Positions 1 to 64,000 of a stretch of DNA of 64,000 bases are shown here, piece by piece. The DNA is from Bacteroidota bacterium. GTDB taxonomy: Bacteria; Bacteroidota; Bacteroidia; 2-12-FULL-35-15. The position numbers and the translations under genes were made by a program. Location of the stretch: contig CANFRC010000002.1 of assembly GCA_947449315.1 (NCBI GenBank), positions 1 through 64,000 on the forward strand, read 5' to 3'. The first letter of the stretch is position 1; every line of letters starts with the position of its first letter. Below the pieces are notes generated by a model, which was given only the letters and a program-made list of their open reading frames with translations, did no database searches and had not been told where the DNA came from.

Positions 1-78
1 TCTCCCCACAAATAATAGGAGAGAAGAGTTCTATAACATATAGATTTTTGTATCAGTTCTTTAAATAATAGATTATCC

Positions 79-151
79 GCGAAAGTAGCTCATTTGGTAG
101 AGCGTCAGCCTTCCAAGCTGAGGGTGGCCGGTTCGAGCCCGGTCTTTCGCT
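79..151 (+). tRNA. tRNA-Gly (anticodon TCC)
   Basis: A complete cloverleaf is visible. The acceptor stem GCGAAAG pairs with CTTTCGC, the D arm is GCTC/GAGC, the anticodon stem TCAGC/GCTGA encloses the loop CTTCCAA with anticodon TCC, and the T arm GCCGG/CCGGT carries TTCGAGC. CCA is not encoded; the discriminator is T151. It is the first of two tRNAs ahead of tuf, the usual Bacteroidota arrangement. Confidence 0.95.
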
Positions 152-161
152 CTAAAAGATA

Positions 162-200
162 GGGTAGCTGGATTTTAGTTCAGCTATCCGCTCTTTTTTT
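162..200 (+). terminator. Terminator-like hairpin after tRNA-Gly
   Basis: GGGTAGCTG (162-170) pairs with CAGCTATCC (181-189), with one G-U pair and a 10-nt loop, followed by a T run at 194-200. This looks like an intrinsic terminator between the Gly and Thr tRNA genes. It suggests that they are not a single simple transcript, or that read-through is partial. Confidence 0.6.
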
Positions 201-222
201 AACGATCACATGCTTTCATTAA

Positions 223-294
<72 letters not shown>

Positions 295-408
295 CTTGAT
301 GATTGTAGAAGGGTTGAATAATTGAATCGTGTGGAATGAGGTTCAGTTTTTTTTGAAAAGAATTTTTGAAGTAAATAAATATAAATAACAATTAAATAAT
401 AACTAGCA

Positions 409-1596
409 ATGGCTAAAGAAAAATTCGACCGTTCCAAACCACACGTAAACATCGGAACAATCGGTCACGTTGACCACGGTAAAACTACCTTAACCGCAGC
501 AATCACTGTTGTATTAGCTGAAAAAGGTTTATCAGAAGTAAGAGATTTCTCTTCTATTGATAATGCTCCTGAAGAAAAAGAACGTGGTATCACGATCAAT
601 ACTTCTCACGTAGAATATTCTACAGCTAACCGTCACTACGCTCACGTTGACTGTCCAGGTCACGCGGATTACGTTAAGAACATGGTTACTGGTGCTGCCC
701 AAATGGACGGTGCTATCCTTGTTGTTGCTGCAACTGATGGTCCTATGCCACAAACTCGTGAGCATATCCTTTTAGCTCGCCAGGTTGGTGTTCCTAAAAT
801 TGTTGTTTTCATGAACAAAGTGGATATGGTTGACGATCCAGAATTGTTGGAACTTGTTGAGATGGAAATTCGTGAATTATTGTCTTTCTATCAATTTGAT
901 GGTGACAACACTCCTATCATTCAAGGTTCTGCATTAGGTGGTCTTAACAAAGATGCTAAATGGATGCCAAAAATTATGGAGTTGATGGATGCTGTTGATA
1001 CATATATTCCAATTCCTGTTCGTGAAACTGATAAAGCATTCTTAATGCCAGTTGAAGACGTGTTTACAATTACTGGTCGTGGTACAGTTGCTACTGGTAA
1101 AATTGAAACAGGTGTAATCAACACAGGTGATGAGATCGAAATCATCGGTATGCAAGAAGAAAAATTAAAATCTACTATCACTGGTGTTGAGATGTTCAGA
1201 AAGATCCTTGACCGTGGTGAAGCAGGTGATAATGTTGGTCTTTTGTTACGTGGTATCGATAAAAAAGATATCCGCAGAGGTATGGTTGTTGTTCGTCCTG
1301 GTACGATCACACCTCATACTGAATTCAAAGCTGAGATCTACGTTTTGAAAAAAGAAGAAGGTGGACGTCACACTCCATTCCACAATAAATACCGTCCTCA
1401 ATTCTACTTACGTACAACTGACGTAACAGGAGAAATTGAATTACCAGCAGGTCGCGATATGGTTATGCCTGGTGATAACGTTACTATTACAGTTAAATTA
1501 ATTGTACCAGTTGCGATGGATAAAGGATTACGTTTCGCTATCCGTGAAGGTGGTAGAACAGTTGGTGCAGGTCAGGTAACTGAGATCATCAAGTAA
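409..1596 (+). CDS. tuf: Elongation factor Tu
   Basis: This is the GTPase that delivers aminoacyl-tRNA to the ribosomal A site in the cytoplasm. The 395-residue length is normal. The P-loop GHVDHGKT lies at residues 19-26, the switch II DCPGH near 81-85 and NKVD near 136-139. Domains 2 and 3 follow, with the conserved GRGTVATG and [14 protein letters not shown] segments. The ATG at 409 matches the family N-terminus [14 protein letters not shown]. The gene is flanked by tRNA genes and ends in a strong hairpin at 1620-1655, so it probably forms its own transcription unit with the upstream tRNAs. Identification is secure. Confidence 0.99.
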
Positions 1597-1619
1597 TTAA
1601 ATAAAACAAAATTAGTACT

Positions 1620-1655
1620 AACAGTAGGTAGTGGAAAACACTGCCTGCTGTTTTC
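1620..1655 (+). terminator. Intrinsic terminator after tuf
   Basis: The arms are 1620-1633 and 1639-1652. They form a 14-bp stem with two G-U pairs, a GAAAA loop and a short T run (1651-1654). It separates tuf from the tRNA-Trp/secE unit. Confidence 0.75.
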
Positions 1656-1723
1656 TACTAATAATGGGTGATGCTCAAAAGCATATTTTTTGAGTTTTGA
1701 ATAACACATTTTGGAGTAAATAA

Positions 1724-1794
1724 ACAGGTGTAGTTCAAGGGTAGAATAGAGGTCTCCAAAACCTTTGATGGGAGTTCGAATCTCTCCACCTGTG
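1724..1794 (+). tRNA. tRNA-Trp (anticodon CCA)
   Basis: The acceptor ACAGGTG pairs with CACCTGT. The anticodon loop CTCCAAA contains CCA, and the T arm GGGAG/CTCTC (one G-U pair) carries TTCGAAT. The discriminator is G1794 and CCA is not encoded. It lies between tuf and secE, the conserved position in Bacteroidota. Confidence 0.95.
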
Positions 1795-1876
1795 CAAAGA
1801 AGTTTAAAGCGTAAAAAGTAACTAGTAAAAAAGAGGAAACTCTCAATTACTTATACCAGACATAATACTTAATGAG

Positions 1877-2068
1877 ATGAGCAAATTCAAGACATATATA
1901 GATGAAACGACAAATGAGTTGTTACATAAAGTAAGTTGGCCAACTTGGAGTGAATTACAAAGCAGTGCAATCGTTGTTGCTATTGCCTCTGTAATTATTG
2001 CAATGGTTGTATTTGCAATGGATTTTACATTCAACAAAGGAATGGAAGCTATTTACCATTTATTTTAA
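1877..2068 (+). CDS. secE: Preprotein translocase subunit SecE
   Basis: This is a small inner-membrane subunit of the SecYEG channel. The protein has 63 residues: an amphipathic N-terminal helix containing the conserved KVSWPTW segment (about residues 18-24), followed by a single membrane helix (about 30-52). This is the short single-span form common outside Gammaproteobacteria. It follows tRNA-Trp and lies 20 nt before nusG, the classic secE-nusG order. Start ATG at 1877. Confidence 0.96.
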   Translation: MSKFKTYIDETTNELLHKVSWPTWSELQSSAIVVAIASVIIAMVVFAMDFTFNKGMEAIYHLF

Positions 2069-2088
2069 TAATCGATAATTTAAAAGAA

Positions 2089-2655
2089 ATGAGTGAGCAA
2101 ACAAAAACTGACACGGTTAAAAAATGGTACGTTGTAAGAGCTATCAGTGGTCAGGAAAAAAAAGTAAAGCAGTATATTGAAATGGAAATTAATCGTTTGG
2201 GATTAAGCAATTTTGTTTCCCAGATTTTAATTCCTACCGAAAAAATTTACCAAATTCGTAATGGAAAAAAGGTAAGTAAAGAGCGTCCTTTTTATGGAGG
2301 CTATATTTTGGTTGAAGCAGCATTAGTTGGTGAAGTCGCTCACGTTATAAAAAATATTACTGGTGTTATTGGATTTTTAGGTGAAACCAAAGGCGGTGCT
2401 CCAGTCCCTATGCGTTTAGCAGAAGTGAATCGTATCTTAGGTACAGTTGATGATCTTGCTGAAACGGATGCACAATTAAATATACCTTTTATTGTTGGTG
2501 AAACAGTTAAAGTGATCAATGGGCCATTCAATGGATTTACAGGCACTATTGAGAGAGTTATTGAAGATAAGAAAAAATTAGAGGTAATGGTTAAAATCTT
2601 TGGTAGAAAAACACCTTTGGAACTTGGTTACCTTGAAGTAGAAAAAGAAAATTAA
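2089..2655 (+). CDS. nusG: Transcription termination/antitermination protein NusG
   Basis: NusG binds RNA polymerase and links it to Rho or the ribosome. The protein has 188 residues. The N-terminal NGN domain begins with KWYVVRAISGQEKKV at about residues 12-26 and contains RPFYGGYILVE. The C-terminal KOW motif is seen in VKVINGPFNGFTGTIERV, about 143-160. It lies between secE and rplK as in most bacteria. The 103-nt gap to rplK holds an A/T-rich repetitive leader that may fold. Confidence 0.98.
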   Translation: MSEQTKTDTVKKWYVVRAISGQEKKVKQYIEMEINRLGLSNFVSQILIPTEKIYQIRNGKKVSKERPFYGGYILVEAALVGEVAHVIKNITGVIGFLGETKGGAPVPMRLAEVNRILGTVDDLAETDAQLNIPFIVGETVKVINGPFNGFTGTIERVIEDKKKLEVMVKIFGRKTPLELGYLEVEKEN

Positions 2656-2669
2656 TTAATACCCGGTTA

Positions 2670-2750
2670 AAGCTAAAAAGTTAAAAGCAAAAAGTTGAGC
2701 TTCCATCAACAAATAACTTTAAACCTTCAAACTTTGGACTTTTAAACTAA
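2670..2750 (+). repeat. A/T-rich imperfect heptamer-like repeats before rplK
   Basis: The left half holds several AAAAGT-type words and the right half several ACTTT-type words. GTTG at 2694-2697 can pair with CAAC at 2707-2710 around a short loop. The two halves could therefore fold into an imperfect hairpin in the L11-L1 leader. It could equally be replication-slippage low-complexity DNA of a kind often seen in Bacteroidota intergenic regions. No function is claimed. Confidence 0.4.
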
Positions 2751-2758
2751 AAAGAAAA

Positions 2759-3205
2759 ATGGCAAAAGAAGTAAGTGCAATGATCAAATTGCAAATAAAA
2801 GGAGGAGCTGCAAATCCTTCACCACCAATTGGACCTGCATTAGGAGCAAAAGGGGTAAATATCATGGAATTCTGCAAGCAATTTAATGCAAGAACTCAAG
2901 ATAGAGCAGGAAAAGTAACACCTGTTATCATCACTGTTTATAATGATAAATCATTTGAATTCGTCCTTAAACAAACACCTGTTGCAGTTTCATTATTGGA
3001 AATTACAAAAGTGAAAGCGGGCTCTAAAGAATCTAACCGTCTTAAAGTTGGAAACGTTTCTTGGGATCAGATCCGTAATGTTGCTGAAGGAAAAATGCCG
3101 GATTTAAATTGTTTTACAATTGAATCAGCAATGAGTATGGTTGCTGGAACTGCTCGTAGTTTAGGATTAACCATTACTGGTGAGTCTCCTTTAAAAAAGA
3201 AGTAA
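2759..3205 (+). CDS. rplK: 50S ribosomal protein L11
   Basis: L11 binds the GTPase-associated region of 23S rRNA. The protein has 148 residues. The N-terminal [21 protein letters not shown] carries the proline-rich hinge and GxxxPxPPxGPALG signature; the C-terminal RNA-binding domain ends in ARSLGLTI. The start ATG gives [12 protein letters not shown], the usual N-terminus. It opens the rplKAJL block, and rplA follows after 61 nt. Confidence 0.98.
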
Positions 3206-3266
3206 GTAAGTTTAACTGATGGAGTCCGAATTTAGTAAGACGTTTGCACATCATAAATAAGTAAAA

Positions 3267-3962
3267 ATGACAAAAATTTCAAAAAACAGAAAGTTAGCGC
3301 TTTCTAAATATGACGCTACAAAGTCATATTCTTTAGCCGATGCTGCAAAGATCGTTAAAGAAATCACAACAACTAAATTTGATTCTTCAGTAGAATTAAG
3401 CGTTCGTTTAGGTGTTGATCCTCGTAAAGCAAATCAAATGGTTCGTGGTTCAGTTTCTTTGCCTCATGGTTCAGGTAAAACTATGCGTGTTCTTGCATTG
3501 GTTACTCCTGATAAAGAAGCAGAAGCAAAAGCTGCAGGTGCTGATTTCGTTGGATTAGATGAATACATTGAAAAAATAAAAGGTGGTTGGACAGATGTTG
3601 ACGTAATCATTACTATGCCTTCAGTTATGGGTAAAGTAGGTGCTTTGGGTCGTGTTTTGGGACCTCGTGGATTAATGCCTAACCCAAAAACAGGAACAGT
3701 TACAATGGAAATTGGAAAAGCTGTTACTGATTCAAAAGGTGGTAAAATAGATTTTAAAGTAGATAAAGCAGGGATTGTTCAAGCCCTTGTTGCTAAAGCA
3801 TCTTTTGATAGCAACAAAATTGCAGACAATGTAAATGAATTGTTACAAACAATAATGAAATTAAAGCCTTCATCAGCAAAAGGACAGTATGTTAGAAGTA
3901 TTTTCTTGAGCTCTACAATGAGTCCAAGCATTGAAATCGACAGTAAATTCTTAGGGCAATAA
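3267..3962 (+). CDS. rplA: 50S ribosomal protein L1
   Basis: L1 binds the L1 stalk of 23S rRNA and in many bacteria represses its own operon. The protein has 231 residues, a standard length. The conserved segments [42 protein letters not shown] and the [13 protein letters not shown] region are all present. Gene order L11-L1-L10-L7/L12 is intact. Confidence 0.98.
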
Positions 3963-3979
3963 TTTTAAACACAATCATC

Positions 3980-4006
3980 ATCTGCCTTGGCTTCCACTAA
4001 GCAGAT
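3980..4006 (+). promoter_or_regulatory. Possible small hairpin in rplJ leader
   Basis: ATCTGC (3980-3985) pairs with GCAGAT (4001-4006) in the 58-nt gap before rplJ. In other bacteria the rplJ leader binds the L10-L12 complex for autoregulation. The position fits such a role, but the stem is short and the known L10-leader consensus was not recognised. Confidence 0.25.
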
Positions 4007-4020
4007 AAAACTAAAACAAA

Positions 4021-4518
4021 ATGAAAAAAGAAGATAAAACAAAAATAATCGATTCATTAGTAGAAAGAATTAATGCAAATAATAAAATCTACTTAGCAGA
4101 TTGTTCTTCTTTAACTGTTGAAAAAGTTAACCAATTCAGAAGATCTTGTTTTGAAAAAAACATTTCAATGACCGTAGTGAAAAATTCATTGCTTAAAAAA
4201 GCATTGGAAAGAGCTACAGATAGTCGTTTAACGGATTTGATTCCTGCATTGAAAGGTGCAACCGCTATCATGTTCACTGAAGTTGGAAACGCTCCTGCAA
4301 AGTTAATTAAGGAGTTCAGAAGAAAAAATGACAAGCCACTTTTAAAAGCGGCTTTCGTTGAAGAAAATATATACATTGGCGATCAAGAACTTGAAACGCT
4401 TGCTAACATTAAGAGCAAGAACGAGCTTATCGCAGATGTGGTTGCATTACTTCAGTCTCCTGCTAAACGAGTTATCGGTGCTTTGCAAGCGAATGCTGAG
4501 AAAAAAGATGCAGCTTAA
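4021..4518 (+). CDS. rplJ: 50S ribosomal protein L10
   Basis: L10 forms the base of the L7/L12 stalk. The protein has 165 residues. It begins MKKEDKTKIIDSLVERI and contains the NSLLKKALE segment and the VVALLQSPAKRVIGALQ C-terminal helix that binds L7/L12 dimers. It lies directly upstream of rplL with a 69-nt gap. Confidence 0.97.
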   Translation: MKKEDKTKIIDSLVERINANNKIYLADCSSLTVEKVNQFRRSCFEKNISMTVVKNSLLKKALERATDSRLTDLIPALKGATAIMFTEVGNAPAKLIKEFRRKNDKPLLKAAFVEENIYIGDQELETLANIKSKNELIADVVALLQSPAKRVIGALQANAEKKDAA

Positions 4519-4587
4519 TTTGCAAACAGTTTAAAGTAAGAAAAAGTAAAAAAAATTAATTAGTAACAAATTTAAAATCAAATAACA

Positions 4588-4956
4588 ATGGCAGACGTAA
4601 AAGCAATTGCTGAACAGTTAGTAAATTTAACTGTTAAAGAAGTGCAAGAATTATCAACAATCTTGAAAGATGAGTATGGAATTGAACCAGCAGCAGCAGC
4701 AGTTGTTGTATCAGCTGGAGCAGGCGGAGACGCAGCAGCAGCAAAAACATCTTTTGATGTTATTTTAGTTGAAGCAGGTGCAGCTAAATTAGGTGTTGTG
4801 AAAATTGTAAAAGACTTAACAGGATTAGGTTTGAAAGAGTCTAAAGATCTTGTTGACGGTGCACCAAAACCACTTAAAGAAGGTGTTTCTAAAGAAGAAG
4901 CAGAATCATTGAAAAAACAATTAGAAGAAGCAGGAGCAAAAGTTGAGATTAAATAA
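4588..4956 (+). CDS. rplL: 50S ribosomal protein L7/L12
   Basis: This is the stalk protein that recruits translational GTPases. The protein has 122 residues: an N-terminal dimerisation helix (about 1-35), an Ala/Gly-rich hinge (about 36-54) and the C-terminal domain with FDVILVEAG, KIxVVK-type strands and [20 protein letters not shown]. It is followed by an exceptionally stable hairpin before rpoB. Confidence 0.98.
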
Positions 4957-4986
4957 GCTGTTTCTAATACAACATTAAATTTCATT

Positions 4987-5018
4987 CCTCATCATTACGC
5001 CACGGCGTGATGATGAGG
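4987..5018 (+). promoter_or_regulatory. 15-bp stem hairpin between rplL and rpoB
   Basis: The left arm 4987-5001 pairs with 5004-5018 over all 15 positions with a single G-U. The drawn 2-nt loop would open to four or more in practice. No T run follows, only TATATGAA, so it does not look like a full intrinsic terminator. In E. coli the rplL-rpoB gap holds an attenuator and an RNase III site. A comparable processing or partial-termination role is an inference from position. Confidence 0.6.
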
Positions 5019-5077
5019 TATATGAATTTATAGTCTATAGTTGTTTTTTAACTTATTAACCTTAATACTTAAGCGCC

Positions 5078-8000
5078 TTGGCTCAGACTAAAAAAACACA
5101 GAGAATAAGTTTTGCATCTATCAAAAGTCAGATTGATTACCCTGACTTTTTGGATATTCAACTTCAATCGTTCCAAGACTTTTTTCAGCTAGAAACTACT
5201 TCTGAAAACCGTCAAAACGAAGGATTATTTAAAGTTTTCGCAGAAAACTTTCCGATATCCGATGCACGTAATAATTTCGTGCTTGAATTCTTGGATTATT
5301 TTATTGATCCGCCTCGTTACTCTCTCGAAGAGTGTATTGAGCGTGGTTTAACATACAGCGTTCCCCTAAAAGCGAAGTTACGTTTGTATTGCACAGACCC
5401 TGAACATGAAGATTTTGAAACAATTGTTCAGGATGTATACTTAGGTACGATTCCGTACATGACTCCAAAAGGTACTTTTGTTATCAATGGAGCTGAACGT
5501 GTTATCGTTTCTCAGTTACACCGTTCACCAGGTGTTTTCTTCGGTCAAAGTCGTCATGCTAATGGTACAAAATTGTATTCAGCTCGTGTTATCCCTTTCA
5601 AAGGCTCATGGATTGAATTTGCAACAGATATCAATAGTGTAATGTACGCTTACATCGATCGTAAGAAAAAATTACCGGTGACCACTTTATTAAGAGCGAT
5701 CGGATTTGAAAGCGATAAACAAATCCTTGAAATATTTGGCCTTGCTGACGAATTAAAAGTTAGTAGAGCTGCCCTTAAATCTGCAATTGGTCGTAAGTTA
5801 GCGGCACGTGTTTTAAAAACATGGATTGAAGATTTCGTAGATGAAGATACCGGAGAAGTTGTTTCTATTGAACGTAACGAGGTGATCATTGACCGCGAAA
5901 CGATTCTGGATAATAGCCACATCGATATGATTGTGGATGCTAATGTGAAATCTATTATTTTACATAAACAAGATGTAAACGCAGGTGATTACGCTATCAT
6001 CTATAATACATTGCAAAAAGATACTTCCAATTCTGAAAAAGAAGCGGTAGAACATATCTATCGCCAATTACGTAACGCTGAACCACCTGATGAAGAAACA
6101 GCTCGTGGTATCATCGATAAATTATTTTTCTCAGATAAGCGTTATGATCTTGGTGAAGTAGGTCGTTACAGAATCAACAAAAAATTGAATCTGAATACAC
6201 CTTCAAATACAAAAACATTAACGAAAGAAGATATTATTTGCATCATCAAGTATTTGATCGAATTAATCAATTCGAAAGCGGATGTGGATGATATTGACCA
6301 TTTAAGTAACAGACGTGTGCGTACAGTTGGTGAGCAATTGTATTCTCAGTTCGGTGTTGGTCTTGCCCGTATGGCTCGTACCATTCGTGAACGTATGAAT
6401 GTTCGTGATAATGAGGTGTTCACACCTACGGATTTGATCAATGCTAAAACATTATCATCCGTTATCAATTCGTTCTTCGGAACAAATCAGTTGTCTCAAT
6501 TTATGGATCAAACAAACCCTCTTGCAGAAATCACGCACAAGCGTCGACTTTCAGCACTTGGGCCAGGAGGTCTTTCTCGTGAGCGTGCTGGTTTTGAGGT
6601 TCGTGACGTTCATTACACGCACTATGGTCGTTTATGTACGATTGAAACTCCTGAGGGACCAAACATTGGTTTGATTTCTTCATTATGTGTATTCGCTAAG
6701 ATCAATAAACTAGGATTCATCGAAACACCATATATGACTGTTACCAATGGTAAAGTGGATATGGAAAAATCAGTCACTTATTTAAGTGCTGAAGAAGAAG
6801 ATTCTAAAACAATTGCACAAGCAAATGCGCCTGTTGATGCAAAAGGTAAATTCTTAGAAGCGAAAGTTAAAGCTCGTTACGAAGGTGATTTTCCAGTTGT
6901 TGAACCTGAAAAATTACAATTGATGGACGTTGCTCCTAATCAAATTGCTTCGATCGCTGCATCATTGATTCCTTTCTTGGAGCATGATGATGCCAATCGT
7001 GCATTGATGGGATCTAACATGCAACGTCAGGCTGTACCATTGTTACGTCCTGAGGCTCCAATCGTTGGAACAGGTCTTGAGCCATTAGTAGCTCGCGATT
7101 CTCGTGTGTTAGTAAATGCTGAAGGCGAAGGTGTTGTTGAATATGTTGATGCGAACGAAATTGTTATCCGTTACAACCGTACGGATGATGATCGTCTGAT
7201 CAGCTTTGATGATGATATCAAACGTTACCAATTAACTAAATTTCGTAAAACCAACCAAAGCACTTGTATCAACTTGAAACCGATCGTTAAGAAAGGTGAG
7301 AAAGTTTCTAAAGGACAAGTATTATGTGATGGTTATGCAACACAGAATGGTGAATTAGCTCTTGGTCGTAACATGAAAGTGGCATTCATGCCTTGGAAAG
7401 GTTACAACTTTGAGGATGCGATTGTTATCTCTGAGCGCGTTGCTCGTGAAGATATTTTCACATCTGTTCATATTGATGAGTATGCATTAGAAGTTCGCGA
7501 TACAAAACGTGGTTTAGAAGAATTAACTTCTGATATCCCTAACGTTTCAGAAGAGGCTACAAAAGACTTAGATGAAAACGGTTTAATTCGTATCGGTGCT
7601 GAAGTAAAAGAAGGTGATATCTTGATCGGAAAAATTACTCCTAAAGGAGAAACAGATCCATCACCGGAAGAAAAGTTATTGCGCGCTATCTTTGGTGACA
7701 AAGCAGGTGATGTGAAAGATGCTTCTTTGAAAGCACCTCCATCATTACGTGGTGTTGTTATCGATAAAAAATTATTTTCAAGAGCAATTAAAGATAAGAA
7801 AACAAAAGCAGAGGAAAAGCCATTGCTTGATAAGATCGATAAAGAACACAACACGGATGTTGCGGCTTTAAAAGGTAGACTTATTGAAAAATTGTTCACG
7901 TTGGTAAACGGAAAAACTTCTCAAGGTGTAATGAATATCCTGAAAGAAGAAGTAGTACCTAAAGGAACGAAGTTTACTCAAAAGAGTCTTGAGAAAATAG

Positions 8001-8887
8001 ATTTTTCTACTGTTAATCCTAGTAAATGGACAACGGATAAAGAGGTGAATGACAAAATTAAAATGTTGTTACATAACTTTAACATTAAGTTCAACGATTT
8101 ACTTGGAGCATTTAAACGTAAAAAGTTTGCTGTTACGATTGGTGACGAGCTACCTGCTGGTATTGTACAACTTGCTAAAGTGTACATTGCTAAGAAACGT
8201 AAGTTGAAAGTGGGAGATAAAATGGCTGGTCGTCATGGTAATAAAGGTATCGTTGCGCGTATTGTGCGTGATGAAGACATGCCGTTCCTAGATGATGGAA
8301 CTCCAGTAGACATCGTATTAAATCCATTGGGTGTACCTTCTCGTATGAACCTTGGTCAGATCTATGAAACCGTTCTTGCTTGGGCAGGACAAAAATTAGG
8401 AGAGAAATTCTTTACTCCGATTTTTGATGGTGCTACAACTGATCAGTTAAACGAGTGGACAGACAAAGCAGGTTTACCTCGTTTTGGACGTACGTTCTTA
8501 ACAGATGGTGGAACGGGTGAAAAGTTTGATCAACCTGCAACAGTAGGTATTATCTATATGTTGAAACTTGGTCACATGGTGGATGATAAGATGCACTCTC
8601 GTTCTATCGGACCATACTCTCTTATCACGCAACAACCTTTGGGCGGTAAAGCTCAATTCGGAGGTCAGCGTTTTGGTGAGATGGAGGTTTGGGCACTTGA
8701 AGCGTTTGGTGCTGCCAACATTCTTCAAGAGATCCTTACTATCAAATCTGATGACGTGGTTGGTCGTGCAAAAGCATACGAAGCTATTGTTAAGGGTGAA
8801 AACATGCCAACTCCTGGAATTCCTGAATCATTCAACGTATTGTTGCATGAATTAAGAGGATTAGGATTGAATATTTCACTTGACTAA
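5078..8887 (+). CDS. rpoB: DNA-directed RNA polymerase subunit beta
   Basis: This is the catalytic beta subunit of RNA polymerase, 1269 residues, a normal Bacteroidota length. Key segments include the rifampicin region with [16 protein letters not shown] and [13 protein letters not shown], followed by [29 protein letters not shown] and the C-terminal [19 protein letters not shown]. The start is TTG at 5078. The translated N-terminus ([15 protein letters not shown], then [16 protein letters not shown]) fits the family, and no in-frame ATG exists until about residue 130, so TTG is well supported. The gene is followed by a hairpin and two unrelated genes rather than rpoC. Confidence 0.99.
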
Positions 8888-8897
8888 TAAAGTAAGA

Positions 8898-8940
8898 ATT
8901 TGCAGCAACGGGTTAATCGTTGCTGCAAATAATTTTATCT
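8898..8940 (+). terminator. Terminator-like hairpin after rpoB
   Basis: The arms 8898-8910 and 8918-8930 form a perfect 13-bp stem with a 7-nt loop. The following AATTTTATCT is only moderately T-rich, so termination may be partial. It separates rpoB from the inserted genes and from rpoC. Confidence 0.6.
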
Positions 8941-8959
8941 GAAACTAAATAAGATTAAG

Positions 8960-10012
8960 ATGAAAAATTTATTTAAAATATTATTTTATTTAGGTGTTGT
9001 CCTTTTTTTTCTAAATAGTTGTGAAAAAGAATCTAATATTTATTCTGATAGCAATGGAAATATTAGGTCAGCTCAAATTAGAGTTCCTGCTGATAAAAAC
9101 AGCAAGTCTTTAGATTTGCTAGTAACAATAAGTCAGTCAAATGGGGTTTTGATTTTCAATTCAGAAGAAGATTTTGAATCGTCTTTGAATTATTTTATGG
9201 ATAAAAGTAAGAGTGAAATAATAGCTTTTGTTTCTACTATAGGTCTAGAGTCATACTCAGTCGATTCAACCTATAGCGATTCTATTTTAGTAGATGATTT
9301 TAAAACGATGCCTTATTTCTTTTCTTTACTAAGTAAAGATGGAATAATCAAAATTGCTAATAGACTTTATCGATTAGATTTTGTAAATAAAAATGTTGTC
9401 ATTTCTCCAAATGGAAATTTTGCAGATATTCCATATTTGAAACTAGGAGTTGAATTTGCAGGAAAAACATTAGTTGAAAAATTTAATTCGGATATTGTAT
9501 ATGATATAAATTTTTCAAATAAAGATTCATTAAGAGATGAAAATGATTCTTTAAGTTTATCATACAAAAAGAAAAAGTGTCATGAAAAACCTGCCCATCC
9601 TAAAGTGAATGTTGCAGTTACTCAGGGATATAAATACAAAGAATTTGCTTATAGATTTAAAGTTAGAGCAGAATATTCAAACTATGGGGTTTTTCATGTT
9701 TTGGGTGTAAAAATTGTTCATCAATATTATAAGCCATACCCAACTATAACAGCCGGTTGGTATACTTCTCCTCTAAACGCACCAGAATTAAATTATTTAT
9801 CAAGTTATTCATACAAGGTAAAATGTAAACCTGTTTTTGGTTATGGTTCCCTTGTGTCGTTTACATATTATAGTAGTTCAAGTCATTTGCATCCATATTA
9901 TTCTGGAACAAGAAGGTTGCATACGTATGATTTACATTCATTGTCTGGAGGGAAAGGGTTGGATGGCAATTACTATACAATTGGATATCCAGTTATAGTT
10001 TCATGGCCTTAG
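8960..10012 (+). CDS. Putative lipoprotein of unknown function, between rpoB and rpoC
   Basis: I do not recognise the family. The 350-residue protein has a lipoprotein signal peptide: a hydrophobic stretch at about residues 6-19 and the lipobox LNSC with Cys near 21, followed by acidic EKES. A central segment (about 118-140, MPYFFSLLSKDGIIKIANRL) resembles a short motif seen in other secreted Bacteroidota proteins. A KKKK patch near 203 is followed by a Tyr/His-rich half. Codon use is visibly more AT-rich than in rpoB and rpoC. It is followed by an outer-membrane barrel gene. A surface or periplasmic location is inferred, and the role is unknown. Confidence 0.75.
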   Translation: MKNLFKILFYLGVVLFFLNSCEKESNIYSDSNGNIRSAQIRVPADKNSKSLDLLVTISQSNGVLIFNSEEDFESSLNYFMDKSKSEIIAFVSTIGLESYSVDSTYSDSILVDDFKTMPYFFSLLSKDGIIKIANRLYRLDFVNKNVVISPNGNFADIPYLKLGVEFAGKTLVEKFNSDIVYDINFSNKDSLRDENDSLSLSYKKKKCHEKPAHPKVNVAVTQGYKYKEFAYRFKVRAEYSNYGVFHVLGVKIVHQYYKPYPTITAGWYTSPLNAPELNYLSSYSYKVKCKPVFGYGSLVSFTYYSSSSHLHPYYSGTRRLHTYDLHSLSGGKGLDGNYYTIGYPVIVSWP

Positions 10013-10032
10013 TTAGTTTAGGTTTTAAAGAA

Positions 10033-10767
10033 ATGTTTAATCAAAAAAAGTATATTATACTTATTTTATTTGTTTTAATTTCAGGAATGGTAATAGCTCA
10101 AAATAACTTATTGATTGGTGTGAAAATAGCTCCTGTTTTTACTAAAGCTACTATTACCGAAAATAACAATGGTTTTGCTACTCCTATTGTTCCTGGTTAT
10201 TCTATGGGCATCCCTGTTGCTTATCGGTTCAAAGAAAAACATACTATTACACTTTCTTTAAATTACACAGAAAAATACGTTTCTATAAAAAATAGCGCAC
10301 CTTTAGATACTAGTGGGTTTTTAAGAAGCACCGATGCGTTTAATACAAAAGAAATTCAATTTTTTTATACTTATATTCTGAAACATTCTCTAAAAAATAA
10401 TTATTATATAGGAGGGGGCGGTTCACTTGATTTTGCAAGTTTATGGAAGCTAGATAAATCGCCAAATAATAATGTGGATTCTTACGGAATTGTAGCAAAT
10501 GGCAATGATTATGAAACAAGAACATATGTGTCTTTAATGGGAACTTTGGGTTATGAAAGGAAATTAAAAAACAATAGAAAATTAAATATTGGACTATCTT
10601 ATGTTCAGGGTTTGCGGCCAATTCAAAGGTTCCATATAAAAAAATATGGACAAGCAGAGGAAACAACTTACATAACAAAAGGGAGTTATTTAGGATTAAA
10701 TGTACAATACTATTTTGCAGATCTATTAAAACTGAAAAAATCGAAAAATTTAGAATCAGCAAAATAA
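10033..10767 (+). CDS. Putative outer-membrane beta-barrel protein, between rpoB and rpoC
   Basis: No specific family is recognised. The protein has about 244 residues. From the ATG at 10033 it has a clean signal peptide (MFNQKKYIILILFVLISGMVIAQ), with an A-rich stretch just before the start. An in-frame ATG at 10003 overlaps the preceding lipoprotein gene and would put a polar extension before the signal peptide, so it is less likely. The mature part shows alternating strands (HTITLSLNYTEKYVSI, YYIGGGGSLDF, LNIGLSYVQG) and ends LGLNVQYYFADLL, typical of a small barrel. It probably works with the lipoprotein upstream, with which it is closely spaced. Confidence 0.7.
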   Translation: MFNQKKYIILILFVLISGMVIAQNNLLIGVKIAPVFTKATITENNNGFATPIVPGYSMGIPVAYRFKEKHTITLSLNYTEKYVSIKNSAPLDTSGFLRSTDAFNTKEIQFFYTYILKHSLKNNYYIGGGGSLDFASLWKLDKSPNNNVDSYGIVANGNDYETRTYVSLMGTLGYERKLKNNRKLNIGLSYVQGLRPIQRFHIKKYGQAEETTYITKGSYLGLNVQYYFADLLKLKKSKNLESAK

Positions 10768-10835
10768 TAGATGATAAGTTTAGTTTTAAAATCAATAAGC
10801 GTCATAGAATAATAAATAATTAAATAAATAATAAA

Positions 10836-13800
10836 ATGGCTTTCAAAAGAGACATCAAATTAAAAAGTAACTTCTCGAAAATTACAATCAGCCTTGCATC
10901 TCCAGAAGCAATTTTGGAGCGTTCAAGCGGTGAAGTTGTAAAACCGGAAACGATCAATTACAGAACATATAAACCAGAAATGGGTGGATTGTTTTGTGAA
11001 AGAATTTTTGGACCGGTAAAAGATTGGGAATGTGCTTGTGGTAAATATAAACGTATCCGTTACAAAGGAATTGTTTGTGACAGATGTGGTGTTGAAGTAA
11101 CTGAGAAAAAAGTACGTAGAGAGCGTATGGGCCATATCAATTTGGTGGTGCCTGTTGCGCATATCTGGTACTTTAAATCGTTACCAAATAAGATCGGTTA
11201 TTTATTAGGCTTGCCAACTAAAAAGTTGGACATGATCATTTATTACGAACGTTATGTTGTAGTAAATGCAGGTGTTAAAGCTACAGACGGAATCAATTAC
11301 CTTGATTTCTTATCTGAAGAAGAGTATTTAAATATCCTAGATACACTTCCAAAAGAAAATCAATATTTGGATGATACTGATCCGAATAAATTCATCGCTA
11401 AGATGGGTGCAGAAGCGTTACAAGCGCTTTTGAGCCGTGTTGATCTTGATGGTTTGTCATTTGATCTTCGTCTCAAAGCAAATACTGAAACATCTCAACA
11501 ACGAAAAAATGAAGCATTAAAACGTTTGCAAGTTGTTGAAAGCTTCCGTCATGCCAACCAAAATGTAGAGAATCGTCCGGAGTGGATGATTGTAAAAATC
11601 GTTCCTGTTATTCCACCAGAATTACGTCCTTTAGTTCCATTGGATGGCGGTCGTTTTGCTACTTCTGACTTAAATGATTTATACAGACGTGTTATTATTC
11701 GTAACAATCGTTTGAAGCGTTTGATAGAGATCAAAGCTCCTGAAGTTATCTTACGTAATGAAAAACGTATGTTGCAAGAAGCAGTTGATTCATTATTTGA
11801 TAACTCACGTAAATCAAATGCAGTAAAAACAGAATCGAACAGAGCATTAAAATCTTTATCTGATTCATTAAAAGGTAAACAAGGTCGTTTCCGTCAGAAT
11901 TTACTTGGTAAACGTGTCGATTATTCTGCACGTTCGGTAATTGTTGTTGGACCGGAGTTGAAATTGCATGAGTGCGGATTGCCTAAAGATATGGCAGCTG
12001 AGTTATTCAAACCGTTTATCATTCGTAAAATGATTGAGCGTGGTATTGTTAAAACTGTAAAATCTGCAAAAAAAATAGTTGATAAAAAAGAACCTATCGT
12101 TTGGGATATTTTAGAGAACATTTTAAAAGGACATCCTGTTCTTTTAAATCGCGCTCCAACATTGCACAGATTAGGTATCCAAGCTTTCCAACCAAAATTA
12201 ATTGAAGGAAAAGCAATCCAATTGCACCCATTGACTTGTACCGCGTTTAACGCGGATTTTGACGGGGATCAAATGGCAGTTCACGTTCCATTGGGACATG
12301 CTGCTATCTTGGAAGCACAATTGTTAATGCTTGCTTCACACAATATCTTAAACCCTGCAAATGGGGCTCCGGTTGCCGTTCCTTCTCAGGACATGGTGCT
12401 TGGTCTATACTATATGACCAAAGGAAAGAAAAATACAAAAGAGGATGTTGTGAAAGGTGAAGGATTAACGTTTTATTCTCCTGAAGAAACCATTATCGCT
12501 TACAACGAAAAACGTGTTGACTTACATGCATGGGTGAAAGTTCGTTTGGAAGTAAAAGAAGGGGATAAATTAGTAAACAAACTTATTGAAACAACTGTTG
12601 GTCGTATCTTGTTTAATCAAGTGGTACCTAAAGAAGTTGGTTACATCAATGAGTTGTTGACTAAAAAATCTTTACGTGATATTATTGGAAATATTGTTAA
12701 GGAAACCGGCATGGCTAAAACAGCTAAGTTCCTTGATGAAATGAAAACGTTAGGTTTCATGAGTGCATTCCGTGGATGTTTATCGTTTAACTTAGGTGAC
12801 GTAATTGTTCCTGAGGATAAAGGTAAAATGATTGCTGATGCAAATGCACAAGTGGATGAGGTGGTTGCAAACTACAACATGGGTTTCATTACCAATAACG
12901 AACGTTACAATCAGGTAATTGATATCTGGACACATACCAACTCTCGTATCACAGCCAAAGTATTGAATACATTGACTACTGATCGTCAAGGATTTAATCC
13001 TGTATTTATGATGTTGGATTCTGGAGCCCGTGGTTCTAAGGAGCAAATTCGTCAGTTGGGTGGTATGCGTGGATTGATGGCCAAACCTCAAAAAGGTGCA
13101 GGCGGTGGAGAGATCATTGAAAACCCTATTATCTCTAACTTTAAAGAAGGGTTATCGATTCTTGAGTACTTTATCTCTACTCACGGTGCTCGTAAAGGTC
13201 TTGCCGATACAGCATTAAAAACAGCGGATGCTGGTTACTTGACCAGACGTTTAGTTGACGTTGCTCAAGATGTTATCATCACTGTTGAAGATTGTGGTAC
13301 TTTGCGTGGATTGATTGCGACACCTTTGAAGAAAAATGATGAGGTAGTTGAATCTTTATATGACAGAATTTTAGGTAGAACAGCTGTTCACGATGTGTAT
13401 CATCCATTAACAGGTGATTTGATCATCAGTGCTGGTGAAGAGTTAACGGAAGATTATGCAAAAATAATTTCTGAATCTCCTATTGAAGCGGTAGAGATCC
13501 GTTCTGTATTAACTTGCGAGAGCAAAAACGGTGTGTGTGGAAAATGTTACGGACGTAACTTGGCAACAGGTAGAATGGTTCAGCGTGGTGAAGCAGTTGG
13601 TGTTATTGCTGCTCAGTCAATTGGTGAGCCGGGTACTCAGTTAACATTGCGTACATTCCACGTTGGTGGTGTTGCGGGTGGTTCTGTTGCTTCTTCTAAA
13701 TTGGAAGCGAAGTACGACGGTATTCTTGAGATTGATGAGTTGAAAACAGTGAAGCGTAAAAATGCTGAAGGAAAAACTGTTGACGTAGTTATTGGTCGTT

Positions 13801-15125
13801 CTGCAGAGATGCGTATCGTGGATGCAAACACAAAAATTGTATTAACAACAGGTAATATCCCTTACGGTTCTCAATCGTATGCGAAACATTTGGATAAGGT
13901 TAAAAAAGGAGATTTAATCTGTGATTGGGATCCGTATAACGCTGTTATCGTTTCTGAATTTGCAGGTAAGATTGAATTTGATAATCTGGAAGAAGGGATC
14001 ACTTTCCGTGAAGAATCAGATGAACAAACAGGCTTTAAAGAAAAAGTTATTGTTGAGAGTCGTGATAAATCTAAAAATCCTTCTATCAAAATTGTTGTTG
14101 CAAAAGATGTATTACGTACATACAACATTCCGGTTGGTGCGCACATTATCGTAAATGACGCATCAAAAATAGAAGCAGGTCAAATCCTTGTTAAGATTCC
14201 TCGTTCTTCTGGTAAAACAGGTGATATCACTGGAGGTTTACCGCGAGTTACTGAGTTGTTCGAAGCTCGTAACCCAAGTAATCCAGCTGTTGTTTCTGAA
14301 ATTGATGGGATTGTTTCATTTGGTAAAATTAAACGTGGTAACCGTGAGGTTCATGTTGAATCTAGAACGGGTGAAAAGAAAACGTATCTTGTTCAGTTAT
14401 CAAAACATATTCTTGTTCAGGAAAATGATTTCATCAAAGCTGGTGAGCCATTGTCTGACGGAGCTATCACACCAAGTGATATCTTAGCTATCAAAGGGCC
14501 AACTGCTGTTCAGGAATACTTAGTAAATGAGGTACAAGAGGTATACCGTTTACAGGGTGTTAAGATCAATGATAAACATTTCGAAGTGATTGTTCGTCAG
14601 ATGATGCGTAAGGTTGATATCAGCGAAGCAGGAGATACTATTTTCTTAGAAAAACAACTGGTTAATAAATCAGAGTTTATGAAAGAAAATGACAACTTGT
14701 ACGCAAAAGTATTGATCCTTGATGCTGGTGATTCTTCATTATACAAAGCTGGTCAGATTATCAGTGCGCGTAAATTAAGAGATGAAAATTCTTCATTGAA
14801 ACGCAGAGATATGAAAATCATTGAAGCGCGTGAAGCCGTTCCGGCAACTTCAAGCCAAGTATTACAAGGTATCACTCGTGCATCGTTGCAAACAAACAGC
14901 TTCATGAGTGCTGCATCGTTCCAGGAAACTACAAAAGTTCTGAACGAAGCTGCAGTAAGCGGAAAAGTCGATCATTTGTTAGGATTGAAAGAAAACGTAA
15001 TTGTTGGACATTTAATCCCTGCAGGTACAGGCTTAAGAGCATACGACAAAATGATCGTTGGTTCTCAAGAAGAGTACGATAGATTAATGGCTTCCAAAAA
15101 AGAAGCATTAGAAGAAGAAGCATAA
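10836..15125 (+). CDS. rpoC: DNA-directed RNA polymerase subunit beta'
   Basis: This is the beta' subunit of RNA polymerase, 1429 residues. An N-terminal zinc ribbon is seen in [20 protein letters not shown], the Mg-binding NADFDGDQM near residues 470-478, the bridge-helix/trigger-loop region [19 protein letters not shown], and a second zinc site [16 protein letters not shown]. The ATG at 10836 gives [18 protein letters not shown], typical of Bacteroidota. It lies 68 nt downstream of the barrel gene with no clear promoter between them, so it may depend on read-through from upstream or on an unrecognised promoter. Confidence 0.99.
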
Positions 15126-15153
15126 TATTATCATGCTATTCTGAATAATAAAA

Positions 15154-15189
15154 AAAAGAGGGACCAACAGTAATGTTTGTCCCTCTTTT
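15154..15189 (+). terminator. Intrinsic terminator after rpoC
   Basis: AAAAGAGGGAC (15154-15164) pairs with GTCCCTCTTTT (15179-15189). An inner AACA/TGTT adds to the stem, and the 3' side ends in a T run. It closes the rpo region. Confidence 0.8.
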
Positions 15190-15227
15190 GTTAGAAAAAG
15201 AAACTGAAATAATAATATATAATAATC

Positions 15228-15539
15228 ATGGAAGACCAAAATCAAAATCAATTAAATATTGAACTTTCGGAGGAAATTGCAGAAGGAATTTATTCTAACC
15301 TTGCAGTAATCACTCATTCAAATTCTGAATTCGTGGTGGATTTTATTAAAATGATGCCTGGAGTTCCTAAAGCGAAAGTGAAATCGAGGATTGTATTAAC
15401 ACCACAACACGCTAAGCGTTTAATGAAAGCATTAAAAGATAATATTTCGAAATTTGAGCAAACACATGGTGCTATTAAGGATACTGAAATGCCCAATGTG
15501 TTACCTATGAACTTTGGCGGACCCACAGCACAAGCATAA
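15228..15539 (+). CDS. DUF3467 family protein
   Basis: This is a small cytoplasmic protein of 103 residues matching the DUF3467 pattern: IYSNLAVITHSNSEFVVDFI, MMPGVPKAKVKSRIVLTPQHAK and an LMKALKDNISKFEQTHG helix. The family is widespread and of unknown function. It often sits just downstream of rpoC in Bacteroidota, as here, 38 nt after the rpoC terminator. No catalytic residues are apparent. Confidence 0.85.
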   Translation: MEDQNQNQLNIELSEEIAEGIYSNLAVITHSNSEFVVDFIKMMPGVPKAKVKSRIVLTPQHAKRLMKALKDNISKFEQTHGAIKDTEMPNVLPMNFGGPTAQA

Positions 15540-15634
15540 TTCAGCTTGTCTTAACTCGTTTTAAACATTTGTCATATTTATGATACAATTCTATAATTAG
15601 TAAGTAAATTAGTAAAAACAAATCTCTCAAAACA

Positions 15635-16798
15635 ATGAATATAAAAAAATCATTCTTGCTTTCTGCTTTAGCATTGTCTGCTATCACAGTATCAGCACAA
15701 ACATTTACCAATAAAAAAGATGGTAATTATAAATTTACTATTGTCAAGGATCTGGATGTAACTGATGTTCAGAATCAAGCGCAATCTGGGACTTGTTGGT
15801 CATTCTCTTCGATGTCATTTTTTGAATCGGAATTGCTTCGCATGGGTAAACCCAAAGTAATGTTGTCAGAAATGTATGCTGTGCGTAATGCATATGCTGC
15901 AAAAGCAGATAAATATGTCCGTATGCATGGACTGATTAATTTCGGTCCTGGTGGTGCATTTCACGATGTAGCGTATGTTATTAAAAATTACGGTATTATT
16001 CCTCAATCAGCATATACTGGTTTTGCAAATGGTGAAAAAAGCCAGAAAGACGTAAATGATAATGAAATGGATGCCATATTAAAAGCAGAAGTAGATGTTA
16101 TCGTTAAAGCAAACAAAATTTCGACAGGATGGGTTAAAACAGTAAACGCTACGTTAGATGCCTATTTAGGGAAAGTGCCTGAGTCATTTGATTACATGGG
16201 GAAACAATATACTCCAAAATCATTTGCAGATTTTTTAGGGCTTAACATGGATAATTACGTGGAGATTACTTCATTTTCTCATCATCCATTCTATTCTAAA
16301 TTTGCTTTAGAAGTTCAGGATAACTGGGCTTGGGATCAAGTATATAATGTTCAGATCAATGAATTGACGGATGTGATTGATAATGCTATTATGAATGGAT
16401 ACACTGTTGCTTGGGGTGCTGATGTGAGTGAAAAAGGATTCTCTTTTAAAAATGGTGTTGCTGTTGTTCCTGAATTAGATTGGAATGATATTAAGAGAGA
16501 AAAAATTGACTCAGTTGTAAATGCACCTGCAAAACAAAAAGAAATTACTCAAGCGATGCGTCAGGAAGCTTTTGATAATTACGAAACACAAGATGATCAT
16601 GGTATGCACATCGTTGGAATTGTAAAAGATCAAAACGGAACAAAATACTATAAGGTGAAAAATTCTTGGGGAAAAAGTGGAAATGATTGTGATGGATATT
16701 TCTACGCTTCTGAAGCTTTTGTAAAATATAAAACAACGGATATTATGTTACATAAAGATGCAGTGAAGAAAGATGTTGCTAAGAAATTAGGATTCTAA
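15635..16798 (+). CDS. Secreted C1-family (papain/bleomycin hydrolase-like) cysteine peptidase
   Basis: The protein has 387 residues. A signal peptide (MNIKKSFLLSALALSAITVSAQ) is followed by a papain-fold peptidase. The catalytic Cys lies in QAQSGTCWSFSS near residue 53, the catalytic His in DDHGMHIVGI near 325 and Asn in VKNSWGKSG near 345. The layout resembles the aminopeptidase C/bleomycin hydrolase branch (C1B), but the signal peptide indicates a periplasmic or exported enzyme, as commonly seen in Bacteroidota. It ends before a strong bidirectional terminator. Confidence 0.88.
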   Translation: MNIKKSFLLSALALSAITVSAQTFTNKKDGNYKFTIVKDLDVTDVQNQAQSGTCWSFSSMSFFESELLRMGKPKVMLSEMYAVRNAYAAKADKYVRMHGLINFGPGGAFHDVAYVIKNYGIIPQSAYTGFANGEKSQKDVNDNEMDAILKAEVDVIVKANKISTGWVKTVNATLDAYLGKVPESFDYMGKQYTPKSFADFLGLNMDNYVEITSFSHHPFYSKFALEVQDNWAWDQVYNVQINELTDVIDNAIMNGYTVAWGADVSEKGFSFKNGVAVVPELDWNDIKREKIDSVVNAPAKQKEITQAMRQEAFDNYETQDDHGMHIVGIVKDQNGTKYYKVKNSWGKSGNDCDGYFYASEAFVKYKTTDIMLHKDAVKKDVAKKLGF

Positions 16799-16811
16799 TA
16801 ATTAAGATCTG

Positions 16812-16859
16812 AAAAAAGAAGAAGCCATACCCCTTTGTTGGTATGGCTTCTTCTTTTTT
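16812..16859. terminator. Strong bidirectional terminator
   Basis: The arms 16812-16831 and 16840-16859 form a perfect 20-bp stem with an 8-nt loop. A run of A on the 5' side and of T on the 3' side lets it terminate both the C1 peptidase gene and the converging tcdA. Confidence 0.88.
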
Positions 16860-16907
16860 AAAAGAATAACAGGACAATCTATCTCTGTTTCAAAAAAATA
16901 TTTTTCA

Positions 16908-17630
16908 TCAGCTTTCTATTAGATCACGGATAACTACAGATGAGCAAACGCCACCAAAAGCAGCAGGCAAATAAGAGATCGTTCCGTAAGCAGATTTTTT
17001 AAAATTTCGTCCATCTGTTAACATCAGCGATTCTTTGATTGGTTCTTCGGGTGAAAAAACAGTTTTTATGCCTTCTGTGATACCTTCTTCTCTTAATCGT
17101 TTGCGGACATATTGTGCAAAAGGGCAAATATATGTTTTAGAAATATCAACTACTTGTAATCTTGTAGGATCTAATTTTGCGCCAGCTCCCATAGAGCTTA
17201 TAATTCGCACTTTATGTTCATAGGCTGTTTTCAAAAATGTGACCTTTGGAGTAATACTATCTATCGCATCTACAACATAATCGAACTTGGTAGATAAAAT
17301 TTGTACTGCTCTGTCTGGATTTATAAATTCTTTTATCACCGTTAATTTTAGATCAGGGTTAATCGCTAATAAACGTTCGGCCATAATATCGGCTTTAGGT
17401 AAACCGTGTGTACTTGCTAATGCAGGTAATTGCCTATTTCTATTACTAGGATCTACCACATCACCATCAACAATGGTCATTTCGCCTATACCCCCTCTGC
17501 AAATAAATTCAGCAGCAAATGAGCCAACGCCTCCCATTCCTACAACCAATACATGCGCATTCTGAAGCTTCATCAGCTTTTCTTTTCCGATCAGTAGTTC
17601 TGTGCGCGATAACCATTTTAAATCATTCAT
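16908..17630 (-). CDS. tcdA: tRNA threonylcarbamoyladenosine dehydratase
   Basis: This is a ThiF/E1-like enzyme that, with ATP, converts t6A37 of tRNA to the cyclic form ct6A. The 240-residue protein has the nucleotide-binding GMGGVGS at 31-37, the acidic VDGD turn at about 54-57, NRNRQ at 63-67 and DAIDSI near 121-126. The C-terminal CPFAQYVRKRLR is characteristic of TcdA rather than MoeB or ThiF. Its start overlaps the end of the TatD-like gene by 8 nt (ATGAATGA), so the two are translationally coupled. Confidence 0.92.
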   Translation of the reverse strand: MNDLKWLSRTELLIGKEKLMKLQNAHVLVVGMGGVGSFAAEFICRGGIGEMTIVDGDVVDPSNRNRQLPALASTHGLPKADIMAERLLAINPDLKLTVIKEFINPDRAVQILSTKFDYVVDAIDSITPKVTFLKTAYEHKVRIISSMGAGAKLDPTRLQVVDISKTYICPFAQYVRKRLREEGITEGIKTVFSPEEPIKESLMLTDGRNFKKSAYGTISYLPAAFGGVCSSVVIRDLIES

Positions 17631-18273
17631 TCGTAAATACTTTTTTGAAATTTTTGTAGATCATTTTTCTTAATTCATCTTCATTTATAGACAAGATAAG
17701 CGCTGCGCATTCAAAAATACGTTTTATTGAAATGTCTGCATCATCTGTTTCCAGAAATATTCGGTCGGTAGGTAATTCTTTAATAATTTTTGATGCGTTA
17801 GATCCTTTTGTTAATAGCGCTTTCCCAAATGACAAATAAAATCCATTTTTAATCAATTCTTTCCCAATTTGGTCATTGTTGTTAAACCCATGAACCAGTA
17901 AGGGTACAGTAATTTTGTTTTCTTTTTTTATGCGGATAAGTTCATTGAATGCTTTTACACAATGTATGATGACAGGCTTTTTCTCTTTTACAGCAATTTT
18001 TAATTGTTGAACAAAAATTTCTTCTTGCACTTTTAAATCAATATCGATTAGTTTATCTAACCCGCATTCACCAATGGCAATCACATGAGTATTACGTGCA
18101 ATTTTTTTGATATTTTCAATTTCTGCATTATTTTTTTGCCAAGGATGAATTCCAATCGAAACCCATTTGTTAGTAGGAGTCAAGGCCGGATCCTCAGTTA
18201 TGTTTAACAAACTGATCACATCGTTTTCATCTGGATGATGATGTGTATGAATATTGATATACGGGTAGTTCAC
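17623..18273 (-). CDS. TatD-family metal-dependent hydrolase
   Basis: This is an amidohydrolase-fold nuclease-like enzyme. Metal ligands are visible as HTHH near the N-terminus (residues 9-12), Glu in GECGLDKL, His in IIHCVKAF, His in LVHGF and Asp in LETDDAD. I prefer GTG at 18273 as the start, giving 216 residues and MNYPYINIHTHH, the usual family beginning. An ATG at 18306 is in frame, but its first codons lie in the terminator of the upstream gene (18284-18320) and would add an odd NREFFFLRLF extension. The exact substrate is unknown. Confidence 0.85.
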   Translation of the reverse strand: MNYPYINIHTHHHPDENDVISLLNITEDPALTPTNKWVSIGIHPWQKNNAEIENIKKIARNTHVIAIGECGLDKLIDIDLKVQEEIFVQQLKIAVKEKKPVIIHCVKAFNELIRIKKENKITVPLLVHGFNNNDQIGKELIKNGFYLSFGKALLTKGSNASKIIKELPTDRIFLETDDADISIKRIFECAALILSINEDELRKMIYKNFKKVFTNE

Positions 18274-18283
18274 GAATAATCGA

Positions 18284-18320
18284 AGAAAAAAAAACTCCCG
18301 ATTCAAATGAGCCGGGAGTT
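18284..18320 (-). terminator. Intrinsic terminator of the LTxxQ protein gene
   Basis: Read on the minus strand, AACTCCCG (18320-18313) pairs with CGGGAGTT (18300-18293), followed by a T run down to about 18285. It ends the periplasmic protein gene and lies over the apparent long start of the TatD gene. Confidence 0.8.
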
Positions 18321-18340
18321 ACTAATAAATATCAGAATTA

Positions 18341-18751
18341 TTATTTTGCGTCTTTAGTACCTTTTTTTGCTGTGTTTTCTTTCGCTGCCTGATCGGATTC
18401 CATTTTCTTGAATTTGGTCATTTGATCTGCTGTTAAAACGCCTTTCAGATTGGTTTCCCATTTTGTAATTACTATTTGTTTCTCAGTTTCTAAAGCTTTT
18501 GCGTCTGTACTATTTTTTTGACGGTTAGCATCCATCGCTTTTGCTTTTTCCAAATTGATGTTCAACACTTTTGGTTTTTGAGCCTCTGTTAATTCTAATG
18601 CCTTTGTCATTCGTTCCGTAGCATTGTTTGCTCTGGTGGATGCATCTGGCATTTGCTGCTGTTGTGCAGCTGTTTGTTTAACTGCTCCGCCTTGAGCATT
18701 TGCTAATAAACCTGTTGCAACAAATGCAACTGCTACAATTATTTTTTTCAT
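18341..18751 (-). CDS. Small periplasmic LTxxQ (Spy/CpxP-like) protein
   Basis: The protein has 136 residues. A signal peptide (MKKIIVAVAFVATGLLANAQ) is followed by an Ala/Gln/Lys-rich helical protein. Two LTxxQ motifs are visible, LTEAQ near residue 54 and LTADQ near 106, the hallmark of Spy/CpxP-type envelope stress chaperones. The C-terminus is very basic (KKGTKDAK). This resemblance is by motif and composition only. It has its own terminator and is probably a single-gene transcript. Confidence 0.7.
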   Translation of the reverse strand: MKKIIVAVAFVATGLLANAQGGAVKQTAAQQQQMPDASTRANNATERMTKALELTEAQKPKVLNINLEKAKAMDANRQKNSTDAKALETEKQIVITKWETNLKGVLTADQMTKFKKMESDQAAKENTAKKGTKDAK

Positions 18752-18850
18752 GTTTTTTTTATTTAGTTAGTATAAAGTTAAGAAATATTAATTCAATTAT
18801 AAATGATAATTATTTATTCTTTTTTATCTCACACCTTGCAAAGTGAAAGT

Positions 18851-21800
18851 TTACATGTTTCGTCTATATTGTCCGCCCACTTCAAACAATGCATTGGTGA
18901 TTTGGCCCAAGGAACAATATTTAGCAGTTTCCATTATTCCTTCAAACATATTTTGATTCTTAATAGCAATCATCTGTAGTTCTTTTAAAAGTGCAGCTGA
19001 TCTTTCAGCATTTCCCTTCTGCAATTCGGATACCATAGTTATCTGATACTGTTTTTCTTCTTCAGTAGCGCGGATCACTTCTTTCGGAACGATTGTAGGA
19101 GAACCTTTGGATGAAAGGAAAGTATTAACGCCAATGATTGGATATTCGCCAGTATGTTTCAAGGTTTCATAATACAAACTCTCTTCCTGTATCTTTCCTC
19201 GTTGATACATTGTTTCCATCGCCCCTAAAACACCACCGCGTTCATTGATGCGTTCGAACTCTAGTAATACAGCTTCTTCTACAAGGTCTGTTAGGTCTTC
19301 AATAATGAATGAACCTTGTAATGGATTTTCATTTTTTGCCAAACCTAATTCTCTGTTTATGATCAATTGGATTGCCATTGCTCTTCTTACAGATTCTTCC
19401 GTTGGAGTGGTGATTGCTTCGTCATACGCGTTTGTATGCAATGAATTACAGTTGTCATAAATAGCGTAAAGCGCTTGTAAGGTAGTACGAATATCATTGA
19501 AATCAATTTCCTGAGCATGTAAGGAACGTCCGGAAGTTTGGATATGATACTTCAGCATTTGTGAACGGTCATTTGCATTGTATTTTATTTTCATTGCTTT
19601 TGCCCATATTCTTCTCGCAACACGGCCTATTACAGAATATTCTGGATCGATACCGTTACTGAAGAAGAAAGATAAATTTGGAGCAAATTTATTGATATCC
19701 ATTCCTCTGCTTACATAATATTCAACGTATGTAAAACCGTTGGATAGAGTCAATGCAAGCTGTGTAATAGGATTTGCTCCCGCTTCAGCAATGTGATAAC
19801 CGGAGATAGAAACAGAATAAAAGTTACGTATGTTCTTTTGAATGAAATAATCCTGCATATCGCCCATCAAACGCAAAGCGAATTCGGTAGAGAAGATACA
19901 GGTGTTCTGCGCTTGATCTTCTTTTAGAATATCTGCCTGAACAGTCCCGCGCACAGCAGCAATCGTTTCTGCTTTTATTTTTTCGTAAACATCTTTTGGT
20001 AATACTTGGTCGCCGGTTGTTCCCAACAACATCAATCCTAAGCCATCATTCCCTTCGGGTAATGGACCTTGGTAGGTAGGGCGAACAACACCTTTCTTTT
20101 TAAACTGGTCAACGATTTTTTTCTCAATTTCTTTTTCTAATCCGTTCTTCTTAATATAGATTTCGCATTGTTGATCAATGGCTGCATTCATAAAAAATCC
20201 GGTAACAATAGCAGCTGGACCATTAATGGTCATGGAAACAGATGTTTTTGGATCTGCTAAATTAAATCCACTGTATAATTTTTTTGCATCATCTAAACAA
20301 CAAATAGAAACTCCAGAGTTTCCAATTTTCCCATAAATATCCGGACGCAATTCGGGGTCTTGTCCGTATAGAGTCACGCTGTCGAATGCTGAACTTAATC
20401 GATGCGCTGGCATTCCCAGACTTACATAATGGAAACGTCTGTTCGTTCGCTCCGGTCCTCCTTCACCTGCAAACATACGTGTTGGATCTTCTCCTTCTCG
20501 TTTGAATGGAAATACGCCAGCTGTATATGGAAATTCTCCAGGTACATTTTCCTGCAAATTCCATTTTAAAATATCTCCCCAAGCTTCGTAACGTGGAGTA
20601 GAAATCTTAGGTATCTGAGAGTGGGAAAGCGATTCGTAATGTGTTTTAATCTTTAATTCTTTATCACGAACTTTAAAAATAAAATATTCGTTTTTGTATT
20701 GTTGTACTTTATCAGCCCAACCTTCAATAATTTTTTTGTTATGTCCGTCAAATCCTAATTCAACTTGAGCGTAGGTTTCCTGAAGTCCTTTTATGATCCT
20801 GTCTTTATCTTCTATTTTTGATTCTTTTAAAGCCGAGATAGAATTAGTAATCGAATATAATGTTTGTGCAATATCTTTTTGAGCATTCACCCACTTATCA
20901 TAATTGCGATTGTTTTCAGCAATTTCAGATAAGTATCGTGTTCGTTGCGGAGGAATGATATAAATTTTTTCACTCATTTCATCTGTCACCGCGAAATCCG
21001 ATTTTAAATGAGCACCTGTTTTTTCTGATAGTTTATTGACAACAGCTTTGTAAAGTTTGTTCATTCCAGGATCGTTGAACTGAGAAGCAATTGTTCCGAA
21101 CACAGGAAGCAATTCATCATCGGTATCCCATAATTGGTGATTACGTTTGTATTGTTTTTTTACATCGCGCAAGGCATCTAAAGCACCGCGTTTGTCAAAC
21201 TTGTTTAATGCAATTACATCAGCAAAGTCTAACATGTCAATCTTCTCCAATTGTGTTGCGGCACCGTATTCAGGTGTCATCACATACAAACTCATATCGC
21301 TGTGTTCTGTAATTTCTGTATCACTTTGACCAATTCCAGAAGTTTCTAGAATGATGAGGTCATAGCTAGCAGCTTTTACAATTTCTACGGCTTCTTTCAC
21401 ATATTTCGATAATGCTAAGTTACTCTGACGAGTTGCCAAAGAGCGCATGTATACACGCTCATTTTTTATCGCATTCATTCGTATTCTATCACCAAGCAAC
21501 GCTCCGCCTGTTTTGCGTTTCGATGGATCGACAGAAATAATTGCGATTGTCTTATCTTTAAAGTCAATTAAGAATCTGCGAACGAGTTCATCCACTAAAG
21601 AGGATTTACCGGAGCCGCCTGTCCCGGTGATACCAAGAACTGGAACTACTTTTGTTTTGACAACTTTCGCTATTTCAGCGCTGAATTTAGAGAATGCTTC
21701 AGGGAAATTCTCTGCAGCAGATATTAAACGTGCGATAGATTTTACATCTTTTTCTTTTAAATAGCTTACTTCATCCGTTAGATTTGCGCCGGTTGGAAAA

Positions 21801-22237
21801 TCGCATTTCTCTAACATATCGTTGATCATTCCTTGTAATCCCATGGCGCGACCGTCATCAGGAGCATAGATACGGGTAATGCCGTATGCTTGTAATTCAG
21901 CAATTTCAGAAGGGAGTATGGTTCCTCCACCACCTCCAAATATTTTTATATGTCCGCAACCTTTTTCTTTTAAAAGGTCGTACATATATTTGAAAAATTC
22001 GTTGTGACCGCCTTGGTAGGAGGTAAGCGCAATAGCATTGGCATCTTCCTGGATAGCACAGTTAACGATCTCTTGAACGCTTCTATCATGACCCAAATGG
22101 ATAACTTCTGCGCCGCTACTTTGAATAATTCTGCGCATAATATTGATAGCTGCATCGTGACCGTCAAATAAAGACGCCGCAGTAACAATTCTTATTTTAT
22201 TTTTCGATTTGTAAGGTTCTGTAACGAAAGTATTCAT
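18851..22237 (-). CDS. icmF: Fused isobutyryl-CoA mutase (IcmF)
   Basis: This is an adenosylcobalamin-dependent mutase that interconverts isobutyryl-CoA and n-butyryl-CoA, with the G-protein chaperone built in. In the 1128-residue protein the order is: B12-binding domain (about 1-140), with the cobalt-ligating His in DGH at 25-27 and GGGGG at 101-105; MeaB-like GTPase (about 160-440), with P-loop [12 protein letters not shown] at 202-213 and NKFD; a linker; and the substrate-binding mutase barrel (about 560-1128), with [19 protein letters not shown] and [17 protein letters not shown]. This domain order is specific to IcmF, not MutA/MutB. Related mutases may act on pivalyl- or isovaleryl-CoA, so substrate is inferred. 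Confidence 0.95.
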
Positions 22238-22265
22238 AGATCTAATTGTTGCTTAGCTTAAGCTA

Positions 22266-22297
22266 CAAATTTAACTTTTTGAAGGCATTTAAGCAAA
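22266..22297 (-). promoter_or_regulatory. Bacteroidota-type promoter for icmF
   Basis: On the minus strand TTTG (22297-22294) is followed after 20 nt by TAAATTTG (22273-22266), matching the TTTG/TAnnTTTG consensus. The predicted transcript start near 22259 gives a 20-25 nt leader before the ATG at 22237. Confidence 0.75.
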
Positions 22298-22395
22298 CAG
22301 TATTAAATTTGGCTGAAATGCTTGACAGGATGGTGTTTTGAATGATTGTGTTGTAAAAAAGTTCGAACGGTCAATTTTTTGGATAATTTCTAACC

Positions 22396-23442
22396 TTACA
22401 ATGAAGGATACTTCTTCTTCATTGCACCTAAATACATTTTAAGATCGGAATGGTAAATTTCAACATATTCTTTATTGAAGACCTCGTATTGTGAATCGTA
22501 ACGGGTAAATCCCATGAAAAAAGCATTTCCTTCAGCGAACGCTTGTGATGTGTAATTGAAATAATTTTTTGTTTTGTGCAACGGCAATCGAGTTACTCCC
22601 ACAACAATTTCTCTGATGAGTAATTTTTTTTCTTTCTTCATGTCCTCTTCTGAATACCTTTTCATTAAACAATTTGAGTACAAGCTATCCAACCGCTCAG
22701 TACTTTTTAAAATATATTCGGTATACTTTTTTTCATCCACTTTCTTTTCTTCGTAATCAGTGTACTGCTTGGAATCTTTCCCGAATTTATATAGCAGAAA
22801 TTTTTCTGCTCCTTTATCACCAATGAAATTAGCTAGATTCTCATTAAAATTCACATTATCTTTTACATACAATGTTCCATGTGTCAACTCATGAATTATT
22901 AAATTCGTCAGGCTGCCTTCTGAATTTTTTAACATATTGGAAAGGATTGGGTCTTTGAACCAACCAAGCGTTGACCAACCGGAAGGACTGTAAATAGACA
23001 CATCATAACCTTTTTGCTTTAATCTGTATATTTCTTTTCGAGCTTCTTTTTTATCAAAAAAACCTTTGTATGAAACAGTTCCTAAAAAAGGAAATGTCCA
23101 TTCTTTTGCTTTAAATGCATATGGATCACAAGCAGAAACGGTCAATAATATGGCTTTGTCGTGTTGATCGTAAACAGTTGTATAATTCGAACTGCTTTTT
23201 ATACCTATACTATCAATAGCATATTCTTTTATTTCTCTAATCAGATTTAATTTCTGTTTCAAAGAATCTGGGAAAGTTGGTTCTGCTAAAATTTCGTCCA
23301 TCGGTTCTGCATTCCAAGCCAATGAAACTTGTCCAGTACCCTGTGAAATTGCATAGATGACTAATTTATTCTCGAAAATACAATAGCCAGTTAGCAAGAG
23401 AAATAAGATCTCGAAAAAAAGTGGAATAGCCTTTTTCATCAT
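22396..23442 (-). CDS. Putative zinc aminopeptidase (PF10023-like)
   Basis: The protein has 348 residues. An N-terminal membrane anchor or signal (about 5-24) is followed by a domain containing the zinc motif HELTH at 184-188 and a downstream ENLANFIGDKGAEKF at 201-215 that could give the third ligand. The pattern matches the family annotated as putative aminopeptidase (formerly DUF2265). The substrate is unknown. The -7 box TACCTTTG lies only a few nt from ATGATG, so the message may be leaderless. It is divergent from the YdcF-like gene. Confidence 0.8.
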   Translation of the reverse strand: MMKKAIPLFFEILFLLLTGYCIFENKLVIYAISQGTGQVSLAWNAEPMDEILAEPTFPDSLKQKLNLIREIKEYAIDSIGIKSSSNYTTVYDQHDKAILLTVSACDPYAFKAKEWTFPFLGTVSYKGFFDKKEARKEIYRLKQKGYDVSIYSPSGWSTLGWFKDPILSNMLKNSEGSLTNLIIHELTHGTLYVKDNVNFNENLANFIGDKGAEKFLLYKFGKDSKQYTDYEEKKVDEKKYTEYILKSTERLDSLYSNCLMKRYSEEDMKKEKKLLIREIVVGVTRLPLHKTKNYFNYTSQAFAEGNAFFMGFTRYDSQYEVFNKEYVEIYHSDLKMYLGAMKKKYPSL

Positions 23443-23446
23443 CTAG

Positions 23447-23454
23447 CAAAGGTA
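23447..23454 (-). promoter_or_regulatory. -7 box of putative aminopeptidase gene
   Basis: TACCTTTG on the minus strand matches TAnnTTTG. The start codon at 23442 begins 5 nt downstream, so transcription would start at or next to the ATG. No clear -33 element was found. Confidence 0.6.
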
Positions 23455-23490
23455 TTAAAAAGCCATCAGTAGTGGTTCCGTTTTATTTTT

Positions 23491-23498
23491 TATATTTG
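23491..23498 (+). promoter_or_regulatory. -7 box of YdcF-like gene
   Basis: TATATTTG matches TAnnTTTG. The expected transcript start is near 23505, a short leader before the GTG at 23517. The -33 side is weak. Confidence 0.55.
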
Positions 23499-23516
23499 GT
23501 AGCTAAATAAAAAAAC

Positions 23517-24278
23517 GTGTTTTTCATTCTCTCGAAATTATTATCCTTTTCCATCACTCCAATCATTTGGATAATAATCCTATTGGTCATCGCAATTTTT
23601 TCTAAGAATGAAAAAAGAAGGAAAACATGTTTCTTGTTTTCATGTGGTCTTCTGTTATTTTTTTCCAACAGTTTTATTTTTGATGAGTGTGCTCGTTTGT
23701 GGGAAATTCCTGCTACTAAATATGCTGATCTTAAAGTATATGATGTTGGAATCGTTTTGGGTGGGATGAGTGTGTATGATGATGAGTATGATCGCCCTCA
23801 ATTTTTCAGAGGGGCGGACCGTTTGATTCAGGCAATAGAGTTGTATAAGCGAGGGAACATCAAGAAGATTATTTTCACCGGAGGTTCTGGAAGAATTTTA
23901 CATCCTGAAATGAAAGAAGGTAATTATTTGGAACGATATTTCTATTATTTGGGTGTCCGTCAAGAAGATATTTTAATAGAATCTGAATCCCAAAATACCC
24001 ATGAGAATGCTTTATTTACGAAGACCCTTATTGATAAAAATAAAATAACCGGTAACTATCTGTTGATCACATCTGCTTTTCATATGAGAAGAAGTCGGGC
24101 ATGTTTTGATGTGGTTGGGCTAACTACGGAGCCTTATAGTACAGATCGTTATGCTGGTCCGCGCAAGTGGGAGTTTGATCATCTATTTATTCCCAATGCC
24201 TCTGCTTTGAACGACTGGACGAATTTACTTCACGAAATTGTCGGATATTTTACCTATACAGCTTCTGGATATTGTTAA
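23517..24278 (+). CDS. YdcF/ElyC-like DUF218 membrane protein
   Basis: The protein has 253 residues. Two N-terminal membrane helices (about 7-30 and 37-56) precede a DUF218 domain with GIVLGG at about 78-83, IIFTGGSGRI, SQNTHENA and ITSAFHMRRSRACF. DUF218 proteins such as ElyC and SanA act in envelope biogenesis; the biochemical activity is not firmly known. The start is GTG at 23517. The N-terminus MFFILSKLLSF is what this family usually shows in Bacteroidota, and a -7 box sits just upstream. Confidence 0.88.
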   Translation: MFFILSKLLSFSITPIIWIIILLVIAIFSKNEKRRKTCFLFSCGLLLFFSNSFIFDECARLWEIPATKYADLKVYDVGIVLGGMSVYDDEYDRPQFFRGADRLIQAIELYKRGNIKKIIFTGGSGRILHPEMKEGNYLERYFYYLGVRQEDILIESESQNTHENALFTKTLIDKNKITGNYLLITSAFHMRRSRACFDVVGLTTEPYSTDRYAGPRKWEFDHLFIPNASALNDWTNLLHEIVGYFTYTASGYC

Positions 24279-24322
24279 TTAGCATTATTTTTTTGTGCTC
24301 TGTTAGCACAAAGCTTCCCTAA

Positions 24323-24354
24323 AAAAAAGAGAAACCGAAAGGTTTCTCTTTTTT
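24323..24354. terminator. Bidirectional terminator with GAAA tetraloop
   Basis: The arms 24323-24336 and 24341-24354 form a perfect 14-bp stem capped by GAAA. There are A and T tracts on the two sides, so it serves both the YdcF-like gene and the converging small helical protein gene. Confidence 0.88.
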
Positions 24355-24372
24355 AAAAATGCAGATCAAATT

Positions 24373-24651
24373 TTACAAAGCATCTAACTTTTCAATGTAG
24401 CCAATTACATTGTCACCCAGTTTGTCTTTTACTTCAGCGAATAGTTTCTTTACTTCAGCTCTTGTCTTAAGTTTTTTTGCACTATTTACTTTTGCAATTA
24501 GTTCATCAGCAAGATCAACACATTCGTCAACTAATGCTTCTACTTTTTCTTCACTGTTCACTTCATTGTTCAACAATGAGTTGTAATATTCTTCAATTAC
24601 ATCACCAATTAATCCATTGATGTTTTTCTTTACGATTCTTCGGCTAGCCAT
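24373..24651 (-). CDS. Small helical protein of unknown function downstream of valS
   Basis: I do not recognise a named family. The protein has 92 residues, soluble and strongly charged with no signal peptide, predicted nearly all helical (VIEEYYNSLLNNEV, VEALVDECVDLADELIAKV, AEVKKLFAEVKDKLGDNVI). It begins 18 nt after the valS stop and shares the terminator at 24323-24354, so it is probably co-transcribed with valS. The good start context, operon position and terminator argue that it is real. Confidence 0.75.
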   Translation of the reverse strand: MASRRIVKKNINGLIGDVIEEYYNSLLNNEVNSEEKVEALVDECVDLADELIAKVNSAKKLKTRAEVKKLFAEVKDKLGDNVIGYIEKLDAL

Positions 24652-24669
24652 TTTTTTTAGTTTTAGTTT

Positions 24670-27306
24670 TTATTTTAATCCCACCAATTGTTCTTCAATT
24701 GCTTTTATTTTTGATTCGGCATCAGCCAATTTCTTCTTTTCATTCTCCACCATTTCAGGTTTTGCGTTTGCTACAAATTTTTCGTTAGCCAATTTTGCCT
24801 GAACCGATTTTAAGAAACCTCTGTTGTAATCAAGGTCTTTAGTCAATCTTTCTTTTTCAGCCACCAAATCAATGTTTTGAGAAAGAGGAACATAATATTC
24901 AGCATGTTTCAGAACAAATGAAAATGCGCCATCTACTTTTGAAGTCACATATTCAAAGCTACTTAAATTACAAAGTTTAATGATGATGGGGTCATATGTT
25001 TTAACAACCTCACCTTGATTCACTTTTTCGAAAACTTGCAACTTTTCTTTCGGAGAAATGTTTTTTTGTTTTCGGATGTTCCGAATGTTTGTAATAACTT
25101 CCATGACCACATCAAAATGTTTGATGATCTCTGCAGTTCCCGTTTTTTGTTTAGGCCATTCAGCAACTATGATGCAATCTTTTTCTGTTCTTTCAGCGAT
25201 CAAATGCCAGATTTCTTCAGTAATAAACGGCATGAAAGGGTGTAATACTTTCAATATTTTTTCTAAGAAAACTAAGGTAGCTTCATAAGTTGCTTTATCT
25301 ATAGGTAATGACTGACCATCCTCAAATTGAGGTTTGATCATCTCTAAATACCATGCACAGAAATCGTCCCAGACCAATTTATAAGTAGTCATCAACGCTT
25401 CACTCATTCTGTATTTAGAATACAAATCATTAATGATATCTAACTGCTCATTGAATTTAGCATCGAACCATTGTACAGCAATTTTATTTGCATCTGGTTG
25501 TTTTGCTATCGCAGCTACTTCCCAACCTTTAATCAATCGGAATGCATTCCATACTTTGTTTGAGAAATTACGTCCTTGCTCACACATTCCTTCGTCAAAA
25601 GGAAGATCATTTCCTGCAGGAGAACACAAGAGCATTCCTACACGAACACCATCCGCTCCGTATTTCTCTATTAGTTCAATAGGATCAGGAGAGTTCCCAA
25701 GCGACTTGCTCATTTTTCGTCCTTGTTTATCGCGAACGATTCCAGTCAGATAAACATTCGTAAATGGTTTTGCGCCTCTGTATTCATATCCCGCGATAAT
25801 CATACGAGCTACCCAGAAAAATAAAATTTCGGGAGCTGTAACCAGATCGTTGGTCGGATAATAATAGTTAATGTCTTTACCATTCGGATTTTTGAATCCA
25901 TCAAACACGCTAATCGGCCACAACCAAGAGGAGAACCAGGTATCCAAAACATCTTCATCTTGTTTGATATCTTCTGCCTTTATTTCCGGGTTTTTTGCTT
26001 TTAATTTTTCAAATGCTTCTGCTTTCGTTTTGCAAACAACTGTGTTTGATTTAGTATCATACCATGCTGGTATCTGTTGTCCCCACCATAATTGACGGCT
26101 GATACACCAGTCGTGAACATTTTCCATCCAATGTTTGTATGTGTTTACAAACTTTTCAGGAATCAATTTTATTTCTCCATTCAGTACATTCTCCAATGCG
26201 GGTTTTGAAATTGTATCCATTTTCAGGAACCATTGCAAGGATAAGCGCGGTTCGATGACAGCATTCGTTCGCTCGCTATATCCCACCTTGTTTTTAATGT
26301 CTTCGATCTTCACGATCTGCCCCATCTCTTCTAAGTCCTTGGCAATCTTTTTACGGACAGTAAATCGGTCTTCACCAATATAGAATTGTGCAGCAGCACT
26401 CATTTTACCATCAGCAGCAATCGTGTCGATTACTTCTAGATTATGTTTTACTCCTAAGTTATAGTCATTGATGTCGTGAGCAGGGGTAACTTTTAGCGCA
26501 CCTGTTCCGAATTCAAGATCGATGTAAGTGTCATAAATAATTGGAACAGAACGATTCACCATAGGGACGATCACACGCTTTCCTTTTAAATTTTTGTAAC
26601 GTTCATCATCGGGGTGAACACAAATAGCGGTATCACCAAGGATTGTTTCGGGGCGGGTTGTTGCAATGGTGATCCATTCATCCACAGTTCCTTCAATTTT
26701 ATATCGAACGTAATATAATTTGGAATTTACTTCTTTGTGTATAACCTCTTCATCGGAAACAGCTGTTAATCCTTGTGGATCCCAATTTACCATTCTAACT
26801 CCGCGATAGATCTGCCCTTTATTATATAGGTCAATAAAAACATCAATAACTGCTTCACTAAGATCCTCCTCCATAGTAAAGCGCGTACGGTCCCAGTCGC
26901 AGGAGGCACCTAGTTTTTCAAGCTGCTTTAAAATGATTCCACCATATTTCTCTTTCCATTCCCAAGCATGTTTTAAAAAATCTTCCCGGGAAAGATCGGT
27001 CTTTTTAATCCCTTTTTCAGTAAGCAATGCAACAACTTTAGCCTCCGTTGCGATGGAAGCATGATCGGTTCCTGGCACCCAACATGCATTTTTGCCTTGC
27101 ATACGTGCTCTTCGGATCAATACATCCTGAATAGTGTTATTAAGCATGTGCCCCATATGCAATACCCCAGTAACATTGGGAGGAGGTATGACAATTGTAT
27201 AAGGTTCACGGTCATCAGGTGTGGATTTAAAGAATTTATGTTGTAACCAGTGGGCATACCACTTGTCTTCGGTTATTTTTGGGTCGTAGGTTTTAGGAAT
27301 TTCCAT
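24670..27306 (-). CDS. valS: Valine--tRNA ligase
   Basis: This is a class I aminoacyl-tRNA synthetase charging tRNA-Val, with an editing domain. In the 878-residue protein the HIGH motif appears as HMGH at 50-53 in PPPNVTGVLHMGHMLNN. CP1 editing-domain segments include TTRPETILGDTAICVHP, and KMSKS appears in GRKMSKSLGN near 530. The C-terminal coiled coil (LVAEKERLTKDL to AESKIKAIEEQL) is the usual valS tail. Start ATG at 27306. Confidence 0.98.
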   Translation of the reverse strand: MEIPKTYDPKITEDKWYAHWLQHKFFKSTPDDREPYTIVIPPPNVTGVLHMGHMLNNTIQDVLIRRARMQGKNACWVPGTDHASIATEAKVVALLTEKGIKKTDLSREDFLKHAWEWKEKYGGIILKQLEKLGASCDWDRTRFTMEEDLSEAVIDVFIDLYNKGQIYRGVRMVNWDPQGLTAVSDEEVIHKEVNSKLYYVRYKIEGTVDEWITIATTRPETILGDTAICVHPDDERYKNLKGKRVIVPMVNRSVPIIYDTYIDLEFGTGALKVTPAHDINDYNLGVKHNLEVIDTIAADGKMSAAAQFYIGEDRFTVRKKIAKDLEEMGQIVKIEDIKNKVGYSERTNAVIEPRLSLQWFLKMDTISKPALENVLNGEIKLIPEKFVNTYKHWMENVHDWCISRQLWWGQQIPAWYDTKSNTVVCKTKAEAFEKLKAKNPEIKAEDIKQDEDVLDTWFSSWLWPISVFDGFKNPNGKDINYYYPTNDLVTAPEILFFWVARMIIAGYEYRGAKPFTNVYLTGIVRDKQGRKMSKSLGNSPDPIELIEKYGADGVRVGMLLCSPAGNDLPFDEGMCEQGRNFSNKVWNAFRLIKGWEVAAIAKQPDANKIAVQWFDAKFNEQLDIINDLYSKYRMSEALMTTYKLVWDDFCAWYLEMIKPQFEDGQSLPIDKATYEATLVFLEKILKVLHPFMPFITEEIWHLIAERTEKDCIIVAEWPKQKTGTAEIIKHFDVVMEVITNIRNIRKQKNISPKEKLQVFEKVNQGEVVKTYDPIIIKLCNLSSFEYVTSKVDGAFSFVLKHAEYYVPLSQNIDLVAEKERLTKDLDYNRGFLKSVQAKLANEKFVANAKPEMVENEKKKLADAESKIKAIEEQLVGLK

Positions 27307-27342
27307 AATAATTTACTTACTTCGTTTTTCTAAAAAGAAGTG

Positions 27343-27350
27343 CAAATCTA
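27343..27350 (-). promoter_or_regulatory. -7 box of valS
   Basis: TAGATTTG on the minus strand matches TAnnTTTG. The transcript would start near 27337, about 30 nt upstream of the valS ATG. No clear -33 element was seen. Confidence 0.55.
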
Positions 27351-27449
27351 CTAAAAATTAATTTCTTTCTTTTTTTTGATTGTGGCATGATTTTGGTTAC
27401 TATTTAGACCTAGAAATTTAAGCATAAAAACCATTAAATTTTAATACCT

Positions 27450-27929
27450 ATGAAAAAGATAATTTTTACTTTGAGTTTTGTATTCGCAACAATGATGGTT
27501 GCAAAAGCACAAACAGCGGCAACAGCTACTCCTCTAGTTTCAACCAGTTTAGCTGAAATGACCTTTGAAACCGAAACCCATGATTTTGGGACAATTGATT
27601 ATTCCGGCAATGGTACCTATGAATTTAAATTTAAAAACACAGGGAAAGAACCATTGATTATTACAGATGCAAAAGGCTCCTGTGGCTGCACTGTTCCAAC
27701 ATATCCTAAAAATGTGCCTATCAAGCCAGGGGAGTCAGAAGTAATCAAAGTAACGTACGATACTAAAAGAGCTGGTAATTTCACAAAAACAGTAACCATT
27801 CATTCAAATGCAAAAACACCTGAAAAGGTTATCACAATAAAAGGGAAAGTAGATCCGGCTCCAACAGAAGAAGCATTTCCTACTGGTGGCAAAAAAGACG
27901 ATGGCGCAACACCGCTTGAAAAACACTAA
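27450..27929 (+). CDS. Secreted DUF1573 protein (copy 1)
   Basis: The protein has 159 residues. A signal peptide (MKKIIFTLSFVFATMMVAKAQ) is followed by one DUF1573 immunoglobulin-like domain: FETETHDFGTIDYSGNGTYEFKF-type opening, FKNTGKEPLIITDAKGSCGCT, and a VTYDTKRAGNFTKTVTIHSN ending. The paired Cys in GSCGC is the family signature. Function is unknown; the domain is common in exported Bacteroidota proteins. It is the first of three related genes in a row. Confidence 0.9.
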   Translation: MKKIIFTLSFVFATMMVAKAQTAATATPLVSTSLAEMTFETETHDFGTIDYSGNGTYEFKFKNTGKEPLIITDAKGSCGCTVPTYPKNVPIKPGESEVIKVTYDTKRAGNFTKTVTIHSNAKTPEKVITIKGKVDPAPTEEAFPTGGKKDDGATPLEKH

Positions 27930-27979
27930 ATCTAAAATCAATAAACGCAACAATAATTAATAACTAAAAAAATCAAAAA

Positions 27980-28435
27980 ATGAAAAAAGCAATCTTATCT
28001 ATTGGCTTAATGCTATGTGTAGCGGTTGGTGCTAAAGCACAAGAAACAACAGCTCCAAACCCGGTAAATCCTAACGCACCTAAATTCAAATTCGAAACAG
28101 AACTTGTAGATTATGGTACAGTTGAGCATAACGCTGATGGTAATCGTGAATTTAAATTTACTAACGTTGGTAAAGAACCATTAATTATCTCTAATGCAGT
28201 TGGATCATGTGGATGTACAACACCACAGTGGCCTAAAGAACCAATTAAACCAGGAGCATCTGGAGTTATTAAAGTTCATTATGCAACGGATAGAGTTGGT
28301 CAATTTGAAAAAACAGTTACGTTAACTTCAAATGCTGACACTCCTTCTAAAGTTCTTAAAATTAAAGGTGTTGTTAAACCAGATCCAACACCAGCTCCTG
28401 ATGCTACAACTGCACCAGCAGAGCAAAAGCACTAA
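27980..28435 (+). CDS. Secreted DUF1573 protein (copy 2)
   Basis: The protein has 151 residues and is closely similar to copy 1 in layout: signal peptide (MKKAILSIGLMLCVAVGAKAQ), then FKFETELVDYGTVEHNADGNREF, FTNVGKEPLIISNAVGSCGCTTP and VHYATDRVGQFEKTVTLTSN, with a Pro/Ala-rich tail. It lies 50 nt after copy 1 and ends at a good terminator, so copies 1 and 2 are probably one transcript that arose by tandem duplication. Confidence 0.9.
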   Translation: MKKAILSIGLMLCVAVGAKAQETTAPNPVNPNAPKFKFETELVDYGTVEHNADGNREFKFTNVGKEPLIISNAVGSCGCTTPQWPKEPIKPGASGVIKVHYATDRVGQFEKTVTLTSNADTPSKVLKIKGVVKPDPTPAPDATTAPAEQKH

Positions 28436-28455
28436 TTTTTTATATTAGTATCTCA

Positions 28456-28498
28456 CAAATCCCTCTCTTAATGTATTTAGAGAGGGATTTGTTGTTTT
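28456..28498 (+). terminator. Terminator after DUF1573 copy 2
   Basis: The arms 28456-28468 and 28479-28491 form a perfect 13-bp stem with a 10-nt loop, followed by TTGTTTT. Confidence 0.7.
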
Positions 28499-28521
28499 AA
28501 TGCTAAGCTAATCAAAAGGTC

Positions 28522-28623
28522 ATGAAAATGATACGCATCATTATACTCGCAATTTCTTTTTTTTATGTTACGAGTGCTCAAATTGTAAAACGGGATTCAA
28601 TATCAACTGCGTCAATAAAATAA
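28522..28623 (+). CDS. Tiny secreted-peptide ORF (33 aa)
   Basis: This is a short ORF between DUF1573 copies 2 and 3. It encodes 33 residues: MKMIRIIILAISFFYVTSAQ forms a convincing signal peptide with a cleavage site after SAQ, leaving a mature peptide of about 12-13 residues (IVKRDSISTASIK). The ATG at 28522 is preceded by AAAAGGTC, a possible ribosome binding site. It could be a real small exported peptide or the surviving 5' end of a decayed DUF1573 gene. The next gene starts 16 nt later. Confidence 0.4.
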   Translation: MKMIRIIILAISFFYVTSAQIVKRDSISTASIK

Positions 28624-28639
28624 TGTATAAATTTATTGT

Positions 28640-29020
28640 ATGATGAATAACATAGCTTTTGTTTGTGTCTTCTTTTTTACTTTTCTGACAAGTTTTTCAC
28701 AACAGATCACATTTGATAAAGTGAAGCTGTGTTTCGGTTTTGTTCATGAAGGAGATACGGTAAACCTTAACTACAGATTTTCTAATACGGGTGATAAACC
28801 TTTAATGATAAGTGATTATAAGGTGGAGTGCGGTTGTACTGTTATGGAAAAGCCGGACCATGCTATTCTTCCAGGAGAAACATATATTCTGAAAGTTACT
28901 TTTGATACTCATGAAAAATATGATCGACAGGATCGCACTGTTGAGGTTATTTCCAATGCTACCAATTCTCCCACCGAACTTCGATTTAAAGGGGTAGTGC
29001 TGAAGCCTAAGAAAAAGTAA
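28640..29020 (+). CDS. Secreted DUF1573 protein (copy 3)
   Basis: The protein has 126 residues. A signal peptide (MMNNIAFVCVFFFTFLTSFSQ) is followed by a more divergent DUF1573 domain: VKLCFGFVHEGDTVNLNYRFSNTGDKPLMISDYKVECGCTVMEKP and VTFDTHEKYDRQDRTVEVISN as shorter segments of the same fold. ECGC replaces GSCGC. It has no Pro-rich tail. A start at the second Met is equally possible. It is separated from copies 1 and 2 by a terminator. Confidence 0.85.
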   Translation: MMNNIAFVCVFFFTFLTSFSQQITFDKVKLCFGFVHEGDTVNLNYRFSNTGDKPLMISDYKVECGCTVMEKPDHAILPGETYILKVTFDTHEKYDRQDRTVEVISNATNSPTELRFKGVVLKPKKK

Positions 29021-29022
29021 AA

Positions 29023-29057
29023 TTTGTTTATCATTTAAGGAGTAAATACTAACTTTG
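29023..29057 (+). promoter_or_regulatory. Bacteroidota-type promoter for the aminotransferase gene
   Basis: TTTG at 29023-29026 is followed after 23 nt by TAACTTTG at 29050-29057, matching TTTG/TAnnTTTG. The transcript start near 29064 gives a leader of about 17 nt. Confidence 0.75.
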
Positions 29058-29080
29058 CGCAATTCAAAAAAAACAATCAA

Positions 29081-30280
29081 ATGCCAAAAGTTTCTAATAA
29101 AGGCAATGCTATGCCTTCTTCACCAATTCGTAAATTAGTTCCATTTGCTGAAGCAGCAAAAAAAATAGGACGAAAGATCTACCATTTAAATATAGGGCAG
29201 CCAGATATTGAAACTCCCGAGGTAATGCTAAATGCGATTAAAAATGCAGATATCAAAGTGCTAGAGTATTCTCACTCAGCAGGAATTGAATCTTACAGAA
29301 AAAAATTAGCTGGTTATTATGCTACCTTTGATATCAAGATCGATGCAAACGATATTATTATTACTACAGGGGGCTCTGAAGCAATTGCTATAGCAATGAT
29401 GACCTGTTTTAATGAAGGCGACGAAATAATTATCCCAGAACCTTTTTATGCAAATTACAATGGCTTTTCTTGTGCCGCTGACGTAAAAGTAGTGCCTGTA
29501 AAATCAACAATAGAAACCGGATTTGCATTGCCACCGATTTCGGAATTTGAAAAATTGATTACGCCAAAAACAAAAGGTATTATGATCTGTAATCCGGGTA
29601 ATCCAACTGGTTACTTGTATTCCAGGGATGAGCTGGAGTTGTTGAAGCAATTGGTGCTGAAATATGATCTGTTTTTATTGAGTGATGAAGTGTATAGAGA
29701 ATTCTGTTACGATGGTAAGGAGTATGTTTCTGTGATGCATTTGCAGGGTATTGATAACAATGTTATTTTGCTAGATTCTATTTCAAAGCGCTACAGTGCT
29801 TGTGGAGCTCGTATCGGAGCACTTATTTCAAAAAATAAAGAAGTAATGGCTTCAGCAATGAAATTTGCTCAAGCGCGTTTAAGTCCGCCTACATTCGGTC
29901 AAATTGGAGCGGAAGCAGCGTTGAACACACCTAAGGAATATTTTATAAAAGTGCAAAAGGAATATGTTGAACGCAGAGATTTTGTAATTGACGCCTTGAA
30001 CAAAATGGATGGGGTATTCTGCCCTAAGCCGAGTGGCGCTTTTTATTGCATCGCTCGTTTACCTATTGATAATTCTGATAAATTTTGTCAGTGGCTATTA
30101 GAGTCATTTGAATTTGAAGGGCAAACGGTGATGTTAGCTCCGGCAACGGGCTTTTACTCAACTCCTGGAGCTGGAACAAACGAGGTGCGTATTGCGTATG
30201 TTTTAAATAAAACAGATCTTAAAAATGCAATGATCTGTTTAGAAAAAGCGCTGAAAGTATATACAGGTAGATCAAATTAA
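29081..30280 (+). CDS. Pyridoxal-phosphate aminotransferase (class I/II, aspartate aminotransferase-like)
   Basis: This is a fold-type I PLP enzyme of 399 residues. Visible motifs are NIGQPDIETP near 37-46, GGSEAIAIAM for the phosphate loop, CNPGNPTG near 170-177, LSDEVYREF, and the PLP lysine in SISKRYSACGARIG near residue 236. The arrangement fits the aspartate/aromatic/alanine aminotransferase subgroup; the amino acid substrate cannot be told from sequence alone. It has its own promoter and a weak terminator-like repeat after it. Confidence 0.9.
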   Translation: MPKVSNKGNAMPSSPIRKLVPFAEAAKKIGRKIYHLNIGQPDIETPEVMLNAIKNADIKVLEYSHSAGIESYRKKLAGYYATFDIKIDANDIIITTGGSEAIAIAMMTCFNEGDEIIIPEPFYANYNGFSCAADVKVVPVKSTIETGFALPPISEFEKLITPKTKGIMICNPGNPTGYLYSRDELELLKQLVLKYDLFLLSDEVYREFCYDGKEYVSVMHLQGIDNNVILLDSISKRYSACGARIGALISKNKEVMASAMKFAQARLSPPTFGQIGAEAALNTPKEYFIKVQKEYVERRDFVIDALNKMDGVFCPKPSGAFYCIARLPIDNSDKFCQWLLESFEFEGQTVMLAPATGFYSTPGAGTNEVRIAYVLNKTDLKNAMICLEKALKVYTGRSN

Positions 30281-30292
30281 CTAGTATTCAAC

Positions 30293-30325
30293 AAGGGTTC
30301 TCACCTTCATTTGGAGTAACCCTTT
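30293..30325 (+). terminator. Weak terminator-like inverted repeat
   Basis: AAGGGTT (30293-30299) pairs with AACCCTT (30318-30324), with partial inner pairing. Only a short T run follows. It is a plausible end of the aminotransferase transcript. Confidence 0.4.
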
Positions 30326-30378
30326 AATGGTGTTCTAATTAATCCAAAATAGTAGCGAATTAGGATAGGATCCTATAT

Positions 30379-30576
30379 TTAAGGCATTAAAAAATGTTTT
30401 AGTTTGACAATGCCATAAAGTGCGAAAAAGATAAAAAGTGAGAATAGCAATACTTTATAGCTCCCTTTAAACATTTTTTTGTTGTATCCTTTATCCTTAG
30501 TGTAGGCAATGGATATGGCAATCACAAATGCAACAAAAAAAAGCACAGCAAAAACAATTTGACCTTTTGAAAACAT
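30379..30576 (-). CDS. Small two-helix membrane protein
   Basis: No named family was recognised. The protein has 65 residues from ATG at 30576, with two membrane helices (about 5-24 and 43-60) separated by a basic loop (YTKDKGYNKKMFKGSYK). A longer reading from a TTG at 30609 would start inside the -7 promoter box, so the ATG is preferred. Similar small proteins are common in Bacteroidota. Function is unknown. Confidence 0.65.
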   Translation of the reverse strand: MFSKGQIVFAVLFFVAFVIAISIAYTKDKGYNKKMFKGSYKVLLFSLFIFFALYGIVKLKHFLMP

Positions 30577-30606
30577 AATCTTAGATTTTTCAAATAAATT
30601 ACAATT

Positions 30607-30641
30607 CAAAAATACTATTATTATAGTTCTTAAATTGCAAA
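30607..30641 (-). promoter_or_regulatory. Bacteroidota-type promoter for small membrane protein
   Basis: On the minus strand TTTG (30641-30638) is followed after 23 nt by TATTTTTG (30614-30607). The transcript start near 30602 gives a leader of about 25 nt before the ATG at 30576. Confidence 0.65.
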
Positions 30642-30694
30642 AAGAAAAAATAATTACTTGATATTTTTAAATTCATAAAAAATGTATAATAATT

Positions 30695-32818
30695 ATGGGT
30701 AAGCTTAAAACGCTTTTATTTGTTGTTTTGTTGTTTTGTTGTTTTGAAGCAAAAGCGGATAGAATATCAAAAGGGTTTCAAGCGCTAAAAATTTATAATT
30801 ATTTTGAAGCAAAGAAGCAGTTTGAAAAGTCAATAAAGACGCAAGCTGCACCTGCATCATTTGGTTTAAGCATTATCTATTTTAGGAATGACAACCCCTT
30901 TTCAAATATTGACAGTGCCTATAAATTCATTATCATTTGTGAAAGAAATTTTCAGAGTCAATCGATAAAAAATAAACTGAACTTTTTGAATTTTGGACTT
31001 TCACTCAGATCGATCGATTCTATGAAAGCAGCAATTCATAAGAAAGCTTTTGAGTATTATAGAAGTAAAAACAGCATTCTCGATCTCGAAAAATTTATCA
31101 ATACGTATGTGACAGCTTCCGAGTGTTTTGATGCTATTGAGCTTAGAAACAGCCTTGCATTTAATGATGCTAAAAAACTAGATACCTATTCAGCGTATAA
31201 AAAATTTATTGATGACTATCCTTTTGCGGAAGAAGTGAAAGAAGCTGAAAGTTATTATGCTTCCATGCTTTTTAAGGAGTCAACAAAAAATAATACAATT
31301 CAAGAATTTGAAATTTTTATAGTTGAACATCCCAATAGCCCGTTTGTTGATGAAGCTAAAAATTCAATATTTGCACTTTCTACTTCCGGTGGTTCGATTA
31401 AAGAATTCCATGATTTTATAAAAAAATATCCTGAAAATCACAATGTCGAAACTGCATGGCATACTATTTATGCGATGTATACATCGGATTACAAAATAGA
31501 GTCACTGATGCAGTTTAAAAAAGACTTTCCGGACTATCCTTTTGGAGAAATTGTTAATCAGGAAATAGTTTTGACGCAAAAGAAATTATTTGCTGTTCAT
31601 GAAAATGGTAAATGGGGTTTTATTGACAGTACAGGCTATGTTGTTGTTCCTTGTATTTACGAGTGGGTGGAAAATTTTTCTGAAGGTTTGGCTGAATGCG
31701 GATTGAATGGAAAGTCGGGATTCATAAATAAATCTGGAAAGTTGGTTATCCCCTTTATTTATGAAGAAGTAGATGCTTTTAAACATGGTTTTTCTGTAGT
31801 AACGCAGAACGGGAAATCTGGAATTATTAACAAGATTGGAAAGGCAATATTGCCTTGCGAGTATGATGAAATATCTGAGTTTTCAGAAGGTTTATGTGCT
31901 GTTTCAAAAGGGGATAAATTTGGTTATGTGAATGAGCAGGGGCGTGTGGTGATACCGATGAATTATACAAAAGCTGGCGACTTTTCAGAAGGCTTAGCAA
32001 CTGTTGAATTAGGCGGTCAAAGTGGTTTTATCAATAATGAAGGCTCTGTTGTTATTCCTATTAAATTTGATTGGGTAGATAATTTCAAGAATGGGCTTGC
32101 AAAAGTAAAATCATTAAAAAAACTTGGTGTCCTCAATACAAAAGGGGATTTTGTTTTGCCATGTGAATATGATTTGCTTGGCGATTTTGCGGAAGGTGCT
32201 ATTATGGTCATGAAAGATCAGAAGTATGGTTTTGCTGACAACAGTGGTGCTTTGATTGTACCTGTAGAATATGATTATAGCGGAAACTTTTGGCAACCAG
32301 TATCATTTAAAAATGGTTTTGCAGTTGCTGAAAAAAATAAAAAGCAAGGATTGATAGACAAATCAGGGAATTATTTTACAGCGAAAGATTTTGATAGAAT
32401 AGAACCATTTCAGGAAGGTTTAGCCCCAGTTATGAGAAAAGATAAATGGGGTTATATAGATACAAAAATGAAATTACAGATCCCTTATTCGTATCAACTT
32501 GTGAATGATTTCAGGGATTGTTTAGCCAAAGTATCAAAAAATAAAAAAGTTGGTTTTATAAATAGAAGCGGCAAATTAATTGTTGATTTTTTGTATGACG
32601 ATGCAGATGACTTTTCGCATTATGAAAATGGATTGTGCGAAGTTATGAATGGTGATCTGATAGGATTAATCGATGCCTCAGGTTCTGTTGTAGTTCCTTG
32701 TGAAATAGATAAGATTCTGGAAAAGGTCGGAGATATATTAAAATTCGAAAAAAAGTCTAAGATTGCATACTTCAATTCACAGACAAGGCAATATATTTGG
32801 AAAGAGGTAGGGTATTGA
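30695..32818 (+). CDS. Secreted WG-repeat protein
   Basis: The protein has 707 residues. A signal peptide (MGKLKTLLFVVLLFCCFEAKA) precedes a helical TPR-like region (about 25-290), then about eight to ten WG (KWG beta-leucine-rich) repeats from residue 305 to the end. Each repeat is about 45-50 residues, with units such as KWGFIDSTGYVVVPCIYEW, KSGFINKSGKLVIPFIYEE and KFGYVNEQGRVVIPMNY. WG repeats are thought to form a beta-propeller-like scaffold, probably for binding. It converges on the M23 peptidase gene with a 31-nt gap. Confidence 0.88.
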   Translation: MGKLKTLLFVVLLFCCFEAKADRISKGFQALKIYNYFEAKKQFEKSIKTQAAPASFGLSIIYFRNDNPFSNIDSAYKFIIICERNFQSQSIKNKLNFLNFGLSLRSIDSMKAAIHKKAFEYYRSKNSILDLEKFINTYVTASECFDAIELRNSLAFNDAKKLDTYSAYKKFIDDYPFAEEVKEAESYYASMLFKESTKNNTIQEFEIFIVEHPNSPFVDEAKNSIFALSTSGGSIKEFHDFIKKYPENHNVETAWHTIYAMYTSDYKIESLMQFKKDFPDYPFGEIVNQEIVLTQKKLFAVHENGKWGFIDSTGYVVVPCIYEWVENFSEGLAECGLNGKSGFINKSGKLVIPFIYEEVDAFKHGFSVVTQNGKSGIINKIGKAILPCEYDEISEFSEGLCAVSKGDKFGYVNEQGRVVIPMNYTKAGDFSEGLATVELGGQSGFINNEGSVVIPIKFDWVDNFKNGLAKVKSLKKLGVLNTKGDFVLPCEYDLLGDFAEGAIMVMKDQKYGFADNSGALIVPVEYDYSGNFWQPVSFKNGFAVAEKNKKQGLIDKSGNYFTAKDFDRIEPFQEGLAPVMRKDKWGYIDTKMKLQIPYSYQLVNDFRDCLAKVSKNKKVGFINRSGKLIVDFLYDDADDFSHYENGLCEVMNGDLIGLIDASGSVVVPCEIDKILEKVGDILKFEKKSKIAYFNSQTRQYIWKEVGY

Positions 32819-32849
32819 TCTGCTAACCGAGCTTCTGAATAGCTGGTAA

Positions 32850-33752
32850 TTATAATTTCAGTTTCTGTCCTAACCTTAATGTACTAGTAGTTTTAATTTT
32901 GTTTTTCTGACAGAGTAATTTTGTTGTCGTTCCATATCTGCGTGCAATTGCAGAGAGCGTATCTCCCTTTTTTACAATGTGTACTTTAGCTCCTTTATTT
33001 CCTTTAGAGCTAGCATAATTTTTCGCTGCTGCTTTTTTTGCTTCTGAAACATAATCAAATGTTTTTTTACTTAATGATAGCGTATCACAGATTAATTTAT
33101 GATCCGTAAATGAAATAATGTCAACAGGGTTGATGGGTTGTCCCAGATACCGTATTTCGAAGTGTAAGTGACTTCCATGTGAATGCCCCGTGTTTCCTCC
33201 CAATCCAATTATTTCTCCTGCGTAAATTTCTTGTCCTATCTCAACATTTATTTTAGATAAGTGAGCGTAATATGTTTCAAGGCCATTGCTGTGACGAACC
33301 ACAATTACATTGCCATAGCTCTTGCTTTTTTTCGCAATACGTACTTTCCCATCAAATGCGCTACCTACTGCATCACCAGTTTCTAAGTCGATATCTACTC
33401 CGTAGTGATAGCGTTTTTTACGAGGTCCGAATTGTGATGTAACTTTACCTGAAAACGGATGAACATAACCACAGCTATTTTTATCATATAAAGCAATTTC
33501 TCTGGTGCTGTCACTTAATGTAGATATATCAAATTTGGCAGAATGTGTATTTACAGTATCCCATCCGCAATATAAGTCATATGCAGGAAAAGAAACTAGG
33601 GAATCATTGTAGTCTGTCATTTCATCTTCGTCAAAAACATAAGGAACCGTATCTGTTGGAAGAACATAGTCGAATGACTGAAAAGTAGCAGAAGATTTCG
33701 CTATTAGGCTAGAAGCAAAAAAAAGTAGAATCAAAAAGGATTTTTTCATCAT
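32850..33752 (-). CDS. M23 metallopeptidase with C-terminal LysM domain
   Basis: This is a cell-wall endopeptidase-like protein of 300 residues from MMKK at 33752. An N-terminal signal peptide (MMKKSFLILLFFASSLIAKSSA) precedes an M23 (lysostaphin-type) domain. The zinc ligands are in HYGVDID and HGSHLHFEIRY, and YYAHL is also present. A LysM domain at the C-terminus (VHIVKKGDTLSAIARRYG to LRLGQKLKL) would bind peptidoglycan. An upstream in-frame ATG at 33770 adds MWQILF and is less likely. Confidence 0.92.
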   Translation of the reverse strand: MMKKSFLILLFFASSLIAKSSATFQSFDYVLPTDTVPYVFDEDEMTDYNDSLVSFPAYDLYCGWDTVNTHSAKFDISTLSDSTREIALYDKNSCGYVHPFSGKVTSQFGPRKKRYHYGVDIDLETGDAVGSAFDGKVRIAKKSKSYGNVIVVRHSNGLETYYAHLSKINVEIGQEIYAGEIIGLGGNTGHSHGSHLHFEIRYLGQPINPVDIISFTDHKLICDTLSLSKKTFDYVSEAKKAAAKNYASSKGNKGAKVHIVKKGDTLSAIARRYGTTTKLLCQKNKIKTTSTLRLGQKLKL

Positions 33753-34039
33753 AAATAAAATTTGCCACACATGGAAATCCTTTTGTGGTAGTGATTTTAT
33801 TTATTTACTATTTAGGTAATTAAATCATGATCACACCATGTGTATTCATTTGTAAAACAAGAAATATGTTACTATCTGTATCCATCATTTTTCAGGATAT
33901 GCAAATATGTGAAAAAAATTGAATAATACAAGTGTTAATTTATGTTAAGCCGATGTCACATTCTTGCCATATACTTTAAATGATTGTTATCAAAGAGCTT
34001 CATGAGTTATTAATAGTCGAATTTTTTTATTCACAAACG
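33753..34039. other. Intergenic region without recognisable gene
   Basis: AT-rich DNA between the M23 peptidase gene start and the nested hairpin. I see no ORF with coding character, no tRNA and no good TAnnTTTG box. It presumably contains the promoter of the M23 gene. Confidence 0.5.
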
Positions 34040-34167
34040 ATAACGTTATTGTAGCTAAAAGAAGTTGGCAGTTTTTTATCGAAATATTTGTGCTGCTGAC
34101 GATTTTTAATTTGCAACAAATCTTTCTTCAGGGCACAAAGCCACCAATTTCTTTTAGCTGCTGTTAT
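34040..34167. repeat. Large nested hairpin (attC-like shape)
   Basis: Three nested paired segments are visible. ATAAC (34040-34044) pairs with GTTAT (34163-34167). TAGCTAAAAGAA-TTGG (34052-34068) pairs with CCAA-TTCTTTTAGCT (34144-34160), 15 of 17 matching. TTTGTGC (34087-34093) pairs with GCACAAA (34133-34139). The total is 128 nt. Outer AAC/GTT arms, an inner stem and a large central loop recall integron attC recombination sites in size and plan. The strict RYYYAAC/GTTRRRY consensus is not met and no integrase is in the window. It lies just 3' of the toxin-like/membrane gene pair. Confidence 0.45.
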
Positions 34168-34178
34168 GGGAAGGGCTA
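34164..34178. repeat. Left copy of 15-bp inverted repeat flanking toxin-like module
   Basis: TTATGGGAAGGGCTA here is repeated in inverted orientation at 35422-35436 with 14 of 15 identities. The two copies bracket the two-gene module. Confidence 0.4.
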
Positions 34179-34185
34179 TTCTCAG

Positions 34186-34464
34186 CTAATCTATTTTTCG
34201 GTATTTAATAATAGTGTCTGAAATTACATACAGGAACCACAAGGATACAATAGTTAAATATACATCAAGGTCATTACGCAGAAAGCAACACATATAAGAG
34301 AAAAAAAACTTCTCAAACGCTTTGCTATGTATGGATGAAAAAAAATCTACATCCAAGTACCACGATAATCGTATAATTAAGTATGGCAAAAAGAATAGAA
34401 AATGTAAAAACAAAAAAAGAATGTATGGAATTAAAAAGTATTGATCCCGTCCTTTTTTAAACAT
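34186..34464 (-). CDS. Small membrane protein, candidate immunity protein
   Basis: No family was recognised. The protein has 92 residues from ATG at 34464, which overlaps the end of the toxin-like gene by 8 nt (ATGTTTAA), indicating translational coupling. There are two clear membrane helices, about 9-32 (FLIPYILFLFLHFLFFLPYL) and about 70-86 (YLTIVSLWFLYVISD), separated by a polar, Phe-rich loop. Position immediately after a toxin-44-like gene suggests an immunity role. This is inference only. Confidence 0.55.
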   Translation of the reverse strand: MFKKGRDQYFLIPYILFLFLHFLFFLPYLIIRLSWYLDVDFFSSIHSKAFEKFFFSYMCCFLRNDLDVYLTIVSLWFLYVISDTIIKYRKID

Positions 34465-35341
34465 AACGCATTGTATTTGAAACCTGTTTTCGCACAATAG
34501 AATTATTGTAGATGTTTATGCCTCTTTTAATAGAATAGGTGTCCTTACTCTCATCTAATCCACTTTTTAAAATTTGATTCCAATTAGCTCCCCAGAATAA
34601 ATCTTTCTCAGAAATACCAAAAGCAGTACCGGCCGCTCCGTATAGAATATTGCCGTAATCGTCATATCGAACTAAGGTATTATTATAGATTGACCATTCA
34701 CTGACAGCCGAAGGGTGGAAATCCTTTCTTTTGATGTCAAGGGGTTTGTAATCATTAACCATTGAGAACCAGAAAAGCAATTTTTGTTTATAATTGTTTT
34801 CATAGGTTGGTTTTAATGCTGAAAAATATTTTATCCAATATTTCAGTAATTGATTAAATTTTTCAGTATGGTCTTGTAAATTATCCCAAAGTACGAAATC
34901 CCCTTGCTTGCTTGGTCGCCCTCCGGCTTTACCTTCCAATTTTTTAATGCAATGCAAAAGTGGCGAACTGCTCTGCCAACCTTCTTTTGCACTATTATTT
35001 TTAGTTACAAAAATGAAGTGAGGGTTTCCAATATTTTCGATAACTTTTCCAGTGTTGATGTTTACAAGCAAGGAATTCTTTTTAGGAAGATTTTTAGCAT
35101 AAGAATAATCACACACATCTTTTGCAAGCTTATTAATAGTATATCCGATGATACTTCCCGCGATCAGACTATCCCCCCAATATTTCACGTGTGGTTTATT
35201 TGAACGCCTCAAAAACATGCCAGGTAATAAACCAAATAACAGTTTTATATCTGGATTGTACTCTTTGAGATATGATGTTTGTATAATCGAAACTCCAGTA
35301 GTTGCAACAATAAATGAATTTTGTATTTCTTTACTTTTCAT
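34457..35341 (-). CDS. Protein with polymorphic toxin type 44-like C-terminal domain
   Basis: The protein has 294 residues. The C-terminal part matches the pattern of the toxin-44 (Ntox44, PF15607) domain: FWFSMV and PLDIK at 190-204, YDDYGNILYGAAGTAFG at 226-242, then L.W.A..NQ, an acidic D..ESKD at 263-267 and IKRGINIY at 271-278. The N-terminal half shows no recognised delivery module, no PAAR, VgrG, RHS repeats or type IX sorting signal, and no clear signal peptide. Such domains are normally effectors neutralised by an adjacent immunity protein. It is followed by a coupled small membrane protein. Base composition is AT-rich and no promoter box was found. Confidence 0.6.
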   Translation of the reverse strand: MKSKEIQNSFIVATTGVSIIQTSYLKEYNPDIKLLFGLLPGMFLRRSNKPHVKYWGDSLIAGSIIGYTINKLAKDVCDYSYAKNLPKKNSLLVNINTGKVIENIGNPHFIFVTKNNSAKEGWQSSSPLLHCIKKLEGKAGGRPSKQGDFVLWDNLQDHTEKFNQLLKYWIKYFSALKPTYENNYKQKLLFWFSMVNDYKPLDIKRKDFHPSAVSEWSIYNNTLVRYDDYGNILYGAAGTAFGISEKDLFWGANWNQILKSGLDESKDTYSIKRGINIYNNSIVRKQVSNTMRYV

Positions 35342-35421
35342 GATGCTAAATTTTTTAAATTACTTTCCAAATTTCATACCATTATTGATTATGTCTTTTT
35401 GTCACTGTTCTGATTTTGTTT

Positions 35422-35436
35422 TAGCCTTTCCCATAA
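35422..35436. repeat. Right copy of 15-bp inverted repeat
   Basis: TAGCCTTTCCCATAA is the reverse complement of the left copy at 34164-34178 except at one base. It lies 80 nt upstream of the toxin-like gene start. Confidence 0.4.
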
Positions 35437-35517
35437 AGTTATTGCAATCGTTTCATGATGATAGTTCAATGTCGGGTGTTTGAAAAAAATAATGGACAGT
35501 TCAAATAATCTAAATGT

Positions 35518-35525
35518 TATATTTG
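35518..35525 (+). promoter_or_regulatory. -7 box of cyclophilin gene
   Basis: TATATTTG matches TAnnTTTG. The transcript start near 35532 lies downstream of the apparent TTG start at 35480, supporting the ATG at 35558 as the true start. Confidence 0.55.
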
Positions 35526-35557
35526 TAGCAGGTATAATTAATAATATAAAAAATAGA

Positions 35558-35998
35558 ATGAAAACAGCAGAGATAGTAACAGAAAAAGGTACAATGAAAG
35601 TTGCGTTTTTTGAGCAAGATGCACCTGGGACAGTAAAGAACTTTTGTGATTTGGCGAAAAAAGGATTTTATGATGGTTTAACATTTCACCGTGTAATTCC
35701 TGGATTTGTATTGCAAGGTGGATGTCCTAAAGGTACAGGTACTGGTGGTCCTGGTTACATGATTAAATGTGAATTAAATGGTGGAAATCAATTTCATGAT
35801 AAAGGTGTTTTATCAATGGCACACGCAGGAAGAGATACAGGTGGGTCGCAATTTTTTATTGTCATGAGTCGTGCTCAAACAGCTCATTTGGACAGAAATC
35901 ATACATGTTTTGGGAAAGTGATTGAAGGATTGGATATTATTGACGAGATTCGTCAGGGTGACGTTATTGAAAAAATAATTATACATGATGCCGTATAA
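35558..35998 (+). CDS. Cyclophilin-type peptidyl-prolyl cis-trans isomerase
   Basis: The protein has 146 residues from ATG at 35558, the normal size of small bacterial cyclophilins; it lacks a signal peptide and is cytoplasmic. Active-site and conserved segments are [43 protein letters not shown]. The reading frame is open further upstream to a TTG at 35480, but that extension is polar and lies before the -7 box at 35518-35525, so it is not used here. Confidence 0.93.
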
Positions 35999-36231
35999 TT
36001 TTAAGCGTAAATAGTTGAGTTTTGTCTCTTGTGTATTTGTTTAATAACCCAACTTTCTTCAAGGTTATCCGAGCGTGTTATCAATTTTAAATGAGTTGAT
36101 AGCATTGGAAATTGTTTTAATTGGAGATTAATGGTTAAGTCAAAAGGAGGAGAGCAGTTTTAAATATCGCACAGACAAACTGCAGAATTAATGGCGATGA
36201 TGAGCGTTTAGCTTTTTTTATAATTCAAAAG

Positions 36232-36846
36232 ATGAACTATACATGGCAATCATATCTTTCTGAGCGAAACAAAAAGAAATACCTTTTTTTTTCTTTGGTT
36301 TTATTGGCATTAACATTATTCCTTTTTTTTCAGTTCTTATCCTTTAACGAAAATAGATGCGGGTTCCTTTTTTTTGATCCTATTTTAAATTCAATAGGGC
36401 CCGTTGATGTTTCATTTCCAATTTTTCTTGTTACCTATTCCTTATGTTTTTTTGGGATAGTTGTCGCATCTAGAAAGCCAGACTTGTTTATTAAGCTTGT
36501 TCAAGCATATCTGTTGATGACGCTTTTGAGAATGTTGAGTTTGTATTTTTTGCCGCTTGAGCCTCCTGTTGCGATAATACCCTTGAAAGACGTTTTATTA
36601 AGGTCCTCATTTTATGCTGGTCGGGAAAATGTAAAAGACCTTTTTTTTTCCGGACATACCGCTACACTCTTTCTTTTTTCATTTCTGTTTACGAATTGGA
36701 ATTTGAAATGGCTGTTCAGTCTTGGAGCTGTATTTGTCGGAATACTATTAATGTTGCAACATGTACATTATAGCATAGATGTTTTTGCTGCTCCGATAAT
36801 GTCTTACCTAGCAGTTATTACTCAGAGAAGGTTAAACATATATTGA
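36232..36846 (+). CDS. PAP2-like membrane phosphatase/transferase (PAP2_C type)
   Basis: The protein has 204 residues with about six membrane helices. The motifs FFSGHTATLFLFSFLF and HYSIDVFAAP near the C-terminus hold the His and His-Asp catalytic residues typical of the sphingomyelin-synthase-related PAP2_C group, rather than the classic three-motif PAP2. A role in lipid head-group transfer or dephosphorylation is inferred. The preceding 233-nt gap has a 7-bp inverted repeat GCAGTTT/AAACTGC (36154-36183) and nothing else recognised. Confidence 0.75.
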   Translation: MNYTWQSYLSERNKKKYLFFSLVLLALTLFLFFQFLSFNENRCGFLFFDPILNSIGPVDVSFPIFLVTYSLCFFGIVVASRKPDLFIKLVQAYLLMTLLRMLSLYFLPLEPPVAIIPLKDVLLRSSFYAGRENVKDLFFSGHTATLFLFSFLFTNWNLKWLFSLGAVFVGILLMLQHVHYSIDVFAAPIMSYLAVITQRRLNIY

Positions 36847-36975
36847 TTAGATCTCTATTTCGTCACCATCTTCGAATTGTATTTCATAAGGTGATGCGAT
36901 AAACCCTAAGGCTATTATAACTCCTAAAATAGCTGATGAGTAAGGGTTAAGCAAGATGCTAAAAATAGTTTCCAT
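36847..36975 (-). CDS. Small single-span membrane ORF (42 aa)
   Basis: The ORF encodes 42 residues: one hydrophobic segment (SSAILGVIIALGFIAS) followed by an acidic tail (EIQFEDGDEIEI). The ATG at 36975 is preceded by A-rich sequence. Its stop abuts the stop of the PAP2-like gene exactly, tail to tail. No family was recognised. The composition is reasonable for a small membrane protein, but nothing else confirms it. Confidence 0.4.
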   Translation of the reverse strand: METIFSILLNPYSSAILGVIIALGFIASPYEIQFEDGDEIEI

Positions 36976-37030
36976 TTGTTTTCTTGCAAAGGAAGCGCTC
37001 TTTTATTAGGGAATTATAATGCGAATATTA

Positions 37031-37612
37031 TTAAATCTGAATTTGCAGGTTAACAAATTGTTGAAGTTTCGGAAAGAATAGCTTGAATTCGTTTTCAAAT
37101 AAATTATAATGTTCTTTTAGATCTTTAATGGCATGTTCCATATTGGATTCAAATGTTGTTCTTCTGGACATTCCTAGTAATACTTTTTCAATCCCTTCCA
37201 AGTTAGCATATGCTGATAAAATGTTATGTTCTAACATGTATTTAGTGAACATTGCAGATTTTGGTGGGAGGTGTTGTCTGTTCTGCTCGATTAGTGCATA
37301 GATATTTTGTGTGTATGTATGAAAGTTTTCTGTTGAATAATCACTCCAATTAATGGCCAGATAATGATCATAATATATGTCTACGATAACACCTGCATAT
37401 TTTTTGTACTTCTCCCTTAGTCTTATTTTGCTTTGTTCTACAATTGGGTGGGAATCAGTATAGGTGTCGATTTTTCTATGAAGAATGATGCCTTTGCGGA
37501 TCTCTTCAGGGAAATCATTTATAGCATTTCCTTTTACAGAATCAGCAATAAAATTTCCAATGATAAGCCCCTCTGAATTGCCTGATAAATAAAGGTGTGA
37601 TAGAAAATTCAT
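37031..37612 (-). CDS. Acyl carrier protein phosphodiesterase-like protein (AcpH, DUF479)
   Basis: The protein has 193 residues. It opens MNFLSHLYLSGNSEGLIIGNFIADSVKG, with the HD-like metal ligands of the AcpH family, and contains ILHRKIDTYTDSHP and VIVDIYYDHYLA. AcpH removes the 4'-phosphopantetheine arm of acyl carrier protein; activity here is inferred from family membership. It is divergent from the following membrane protein gene with 47 bp between the preferred starts. Confidence 0.88.
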   Translation of the reverse strand: MNFLSHLYLSGNSEGLIIGNFIADSVKGNAINDFPEEIRKGIILHRKIDTYTDSHPIVEQSKIRLREKYKKYAGVIVDIYYDHYLAINWSDYSTENFHTYTQNIYALIEQNRQHLPPKSAMFTKYMLEHNILSAYANLEGIEKVLLGMSRRTTFESNMEHAIKDLKEHYNLFENEFKLFFPKLQQFVNLQIQI

Positions 37613-37659
37613 TTTGTTGTAAATTCTTTAGTAAATTTAAGCAAATATTTTCAGTAAGG

Positions 37660-38991
37660 ATGAAGTTAATCAACAAGCTTATTTTGCCGCTAATTATCTG
37701 TGTAGTTGTGATGTGCTCCTCAAATATTCAATGGGGTAAGAACAGTTGGAAAGATATCATTGAAGCTGATGGAAAGGGCTATTATGCTTATTTGCCAGCG
37801 GCATTTATTTATCATGATCTGAATTTTTCATTTTTTGATTCCATCGAAAAAAAATATCCGAACCCTCACATTTATTATGATTATAGAATTGGCGAAAAAA
37901 ATAAAAAGGCTGATAAATATTTTGTTGGAACTGCAATAGCGATGTCTCCCTTTTTTCTTCTTGCTCATTTCTCATCTGGTTTATTAGGATATGAGGCCGA
38001 TGGTTATTCAAAAATTTATCCTGTTATGATAAATGTTGCTGCGGTATTTTATTTATTCCTTGGATTGTTTTATCTTAAAAAACTCTTAGGACGATACGGA
38101 ACATCAGATAACTTGATCAGCTTTATCCTGATTGCCATAACGTTTGCAACAAATGTATTTTATTACACAGTTTGTGAGCCGGCTATGTCGCATATTTATT
38201 CCTTCGCATTTATAACAATGTTGTTGTATTTCTTGCATCAGTTTTTTACTTCTCCTAAAGCTCACCTCATTTTGATTATAGCATTTTTGTATGGTATCAT
38301 TATTTTGATTCGTCCAGTTAATGGATTGATAATTTTTATTGCACCATTTATTTCCGGGAATCGAGATCGGTTTACGAAGGGATTATTTTTTTTGCGCTCA
38401 CATTTTAGGGAGAGCCTATTAGGAATAATGATTTTTATTTCAATACTCTTTTTTCAATTGTTAGTGTATAAGATCCAAACAGGTAATTTCTGGATTGATT
38501 CTTATGGCGCTGAAAAATTTAATTGGAACGATGCCCATCCTTTTCGTTTTTTGTTTAGCTATAAAAAAGGATTGTTTGTTTATACACCGCTTGCATTTAT
38601 TGGAACCGTGGGTTTCTTTAGGTTAATTAAGAATAGCAAGTTTCAATTTTATTCGCTTACAATTTTTCTACTACTATTACTATATGTTTTATCCTCTTGG
38701 TGGAATTGGTGGTATGGTGGTAGTTTTAGTTCAAGGGTAAGTATTGAATATTATGCAATTCTGGCTTTACTGATTCATTTCGCATATGAAATAATAATAT
38801 CTAAGTGGTGGAGATGGATCTATTCAAGTTTGATTATTTGTTGCATTCTTATCTGTCAGATCCAGACGTATCAGTATCGTTATTATTTCATTCATTGGGA
38901 AAAAATGGACCAAGATCATTATTGGAAAGTATTTCTTCGCATAGATCAGCTTGGAAAAGTTAATCCCAATGCTGATTTACTAATAGAATAA
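37660..38991 (+). CDS. Multi-span membrane protein, possible GT-C glycosyltransferase
   Basis: The protein has 443 residues from ATG at 37660; a GTG at 37597 would overlap the divergent gene and is less likely. There are about ten membrane helices. The first extracytoplasmic loop carries the acidic EADGKGYYAYLPA near residues 31-43, reminiscent of the Asp motif of GT-C/PMT-type glycosyltransferases. A later loop has the aromatic SSWWNWWYGGSFSSR segment. No precise family was assigned. It would use a lipid-linked sugar in the inner membrane if the analogy holds. Confidence 0.6.
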   Translation: MKLINKLILPLIICVVVMCSSNIQWGKNSWKDIIEADGKGYYAYLPAAFIYHDLNFSFFDSIEKKYPNPHIYYDYRIGEKNKKADKYFVGTAIAMSPFFLLAHFSSGLLGYEADGYSKIYPVMINVAAVFYLFLGLFYLKKLLGRYGTSDNLISFILIAITFATNVFYYTVCEPAMSHIYSFAFITMLLYFLHQFFTSPKAHLILIIAFLYGIIILIRPVNGLIIFIAPFISGNRDRFTKGLFFLRSHFRESLLGIMIFISILFFQLLVYKIQTGNFWIDSYGAEKFNWNDAHPFRFLFSYKKGLFVYTPLAFIGTVGFFRLIKNSKFQFYSLTIFLLLLLYVLSSWWNWWYGGSFSSRVSIEYYAILALLIHFAYEIIISKWWRWIYSSLIICCILICQIQTYQYRYYFIHWEKMDQDHYWKVFLRIDQLGKVNPNADLLIE

Positions 38992-39006
38992 GCCTAGTTT
39001 ATTTTC

Positions 39007-39774
39007 TTAGAGCTCTTTAGCTTTGTTCCAATATACATCCATCTCAGCCAGAGTCATCTCACTCAGCGGTTTGCCAATTTTCGCTGCTTCCGATTCTAAA
39101 TATTGAAATCGTTTGATGAATTTTTTATTTGTTTTTTCAAGTGCATCTTCGGCATTGATATCAAGAAACCTTGCATAATTTATTAGTGAAAATAAAACAT
39201 CTCCGAATTCGCCTTCTACTTTTTCTTTTGAAGCATTGGCGTCTACCTCATATTTTAATTCAGCAATTTCTTCCTGTACTTTCTCCCAAACTTGTTCCGG
39301 TTTTTCCCAATCAAACCCAACAGCTCTCGCTTTTTCCTGAATTCTTGATGCTTTTACGAGGGAGGGTAATGATGCAGGTACTCCTCCCAGAACAGATTTG
39401 TTTCCTTCTTTCAGCTTTAATTTTTCCCAATTTTCTTTTACTTCCTCTTCGTTAGCAACTTTAACATCACCATAGATGTGTGGGTGGCGGTAAATTAGTT
39501 TTTCGCACAAGGAGTTAATCACATCTGCAATGTTAAATTCATTTGTCTCAGAAGCAATTCGCGCATAAAACACAATGTGTAACAATACGTCTCCTAATTC
39601 TTTTTTAATATGAGACATATCTTTTTCAATGATAGCATCCGCTAATTCATATGTCTCTTCAATTGTTAAATGTCGAAGACTTTCTATGGTCTGTTTTTTA
39701 TCCCATGGGCATTTCTCACGTAATTCGTCCATTATTGTTAATAATCGCTCAAATGCTTTTAATTTTTCGTCCAT
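39007..39774 (-). CDS. mazG: Nucleoside triphosphate pyrophosphohydrolase MazG
   Basis: This enzyme hydrolyses NTPs to NMP and PPi, cleaning damaged nucleotides. The protein has 255 residues with two MazG domains. The first has CPWDKKQTIESLRHLTIEETYELADAI and ELGDVLLHIVFYARIA; the second has EEIAELKYEV and EFGDVLFSLINYARFL. The EExxE and ExxD metal motifs are visible. The length and two-domain form match MazG itself. Confidence 0.95.
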   Translation of the reverse strand: MDEKLKAFERLLTIMDELREKCPWDKKQTIESLRHLTIEETYELADAIIEKDMSHIKKELGDVLLHIVFYARIASETNEFNIADVINSLCEKLIYRHPHIYGDVKVANEEEVKENWEKLKLKEGNKSVLGGVPASLPSLVKASRIQEKARAVGFDWEKPEQVWEKVQEEIAELKYEVDANASKEKVEGEFGDVLFSLINYARFLDINAEDALEKTNKKFIKRFQYLESEAAKIGKPLSEMTLAEMDVYWNKAKEL

Positions 39775-39843
39775 TTTTATCCTGTTTTGTGTACTTGATA
39801 CAAATATCTGATAAATTAATGATTATTCAATTGTAAATGAGTG

Positions 39844-39872
39844 TTGTAAAGCCAATTATTTTGATAATTTTG
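39844..39872 (+). promoter_or_regulatory. Bacteroidota-type promoter for PagL-like gene
   Basis: TTG at 39844-39846 is followed after 18 nt by TAATTTTG at 39865-39872. The start codon is at 39882, so the message would have a leader of only a few nt or none. Confidence 0.7.
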
Positions 39873-39881
39873 TAGACGAAA

Positions 39882-41018
39882 ATGAGTACATTAAAATTTG
39901 ATAGAATAGTTTTGAAAGGATTGCTGACTATAGTAATAGTTGGGTTTTCTCTATTTTCTTTAGTTGCTCAAGATTCAATTAAGGACGCACCGAAAAAGAA
40001 TTTTATTATTTCAACCCAAGGCCATTATGGTTTTATTATTAGCCATCATGGAAATGTAGTTCATTTGATCAAAGGACATATTTATGGTGGTGAGATTAAT
40101 TATATTTTCAGAACCTCAGGACAAAAATGTTGGCATCCAATTTATCATTACCCCGAGTTTGGTATTTGTGCCGTGCACTTATACTTGGCAAATCCTTCCG
40201 TATTAGGTAATTTGGATGCAATATATCCATATACAAATATTAGGTTAAACAAAGAGTCGAGAAAACTCCGTCTTAATTTACGATTGGGATTTGGACTCGC
40301 CTATATTTCAAAACCTTTTGATCGATTTACAAACCATAAAAATAATGTGATAGGTTCCCATTATAACGGTTTTGTTAATTTACGATTCTCTTCGGCTTAT
40401 ATGATTACCAAAGCCTGGCGATTGGATGCTGGTGTAGGACTTTCTCATGCATCAAACGGAACAATAAAAACGCCTAATTTGGGGTTAAATATGGCAACCA
40501 TAAACCTAGGTGTTGGATATGTTTTTGGCAATAAAAATTTGTTGATGAAATGTGATTCAGTAATGCCTCCACCTCCTAAAAAATGGCATCCTTTTGTCAT
40601 TGGTGTTTTCGGTATCAAAGAATTGGAGCATCCTGATGGTCCCAAATACGCTGCTTATGGCTTAAGTTTTAATATGTATCATTCTCATTCCTATAAAAAT
40701 AGGTTTGGTGGTGGAATCGAAATAGCATACAACAATGCCACTAAAAAGCAGTTGCTGAACGATTCTGTTACAGTAATAAAAACAAAGGATGTTATTCAAG
40801 GTGGTGTGAAATTGAGTTATGCATTTACACTGCAGCGATTATCTTTCCCGATTGATTTTGGTATGTATTTTTATAAAAGTGAAGCCGAGAATGATCTGTT
40901 CTTTCATCGGATTGGTATCAGGTATATGGTTACGGATCATCTGATCGCAAATATTACTTTATTGACCCATTGGGCTAGAGCCGATTATTTTGAATGGGGT
41001 ATAGGCTATGAATTTTAG
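39882..41018 (+). CDS. Acyloxyacyl hydrolase / PagL-like outer-membrane lipid A deacylase
   Basis: The protein has 378 residues. A signal peptide (about 1-30, ending LFSLVAQ) precedes an outer-membrane barrel. The segment GVGLSHASNGTIKTPNLGLN carries the His-Ser pair used by PagL-type lipid A 3-O-deacylases, and LRLGFGLAYISKPFD also fits. The family is annotated as acyloxyacyl hydrolase in Bacteroidota. It opens a tight four-gene run (12, 30 and -1 nt gaps) of envelope genes. Confidence 0.82.
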   Translation: MSTLKFDRIVLKGLLTIVIVGFSLFSLVAQDSIKDAPKKNFIISTQGHYGFIISHHGNVVHLIKGHIYGGEINYIFRTSGQKCWHPIYHYPEFGICAVHLYLANPSVLGNLDAIYPYTNIRLNKESRKLRLNLRLGFGLAYISKPFDRFTNHKNNVIGSHYNGFVNLRFSSAYMITKAWRLDAGVGLSHASNGTIKTPNLGLNMATINLGVGYVFGNKNLLMKCDSVMPPPPKKWHPFVIGVFGIKELEHPDGPKYAAYGLSFNMYHSHSYKNRFGGGIEIAYNNATKKQLLNDSVTVIKTKDVIQGGVKLSYAFTLQRLSFPIDFGMYFYKSEAENDLFFHRIGIRYMVTDHLIANITLLTHWARADYFEWGIGYEF

Positions 41019-41030
41019 TAATGAAATAGA

Positions 41031-41771
41031 ATGAATTTATTAAATCGATTAATAGTATTTTTTATTTCAGCATTGGTGCTGTTATTTTCTGCTTGCAAGA
41101 AAGAAAACAGATGCGATTGTATTAAACGCACAGGAGATATTATTACGGAAGTTAGAACAGTTAAAGCTTTTGATAGATTGCAAGTGGAACAAAATGTAAA
41201 TGTTTTTATTACTGAAGATCCAACATTTGAAGTGAAAGTGGAGGCAGGAGAAAACATTGTTCCATTAATCCAGACTGTTGTAGAAGATGGCACATTAATC
41301 ATCAGAAATAAAAATAAATGTAATTGGGCTAGAGCTTACAACAAGCCATTAAATGTATATATCAAGACTCCAAGTTTAGCTTATATTAGTATGAATGGTA
41401 CAGGAACGATCAAAAGTTTAAATACATTAACACAGGATACTTTGGATATCACGATTGAAAACTCTGGGAATGTTGACCTTACTGTTAATAGTTTAAAAGT
41501 GGTTTCTCATATGTTTGGTTATGGAGATCTTACTTTGCATGGACATACAAATGAAAATGCCTGTAGTATTGGAGGCACAGCATTTTTAAATTGTAAGGAC
41601 CTTACAACAAGTTATACTTGGGTTCAATCTTTTACCTTAGGTACATGCTATGTAACAGCGTCAGATCTATTGATATGCAGATTTGATGACAAAGGTGATA
41701 TTTATTGTTATGGTCATCCTACAACTGTTCAACAAACAAATAATGGCTCGGGTCAGTTACACATTGAGTAA
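41031..41771 (+). CDS. Head-GIN domain lipoprotein (DUF2807)
   Basis: The protein has 246 residues. A lipoprotein signal peptide with lipobox FSAC (Cys near 22) precedes a right-handed beta-helix-like DUF2807 domain: VKAFDRLQVEQNVNVFITEDP, VEAGENIVPLIQTVVEDGTLII and ISMNGTGTIKS. The family adopts an auto-transporter-adhesin-like fold; function is unknown. It lies 12 nt after the PagL-like gene. Confidence 0.85.
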   Translation: MNLLNRLIVFFISALVLLFSACKKENRCDCIKRTGDIITEVRTVKAFDRLQVEQNVNVFITEDPTFEVKVEAGENIVPLIQTVVEDGTLIIRNKNKCNWARAYNKPLNVYIKTPSLAYISMNGTGTIKSLNTLTQDTLDITIENSGNVDLTVNSLKVVSHMFGYGDLTLHGHTNENACSIGGTAFLNCKDLTTSYTWVQSFTLGTCYVTASDLLICRFDDKGDIYCYGHPTTVQQTNNGSGQLHIE

Positions 41772-41801
41772 AGAATATTCATTAGTTTAAAAATTTAATA
41801 A

Positions 41802-42518
41802 ATGAAATTGAATAGTCTAAAAATACATTACCTCATTAGATTGACTTTCTTTTGGCTACTTTATTTCGCCTTGTTCAGAGTGTTGTTTATTTTGTACCAT
41901 CACGCAAAAATTCCGGATGGTGAACATTCTGAAACCAGCCTCAGTTTTATTTATGCTCTCCGCTTAGATCTCTCAACGATTGCAGCCTTAATATTTGTCC
42001 CGTTTGTATTATGGGCTTTTCAACAGTTTTACAAAAGTAGATTTATTCACAGGCTCAATTTAGTTTACACGATTACGTTGATTATTATCGTTTCCACGTT
42101 GAGCATCTTCAATACCAAAATATATGGTGAATACGGAACACTTTTGAATACAGAAGATCTTGCGTATCTCTTATATCCCAAAGAGGCGGTGACTTTTTTG
42201 TCTGTTTGGTCATTGCTTCTTTTGTTATCGGCATCTGCGTTCTTTGCCTTCATTGGTATTAAATCATACAAAAGAAATATCACCAATTTTTCTCACCCCG
42301 TGGAAAATAATAAAATGAAAATAGCCCAAATCATTTTGATTCCGTTTCTTTTGTTTTTATTTCTTAGAGGGGGCTTTCAGCAGGTACCCATCAGCGATAA
42401 GGATTCTCATTATTCGAAATTGAATATCAATAACGATATAGCAACAAACAATATTTGGTTTTTAGGGCACAGCATTTGTCAGAGAAATGATGTCATCATA
42501 AAAATGGATAATAAATAA
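41802..42518 (+). CDS. LTA-synthase-like membrane domain lacking the sulfatase domain (truncated)
   Basis: The protein has 238 residues. It corresponds to the N-terminal five-helix membrane region of Bacteroidota LTA-synthase/alkaline-phosphatase-superfamily proteins: SFIYALRLDLSTIAAL, FNTKIYGEYGTLLNTEDLAYL, FLRGGFQQVPIS, NNIWFLGHSI. Full-length relatives continue with an extracytoplasmic sulfatase-fold catalytic domain of roughly 350-400 residues. Here the frame stops right after the junction. The TAA overlaps the ATG of the T9SS plug gene (TAATG). It could be a degraded gene or a retained membrane-only protein. Confidence 0.7.
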   Translation: MKLNSLKIHYLIRLTFFWLLYFALFRVLFILYHHAKIPDGEHSETSLSFIYALRLDLSTIAALIFVPFVLWAFQQFYKSRFIHRLNLVYTITLIIIVSTLSIFNTKIYGEYGTLLNTEDLAYLLYPKEAVTFLSVWSLLLLLSASAFFAFIGIKSYKRNITNFSHPVENNKMKIAQIILIPFLLFLFLRGGFQQVPISDKDSHYSKLNINNDIATNNIWFLGHSICQRNDVIIKMDNK

Positions 42519-43891
42519 TGACCAATAACAGAACGCTTCGTCTAATATTTCTATTGTTGGTTTTTCTAGCTGCGATAAAACCTTCGTTTTTACTCGCACA
42601 GAAATCCAAGAGGGCGGCATTGTGGAAATCGTTGAATACCCCAACCAATAGTGATACAGCAGCAGCAGATTATTATGGCGATAATTCACTTCGCTATGAA
42701 GATTTTGTTTATAAAAAAAATATCAAAACAGTGCAGCTCAGAGACGAGAGTTTTGAGCTTACACAGGCAATTCTTAATCTTGATTCTCAGGAAAAATTAA
42801 AATTAAGTTTTGATGACCTAGATGCAGATTTGAAAAATTATTCGTACACAATTATTCAATGCAATGCCAATTGGGAACCTTCTGATTTGATGGCGAATGA
42901 ATACATTGACGGCTTTATAGAAAATTCAGTTTTAGATTATCGTTATTCTTTTAATACATTACAAAAATATACGCATTATAATTTTGTATTCCCAAATAAT
43001 TCCATGCGAATAACCAAATCCGGTAATTATCTTCTTAAAGTATACTTGGAGAGCAATCCCGAAAATCTTATTATTACCAGAAGATTTATGGTTTTTCAAA
43101 ATAAGGTAGCGATAGAATCAAAAGTAACAGCTGCAAGCATTATAGAAGATCGTCTTTTTAAACATGAAATCGATTTTACTATTGACCATGGAGGATATCC
43201 GATTACAAATCCATATGGAGATCTTAAGATTGTTATCACTCAAAACAATCGTTGGGACAATGCAAAAATAAATTTAAAGCCTTTATTTGTTAAAGACCAG
43301 CAATTGGTTTATGACTATGATCAGGAGAATGTTTTTGATGGAGGAAACGAATTCCGTTATTTTGATACACGCAGTGTTCGTTATCATGCGGGTGGAATAA
43401 AAGCGATATTTAAGGATTCACTCGGTATTCATGTTGACCTGGTTTCTGACGAGAAGCGAAGCTTTAAAAGATATTATTCACAACCGGATATGAATGGCGA
43501 TTTTTTAATAAAAGTTCAGGAGGGTAATAATAGCGAAGTAGAAGCCGATTATTGTTATGTAACATTTTTTCTCCCTTATGATGATCCTTTGACGGATGGT
43601 AATCTCTATGTTTTTGGTGCAGTAAATGCTTGGAAATGTGGTACCGAAAATTTAATGCATTACAATCCAAAGCGTTTTGGTTATGAATGTACTTTATATC
43701 TTAAACAAGGGTATTATAATTATGAATATGTGTTTTTAAAAGATGGAGAAAATGCAGCTGATCAAACCTTAATAGAAGGAATGCATTATGAAACAGAGGA
43801 TGATTATACCATCTACGTATACCATCGTCAGCAAGGTTTATTTTATGACCAGTTGATTGGAGTGAAACGTTTGAATTCAATGAAACAGTAG
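42518..43891 (+). CDS. Type IX secretion system plug protein (DUF5103)
   Basis: The protein has 457 residues. A signal peptide (about 1-28, ending LLAQ) is followed by the DUF5103 domain: VQLRDESFELTQAIL, NANWEPSDLMANEYIDGF, RRFMVFQNKVAIE, FTIDHGGYPITNPYGDLKI and a late GNLYVFGAVNAWK segment. The Flavobacterium johnsoniae homologue plugs the SprA translocon pore of the type IX secretion system on the periplasmic side. Presence of this gene indicates that the organism has a T9SS. Its start overlaps the previous stop by 1 nt. Confidence 0.88.
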   Translation: MTNNRTLRLIFLLLVFLAAIKPSFLLAQKSKRAALWKSLNTPTNSDTAAADYYGDNSLRYEDFVYKKNIKTVQLRDESFELTQAILNLDSQEKLKLSFDDLDADLKNYSYTIIQCNANWEPSDLMANEYIDGFIENSVLDYRYSFNTLQKYTHYNFVFPNNSMRITKSGNYLLKVYLESNPENLIITRRFMVFQNKVAIESKVTAASIIEDRLFKHEIDFTIDHGGYPITNPYGDLKIVITQNNRWDNAKINLKPLFVKDQQLVYDYDQENVFDGGNEFRYFDTRSVRYHAGGIKAIFKDSLGIHVDLVSDEKRSFKRYYSQPDMNGDFLIKVQEGNNSEVEADYCYVTFFLPYDDPLTDGNLYVFGAVNAWKCGTENLMHYNPKRFGYECTLYLKQGYYNYEYVFLKDGENAADQTLIEGMHYETEDDYTIYVYHRQQGLFYDQLIGVKRLNSMKQ

Positions 43892-44045
43892 TATCGTAAG
43901 CAACCCTTTTTTCGCACAAAATAATTTTACAACTTCGAGATTTTTTTATTGTGTTGAAAACCTTTTCTATTTAATAATTGTTTGTATCAATAAGAAATGT
44001 TTAATATTGTACACAGCCAATCCAAGCATTACAAAATGATATGTT

Positions 44046-44441
44046 ATGGGAACACAATCTACACAAGTAACACACGGAATTAAAATCAGTGTGGAAACTA
44101 AATTTCAAAGCGAACATTCTGTTTCGGAGCACCGTCATTTTTTGTTTTCATATTGTATCACCATTGAAAACAAAAGCGAATATACTGTTCAACTAATCTC
44201 CCGTCATTGGGATATTTACGATTCTAGCAGCGAGCATAGCGAAGTTGATGGCGAAGGAGTGGTGGGTGAACAGCCTGTTTTAGAACCAGGCGAAGTGTTT
44301 GAATATGAGTCGGCTTGCAGTTTAACAACAGATATGGGGAAAATGAAAGGCACTTACTTGATGGAACGTAAAGTTGATAAAGCCCTTTTTCATGTGAACA
44401 TTCCTGAATTTGAATTGATTGTTCCTCAGCGTTTGAATTAG
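44046..44441 (+). CDS. apaG: ApaG domain protein
   Basis: The protein has 131 residues, a fibronectin-like cytoplasmic protein. Conserved segments are FSYCITIENKSEYTVQLISRHW, GEGVVGEQPVLEPGEVFEYESAC and MKGTYLM. ApaG was linked to Co/Mg efflux by genetics; the actual biochemical role is unclear. The gene stands alone, and the 154-nt gap upstream shows nothing else recognisable. Confidence 0.93.
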   Translation: MGTQSTQVTHGIKISVETKFQSEHSVSEHRHFLFSYCITIENKSEYTVQLISRHWDIYDSSSEHSEVDGEGVVGEQPVLEPGEVFEYESACSLTTDMGKMKGTYLMERKVDKALFHVNIPEFELIVPQRLN

Positions 44442-44478
44442 TTAATTAGGCTTTAGGGGTTGGCTTTATGGATATGTC

Positions 44479-44949
44479 TTACCTTTTTACACCCATAAAT
44501 TCGGAAGCATCTCTAAGCATAGCTCCCACTTTTTTATCGATTGCCAAAGTGAAATTCCGATCTGAAATGGATGTTAGGTCTACCCATCTGAATGTTTGAG
44601 CGTAATCGGTCCGATTGGGGAAATCAAATACTTTTTCTGTGGTTGTAATCTCAAAAGTTGTTACTGGCCTAACAACATAATAAATACTAATGATTTGATG
44701 TTCTTTATTGTATGCGGATATCTGGAAGTAATCGGTAGTATAAAAGTGTGTTATTACTTCTACTTCATTATTTGTTTCTTCCATGAATTCACGGATAATA
44801 CAATCAATTGTACCTTCTCCAAATTCTAAACCCCCTCCTGGAAATTTTGTAATCTCATGACCTTTGATCAATTCGTCTGTTAATAGAACCTGGTTTTGCT
44901 CATTGATCAAGATTCCATATACGCGCACATTAAATTTTTGAATTTCCAT
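44479..44949 (-). CDS. Nudix hydrolase
   Basis: The protein has 156 residues. The Nudix box is visible as GGGLEFGEG followed by REFMEET near residues 38-60, with the two Glu metal ligands in place. The substrate is unknown. The -7 box TATCTTTG ends 4 nt before the ATG, so the message is probably leaderless. Confidence 0.88.
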   Translation of the reverse strand: MEIQKFNVRVYGILINEQNQVLLTDELIKGHEITKFPGGGLEFGEGTIDCIIREFMEETNNEVEVITHFYTTDYFQISAYNKEHQIISIYYVVRPVTTFEITTTEKVFDFPNRTDYAQTFRWVDLTSISDRNFTLAIDKKVGAMLRDASEFMGVKR

Positions 44950-44953
44950 ATTG

Positions 44954-44961
44954 CAAAGATA
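44954..44961 (-). promoter_or_regulatory. -7 box directly before Nudix start
   Basis: TATCTTTG on the minus strand matches TAnnTTTG. A TTTG lies 15 nt further upstream, slightly closer than usual. The ATG follows after CAAT, predicting a leaderless transcript. Confidence 0.65.
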
Positions 44962-45056
44962 CTATGCTTTCTTAAACAAATGAATTAGATGTACATTGTC
45001 ATAAGGTAAAAGTATAGATATGAATGTTTCAGGAAATAGTACGATCTATTAATAGC

Positions 45057-45746
45057 TTACTCTTTTATGCCTCTTACCATTTCTCTTTTTCTCGGAGGAC
45101 CAGGTAATGTTTCTACTTTGAATCCTATTCTTTTTAAGGAACGTTTTACTTCACCTTTTGCGCAATAGGTAACCAGGCATCCATTAGTTGTGGTAGCCGA
45201 AAAAATTTTTGAAAACAATTCATCTTCCCACATATCGGGCTGAACACGTGGTCCAAATGCATCGAAATAAATTAGGTCAAAAGCCTTAGTAAGTTGTACG
45301 TCTTGTAATGTGTTATTTATTTTATTTAATTTAAAATGTTCCGAAATTGTCACATCTTTTTGCCATTCGCTCGAATGTAATTGTTCGAAGATCTTTTTTA
45401 CATTCTTTTTTTCATGGTGAAAAAGGTTGGCAATCCATTCAGCATAGTTCAATTCTTTTAGCAAATTGTCTTCGAGAGGGAATGCTTCTAGTCCTGTGTA
45501 ATTAATTTTGATATTTAATTTTTCTGCTTCAAGGCACGTTAAAAGAGCATTTAATCCTGTTCCAAAGCCAATTTCTAGGATATTTATTTCCTGATAATTT
45601 TTATTGTGCATGTATTGAAGACCTGATTTAATAAATACATGCAAAGCTTCCTGAATTGCACCATGAATAGAATGGTAGTGTTCATCGAGGTCTTTTACAT
45701 ACAATGAATGTGAGCCGTCAGCAGTAGTTATTAGGGTTCTTTTCAT
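45057..45746 (-). CDS. mnmD: tRNA (5-methylaminomethyl-2-thiouridine)(34)-methyltransferase MnmD
   Basis: This is a SAM-dependent enzyme that finishes mnm5s2U34 in tRNA wobble positions. The protein has 229 residues. The SAM motif ILEIGFGTGLNALLT lies near 53-67, the family motif FDAFGPRVQPDMWEDELF near 163-180, and the C-terminus ends VETLPGPPRKREMVRG, characteristic of MnmD and MnmC(M). The oxidase half of MnmC is absent, so this is the stand-alone form. Confidence 0.93.
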   Translation of the reverse strand: MKRTLITTADGSHSLYVKDLDEHYHSIHGAIQEALHVFIKSGLQYMHNKNYQEINILEIGFGTGLNALLTCLEAEKLNIKINYTGLEAFPLEDNLLKELNYAEWIANLFHHEKKNVKKIFEQLHSSEWQKDVTISEHFKLNKINNTLQDVQLTKAFDLIYFDAFGPRVQPDMWEDELFSKIFSATTTNGCLVTYCAKGEVKRSLKRIGFKVETLPGPPRKREMVRGIKE

Positions 45747-45875
45747 CTATCCAATTATATAGTCCATTCTTTATGGTAGTATATCTTTATTTCAATAAAA
45801 GTAATAAGATTTTTTAGTTCTACTAATTTGTTCATTAACCATAGGAAACAATTTTCAGAAACCGAACAAAATGGT

Positions 45876-45883
45876 TAAGTTTG
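45876..45883 (+). promoter_or_regulatory. -7 box of MFS transporter gene
   Basis: TAAGTTTG matches TAnnTTTG. The transcript start near 45890 precedes the preferred ATG at 45903 by about 13 nt. Confidence 0.55.
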
Positions 45884-45902
45884 TGTTTATTATTTGATAC
45901 AT

Positions 45903-47153
45903 ATGACGGAATTAAAAAGCCCCAAATCACCTCTTTTTACAATATTTTCAACAGTTTTTATCGATATGTTAGGGGTAGGGATTGTTATCCCTGTTATTGC
46001 TGCGCTTTTGTTGGACCCGAGTCACAATCTATTGCCAGTAGCAACAACCATGCATACGCGGACTATTTTGTTAGGTTTTCTGATTGCATCCTATCCATTA
46101 GCACAGTTTTTTGGCGCTCCAATGCTGGGTGCTCTTTCTGACCGATATGGCCGTAGAAAATTATTGTCTCTTTCTTTATTTGGTACTTTGATTGGCTATA
46201 TTTTATTTGCTACGGCTATTTTAGAGCAAAATATATATATGTTATTCGCTAGTAGAATATTGGATGGATTCACCGGTGGTAATATTTCTATTGCACTTTC
46301 TGCGATCTCAGATTTCAGTGATGAAAAATCAAAGTCGAAAAATTTTGGAATGATTGGTGCTGCCTTCGGTTTAGGATTTATTCTTGGGCCATACATAGGA
46401 GGTAAATTGGCAGATCCCAATGTTCTTTCCTGGTTCAATGCAGCAACTCCTTTTTGGTTTGCAGCTATATTAACAATGGTAAATTTATTTTTGGTATTGG
46501 TCAGATTCCCTGAAACACTTATCATTAGAAGAAATACGCCTGTTAGTGCGTTTACTGGAATTCAAAATATTGGTAAAGCTTTTAAACTAACTCATCTTAG
46601 AACCATATTTTTTGTTGTTTTTTTGCTGACGTTGGGTTTCAATTTTTTTACCCAATTTTTTCAGGTTTTTTTGATAAATAAGTTTCATTTTACGATTTCC
46701 AATATTGCCGACATTTTTGCTTATATAGGCATTTGGATCGTAATTGCTCAAGGAGGATTGCAACGTCCGTTATCAAAAAAGTTTTCGCCATTAAGTATTC
46801 TTCAGATCTCTGGAATTTTATTAGGTATAACATTGCCGATGTTATTACTTCCGTCAGAATCAAAATATATTTTCTTTGTACTGCCTTTCATCGCAATTTT
46901 TCAGGGGCTTACTCAACCCAATATGACTTCTTTGGTGTCAAGCCAAGCGGGAAAAGATGAGCAAGGACAAATACTAGGAATTAACCAATCTATACAATCA
47001 TTGGGGATGGCAATTCCTCCAATTATTGCCAGTTACATAAATATGGTAAACATTAATTTGCCAATAGTTACGGCCTCATTTTGCATCATAATGGGTTGGG
47101 CTGTATTGATTGTATTTTTCAGAAATAAAAAAACGCTAACTGTTTTTAAATAA
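45903..47153 (+). CDS. MFS transporter, Tet/TCR-like drug:H+ antiporter
   Basis: The protein has 416 residues from ATG at 45903; an in-frame TTG at 45894 is less likely. There are twelve membrane helices. The major-facilitator motif A is seen as GALSDRYGRRKLL and motif C-like GAAFGLGFILGPYIGG, both typical of the TetA-type 12-helix antiporters. Specific substrate is unknown; resistance to tetracycline is not implied. It is followed after 8 nt by the DUF885 gene. Confidence 0.88.
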   Translation: MTELKSPKSPLFTIFSTVFIDMLGVGIVIPVIAALLLDPSHNLLPVATTMHTRTILLGFLIASYPLAQFFGAPMLGALSDRYGRRKLLSLSLFGTLIGYILFATAILEQNIYMLFASRILDGFTGGNISIALSAISDFSDEKSKSKNFGMIGAAFGLGFILGPYIGGKLADPNVLSWFNAATPFWFAAILTMVNLFLVLVRFPETLIIRRNTPVSAFTGIQNIGKAFKLTHLRTIFFVVFLLTLGFNFFTQFFQVFLINKFHFTISNIADIFAYIGIWIVIAQGGLQRPLSKKFSPLSILQISGILLGITLPMLLLPSESKYIFFVLPFIAIFQGLTQPNMTSLVSSQAGKDEQGQILGINQSIQSLGMAIPPIIASYINMVNINLPIVTASFCIIMGWAVLIVFFRNKKTLTVFK

Positions 47154-47161
47154 ATAAAAGA

Positions 47162-49006
47162 ATGAAAAAAAGTATTTGCTACTCAGTTTTAATAACTTCC
47201 ACCTTGTTGTTTTCATGTGGTGGAGATAAAAAAGTGGAAGATAAAAAAGTCGCTTCGGCAGAAGAAATAATAGCGGAAAGCAAAAAGGTCAATGATTTTT
47301 TTGATCGAGTTTATGATGCTGCTATTGATCGTGATCCTCAAGCGCAATCACGTTTAGGAATAAAAAAAGATTATGATAAATGGTCTGATATTACTGATGA
47401 ACATGAACAAAAAGAATTGGACATTACAAAATTGGATCTGGACTCCTTGCATCGTATTTTTAAATATGATGCGTTGGATGATCAGACAAAAATAAGTTAT
47501 CGTTTGTTTGAAGTGCAATGCAAGGAACGAATTGATAATTTTAAATGGCGTTTTCATAATTATCCTGTTAATCAAATGGGTGGAATGCATGCAGAGGTTC
47601 CAGCCTTTTTAATTAACATTCATACCATATCTGATAAAAAAGATGCAGAAGCCTATATTGCCAGATTACTTGGGATTAATTCATTATTTGATGAATTGTT
47701 GCAGAGCTTAAAAATTCGGGAAGAAAAGAATATCATTCCGCCAAAATTCGTTTTCCCTTATGTTGTCAGCGATTGTAAAAATATGATCAGCGGAGCACCT
47801 TTTGAAAAGGGAAAACCAGATAATGCCTTGTTAGAAGATTTTAAAGTGAAAGTGAATGCATTAAAAGATTTGGATGAAAAATCAAAAAATGATTTGATAG
47901 AAAAAGCTTCTGCTGCTTTAATCACTTCGGTGAAGCCTGCGTATGAAAAATTAATGGCCTATTGGAATCAATTAGAAAAGAAGGCTACCACCGACGATGG
48001 CATTTGGAAATTGTCGGATGGCGATGCGTATTATGATGCCGCATTGAAACAGACAACAACTACCGATATGACTGCAGATGAAATTCATGAATTGGGTTTG
48101 AAAGAAGTTGCACGTATACAAGGTGAGATGAAAGAAATTATGAAAAAGGTGAAATTCAAAAATGATAATCTGCACGATTTTTTTGATTTCATGCGAACGG
48201 ATAAACAATTTTATTATCCAAATACTCCGGAGGGGAAAGAGCAATACAGGGTTAAGGCTGTAGCATTGATCGATCATATGAAAACAGAATTGGTTAAATT
48301 ATTTTTGACGAAGCCTAAAGCTGACATTGAAGTAAAAGCTGTTGAGCCATTCCGTGAGAAGTCAGCAGGTGGAGCCTTCTATGAAGAACCTGCATTGGAT
48401 GGTTCCCGCCCGGGAAGGTACTACATCAATTTGTATGACATGTCTAATCAGGCTACTTACCAGATGGATGCCTTGGCATACCACGAAGGTATTCCTGGAC
48501 ATCACATGCAAATTGCAATTGCTCAAGAGTTGAAAAACATTCCTGAATTTCGTAAAAATGGTGGCAACACGGCTTATGTGGAAGGATGGGCACTATACTC
48601 CGAAAAGATTCCGAAAGAGATTGGTTTTTATCAGGATCCTTATGCTGACTTTGGTCGGTTGGCGATGGAACTGTTTCGTGCAGCCCGTTTAGTTGTTGAT
48701 ACAGGGATTCATCGCAAAAAGTGGACGCGTGCACAAGCATTAAAATATTTTAAAGACAATACTCCTAATCCGGAAGGAGATAATGTAAAAGAGATTGAGC
48801 GCTATATTGTATGGCCATCTCAGGCAACTGGATATAAGATTGGAATGAACAAGATTTTGGAACTTCGCGAAAACGCCAAGAAAAAATTAGCCGATAAATT
48901 TGATATCCGTGAATTCCATGATGTGATTTTGACTTCCGGACCATTGCCTTTAAATTTTCTGGAAGATCTAGTGAATGCTTGGATTAAAAATAAACTGGAA
49001 AAATAA
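47162..49006 (+). CDS. DUF885-family lipoprotein, putative zinc peptidase
   Basis: The protein has 614 residues. A lipoprotein signal with lipobox FSCG (Cys near 19) precedes the mostly helical DUF885 domain. The metal motif YHEGIPGHH lies at residues 440-448, an HExxxHH-like arrangement, followed by AYVEGWALYSEKIPKEIGFY with the additional Glu ligand. This is the pattern of the family thought to act as M32/M3-like metallopeptidases. It is 8 nt after the MFS gene, so it is probably co-transcribed. Confidence 0.88.
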   Translation: MKKSICYSVLITSTLLFSCGGDKKVEDKKVASAEEIIAESKKVNDFFDRVYDAAIDRDPQAQSRLGIKKDYDKWSDITDEHEQKELDITKLDLDSLHRIFKYDALDDQTKISYRLFEVQCKERIDNFKWRFHNYPVNQMGGMHAEVPAFLINIHTISDKKDAEAYIARLLGINSLFDELLQSLKIREEKNIIPPKFVFPYVVSDCKNMISGAPFEKGKPDNALLEDFKVKVNALKDLDEKSKNDLIEKASAALITSVKPAYEKLMAYWNQLEKKATTDDGIWKLSDGDAYYDAALKQTTTTDMTADEIHELGLKEVARIQGEMKEIMKKVKFKNDNLHDFFDFMRTDKQFYYPNTPEGKEQYRVKAVALIDHMKTELVKLFLTKPKADIEVKAVEPFREKSAGGAFYEEPALDGSRPGRYYINLYDMSNQATYQMDALAYHEGIPGHHMQIAIAQELKNIPEFRKNGGNTAYVEGWALYSEKIPKEIGFYQDPYADFGRLAMELFRAARLVVDTGIHRKKWTRAQALKYFKDNTPNPEGDNVKEIERYIVWPSQATGYKIGMNKILELRENAKKKLADKFDIREFHDVILTSGPLPLNFLEDLVNAWIKNKLEK

Positions 49007-49089
49007 ATCTTGAAATATTCTCAACGACTCTTAAGACACTATTTAGTCAATACTAACATACGTGCGGTTGAACTTTAAACTAAAATAAC

Positions 49090-50208
49090 ATGGCAAAAAA
49101 AACGACTTCAAAATCAAAAGCTTCAAAATCAATTCTGACGGCTAAGTCTTTAGCATTTCTGCAAAACTATTTGAATAATCCATCTCCTACGGGTTTTGAA
49201 TCTGAAGGACAAAAGTTGTGGTTGGAATATATTAAACCCTATACCGATGATTATTTTACTGATAATTACGGTACAGCTGTAGCTGTCATCAATCCAAAAG
49301 CGGAGTTTAAAGTGGTGATCGAAGCACATGCGGATGAAATTTCATGGTTTGTTCATTACATTACCAATGATGGATTTATTTACTTGCGCAGAAATGGAGG
49401 TAGTGATCATATGATTGCCCCTTCAAAAAGAGTAAATATCCATACCGATAAAGGAATTATTAAAGCTGTTTTTGGATGGCCGGCAATACACGTTCGTGAT
49501 GCTTCAAGAGAAGAGGCGCCTTCATTAAAAAATATATTTTTGGATTGTGGTTGCAGTACAAAAAAAGAAGTAGAAGCAATAGGTGTCCATGTGGGTTGTG
49601 TTGTAACGTATGATGATGAGTTTATGGTATTGAACGACACCTTCTATGTGGGTAGAGCCCTTGATAATAGAGTAGGTGGTTTTATGATTGCTGAGGTAGC
49701 AAGATTACTTAAAGAAAGTAAAACAAAATTGCCTTTCGGTTTATACATTACTAATTCTGTTCAGGAAGAGGTTGGTTTACGTGGTGCTGAAATGATTACC
49801 CATACAATAATACCAAATGTTGCTATCATCACTGATGTATGTCATGATACGCAATCACCAATGATGAACAAGATTTCAAGCGGTGATCTTGCTTGTGGAA
49901 AAGGACCTGTATTAACTTACGGACCTGCTGTGCAGAATAATTTATTAAAACTGATAATCGATGCTGCCACTAAAAGTAAGATTCCTTTTCAACGTGCAGC
50001 TGCTTCAAGAGCAACTGGAACAGATACAGATGCATTTGCATATTCAATGGGCGGTGTGCCCTCAGCATTAATCTCTTTGCCTTTACGATACATGCATACA
50101 ACTGTTGAAAGTGTGCATAAACATGATGTGGAGAATGTGATCAAGTTGATATTTGAATCATTGAAAGCAATAAAAAATAATCACGATTTTAAATACAGTA
50201 AAAAATAA
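49090..50208 (+). CDS. M42-family glutamyl/leucyl aminopeptidase-like metallopeptidase
   Basis: The protein has 372 residues and no signal peptide. The N-terminal PSPTGFESEGQKLW is the M42 opening; metal ligands are in EAHADEISWFVHYI, ALDNRVGGFM, VQEEVGLRGAE and ITDVCHDTQSP. A late RYMHTTVESVHKHDVEN provides the final His. M42 enzymes form large dodecameric cytoplasmic aminopeptidases. Start ATG at 49090, following A-rich sequence. Confidence 0.92.
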   Translation: MAKKTTSKSKASKSILTAKSLAFLQNYLNNPSPTGFESEGQKLWLEYIKPYTDDYFTDNYGTAVAVINPKAEFKVVIEAHADEISWFVHYITNDGFIYLRRNGGSDHMIAPSKRVNIHTDKGIIKAVFGWPAIHVRDASREEAPSLKNIFLDCGCSTKKEVEAIGVHVGCVVTYDDEFMVLNDTFYVGRALDNRVGGFMIAEVARLLKESKTKLPFGLYITNSVQEEVGLRGAEMITHTIIPNVAIITDVCHDTQSPMMNKISSGDLACGKGPVLTYGPAVQNNLLKLIIDAATKSKIPFQRAAASRATGTDTDAFAYSMGGVPSALISLPLRYMHTTVESVHKHDVENVIKLIFESLKAIKNNHDFKYSKK

Positions 50209-50217
50209 TTAAGAAAT

Positions 50218-50248
50218 GGCAGGAGCTTCATGCTACCGGCCTTTTTTT
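50218..50248 (+). terminator. Probable terminator after M42 peptidase gene
   Basis: GGC (50218-50220), GG and AGC pair imperfectly with GCT, CC and GCC, followed by a run of seven T. The rest of the gap up to 50434 holds only a 28-codon minus-strand ORF that I do not accept as a gene. Confidence 0.55.
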
Positions 50249-50434
50249 ATTTAGAAAATGCCGTTGATACAAAGAGCCCAATCAGAATACCAGCAAGGGC
50301 TTTGTTGTGATTGTAACATCTTCTATCATTCATTTTTTTGAAAAAGAATTATTGAATATAAAAGATGAAATTTTCTTCAAAAATGACTATTTTAGTAAAA
50401 AATTAATGAATTTATTACAAAAATAATTTAAGGG

Positions 50435-51964
50435 ATGGCAATTTTAGGTTCAATATTAAAACGATCATTTGAACTAAGGGAACGGATTCCAAAAATTCGT
50501 AAAAAAGACGGTTATAAACAACAAACAAAAGTTTTAAGAAAATTACTTGCAAAGGCTGAATTTACAGCATTTGGAGAGCATTATAATTTTTCAAAAATAA
50601 TTGGTGAAAAAGATATAGTTACAGCCTTTCAAAATACGGTTAAAACGCACGATTATAATTCGATGTTTAAAAACTGGTGGCATCGATCCCTAGATGGTGA
50701 AACCAATGTTTGCTGGCCCAAAAAGATAAAATATTTTGCCTTGAGTTCCGGTACATCAGAAGCCTCAAGTAAGTATATACCTGTTACTTCAGATATGATT
50801 AAGGCAATCCAAAAGGTTAGCTTGCGTCAGATGATTTCCCAAGTTCAATTTGGTTTTCCTAAAGAACATTTTGAGAGGGGTGTATTGATGGTTGGAGGAA
50901 GTACAGATCTGAAATATAATGGGATCTATTACGAGGGTGATTTGAGCGGAATCACAACAAGCACAATACCTTTTTATGTTCAAAGATATAATAAGCCAGG
51001 TAAAAAGATTTCAAAAGAAAGAAGTTGGGAGCTGAAATTAGAAGAGATCACAAAGCAGGCGAGAGATTGGGATATCGGCATTATTTGTGGCGTTCCAGCT
51101 TGGATCCAGATTTTGTTTGAGAAAATTATTTCCGAGTATAAGGTAAACACCATTCATGATATTTGGCCAAACCTTCGGGTATATATTCATGGAGGAGTTT
51201 CATTTGCGCCCTATAAAAAGGGGTTTGATAAATTATTGGCCAAACCCATCACTTATATCGATACATACCTAGCTTCTGAAGGGTATGTAGGTTTTCAGAA
51301 CAGACAAGAAGTGGAATCGATTAAGATGATATTGGATGGCGGAATCTTTTTTGAATTTGTTCCTTTCAATCAATCAAATTTCGATTCGGAAGGAAATATT
51401 TTGGAACATCCTCAAACTTTGAATATTGATAGGGTGCAAGAAGGTGTTGAGTACGCCCTGCTTCTCTCCACGTGTTCAGGTGCCTGGCGTTATTTGATTG
51501 GTGATGTCATAAAATTTACGTCACTTGAAAATTATGAAATCATCATTACAGGTAGGACAAAACATTTTTTGAGTTTGTGCGGTGAGCATTTGTCTCAGGA
51601 CAATATGAATCGCGCAATAGAGATCGTGTCTGATGAATTGAATATTGATATTAAAGAATTTACTGTTGCAGGAATTAATTATGAAAATATGTTCGCACAT
51701 CACTGGTACATAGGTACAGATGATCTGGTAGATTCTGAAATATTACGAAAAAGGATTGATGAAGTTTTGATGGAGTTGAATGATGACTATAAAGTAGAGC
51801 GGATCGCAGCCCTGAAAAATGTGATTGTTGATGTTTTGCCGGCTTCTGTTTTTTATGATTACATGCAATCAATTGGAAAAGTGGGTGCATCATTTAAGTT
51901 TCCTCGCGTATTAAAGAATGATAAGTTGAAGGATTGGCAAAATTATTTAAAGGTTAACAAATAA
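50435..51964 (+). CDS. GH3-family (auxin-responsive promoter-like) acyl-adenylate enzyme
   Basis: The protein has 509 residues. It shows the plant/bacterial GH3 pattern: FALSSGTSEASSKYIPVT for the nucleotide-binding loop, YIHGGVSFAPYKKGF, TYLASEGYVGFQN, WRYLIGDVIKFTS and GRTKHFLSLCGEHLSQDNM. GH3 enzymes adenylate small acids and join them to amino acids in plants; bacterial substrates are unknown. The LysE exporter gene begins 4 nt after its stop, so the pair is probably co-transcribed. Confidence 0.9.
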   Translation: MAILGSILKRSFELRERIPKIRKKDGYKQQTKVLRKLLAKAEFTAFGEHYNFSKIIGEKDIVTAFQNTVKTHDYNSMFKNWWHRSLDGETNVCWPKKIKYFALSSGTSEASSKYIPVTSDMIKAIQKVSLRQMISQVQFGFPKEHFERGVLMVGGSTDLKYNGIYYEGDLSGITTSTIPFYVQRYNKPGKKISKERSWELKLEEITKQARDWDIGIICGVPAWIQILFEKIISEYKVNTIHDIWPNLRVYIHGGVSFAPYKKGFDKLLAKPITYIDTYLASEGYVGFQNRQEVESIKMILDGGIFFEFVPFNQSNFDSEGNILEHPQTLNIDRVQEGVEYALLLSTCSGAWRYLIGDVIKFTSLENYEIIITGRTKHFLSLCGEHLSQDNMNRAIEIVSDELNIDIKEFTVAGINYENMFAHHWYIGTDDLVDSEILRKRIDEVLMELNDDYKVERIAALKNVIVDVLPASVFYDYMQSIGKVGASFKFPRVLKNDKLKDWQNYLKVNK

Positions 51965-51968
51965 ACGT

Positions 51969-52610
51969 ATGATCTTAAGTCTGATCTATCAAGGTTTAAT
52001 TATTGTTCTTCTCCTGACATTTTCTTTTGGTCCGGCATTTTTCTCTTTGATTAATACAGCAATTAAATATGGCTATAAACCCTCTTCTTTGTTGGCTATT
52101 GGAGTTGTTGCAAGTGATTTTTTTCTTTGCATTTTAGTTTGTCTTTTAGTTTATTTCGGAGCGGTGAACTTGTTGCATTCTGAAAAGGCACAAACATTTT
52201 CTGCAATTATTGGCGGTGTTATTTTGATTGTTTTCGGAGCGTTTTATTTTAAGAAACATGTTACTAAGTCGGATAAGTCTATTGATATTGGGTATATAGC
52301 TCCTCATCCTATGTTGATGGTCCTAAAAGGTTTCCTGATCAACTTATTCAATCCCGCTGTTTGGTTTTTATGGCTTGGAAATGTTACGGCAATAAGTAAA
52401 ACGCTCGAATATTCTTTGGTGAATATGATTCTGTTTTTTTCTGTGGTATTGGCCGCAGTTCTGTTTGTTGAGTTAGCAAAAATATCTCTTGCGGAAAAGA
52501 TTAAGATTTATCTGACAGATAAATTAATGACCATCATCAATTATATCACAGGAACAGTATTGATTATATTTGGATTTGTGCTCATCTATAATCACTTCTT
52601 TGGAAAGTAG
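51969..52610 (+). CDS. LysE-family amino-acid exporter
   Basis: The protein has 213 residues with six membrane helices. The N-terminal LLLTFSFGPAFFSLINTAIKYGYK is the LysE/RhtB signature region, and FLINLFNPAVWFLWLGNV is the conserved NPxxW-type helix. Specific substrate is unknown; being 4 nt downstream of a GH3 gene, it might export a conjugate or related metabolite, which is speculative. It converges on the next gene with a 5-nt gap. Confidence 0.85.
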   Translation: MILSLIYQGLIIVLLLTFSFGPAFFSLINTAIKYGYKPSSLLAIGVVASDFFLCILVCLLVYFGAVNLLHSEKAQTFSAIIGGVILIVFGAFYFKKHVTKSDKSIDIGYIAPHPMLMVLKGFLINLFNPAVWFLWLGNVTAISKTLEYSLVNMILFFSVVLAAVLFVELAKISLAEKIKIYLTDKLMTIINYITGTVLIIFGFVLIYNHFFGK

Positions 52611-52615
52611 CCAGC

Positions 52616-53020
52616 CTATTTCTCTAAAATGGACTTGATATCCGGTCTGAAATACAAATTACTTTTTAATATTTTACCGTCCTCTCTAAAAATAGGCAGT
52701 CCGTTTTCATCCAATTTACTCATGTTGCTTCTTTGGATCTCATCGAATACCTCTTCAATTTTGTGTTGCAATCCATGACGCAAAATTGTTCCGAATAAAA
52801 TATATAATTGATCGCCAAGAGCATCCGCTATTTCTACTAGGTCGCCGTTTTTACATGCTTCCAGGTATTCTTCATTTTCTTCTTTAATAAGATTATAACG
52901 GAGCATGTATTCATTTTCGCCTACTTCAGCTGTTGGGGTATACCTGTTTCCAATCTTGAATGTATCGTGAAATAGTTCAACGTATTTTATTTTGTGGATC
53001 AAATTTCCTTGAGCTTCCAT
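52616..53020 (-). CDS. MazG-like/PRA-PH nucleotide pyrophosphohydrolase
   Basis: The protein has 134 residues. The all-alpha NTP pyrophosphohydrolase motifs are seen: KEENEEYLEA for the EExxE site near residues 46-55, and EIADALGDQLYILFGTIL for ExxD near 62-79. The C-terminus FREDGKILKSNLYFRPDIKSIL is seen in other Bacteroidota members. It differs from full-length MazG at 39007-39774 in size. Substrate is unknown. It starts 33 nt after the OmpH-like gene. Confidence 0.82.
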   Translation of the reverse strand: MEAQGNLIHKIKYVELFHDTFKIGNRYTPTAEVGENEYMLRYNLIKEENEEYLEACKNGDLVEIADALGDQLYILFGTILRHGLQHKIEEVFDEIQRSNMSKLDENGLPIFREDGKILKSNLYFRPDIKSILEK

Positions 53021-53053
53021 TGTAAAAGTGATATAACGATTAATTAATTTTTA

Positions 53054-53704
53054 TTATTTCTTACCCTTTTTTGCTTTGTATTGTGCATTAATTCCTGCCA
53101 GGATATCGTTTGTAATATCTAGATTCTCATTTGCTAAAAGGACAGGACTTAAAGGTCCTGCACTATAGGTTAGAACATAATCATAATGGCCAGATTTATT
53201 ATATTCGTTAATATAATCCGTTAGGTTTTTATGAGCTTCCTCTTGTTTTGCCTGAACTTTTTCTTCTAAAGCTTGCGATCTCAGCTGCAGTTGATCTAGT
53301 TCATCCTTTCTTGCCGCAAATTTTTCTTGTTCTGATTTTATTTGATTCTCAGATAATAATCCTTTGCTTGCTTGTTCTTGGAAATTTCCATAATCCTCTT
53401 GTAGTTTTTGACCTTTTGTCTGATATTGGTTCTGCAATGAAGCTTGTTCTGCTTGAATGGAAGCGCCAACATCTTGTAGAAAAAAATATCCTTCGCTTAA
53501 GACATCAAGATTCACGAAAACAATTTTTGATGCTTTGATCTCACTAGGTGCCATAACAATTGGCTTTGCTTTAGCGGTAGAATCATTTTCAGTAGTAGCT
53601 GTTTCAATAGCAGAAGTTGGTCTTGAAAAATGCAAGTAATATAATATAGCTACAGAAATACCAAACACAACATTAAAAGTATATTTAACAAGTCTTTTGT
53701 TCAT
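53054..53704 (-). CDS. OmpH/Skp-family periplasmic chaperone-like protein
   Basis: The protein has 216 residues. An N-terminal membrane segment (about 9-25) is followed by the OmpH pattern: IVFVNLDVLSEGY, a long charged coiled coil (about 80-165, rich in Gln, Glu and Lys), and YDYVLTYSAGPLSPVLLANENLDIT at the C-terminal core, given here as overlapping shorter elements YDYVLTYS and LDITNDIL. Skp-type proteins hold outer-membrane proteins during transport. The first segment may be a retained anchor. A -7 box precedes it. Confidence 0.85.
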   Translation of the reverse strand: MNKRLVKYTFNVVFGISVAILYYLHFSRPTSAIETATTENDSTAKAKPIVMAPSEIKASKIVFVNLDVLSEGYFFLQDVGASIQAEQASLQNQYQTKGQKLQEDYGNFQEQASKGLLSENQIKSEQEKFAARKDELDQLQLRSQALEEKVQAKQEEAHKNLTDYINEYNKSGHYDYVLTYSAGPLSPVLLANENLDITNDILAGINAQYKAKKGKK

Positions 53705-53727
53705 TTTTTTAGTTTTATTATGAGTAA

Positions 53728-53735
53728 CAAATATA
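53728..53735 (-). promoter_or_regulatory. -7 box of OmpH-like gene
   Basis: TATATTTG on the minus strand matches TAnnTTTG. The predicted transcript start near 53723 lies about 19 nt before the ATG at 53704. Confidence 0.6.
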
Positions 53736-53738
53736 AAT

Positions 53739-53770
53739 TAAAAAACGTCCCACTGGGTTGTGGGACGTTT
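53739..53770 (-). terminator. Intrinsic terminator after ahpC
   Basis: The arms 53743-53753 and 53760-53770 form a perfect 11-bp stem with a 6-nt loop. On the minus strand it is followed by TTTT. It separates the peroxiredoxin from the OmpH-like gene. Confidence 0.8.
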
Positions 53771-53795
53771 CTTTATTAATAAAAAGTGTTAAGAA

Positions 53796-54425
53796 TTAGT
53801 TTTTTGCTAAATAATTGGCAACACCATCGTGGGTAGCTTTCATGGCTGTATCGCCTTTGTGCCAGTTTGCCGGACAAACTTCTCCGTTCTCTTCATTGAA
53901 CTGTAACGCATCAACCATACGAATTGCTTCGTCAACATTACGGCCTAAAGAAAGGTCATTGATCAGTTGATGACGAACGATTCCACCTTTGTCAATTAAA
54001 TAAAGTCCGCGAAATGCGATCATCGGCCCATTTGCAACAAGTTGGTCGTTTGCATCTAGTTCATATTCTCCGAATAATACATCGTAATTCATCGAAATGG
54101 TTTTTGTTGTATCAGCAACAATAGGGTATGTAACACCTTTGATACCGCCATTTGCTTTTGGTACTTGTAACCATCCCCAATGTGATTGCTCTGTATCTGT
54201 TGAACAAGCAACTACTGCTACATTGCGTGATTCGAATTCAGCAATTTTCTCTTGAAATGCATGTAATTCAGTTGGACAAACAAACGTGAAATCTTTTGGA
54301 TAGAAAAAGAAAAGTACGTGTTTTTTGCCTAGGTATTGTTCTAATGAGAAGTCTGCAACGATATCGCCACCGTTTACTACTGCTTGCGCTTTAAATGCGG
54401 GTGCTTTTTTTCCTACTAATGACAT
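53796..54425 (-). CDS. Typical 2-Cys peroxiredoxin (AhpC/Prx1 type)
   Basis: This enzyme reduces hydrogen peroxide and organic peroxides in the cytoplasm. It has 209 residues from ATG at 54425, giving MSLVGKKAPAFKAQAVV. The peroxidatic Cys is in DFTFVCPTELHAF near residue 48; the resolving Cys is in GEVCPANW near 170. A longer frame upstream (54464) would cross the -7 box and is not used. It is divergent from another peroxiredoxin gene across a palindrome. Confidence 0.94.
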   Translation of the reverse strand: MSLVGKKAPAFKAQAVVNGGDIVADFSLEQYLGKKHVLFFFYPKDFTFVCPTELHAFQEKIAEFESRNVAVVACSTDTEQSHWGWLQVPKANGGIKGVTYPIVADTTKTISMNYDVLFGEYELDANDQLVANGPMIAFRGLYLIDKGGIVRHQLINDLSLGRNVDEAIRMVDALQFNEENGEVCPANWHKGDTAMKATHDGVANYLAKN

Positions 54426-54463
54426 TGTCTTTATGTTTTTAAGGTTTAACAAAATTTTCAGCA

Positions 54464-54471
54464 CAAAGTTA
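54464..54471 (-). promoter_or_regulatory. -7 box of ahpC-type gene
   Basis: TAACTTTG on the minus strand matches TAnnTTTG; the transcript start near 54457 gives a leader of about 32 nt before ATG at 54425. Confidence 0.6.
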
Positions 54472-54499
54472 CAAAATTTGTTTTTGTGCTAGACGGTTT

Positions 54500-54538
54500 A
54501 ATTCTTAAACAATTTATTAACTTTATTGTTTAAGAATT
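54500..54538. promoter_or_regulatory. 14-bp palindrome between divergent peroxiredoxin genes
   Basis: AATTCTTAAACAAT (54500-54513) is repeated exactly in inverted form at 54525-54538, with an 11-nt spacer. It lies between the two divergent peroxiredoxin genes and just upstream of the ahpC -7 box. It could be an operator for a peroxide-responsive regulator. No T run follows, so it is not a typical terminator. Confidence 0.5.
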
Positions 54539-54582
54539 GTTTATTATTGCTAACCGTTAACATTAATTTAAAATCACATCGT

Positions 54583-55053
54583 ATGAAAATAGACGTAGGA
54601 CAAACAGCACCTGAATTCACATTGACAGATACTGAAAAAAAAGCAATTTCGTTGGCCGATTTTAAAGGTAAAAATGTGTTGCTGTTATTTTTTCCATTAG
54701 CATTTACAGGCACTTGCACAGCAGAATTGTGTGCAACACGCGATGATATCGCTTCTTATAACACTGCGAACGCTCAGGTATTAGCTATTTCAGTAGATTC
54801 AATATTTGCGTTAGGTAAATTTAAGGCCGAACAAAACCTGAATTTCCCACTGCTATCTGATTTTAATAAAGAGGTGTCGAGCGCATATGGTTCTTTATAT
54901 GATTCTTTTGTTTTTGATATGAAGGGGGTTTCTAAACGTTCGGCATTTGTTATTGACAAAGAAGGTGTTGTTCGTTATTCGGAAGTGCTGGAAAAGGCAG
55001 CTGATTTGCCTAATTTTGTAGCCATTAAAGATGTTTTATCTAAATTGAACTAA
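54583..55053 (+). CDS. Peroxiredoxin (AhpE/Bcp-like redoxin)
   Basis: The protein has 156 residues from ATG at 54583, giving MKIDVGQTAPEFTLTDTEKK. The peroxidatic Cys is in PLAFTGTCTAELCATRDD near residues 45-53 (TxxC motif), with a second Cys five residues on. It reads as a one-domain redoxin of the AhpE/Bcp group. It ends at an intrinsic terminator, so it is monocistronic. The frame extends upstream to 54526 into the palindrome, which is not used. Confidence 0.92.
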   Translation: MKIDVGQTAPEFTLTDTEKKAISLADFKGKNVLLLFFPLAFTGTCTAELCATRDDIASYNTANAQVLAISVDSIFALGKFKAEQNLNFPLLSDFNKEVSSAYGSLYDSFVFDMKGVSKRSAFVIDKEGVVRYSEVLEKAADLPNFVAIKDVLSKLN

Positions 55054-55072
55054 GTTTTTCATTGTTTGATTC

Positions 55073-55108
55073 AAAACCATGGAGCCATTTCTGTTCCATG
55101 GTTTTTTT
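55073..55108 (+). terminator. Intrinsic terminator after redoxin gene
   Basis: The arms AAAACCATGGA (55073-55083) and TCCATGGTTTT (55095-55105) form an 11-bp perfect stem with an 11-nt loop and a T run to 55108. Confidence 0.85.
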
Positions 55109-55157
55109 ATACCTTACATTCCGAATTAAATGACACTACAATTGCCTTTATCGTAAA

Positions 55158-56393
55158 ATGATCAGTCAACATATTCTGTTTATAGGGTTAGTGTGGCCAG
55201 AGCCGAACTCTTCCGCTGGCGGAAGTCGAACAATACAATTGATAAATTTATTCCTTTCAAAAGGTTGGAAGGTTACATTTGCTAGTGCTGCTTCTGATAG
55301 TGAATTTGCTATCAACCTTGAAACACTCGGAGTTCAAAAAGTGAATATTGTATTGAATAGTGACAGTTTCGATGTTTTCCTAAAAAAAATCCAGCCTTCT
55401 ATTGTCGTCTTTGATAAATTTATGATTGAAGAACAATTTGGATGGCGTGTCGAAGAAAATTGCCCGCATGCATTGCGAATTCTGGATACCATAGATCTTC
55501 ACTGTTTACGTTTGGCTCGACAGAATGCATTAAAAGAAGACAGAACATTTACGTATTCGGATCTTACTTCAGATGTGGCGAAAAGAGAAATAGCAAGCAT
55601 TTTTCGTTGTGATATTTCATTAATTATTTCTGATTTTGAAATGGATCTTTTAAAAGAACATTTTAAAGTAGATGAACAATTACTCTATTATTTGCCATTT
55701 TTATTGGATCCAGTTGATGAAAAAACAATTTCCAATTCCTTACCATTTGAAGATCGAAGTAGATTTATAACAATCGGTAATTTTCTGCATGAGCCAAACT
55801 GGAATGCAGTTTTATTTTTGAAGCAAGAGATATGGCCACTGATCAGGAAAAAACTACCTGAGGCTGAGTTGTATGTTTATGGTGCTTATGTTTCTCAAAA
55901 GGTAAATGAGTTGAATAATCCTAAAGAGGGTTTTTATATCCAAGGAAGAGCTGCTGATGCAAAGGAAGTGGTAAGAAATGCAAGAGTTTGTTTAGCTCCC
56001 TTACGCTTTGGTGCTGGTATTAAAGGGAAGCTGGTGGAAGCGATGCAATGTGGAACGCCAAGTGTTACTACTGAAATAGGAGCAGAGGGGATGCATGGTA
56101 CATACGAGTGGAATGGAATTATAGCAAATACGCCACAGGGAATTGCAGCTGCAGCTGTTGAACTGTATTCAAATAAAAAAGTGTGGTTAAAATCGCAAAT
56201 AAATGGTGTGAATATTATCAATAATATTTATTCAAAAGAGATTTTAGGTGCAAAATTCCTTTCCCATATTTTATTCTCAATACAGCATCTCGAAAAAAAA
56301 CGCTCCAAAAATTTTATAGGAGCCATGTTAATGCATCACACTGTTGCAAGTACAAAGTATATGTCGAAATGGATTGAGGCGAAGAATAAGTGA
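55158..56393 (+). CDS. GT-B glycosyltransferase (group 4/GT1-like)
   Basis: The protein has 411 residues. The N-terminal Rossmann part begins ILFIGLVWPEPNSSAGGSR; the C-terminal half has NWNAVLFLKQEIWPLIRKKLP, LYVYGAY, GRAADAKEVVRNARVCLAPL and GAGIKGKLVEAMQCGTPSVTT, the sugar-nucleotide-binding region of GT4-type enzymes. It is cytoplasmic or membrane-associated. Donor and acceptor are unknown and no polysaccharide cluster surrounds it. Confidence 0.87.
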   Translation: MISQHILFIGLVWPEPNSSAGGSRTIQLINLFLSKGWKVTFASAASDSEFAINLETLGVQKVNIVLNSDSFDVFLKKIQPSIVVFDKFMIEEQFGWRVEENCPHALRILDTIDLHCLRLARQNALKEDRTFTYSDLTSDVAKREIASIFRCDISLIISDFEMDLLKEHFKVDEQLLYYLPFLLDPVDEKTISNSLPFEDRSRFITIGNFLHEPNWNAVLFLKQEIWPLIRKKLPEAELYVYGAYVSQKVNELNNPKEGFYIQGRAADAKEVVRNARVCLAPLRFGAGIKGKLVEAMQCGTPSVTTEIGAEGMHGTYEWNGIIANTPQGIAAAAVELYSNKKVWLKSQINGVNIINNIYSKEILGAKFLSHILFSIQHLEKKRSKNFIGAMLMHHTVASTKYMSKWIEAKNK

Positions 56394-56416
56394 ATTGTTT
56401 TATTTAAATAGCGCCC

Positions 56417-57133
56417 TTATAAACTAGCTATTGCAAATCCTGCTCCTAATAGGATTACTAAAAATTTGATGAGGTTGAAACGATGATTCTCACTTGATTC
56501 AAAAAGGATCGTGGTAGAAATATGTAAGAAGATCCCGATCACAATTGCCATTATTTTATCGAAATAAGTGGAGAAGTTCAAGATCAAGTTATGTCCGATG
56601 GCGTAACTTGTTAATGTACCCAATGGAGTTATTAATGCGAAAACAATCAGCCATACTATCGCGTTTCTTTTGCTGGTATGAGATGCCAATAACATTGTCA
56701 TCAATGCAATAGCAATTGGGATATTATGCATAATAATCCCTGTCAATAAAGAATTGTGTGAATCTGTTCCTGTATTCGCTAGCGGCATTCCTTCCAAAAA
56801 GGAGTGAATTGAAAGTCCGATCATCATTGCATATGGAAATGCATTTTGCTGGTGATCATGTTTGTGAAGGTGTATATGCCCATGTTCGATACCTTCGGAG
56901 AAAAATTCTAAAAGTATCTGAGCAAAAAAGCCAGCTAAAATATAAATGCCAACATTGGGGGTTCCTGATTGGTAAATTTCAGGAATAAGATGAAGTACAC
57001 TGATAGCAAATAAATAAGCTCCACTAAAGGATAATATCAGCTTTAAATTTTTACTGCTTATGTTTATGAATAGAACACTCGTTCCGCTGATGATAACAGA
57101 TAAAAAAAGAAATATGTACATTAAATAATTCAT
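56417..57133 (-). CDS. ZIP-family metal transporter
   Basis: The protein has 238 residues with about seven to eight membrane helices. The transport-site helices are seen as HSFLEGMPLAN and IIMHNIPIAIALMTM, with His residues in the positions used for zinc. A His-rich loop (GIEHGHIHLHKHDHQQ) near residues 82-97 may bind metal. It lies 29 nt after the methyltransferase gene upstream. Metal specificity (Zn, Fe or Mn) is not known. Confidence 0.88.
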   Translation of the reverse strand: MNYLMYIFLFLSVIISGTSVLFINISSKNLKLILSFSGAYLFAISVLHLIPEIYQSGTPNVGIYILAGFFAQILLEFFSEGIEHGHIHLHKHDHQQNAFPYAMMIGLSIHSFLEGMPLANTGTDSHNSLLTGIIMHNIPIAIALMTMLLASHTSKRNAIVWLIVFALITPLGTLTSYAIGHNLILNFSTYFDKIMAIVIGIFLHISTTILFESSENHRFNLIKFLVILLGAGFAIASL

Positions 57134-57162
57134 TAAGATGTTTTTTTGTTTCGAAATGATAT

Positions 57163-57903
57163 TTATTTTTTTGAAATTATTATCAACCTGTCAGAATTTA
57201 CTTCGTCAAATTTTTCTAGCTGATAATTACCAAACAAATGTACTATTTTAAGTCTGTTTGCAGAAAAGTATTTCTCGAAATCAGAAAACGTAAGCGCTTT
57301 AACTCGTTCTTCAAAATCATAATTTTTTCCTTTGTCATTGAATTGAATCTGTTTCACAATAAAATTGTTTTCTACCTTTTTTGTGATGTGGAATTCTACT
57401 CCTTCAATTATTTTTGTTTCTTCTGCAACAAGGCAATTGATCACCTTTTGAGCGTTAAAAAAATCAATGACAAAATATCCATCAGGTTTTAAAGATTGAT
57501 AGACTGCATTAATAGTAGCATTGTCATCTCTTTTGTTGTCAAAATAACCAAAGCTTGTGAAAAGATTTACCACGCAATCAAAATAGTTGGTTCGGAATAG
57601 TTTACGCATATCGTGAACATAGAAATTCTGTTGTTCATTTTCAAATTTCTTAGCAGCCGCAATACTGTTTTCTGATAGGTCAATTCCAGTTACATCAAAA
57701 CCTTTTTTATTTAAATAGATAGAATGCCTTCCCTTTCCACACCCGAGATCTAAAAAGCGTGATCCATATTCCGGTTTCAAGAAAGATACTAAATTGTCTA
57801 TAAATGATTCTGCCTCAGAATAATCCCTGTTCTTGTATAATAGATGATAGTAAGGTGAATCAAACCAGTCTTCAAACCACTTGTTACAATTATTCTCTGA
57901 CAT
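57163..57903 (-). CDS. Class I SAM-dependent methyltransferase
   Basis: The protein has 246 residues. SAM motif I is RFLDLGCGKGRHSIYL near residues 44-59; GIDLSENSI and DCVVNLFTSFGYF follow, typical of small-molecule methyltransferases with a methyltransf_25-like core. It begins WFEDWFDSPYYHLLYKNRD, often seen in Bacteroidota members. Substrate is unknown. The ZIP gene follows closely on the same strand. Confidence 0.85.
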   Translation of the reverse strand: MSENNCNKWFEDWFDSPYYHLLYKNRDYSEAESFIDNLVSFLKPEYGSRFLDLGCGKGRHSIYLNKKGFDVTGIDLSENSIAAAKKFENEQQNFYVHDMRKLFRTNYFDCVVNLFTSFGYFDNKRDDNATINAVYQSLKPDGYFVIDFFNAQKVINCLVAEETKIIEGVEFHITKKVENNFIVKQIQFNDKGKNYDFEERVKALTFSDFEKYFSANRLKIVHLFGNYQLEKFDEVNSDRLIIISKK

Positions 57904-58120
57904 TTTTTATTATTTATGTAAAAATAGAAATTATTGTTGTCTCTTTTTGCACCCTTGTTGTATTATTATTTAAAATTAAGTTAACAACACATCCCAAGCA
58001 CATTACTTTTGTTCAGTAAAAAAGTGCTATTACTCGTGAGATTGTTTAAACTTGTTTATATATTTGCTTAAATTAGTATTCAAAATTGGCATCTTTATCG
58101 ATTTAATTTAGGGTTTTAGG

Positions 58121-58663
58121 ATGATAGATATTTACGACATTAACGATAAAATTGAGTCTAATAATATTATGCTCTCTTTTAAAGGCGACATTTCTTCTGA
58201 GTTACTTACTTCCGTTTTGCAGATTATGGAATCCAAATTGGATAATATGAAGGAAGAACCTAAGATCAAAAAGAAAGTTTATAATGTTTTAGTAGAGTGC
58301 CTTCAAAATCTGTATCACCATATGGATGAAATTGCAACGGAACAAAATGATGTCATCCGATCTGCATTTTTTATGATCGGAAAAATAGATAACCAGTACA
58401 ATATTGTTACTGGTAATTACATAAAAAAACAAAACGTAGAAGTCTTCAAAAAACGCTTGGAAGAAATCAATTTACTTTCTAAAGAAGAGTTGAGAGAATA
58501 TTACAAAGCAGTATTAAATAATGCTGAAATGTCAATCAAAGGTGGCGTAGGTTTAGGGATGGTAGACATAGCGCGCAAAACAGGTGAAAAATTGGACTTT
58601 AAATTCTCATCTGTTGACAATTTTTTTTCTCTCTTTACTTTAAACATTAAAATAGCACAATAA
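58121..58663 (+). CDS. SiaB-family protein kinase
   Basis: The protein has 180 residues. It shows the SiaB pattern: SFKGDISSELLTSVLQIM at the start, KVYNVLVECLQNLYHH for an ATP-site helix, and GVGLGMVDIARKTG near 147-160, resembling a GHKL G-loop. SiaB kinases phosphorylate SiaC. It is 9 nt before siaC. SiaA-like phosphatase and SiaD diguanylate cyclase genes are not in this window, so downstream signalling partners must lie elsewhere. Confidence 0.82.
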   Translation: MIDIYDINDKIESNNIMLSFKGDISSELLTSVLQIMESKLDNMKEEPKIKKKVYNVLVECLQNLYHHMDEIATEQNDVIRSAFFMIGKIDNQYNIVTGNYIKKQNVEVFKKRLEEINLLSKEELREYYKAVLNNAEMSIKGGVGLGMVDIARKTGEKLDFKFSSVDNFFSLFTLNIKIAQ

Positions 58664-58672
58664 AAAAAGATT

Positions 58673-59050
58673 ATGAAAACAATTTCAATAGAAGCAACTC
58701 CTAAAACACCAACTATAACTTTTGATTCAGGTAAAGGATTCTTAGAAATTAAAGGTCGCTCAATCCCTGAAAACGCGCTTGAGTTTTATAAGCCATTAGT
58801 GGAATGGGTAGAAAAATATGCAGATAAGCCTCAGACTTCTACCAATGTAAATATTCAGTTGGAATATTTTAATACGAGTTCTTCTAAATGTATTTTAGAT
58901 GTGTTTAAAAAATTAGAAGCTATCAAAAAAGGTGGAAGTAATGTACTGATCAACTGGTATTACGAAGAAGATGATGAAGATATGCTAGAAGCTGGCGAAG
59001 ATTATCAAGCAATCGTTAATGTGCCATTTAAGATGGTGCAAGTCGTATAG
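58673..59050 (+). CDS. SiaC-family regulatory phosphoprotein (DUF1987)
   Basis: The protein has 125 residues with the DUF1987 pattern: TPTITFDSGKGFLEIKGRS, IPENALEFYKPLVEWVEKY, FEYFNTSSSK-like VNIQLEYFNTSSSKCILD, and WYYEEDDEDMLEAGEDY. The Thr/Ser in YFNTSSSK is the likely phosphorylation site. In Pseudomonas, unphosphorylated SiaC activates the cyclase SiaD. It is followed by a terminator. Confidence 0.86.
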   Translation: MKTISIEATPKTPTITFDSGKGFLEIKGRSIPENALEFYKPLVEWVEKYADKPQTSTNVNIQLEYFNTSSSKCILDVFKKLEAIKKGGSNVLINWYYEEDDEDMLEAGEDYQAIVNVPFKMVQVV

Positions 59051-59071
59051 TGATTTTTATTTCAAAAAAAT

Positions 59072-59109
59072 AAAGCGAGTAAATACTTTTAGGTTTTTAC
59101 TCGCTTTTT
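59072..59109. terminator. Terminator between siaC and converging gene
   Basis: AAAGCGAGTAAA (59072-59083) pairs with TTTACTCGCTTT (59096-59107), a 12-bp perfect stem with a 12-nt loop. A run before and T run after make it potentially bidirectional. Confidence 0.8.
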
Positions 59110-59144
59110 AGCAGTTTTTCTCTCAGCTACTCAGGAAAATGCTC

Positions 59145-59945
59145 CTAAAATTTGAATGTCCCGCCAAGGACTAAAAACATTTGATAGCAGCCAAACGATT
59201 GTTTGGCTAACCCTTCATAAATTCTCAAATGAGAATATCGGGCGTAAACTACTTTATTTGCATATTCTAAAAATACATGTTTAAAAAAAGTAGCGCGCAA
59301 TGAAACATCAGCATCTACATTCCAACCGCCAAATTGAAAATGAGGGACATTCTCTTTACCGAAGATGGTATTTTGAACATGAGGGATAACTGGGCCTACA
59401 CCAGCTTTTAATAAACAGTCGAGGGTGAATTTTGAATCAGCTACATCTATCAACTTTAATTTACGAACGAAGTTAAATTGTAAAAAATTTGCTCCGTTGT
59501 TCAATTGCCAAAGTAAAACGGAGTCACCAGTTGTAACTATTGTATCTACTGTTCTTCCATGAAATGTTCCTTTGATATTATTTTCTTGCCCTTTTGTAAC
59601 AACATATTTGGTATGATCGAAATTTATTTCGAAGGCCCAATTTTGTTTTTCATTAAAAAAATATCCGATACGGTAATTGTATTGAGGAATTGTTATTGGT
59701 TTATGAAGTAGGTCATCGTCCCAGCCACGATGATCACGTGCTTTAATATTGGTGAAGGTATAATTATTGCCTAAGGAAGGTTGGTTAATATTGATGTCAC
59801 TTTTGGTATACCATTCGGTATTGTATCCCCAGGAAAAATAAAAACTTCCGTTCTTTACAATCTTTTTACTTTGAGAAAATGAGGATAAAGCATTTAATGA
59901 GAGTATTAGTATTAAAAAATACTTTTGTGTGTTTTTTGTTTTCAT
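59145..59945 (-). CDS. Putative outer-membrane beta-barrel protein
   Basis: No named family was recognised. The protein has 266 residues. A signal peptide (about 1-24, ending LSSFSQ) is followed by a strand-rich protein: NGSFYFSWGYNTEWYTK, YNYRIGYFFNEKQNWAFEINF, LTLDCLLKAGVG-type strands, and a final MFLVLGGTFKF that fits the C-terminal barrel strand. The GWDDD and HVF motifs are seen in other Bacteroidota homologues. It stands alone between the SiaC terminator and the ABC transporter. Confidence 0.72.
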   Translation of the reverse strand: MKTKNTQKYFLILILSLNALSSFSQSKKIVKNGSFYFSWGYNTEWYTKSDININQPSLGNNYTFTNIKARDHRGWDDDLLHKPITIPQYNYRIGYFFNEKQNWAFEINFDHTKYVVTKGQENNIKGTFHGRTVDTIVTTGDSVLLWQLNNGANFLQFNFVRKLKLIDVADSKFTLDCLLKAGVGPVIPHVQNTIFGKENVPHFQFGGWNVDADVSLRATFFKHVFLEYANKVVYARYSHLRIYEGLAKQSFGCYQMFLVLGGTFKF

Positions 59946-60024
59946 AACGGTAAAATTACAAAAGTTTCTTATGATTATGGAAGTGTAATGCTGATTTAGC
60001 TCACTTTTTGATGGTTTTTAAGAT

Positions 60025-63000
60025 TCATTTTTTCGCTCTTCCAATTCTGCTGAAAATGAACTCAAGAAAATGGATGAGTTTTTTCAATACGTCAAAGTAG
60101 AGTGTAAGGCCTAATACCAATGACATCAACCAGATCACATATAGATTAAATGTGAAGGTGTCATAATATTTACCAAAAAACTTTTTGCATGGTGCAAAGA
60201 AATGAGCACGTCCCCAATTAGAATTAACAGGGTCCTCATAAATAGGATCTATTTTTTGTACAAATGCCCCATCTACTTCTAGGATTCTGTAGGGTGTGTT
60301 ACGATTTGTTACCAGGTCATTCAGACTTTCATTTTCGTAATCGTTTTTGTCATTTATATACTTAATTTTTGAAATACTATCTTTATTTGAAAGGTTTACC
60401 GCTCTCTCTTTCAAAGCATATGCTTCTTTGAAATTTTTCAAATAATCTGTTTTAATGGTGTTATTTAAAAAGTCACTTATTTGATTTGAAATTGTTGGAC
60501 TGAATGTTTCTATGGATAGATTTTCTAATCCTTCGCATTTTAGTTTTTCGTTGCCCGGTACTTTTAATTCTTTTAGTATCTCATTTCTGATCATTATCAA
60601 GGCATCATTTACTTCCTGACGATGTTCCGTTTTTTTGTAATTAGCATCGCAGGAACCTAATTTAGTAATCATTGCAGGCAGCCAATAATCTTTTTTATAA
60701 GTTGCGATACGAATTGCTTTTTCGTATTTATATGTTTTCTTACTGAATTGATTGTCTTTGAATTGTTTTACCGCTATGCCTTCAAATGCCCAGCGCGATA
60801 CCATTACATCACCAATAACTGGCACTAAGAACTGAGACGTTATGGTCGGATTCAACTTGTCAAACTTTACCGTGGCACCACTGAATAATAATTGTGGGAT
60901 AATTAGGATGGGGATCAGGATATAAATGGTTACAGCCGAGTTGAAACTTGCAGAAATATTTAATCCTAACATATTGGCAAAACAGAAACAGCTAAATAGC
61001 ATGAGCCAATAAGAATCTGTCATTCCTTTTATTTCTAAAATAGAATTACCTACTATGACAAATAAAATTGCTTGAATGGCAGATAAAGAAAACATGATAA
61101 TGATCTTTGACCAGATATAACTTCCTTTACTTAAATTTAAGAATGATTCTCGTTTTTGGATTTTTCTGTCGCGGATAATTTCTTCAGCACTTACTGTAAG
61201 TCCAATGAACAAAGCAACAACCACAGCCAAGAACATATAAATGATGATGTTCTCGTTTTCACGATAAGTGTACTCTGTCTTATTTGATTGATATTGATTC
61301 ACAAATTTAATAAAGTAAGCAAGGACGAATGCTAAAATAGGAGCTTCGAGCAAGTTGATTGAAATGTATTGCATGTTTGTTAGTTTCGATAACACATCGC
61401 GTGTCAGAAAAATTTTGAACTGCTTGAATTTAGTAGGAACTTTAAAAGTGCTTTCTGGAATTACCGAACCATTTTCTACTTCTTCCATTTCTTTTTCAAT
61501 CTTTTCTTTATAATGAACATTCCATTCACTTGGTGCAACTTTACGGTTGCGGGTAATGTTACCATATTCGTCCAACACTTTCGATTCAATAATATTGAAT
61601 ACCTGTTCCGGATTTACATTTCCACATTCAATACATTCACTTTCGTTGCTCTTTACATGGTTAATAATGCTTTTGAAATAGATGACCGAATCACTCGGAT
61701 TACCATAATAGATAGGGTATCCGCCCATATCTAGAATCATTAGTTTGTCAAACATTTTAAAAATGTCAGACGAAGGCTGATGAATTACTACAAATACTAA
61801 CTTGCCTTTTATCGCAAGTTCTTTTAGTAAGTCCATGATGTTTTCCGAATCTCGAGATGATAAACCGGAAGTGGGCTCATCCACAAACAAAACGGAAGGT
61901 TCACGTATTAATTCTAATGCAATGTTCAAACGTTTTCGTTGCCCACCTGATATTATTTTTTCTAATGGGCTGCCTACTTTCAGGTCACGTGATTCTATCA
62001 ATTCTATGCTAGTCAATGCTTTTACAACCAAGTCAGAAACTTCTTTGTCTGTCTTTGTTCCAAAACAAAGTTTCGCGTTGTAAAATAAGTTCTGAAAAAC
62101 GGTTAATTCGTTTATTAATAAGTCATCCTGATAAACCATTCCGATTACGCCTTCTATTTTTTCTTTTTCGGTATGAATATTTATTCCATTCATTTTTACA
62201 GAACCGCTACTTGGAATTTCATTGCTATTTAAAACATTTAATAAGGTTGATTTTCCTGCACCGGAGCATCCCATGATTCCAATCAATTTCCCGGAGTCTT
62301 CGCTGAAGTTAATGTCGCGTAAACCATGTTTTCCTTCTTTGAATTTGTATTCAAGATTTTTTACAACAAATGATACTTTTGCTTTTGAAGAATCGCACAT
62401 GAAGGCGTTTAAAATATCACTGTAATAAACAGGTTTTACTTTTGAACTTCTTAAAGAGGAGCCAGGAGTTAATAGAAACACTTTTCCTTGCGTTATAATT
62501 TGTCCGTTCAATAACAATTCACTCCTTCCGAAATAACGAAGCGCATACATGTTTACGCTAGTAATCCATAATACAAGTACTTGTCCGGAAACTCCTTCCG
62601 TATAAATGTGTTTTGTTTCTTTTAAATTGTGAGTTGTTTTAGTATCAATAACTAATATCTGTGGTGAATCTGGTACATTTTTTTCATCTGCTTTTACAAA
62701 TGCTAGACAGCGTTTAAACTCTTCTTGCTCTATGTTAAAGGTATCCGCCACCGTAATAACGAATTCCATTTCCTGATCAGCGATCTCTTCATTTGAATTG
62801 ATAAATTCAATCAAACGAAGCAATACAACAACTTTTTGAACCTGAGTCAATTCAGCATTGATCTGTGTACATATTTTTAAAACTTTTACTGAGTTCAAAG
62901 AAGTACGTTTCGCAATTCCGTCCTTCTTTTTTGATACCTGTTGGTGAGCTTCTGTAAATTCATCAAAGATGGCAAGGTATTGATCAACCCCTTCTCGATT

Positions 63001-63114
63001 TAACTGCTGTTTCAAGAACGATTGTACAATTAATCTACCACTATCATTTATACCGTCACCTCTTGCAATAATTGCAAACAGTTGCATCAGGGCTTTTAAG
63101 ATTCGCTGACTCAT
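60025..63114 (-). CDS. Large ABC transporter with N-terminal TerB-like and FHA-like regions
   Basis: The protein has 1029 residues. The N-terminus (about 1-140) resembles a TerB-type helical domain (LFAIIARGDG, EEIADQEMEFVITVADTF). A strand-rich region (about 170-240) has FHA-like features. The ABC domain has Walker A GCSGAGKST at 282-290, signature SGGQRKR at 389-395 and Walker B VLFVDEP at 408-414. A permease half with six to seven helices follows, with a large extracytoplasmic loop (about 750-980) and a final helix. This is an ABCG-like half transporter. Substrate is unknown. Confidence 0.8.
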   Translation of the reverse strand: MSQRILKALMQLFAIIARGDGINDSGRLIVQSFLKQQLNREGVDQYLAIFDEFTEAHQQVSKKKDGIAKRTSLNSVKVLKICTQINAELTQVQKVVVLLRLIEFINSNEEIADQEMEFVITVADTFNIEQEEFKRCLAFVKADEKNVPDSPQILVIDTKTTHNLKETKHIYTEGVSGQVLVLWITSVNMYALRYFGRSELLLNGQIITQGKVFLLTPGSSLRSSKVKPVYYSDILNAFMCDSSKAKVSFVVKNLEYKFKEGKHGLRDINFSEDSGKLIGIMGCSGAGKSTLLNVLNSNEIPSSGSVKMNGINIHTEKEKIEGVIGMVYQDDLLINELTVFQNLFYNAKLCFGTKTDKEVSDLVVKALTSIELIESRDLKVGSPLEKIISGGQRKRLNIALELIREPSVLFVDEPTSGLSSRDSENIMDLLKELAIKGKLVFVVIHQPSSDIFKMFDKLMILDMGGYPIYYGNPSDSVIYFKSIINHVKSNESECIECGNVNPEQVFNIIESKVLDEYGNITRNRKVAPSEWNVHYKEKIEKEMEEVENGSVIPESTFKVPTKFKQFKIFLTRDVLSKLTNMQYISINLLEAPILAFVLAYFIKFVNQYQSNKTEYTYRENENIIIYMFLAVVVALFIGLTVSAEEIIRDRKIQKRESFLNLSKGSYIWSKIIIMFSLSAIQAILFVIVGNSILEIKGMTDSYWLMLFSCFCFANMLGLNISASFNSAVTIYILIPILIIPQLLFSGATVKFDKLNPTITSQFLVPVIGDVMVSRWAFEGIAVKQFKDNQFSKKTYKYEKAIRIATYKKDYWLPAMITKLGSCDANYKKTEHRQEVNDALIMIRNEILKELKVPGNEKLKCEGLENLSIETFSPTISNQISDFLNNTIKTDYLKNFKEAYALKERAVNLSNKDSISKIKYINDKNDYENESLNDLVTNRNTPYRILEVDGAFVQKIDPIYEDPVNSNWGRAHFFAPCKKFFGKYYDTFTFNLYVIWLMSLVLGLTLYFDVLKKLIHFLEFIFSRIGRAKK

Positions 63115-63140
63115 TGTTTAATTAAATAATTTGTGTTTAG

Positions 63141-63180
63141 AAAAAAAAAGACATTAATACCGCAGTAATTAATGCCTTTT
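63141..63180 (-). terminator. Intrinsic terminator before ABC transporter gene
   Basis: On the minus strand the arms 63180-63168 and 63158-63146 form a 13-bp stem with one mismatch, followed by a T run at 63149-63141. It ends the small secreted protein gene. Confidence 0.75.
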
Positions 63181-63199
63181 GAATAAGGTTTATGAAATA

Positions 63200-63634
63200 T
63201 TATTTTTGTTGTTTAAAGCCGATCAATAATACAGCTCTACCGGATCCATTAGTTGCTCCGTTAAGTTTTGCCTCGATCACACAATCAAGTGTGCTGTTTA
63301 TTTTGAAATCCCAATAAGGAGCATTTTTGTATTCACTGTTTGTGAATAATAAGTTTCTATCAGTATCATATACGGAGAAAATTAAGTTGCCATCCCTTAA
63401 TCCACTGCAAGCTGCAATGCGGTATAATGTTCCACCATAAAGAGTTGTATGGAATTCTGCTGTTTCATCTGTGTTCATCAATAATGCACGGTATTGTTGT
63501 CCGTCAGAAATAAATATGTTTTCAAAATGTTTTGCACATACTATTGCTACTGTATCCGAAATTTGAGCTGTAGTGTAGTTCAATGCTGTAAATCCACCTA
63601 CAACGAGTATTAATTTTAAAATTCCTTTTTTCAT
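63200..63634 (-). CDS. Small secreted protein of unknown function
   Basis: I do not recognise a named family. The protein has 144 residues. A signal peptide (MKKGILKLILVVGGFTALNYTTAQ) is followed by a beta-rich domain (YRALLMNTDETAEFHTTLY, LYRIAACSGLRDGNLIFSVYD, STLDCVIEAKL, RAVLLIGFKQQK as separate segments). Three Cys are present. It resembles small periplasmic proteins next to ABC or gliding-type genes in Bacteroidota. It ends at a terminator. Confidence 0.7.
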   Translation of the reverse strand: MKKGILKLILVVGGFTALNYTTAQISDTVAIVCAKHFENIFISDGQQYRALLMNTDETAEFHTTLYGGTLYRIAACSGLRDGNLIFSVYDTDRNLLFTNSEYKNAPYWDFKINSTLDCVIEAKLNGATNGSGRAVLLIGFKQQK

Positions 63635-63687
63635 TTGTGTATAAATTTTTTATGTTAGACAAATTAGCTTTTTACTTAATCGAGTGA

Positions 63688-64000
63688 CTATTCTAAAATT
63701 CGACTTCTGATTGATTTTACTTTTTGAGTGATAGACTCAATTTGTTTAGGTGTAATTTCCAATTCTGATTTGCTATTGATGATTGTCATTTTCTTGTGCG
63801 CATAAGTTGTTGGTTTTTTGTAGGTGTATTTAATTTTAACACCATCAAATACTGAAGAGAGATCATTTAAGTTGTCAATGAATTTAGTATACTCCGGTTG
63901 ATTATAAAATACTGTTAACATTTTGATCAAATTTTGCAAAGAAGATTTTTGCTCCGCAATTCTGCGTTTCACATCTTTATTAGGTTTTGTTTTGTAAATG
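63688..64000 (-). CDS. Hypothetical protein, N-terminus beyond window edge
   Basis: The frame is open to the right edge (63999), so the start is not in the window. The visible part, about 104 residues, is charged and basic with no membrane segment: LQNLIKMLTVFYNQPEYTK, VFDGVKIKYTYKKPTTYAH and a C-terminal ITPKQIESITQKVKSIRSRI. A GTG at 63972 gives 94 residues but is probably internal. No family was recognised. It lies 53 nt upstream of the small secreted protein gene. Confidence 0.6.
   Translation of the reverse strand, partial: IYKTKPNKDVKRRIAEQKSSLQNLIKMLTVFYNQPEYTKFIDNLNDLSSVFDGVKIKYTYKKPTTYAHKKMTIINSKSELEITPKQIESITQKVKSIRSRILE

Follow-up and report, generated by a model that had tools for sequence, protein, structure and literature searches.

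Two genes for predicted surface proteins, a lipoprotein and a small outer-membrane beta-barrel, separate rpoB from rpoC in a Bacteroidota bacterium. Few gene neighbours in bacteria are as constant as these two RNA polymerase genes, and assembly of the enzyme needs both products. The pair was found in a 64,000-nucleotide stretch of DNA (GCA_947449315.1, contig CANFRC010000002.1, positions 1 to 64,000), which is referred to here as the window. It is absent from the same position in relatives, its base composition is foreign to its surroundings, and distantly homologous pairs occur in other genomes. It is likely that the pair is a two-gene surface module which was inserted, probably by transfer, between a hairpin at the 3' end of rpoB and the start of rpoC, and that the interruption is tolerated and crossed by read-through transcription.

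Rarity and composition of the insert

The genes on the forward strand of the window run in the order tuf, nusG, rplK, rplA, rplJ, rplL, rpoB, a 1,948-bp spacer, and rpoC. rpoB (5078-8887; TTG start) was identified from its open reading frame (ORF), its translation, and a match to PF00562 (1.5e-126), and rpoC (10836-15125; ATG start) from its ORF. The spacer contains the hairpin, the lipoprotein gene, and the barrel gene. An earlier note, made from the letters of the window, had described a gene pair parting rpoB from rpoC; when the ORFs were read again, the pair was confirmed as real and the coordinates were found to be correct. The source genome is 99.8% complete in 27 contigs, and the contig carrying rpoB and rpoC measures 252,523 bp.

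The window was compared with 35 further genomes of its genus; no other lineage of its family or order was represented among the relatives compared. At 24 loci from these genomes the gap between rpoB and rpoC could be measured; it spans 75-372 bp, and the pair occurs in none of them. In the nearest relative (G011), whose rpoB DNA is 90.3% identical, the gap is 86 bp. The gap is 416 bp or less in 78 of the 79 named Bacteroidota loci in which it was measurable. Moreover, 395 Bacteroidia genomes were searched with a query in which the end of rpoB was joined to the start of rpoC. At least about 59 of them gave a single match spanning both parts, and among the matches listed the two halves lay near each other in every genome matching both, except that of the window. 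Because the same-genus gaps and 78 of the 79 Bacteroidota gaps are short, and the same-genus gaps lack the pair, the insertion is lineage-specific. The interruption is thus rare, yet the site has been used more than once (see below). The earlier note had called it an unusual insertion, to be checked across close relatives, and this description is supported by every relative examined. Presence of the pair throughout the order would have made it a lineage trait instead; this was looked at within the genus, where none of the other rpoB-rpoC gaps measured contained the pair. Nothing about an insertion of this kind came up in a literature search.

The composition of the two genes also sets them apart. 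Their GC contents are 29.0% and 28.8%, the lowest among the ORFs compared in the window; 40 other ORFs lie at 35.2 ± 2.2%, and rpoB and rpoC at 38%. The GC content at third codon positions is 0.17-0.18 for the pair against 0.287 ± 0.045 for the other ORFs, in agreement with the more AT-rich codon use previously noted. Surface genes that evolve fast are often poor in GC, and the low values do not prove transfer. No homologue of either gene was found elsewhere in the genome.

Comparison with the gaps of two relatives (G011 and G025) places the inserted DNA at approximately 8931-10813. It is followed by an AT-rich rpoC leader (10814-10835, forward strand) that appears to have been retained, as TTAAATAAATAATAAA is also found before rpoC in G011. 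An 8-bp direct repeat, AAATAATT, is present at both edges (8927-8934 and 10814-10821). The repeat is compatible with microhomology-mediated joining, but a chance match of this kind is expected in such AT-rich flanks, and it was not relied on as a target duplication. Neither a donor nor an integrase, a transposase, or a significant target duplication could be identified for the insert. With two ORFs as its whole content and nothing but the 8-bp AT-rich repeat at its edges, it does not qualify as a transposon or an integron cassette.

A lipoprotein-barrel pair and its distant relatives

The lipoprotein gene (8960-10012, forward strand) encodes 350 amino acids with a signal ending in LNSC. No significant match to the protein was found in Pfam, NCBIfam, or the PDB, and no homologue was found in plasmids, phages, viral contigs, or a scan of genome contigs. 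A match is absent from 34 of the 36 genomes of the genus. Homologues were found in another member of the genus (G008; 28% identical over residues 2-117, E 4e-7) and in a member of another family (G116; 26% identical over the full length, E 2e-13). A profile built from these two and the window protein revealed more members in Bacteroidia, which are recognized through an N-terminal domain of ~160 residues (roughly NGxLxF ... LLNKDGxIxIGNxIY). This domain is common to the family, while the C-termini diverge between members. Four further profile matches (L220, L221, L224, and L225) were set aside, being either limited to the signal peptide or unrelated.

The barrel gene (10036-10767, forward strand) encodes 243 amino acids with a clean Sec signal peptide; with a second candidate ATG further upstream, at 10003, it would overlap the lipoprotein gene. 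Its product matches PF13568 (OMP_b-brl_2) with 27.6 bits, just above the gathering cut-off of 27 (3.7e-06), through residues 32-207 and profile positions 2-173 of 175. AlphaFold predictions from single sequences, with no alignment, were unreliable for both the lipoprotein (pLDDT 31) and the barrel protein (pLDDT 34.9).

The search for homologues of both proteins, which the earlier note had suggested, revealed that the distant relatives are arranged as the same pair. In G116 the gene directly after the lipoprotein homologue ranks second among the homologues of the window barrel in other genomes (E 6e-13). In G008 the ORF that follows is barrel-like, with no significant BLAST similarity to the window barrel; here the pair adjoins efflux-type genes and not rpoB. 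Nine further members found with the profile have a readable downstream gene. In seven of them this is a barrel-like ORF of 211-289 amino acids, and in the other two (L213 and L217) a DUF4249 gene (2.5e-22 and 2.8e-29) and a larger receptor-like ORF follow. Pfam lends weak support to the seven partners being barrels, and most partner genes were called barrels on their general look or on sub-threshold Pfam scores. The window, G008, G116, and seven of the nine further members thus show one arrangement: a lipoprotein gene with the shared N-terminal domain and, next to it downstream in the same orientation, a small barrel-like gene. Since the distant lipoprotein homologues usually precede a small barrel-like gene, the two genes appear to form a sporadic surface module of Bacteroidia, to whose other copies the window pair is only remotely homologous.

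A joint role of the two proteins at the cell surface is suggested by their signal peptides, the gene order, and the barrel match. The lipoprotein would be anchored in the outer membrane and act with its barrel partner at the surface, possibly in interaction or in the display of its fast-diverging C-terminal domain.

The related pair in G008 bears on where the window genes came from. It indicates that the family existed in the genus, as would be expected if old resident surface genes had been moved between rpoB and rpoC by a rearrangement within the same genome. Such a rearrangement is nevertheless unlikely: the G008 lipoprotein is similar over its first third only, its barrel shows no significant similarity, almost all genomes of the genus lack a lipoprotein match, and the GC of the window pair lies far below that of the other window ORFs. 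Transfer remains the preferred reading, in which a module from an unsampled donor would have entered a short AT-rich spacer in one species of the genus.

The rpoB 3' hairpin and expression of rpoC

The hairpin after rpoB (8898-8930, forward strand) has a 14-bp stem and lacks a real U-tract. Its fold (86 nt) has a free energy of -25.3 kcal/mol (z -6.5), and none of 200 dinucleotide shuffles was equally stable. The proposal of a transferred surface module stands with respect to its absence from relatives, its foreign composition, and the pairs found elsewhere, but the hairpin, which had been counted as part of it, does not belong to the module; across the genus, hairpins adjoin rpoB where there is no insert. 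The rpoB-rpoC gaps of L003-L028, L064-L143, and L226-L250 were compared, and a hairpin of -10 kcal/mol or stronger was found in all 25 loci of the genus, the window counted, and in 54 of 80 other Bacteroidota loci. In control gaps of the genus, one was found in none of 24 rplJ-rplL gaps and in four of 16 nusG-rplK gaps, which are similarly long. A stricter search for clean single stems identified 14 of the 25 genus loci and 37 of the 80 others, and the median distance of these stems from the rpoB stop codon is 9-12 nt in the genus and the other loci. The stem sequences are mostly unrelated from species to species. Hairpins are more constant still in the rplL-rpoB gap, where they occur in 23 of 24 genus loci and in 73 of 73 others.

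The hairpin at 8898-8930 is therefore better seen as native, belonging to the ancestral 3' end of rpoB rather than to the insert. An Rfam search of positions 4900-11000 gave no match, so that the hairpin does not correspond to a described family, and a literature search found nothing on a hairpin between rpoB and rpoC. A structure found in much of the sampled phylum thus appears to be undescribed.

The hairpin could also be an intrinsic terminator or attenuator, in which case rpoC would have to be transcribed from an unseen promoter within or downstream of the insert. In stability its stem equals the terminator-like hairpins after other window genes (-22 kcal/mol), and a scan with a loose terminator consensus flags it. 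However, its tail is AATTTTATC, which contains no U-run, and the strong rpoB 3' hairpins of relatives are alike in this respect: six or more T within the next nine bases were found after none of the 14 in the genus or the 37 in other loci. Moreover, in relatives rpoC comes straight after the hairpin. Termination at this point is accordingly held to be quite improbable.

Read-through is proposed instead because the genes are co-directional, no terminator precedes rpoC, and no U-tract follows the hairpin. The stretch from the end of the barrel gene to rpoC was found to contain no hairpin stronger than -4 kcal/mol. A scan for Bacteroidota-type promoters (TTTG-TAnnTTTG) gave no match, but it equally gave none in front of tuf or in four control stretches and so had no power. 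As judged from these sequence features, rpoC most likely depends on read-through across both inserted genes, which would themselves be transcribed from rpoB onward into rpoC.

The native elements on both sides also speak to the integrity of the locus. That the assembler or binning joined a pair from elsewhere into rpoBC is very improbable, for although the genome is in 27 contigs and the insert differs in composition from its flanks, a single 252-kb contig spans it with nothing in the sequence suggesting a junction error, native spacer features lie at both junctions (the rpoB 3' hairpin and the rpoC leader matching G011), both ORFs are intact and co-directional, and the genome holds no second copy of either gene to drive a mis-join.

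Under the preferred reading of a transferred module, the insertion would be tolerated with rpoB retaining its 3' hairpin and rpoC its leader and ATG. Translation of beta and beta' would already be uncoupled, as each keeps its own start, and we infer that 1.9 kb between the genes may for this reason be tolerated; an effect on the balance of the two subunits would likewise be conjectural. Among the rpoB genes of L064-L143 and L226-L250, no start other than TTG or GTG is available in 23 of 24 genus loci and in 50 of 76 other Bacteroidota loci, and the rpoC starts in the gaps inspected are ATG. Being conserved, this weak start of beta could matter for the balance of the subunits. A natural species with 1.9 kb of foreign surface genes inside rpoBC shows that tight adjacency is not essential, and makes the locus a useful case in which to ask how beta and beta' are kept in balance.

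Other interrupted loci and known systems

The one other large interruption seen was in a Hymenobacter metagenome-assembled genome (L089; JANYFQ010000532.1), where rpoB and rpoC are 2,111 bp apart (L089 4390-6500). The gap contains genes for XisH (6.5e-37), XisI (1e-12), and a DUF2442 protein (1.9e-14), and one ORF without an assigned family. This insert resembles that of the window in its position after the rpoB 3' hairpin, its co-directional genes, and its size of about 2.1 kb, but the genes are unrelated and the lineage is different, which points to an independent event. Within the window's genus, the gap of G005 (L025 / L245) measures 336 bp and holds a small zinc-ribbon ORF, whose weak likeness to MqsA/YokU antitoxins falls under the Pfam cut-offs. 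In all three interrupted loci the hairpin remains next to rpoB and the insert comes after it.

Two further gaps in the genus are of a different kind. The 372-bp gap of G014 (L023 / L243) consists mostly of TAGCTATCGCTGG-type short repeats downstream of the hairpin. In G009 (L038) rpoB is frame-broken, and the sequence from its end through the gap to the first rpoC codons is missing or garbled; this damage is probably an assembly error, perhaps at the hairpin.

A broader, speculative and rather doubtful interpretation is that the stretch separating the rpoB 3' hairpin from rpoC serves as a permissive landing site for unrelated foreign genes in Bacteroidota. A hairpin conserved in position but variable in sequence would then insulate rpoB, and the surface module, XisH/XisI, and the antitoxin-like ORF would be candidates for genes expressed along with RNA polymerase. 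If true, the dose of the insert, and possibly the beta/beta' ratio, would be tied to growth rate.

The inserted genes have partial counterparts among known families. The lipoprotein can be linked to the DUF4848 lipoproteins of Bacteroidota (PF16140) through G270, a distant member found with the profile, whose N-terminal domain matches DUF4848 (2.9e-7). The window protein itself gives no match, and the family threshold is reached only by this distant relative. The available part of the literature yielded DUF4848 once, in a passing mention. The barrel ORF, with its PF13568 match and Sec signal peptide, resembles the OMP_b-brl_2 (PF13568) and OMP_b-brl (PF13505) barrels; unlike these families, whose definition does not include a lipoprotein partner, the window gene is part of a pair, and its best homologues are only 29-30% identical. 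With regard to the arrangement of the RNA polymerase genes, Helicobacter, in which rpoB and rpoC are fused, also departs from simple adjacency, but there the two genes have been joined, whereas here they have been pushed apart.
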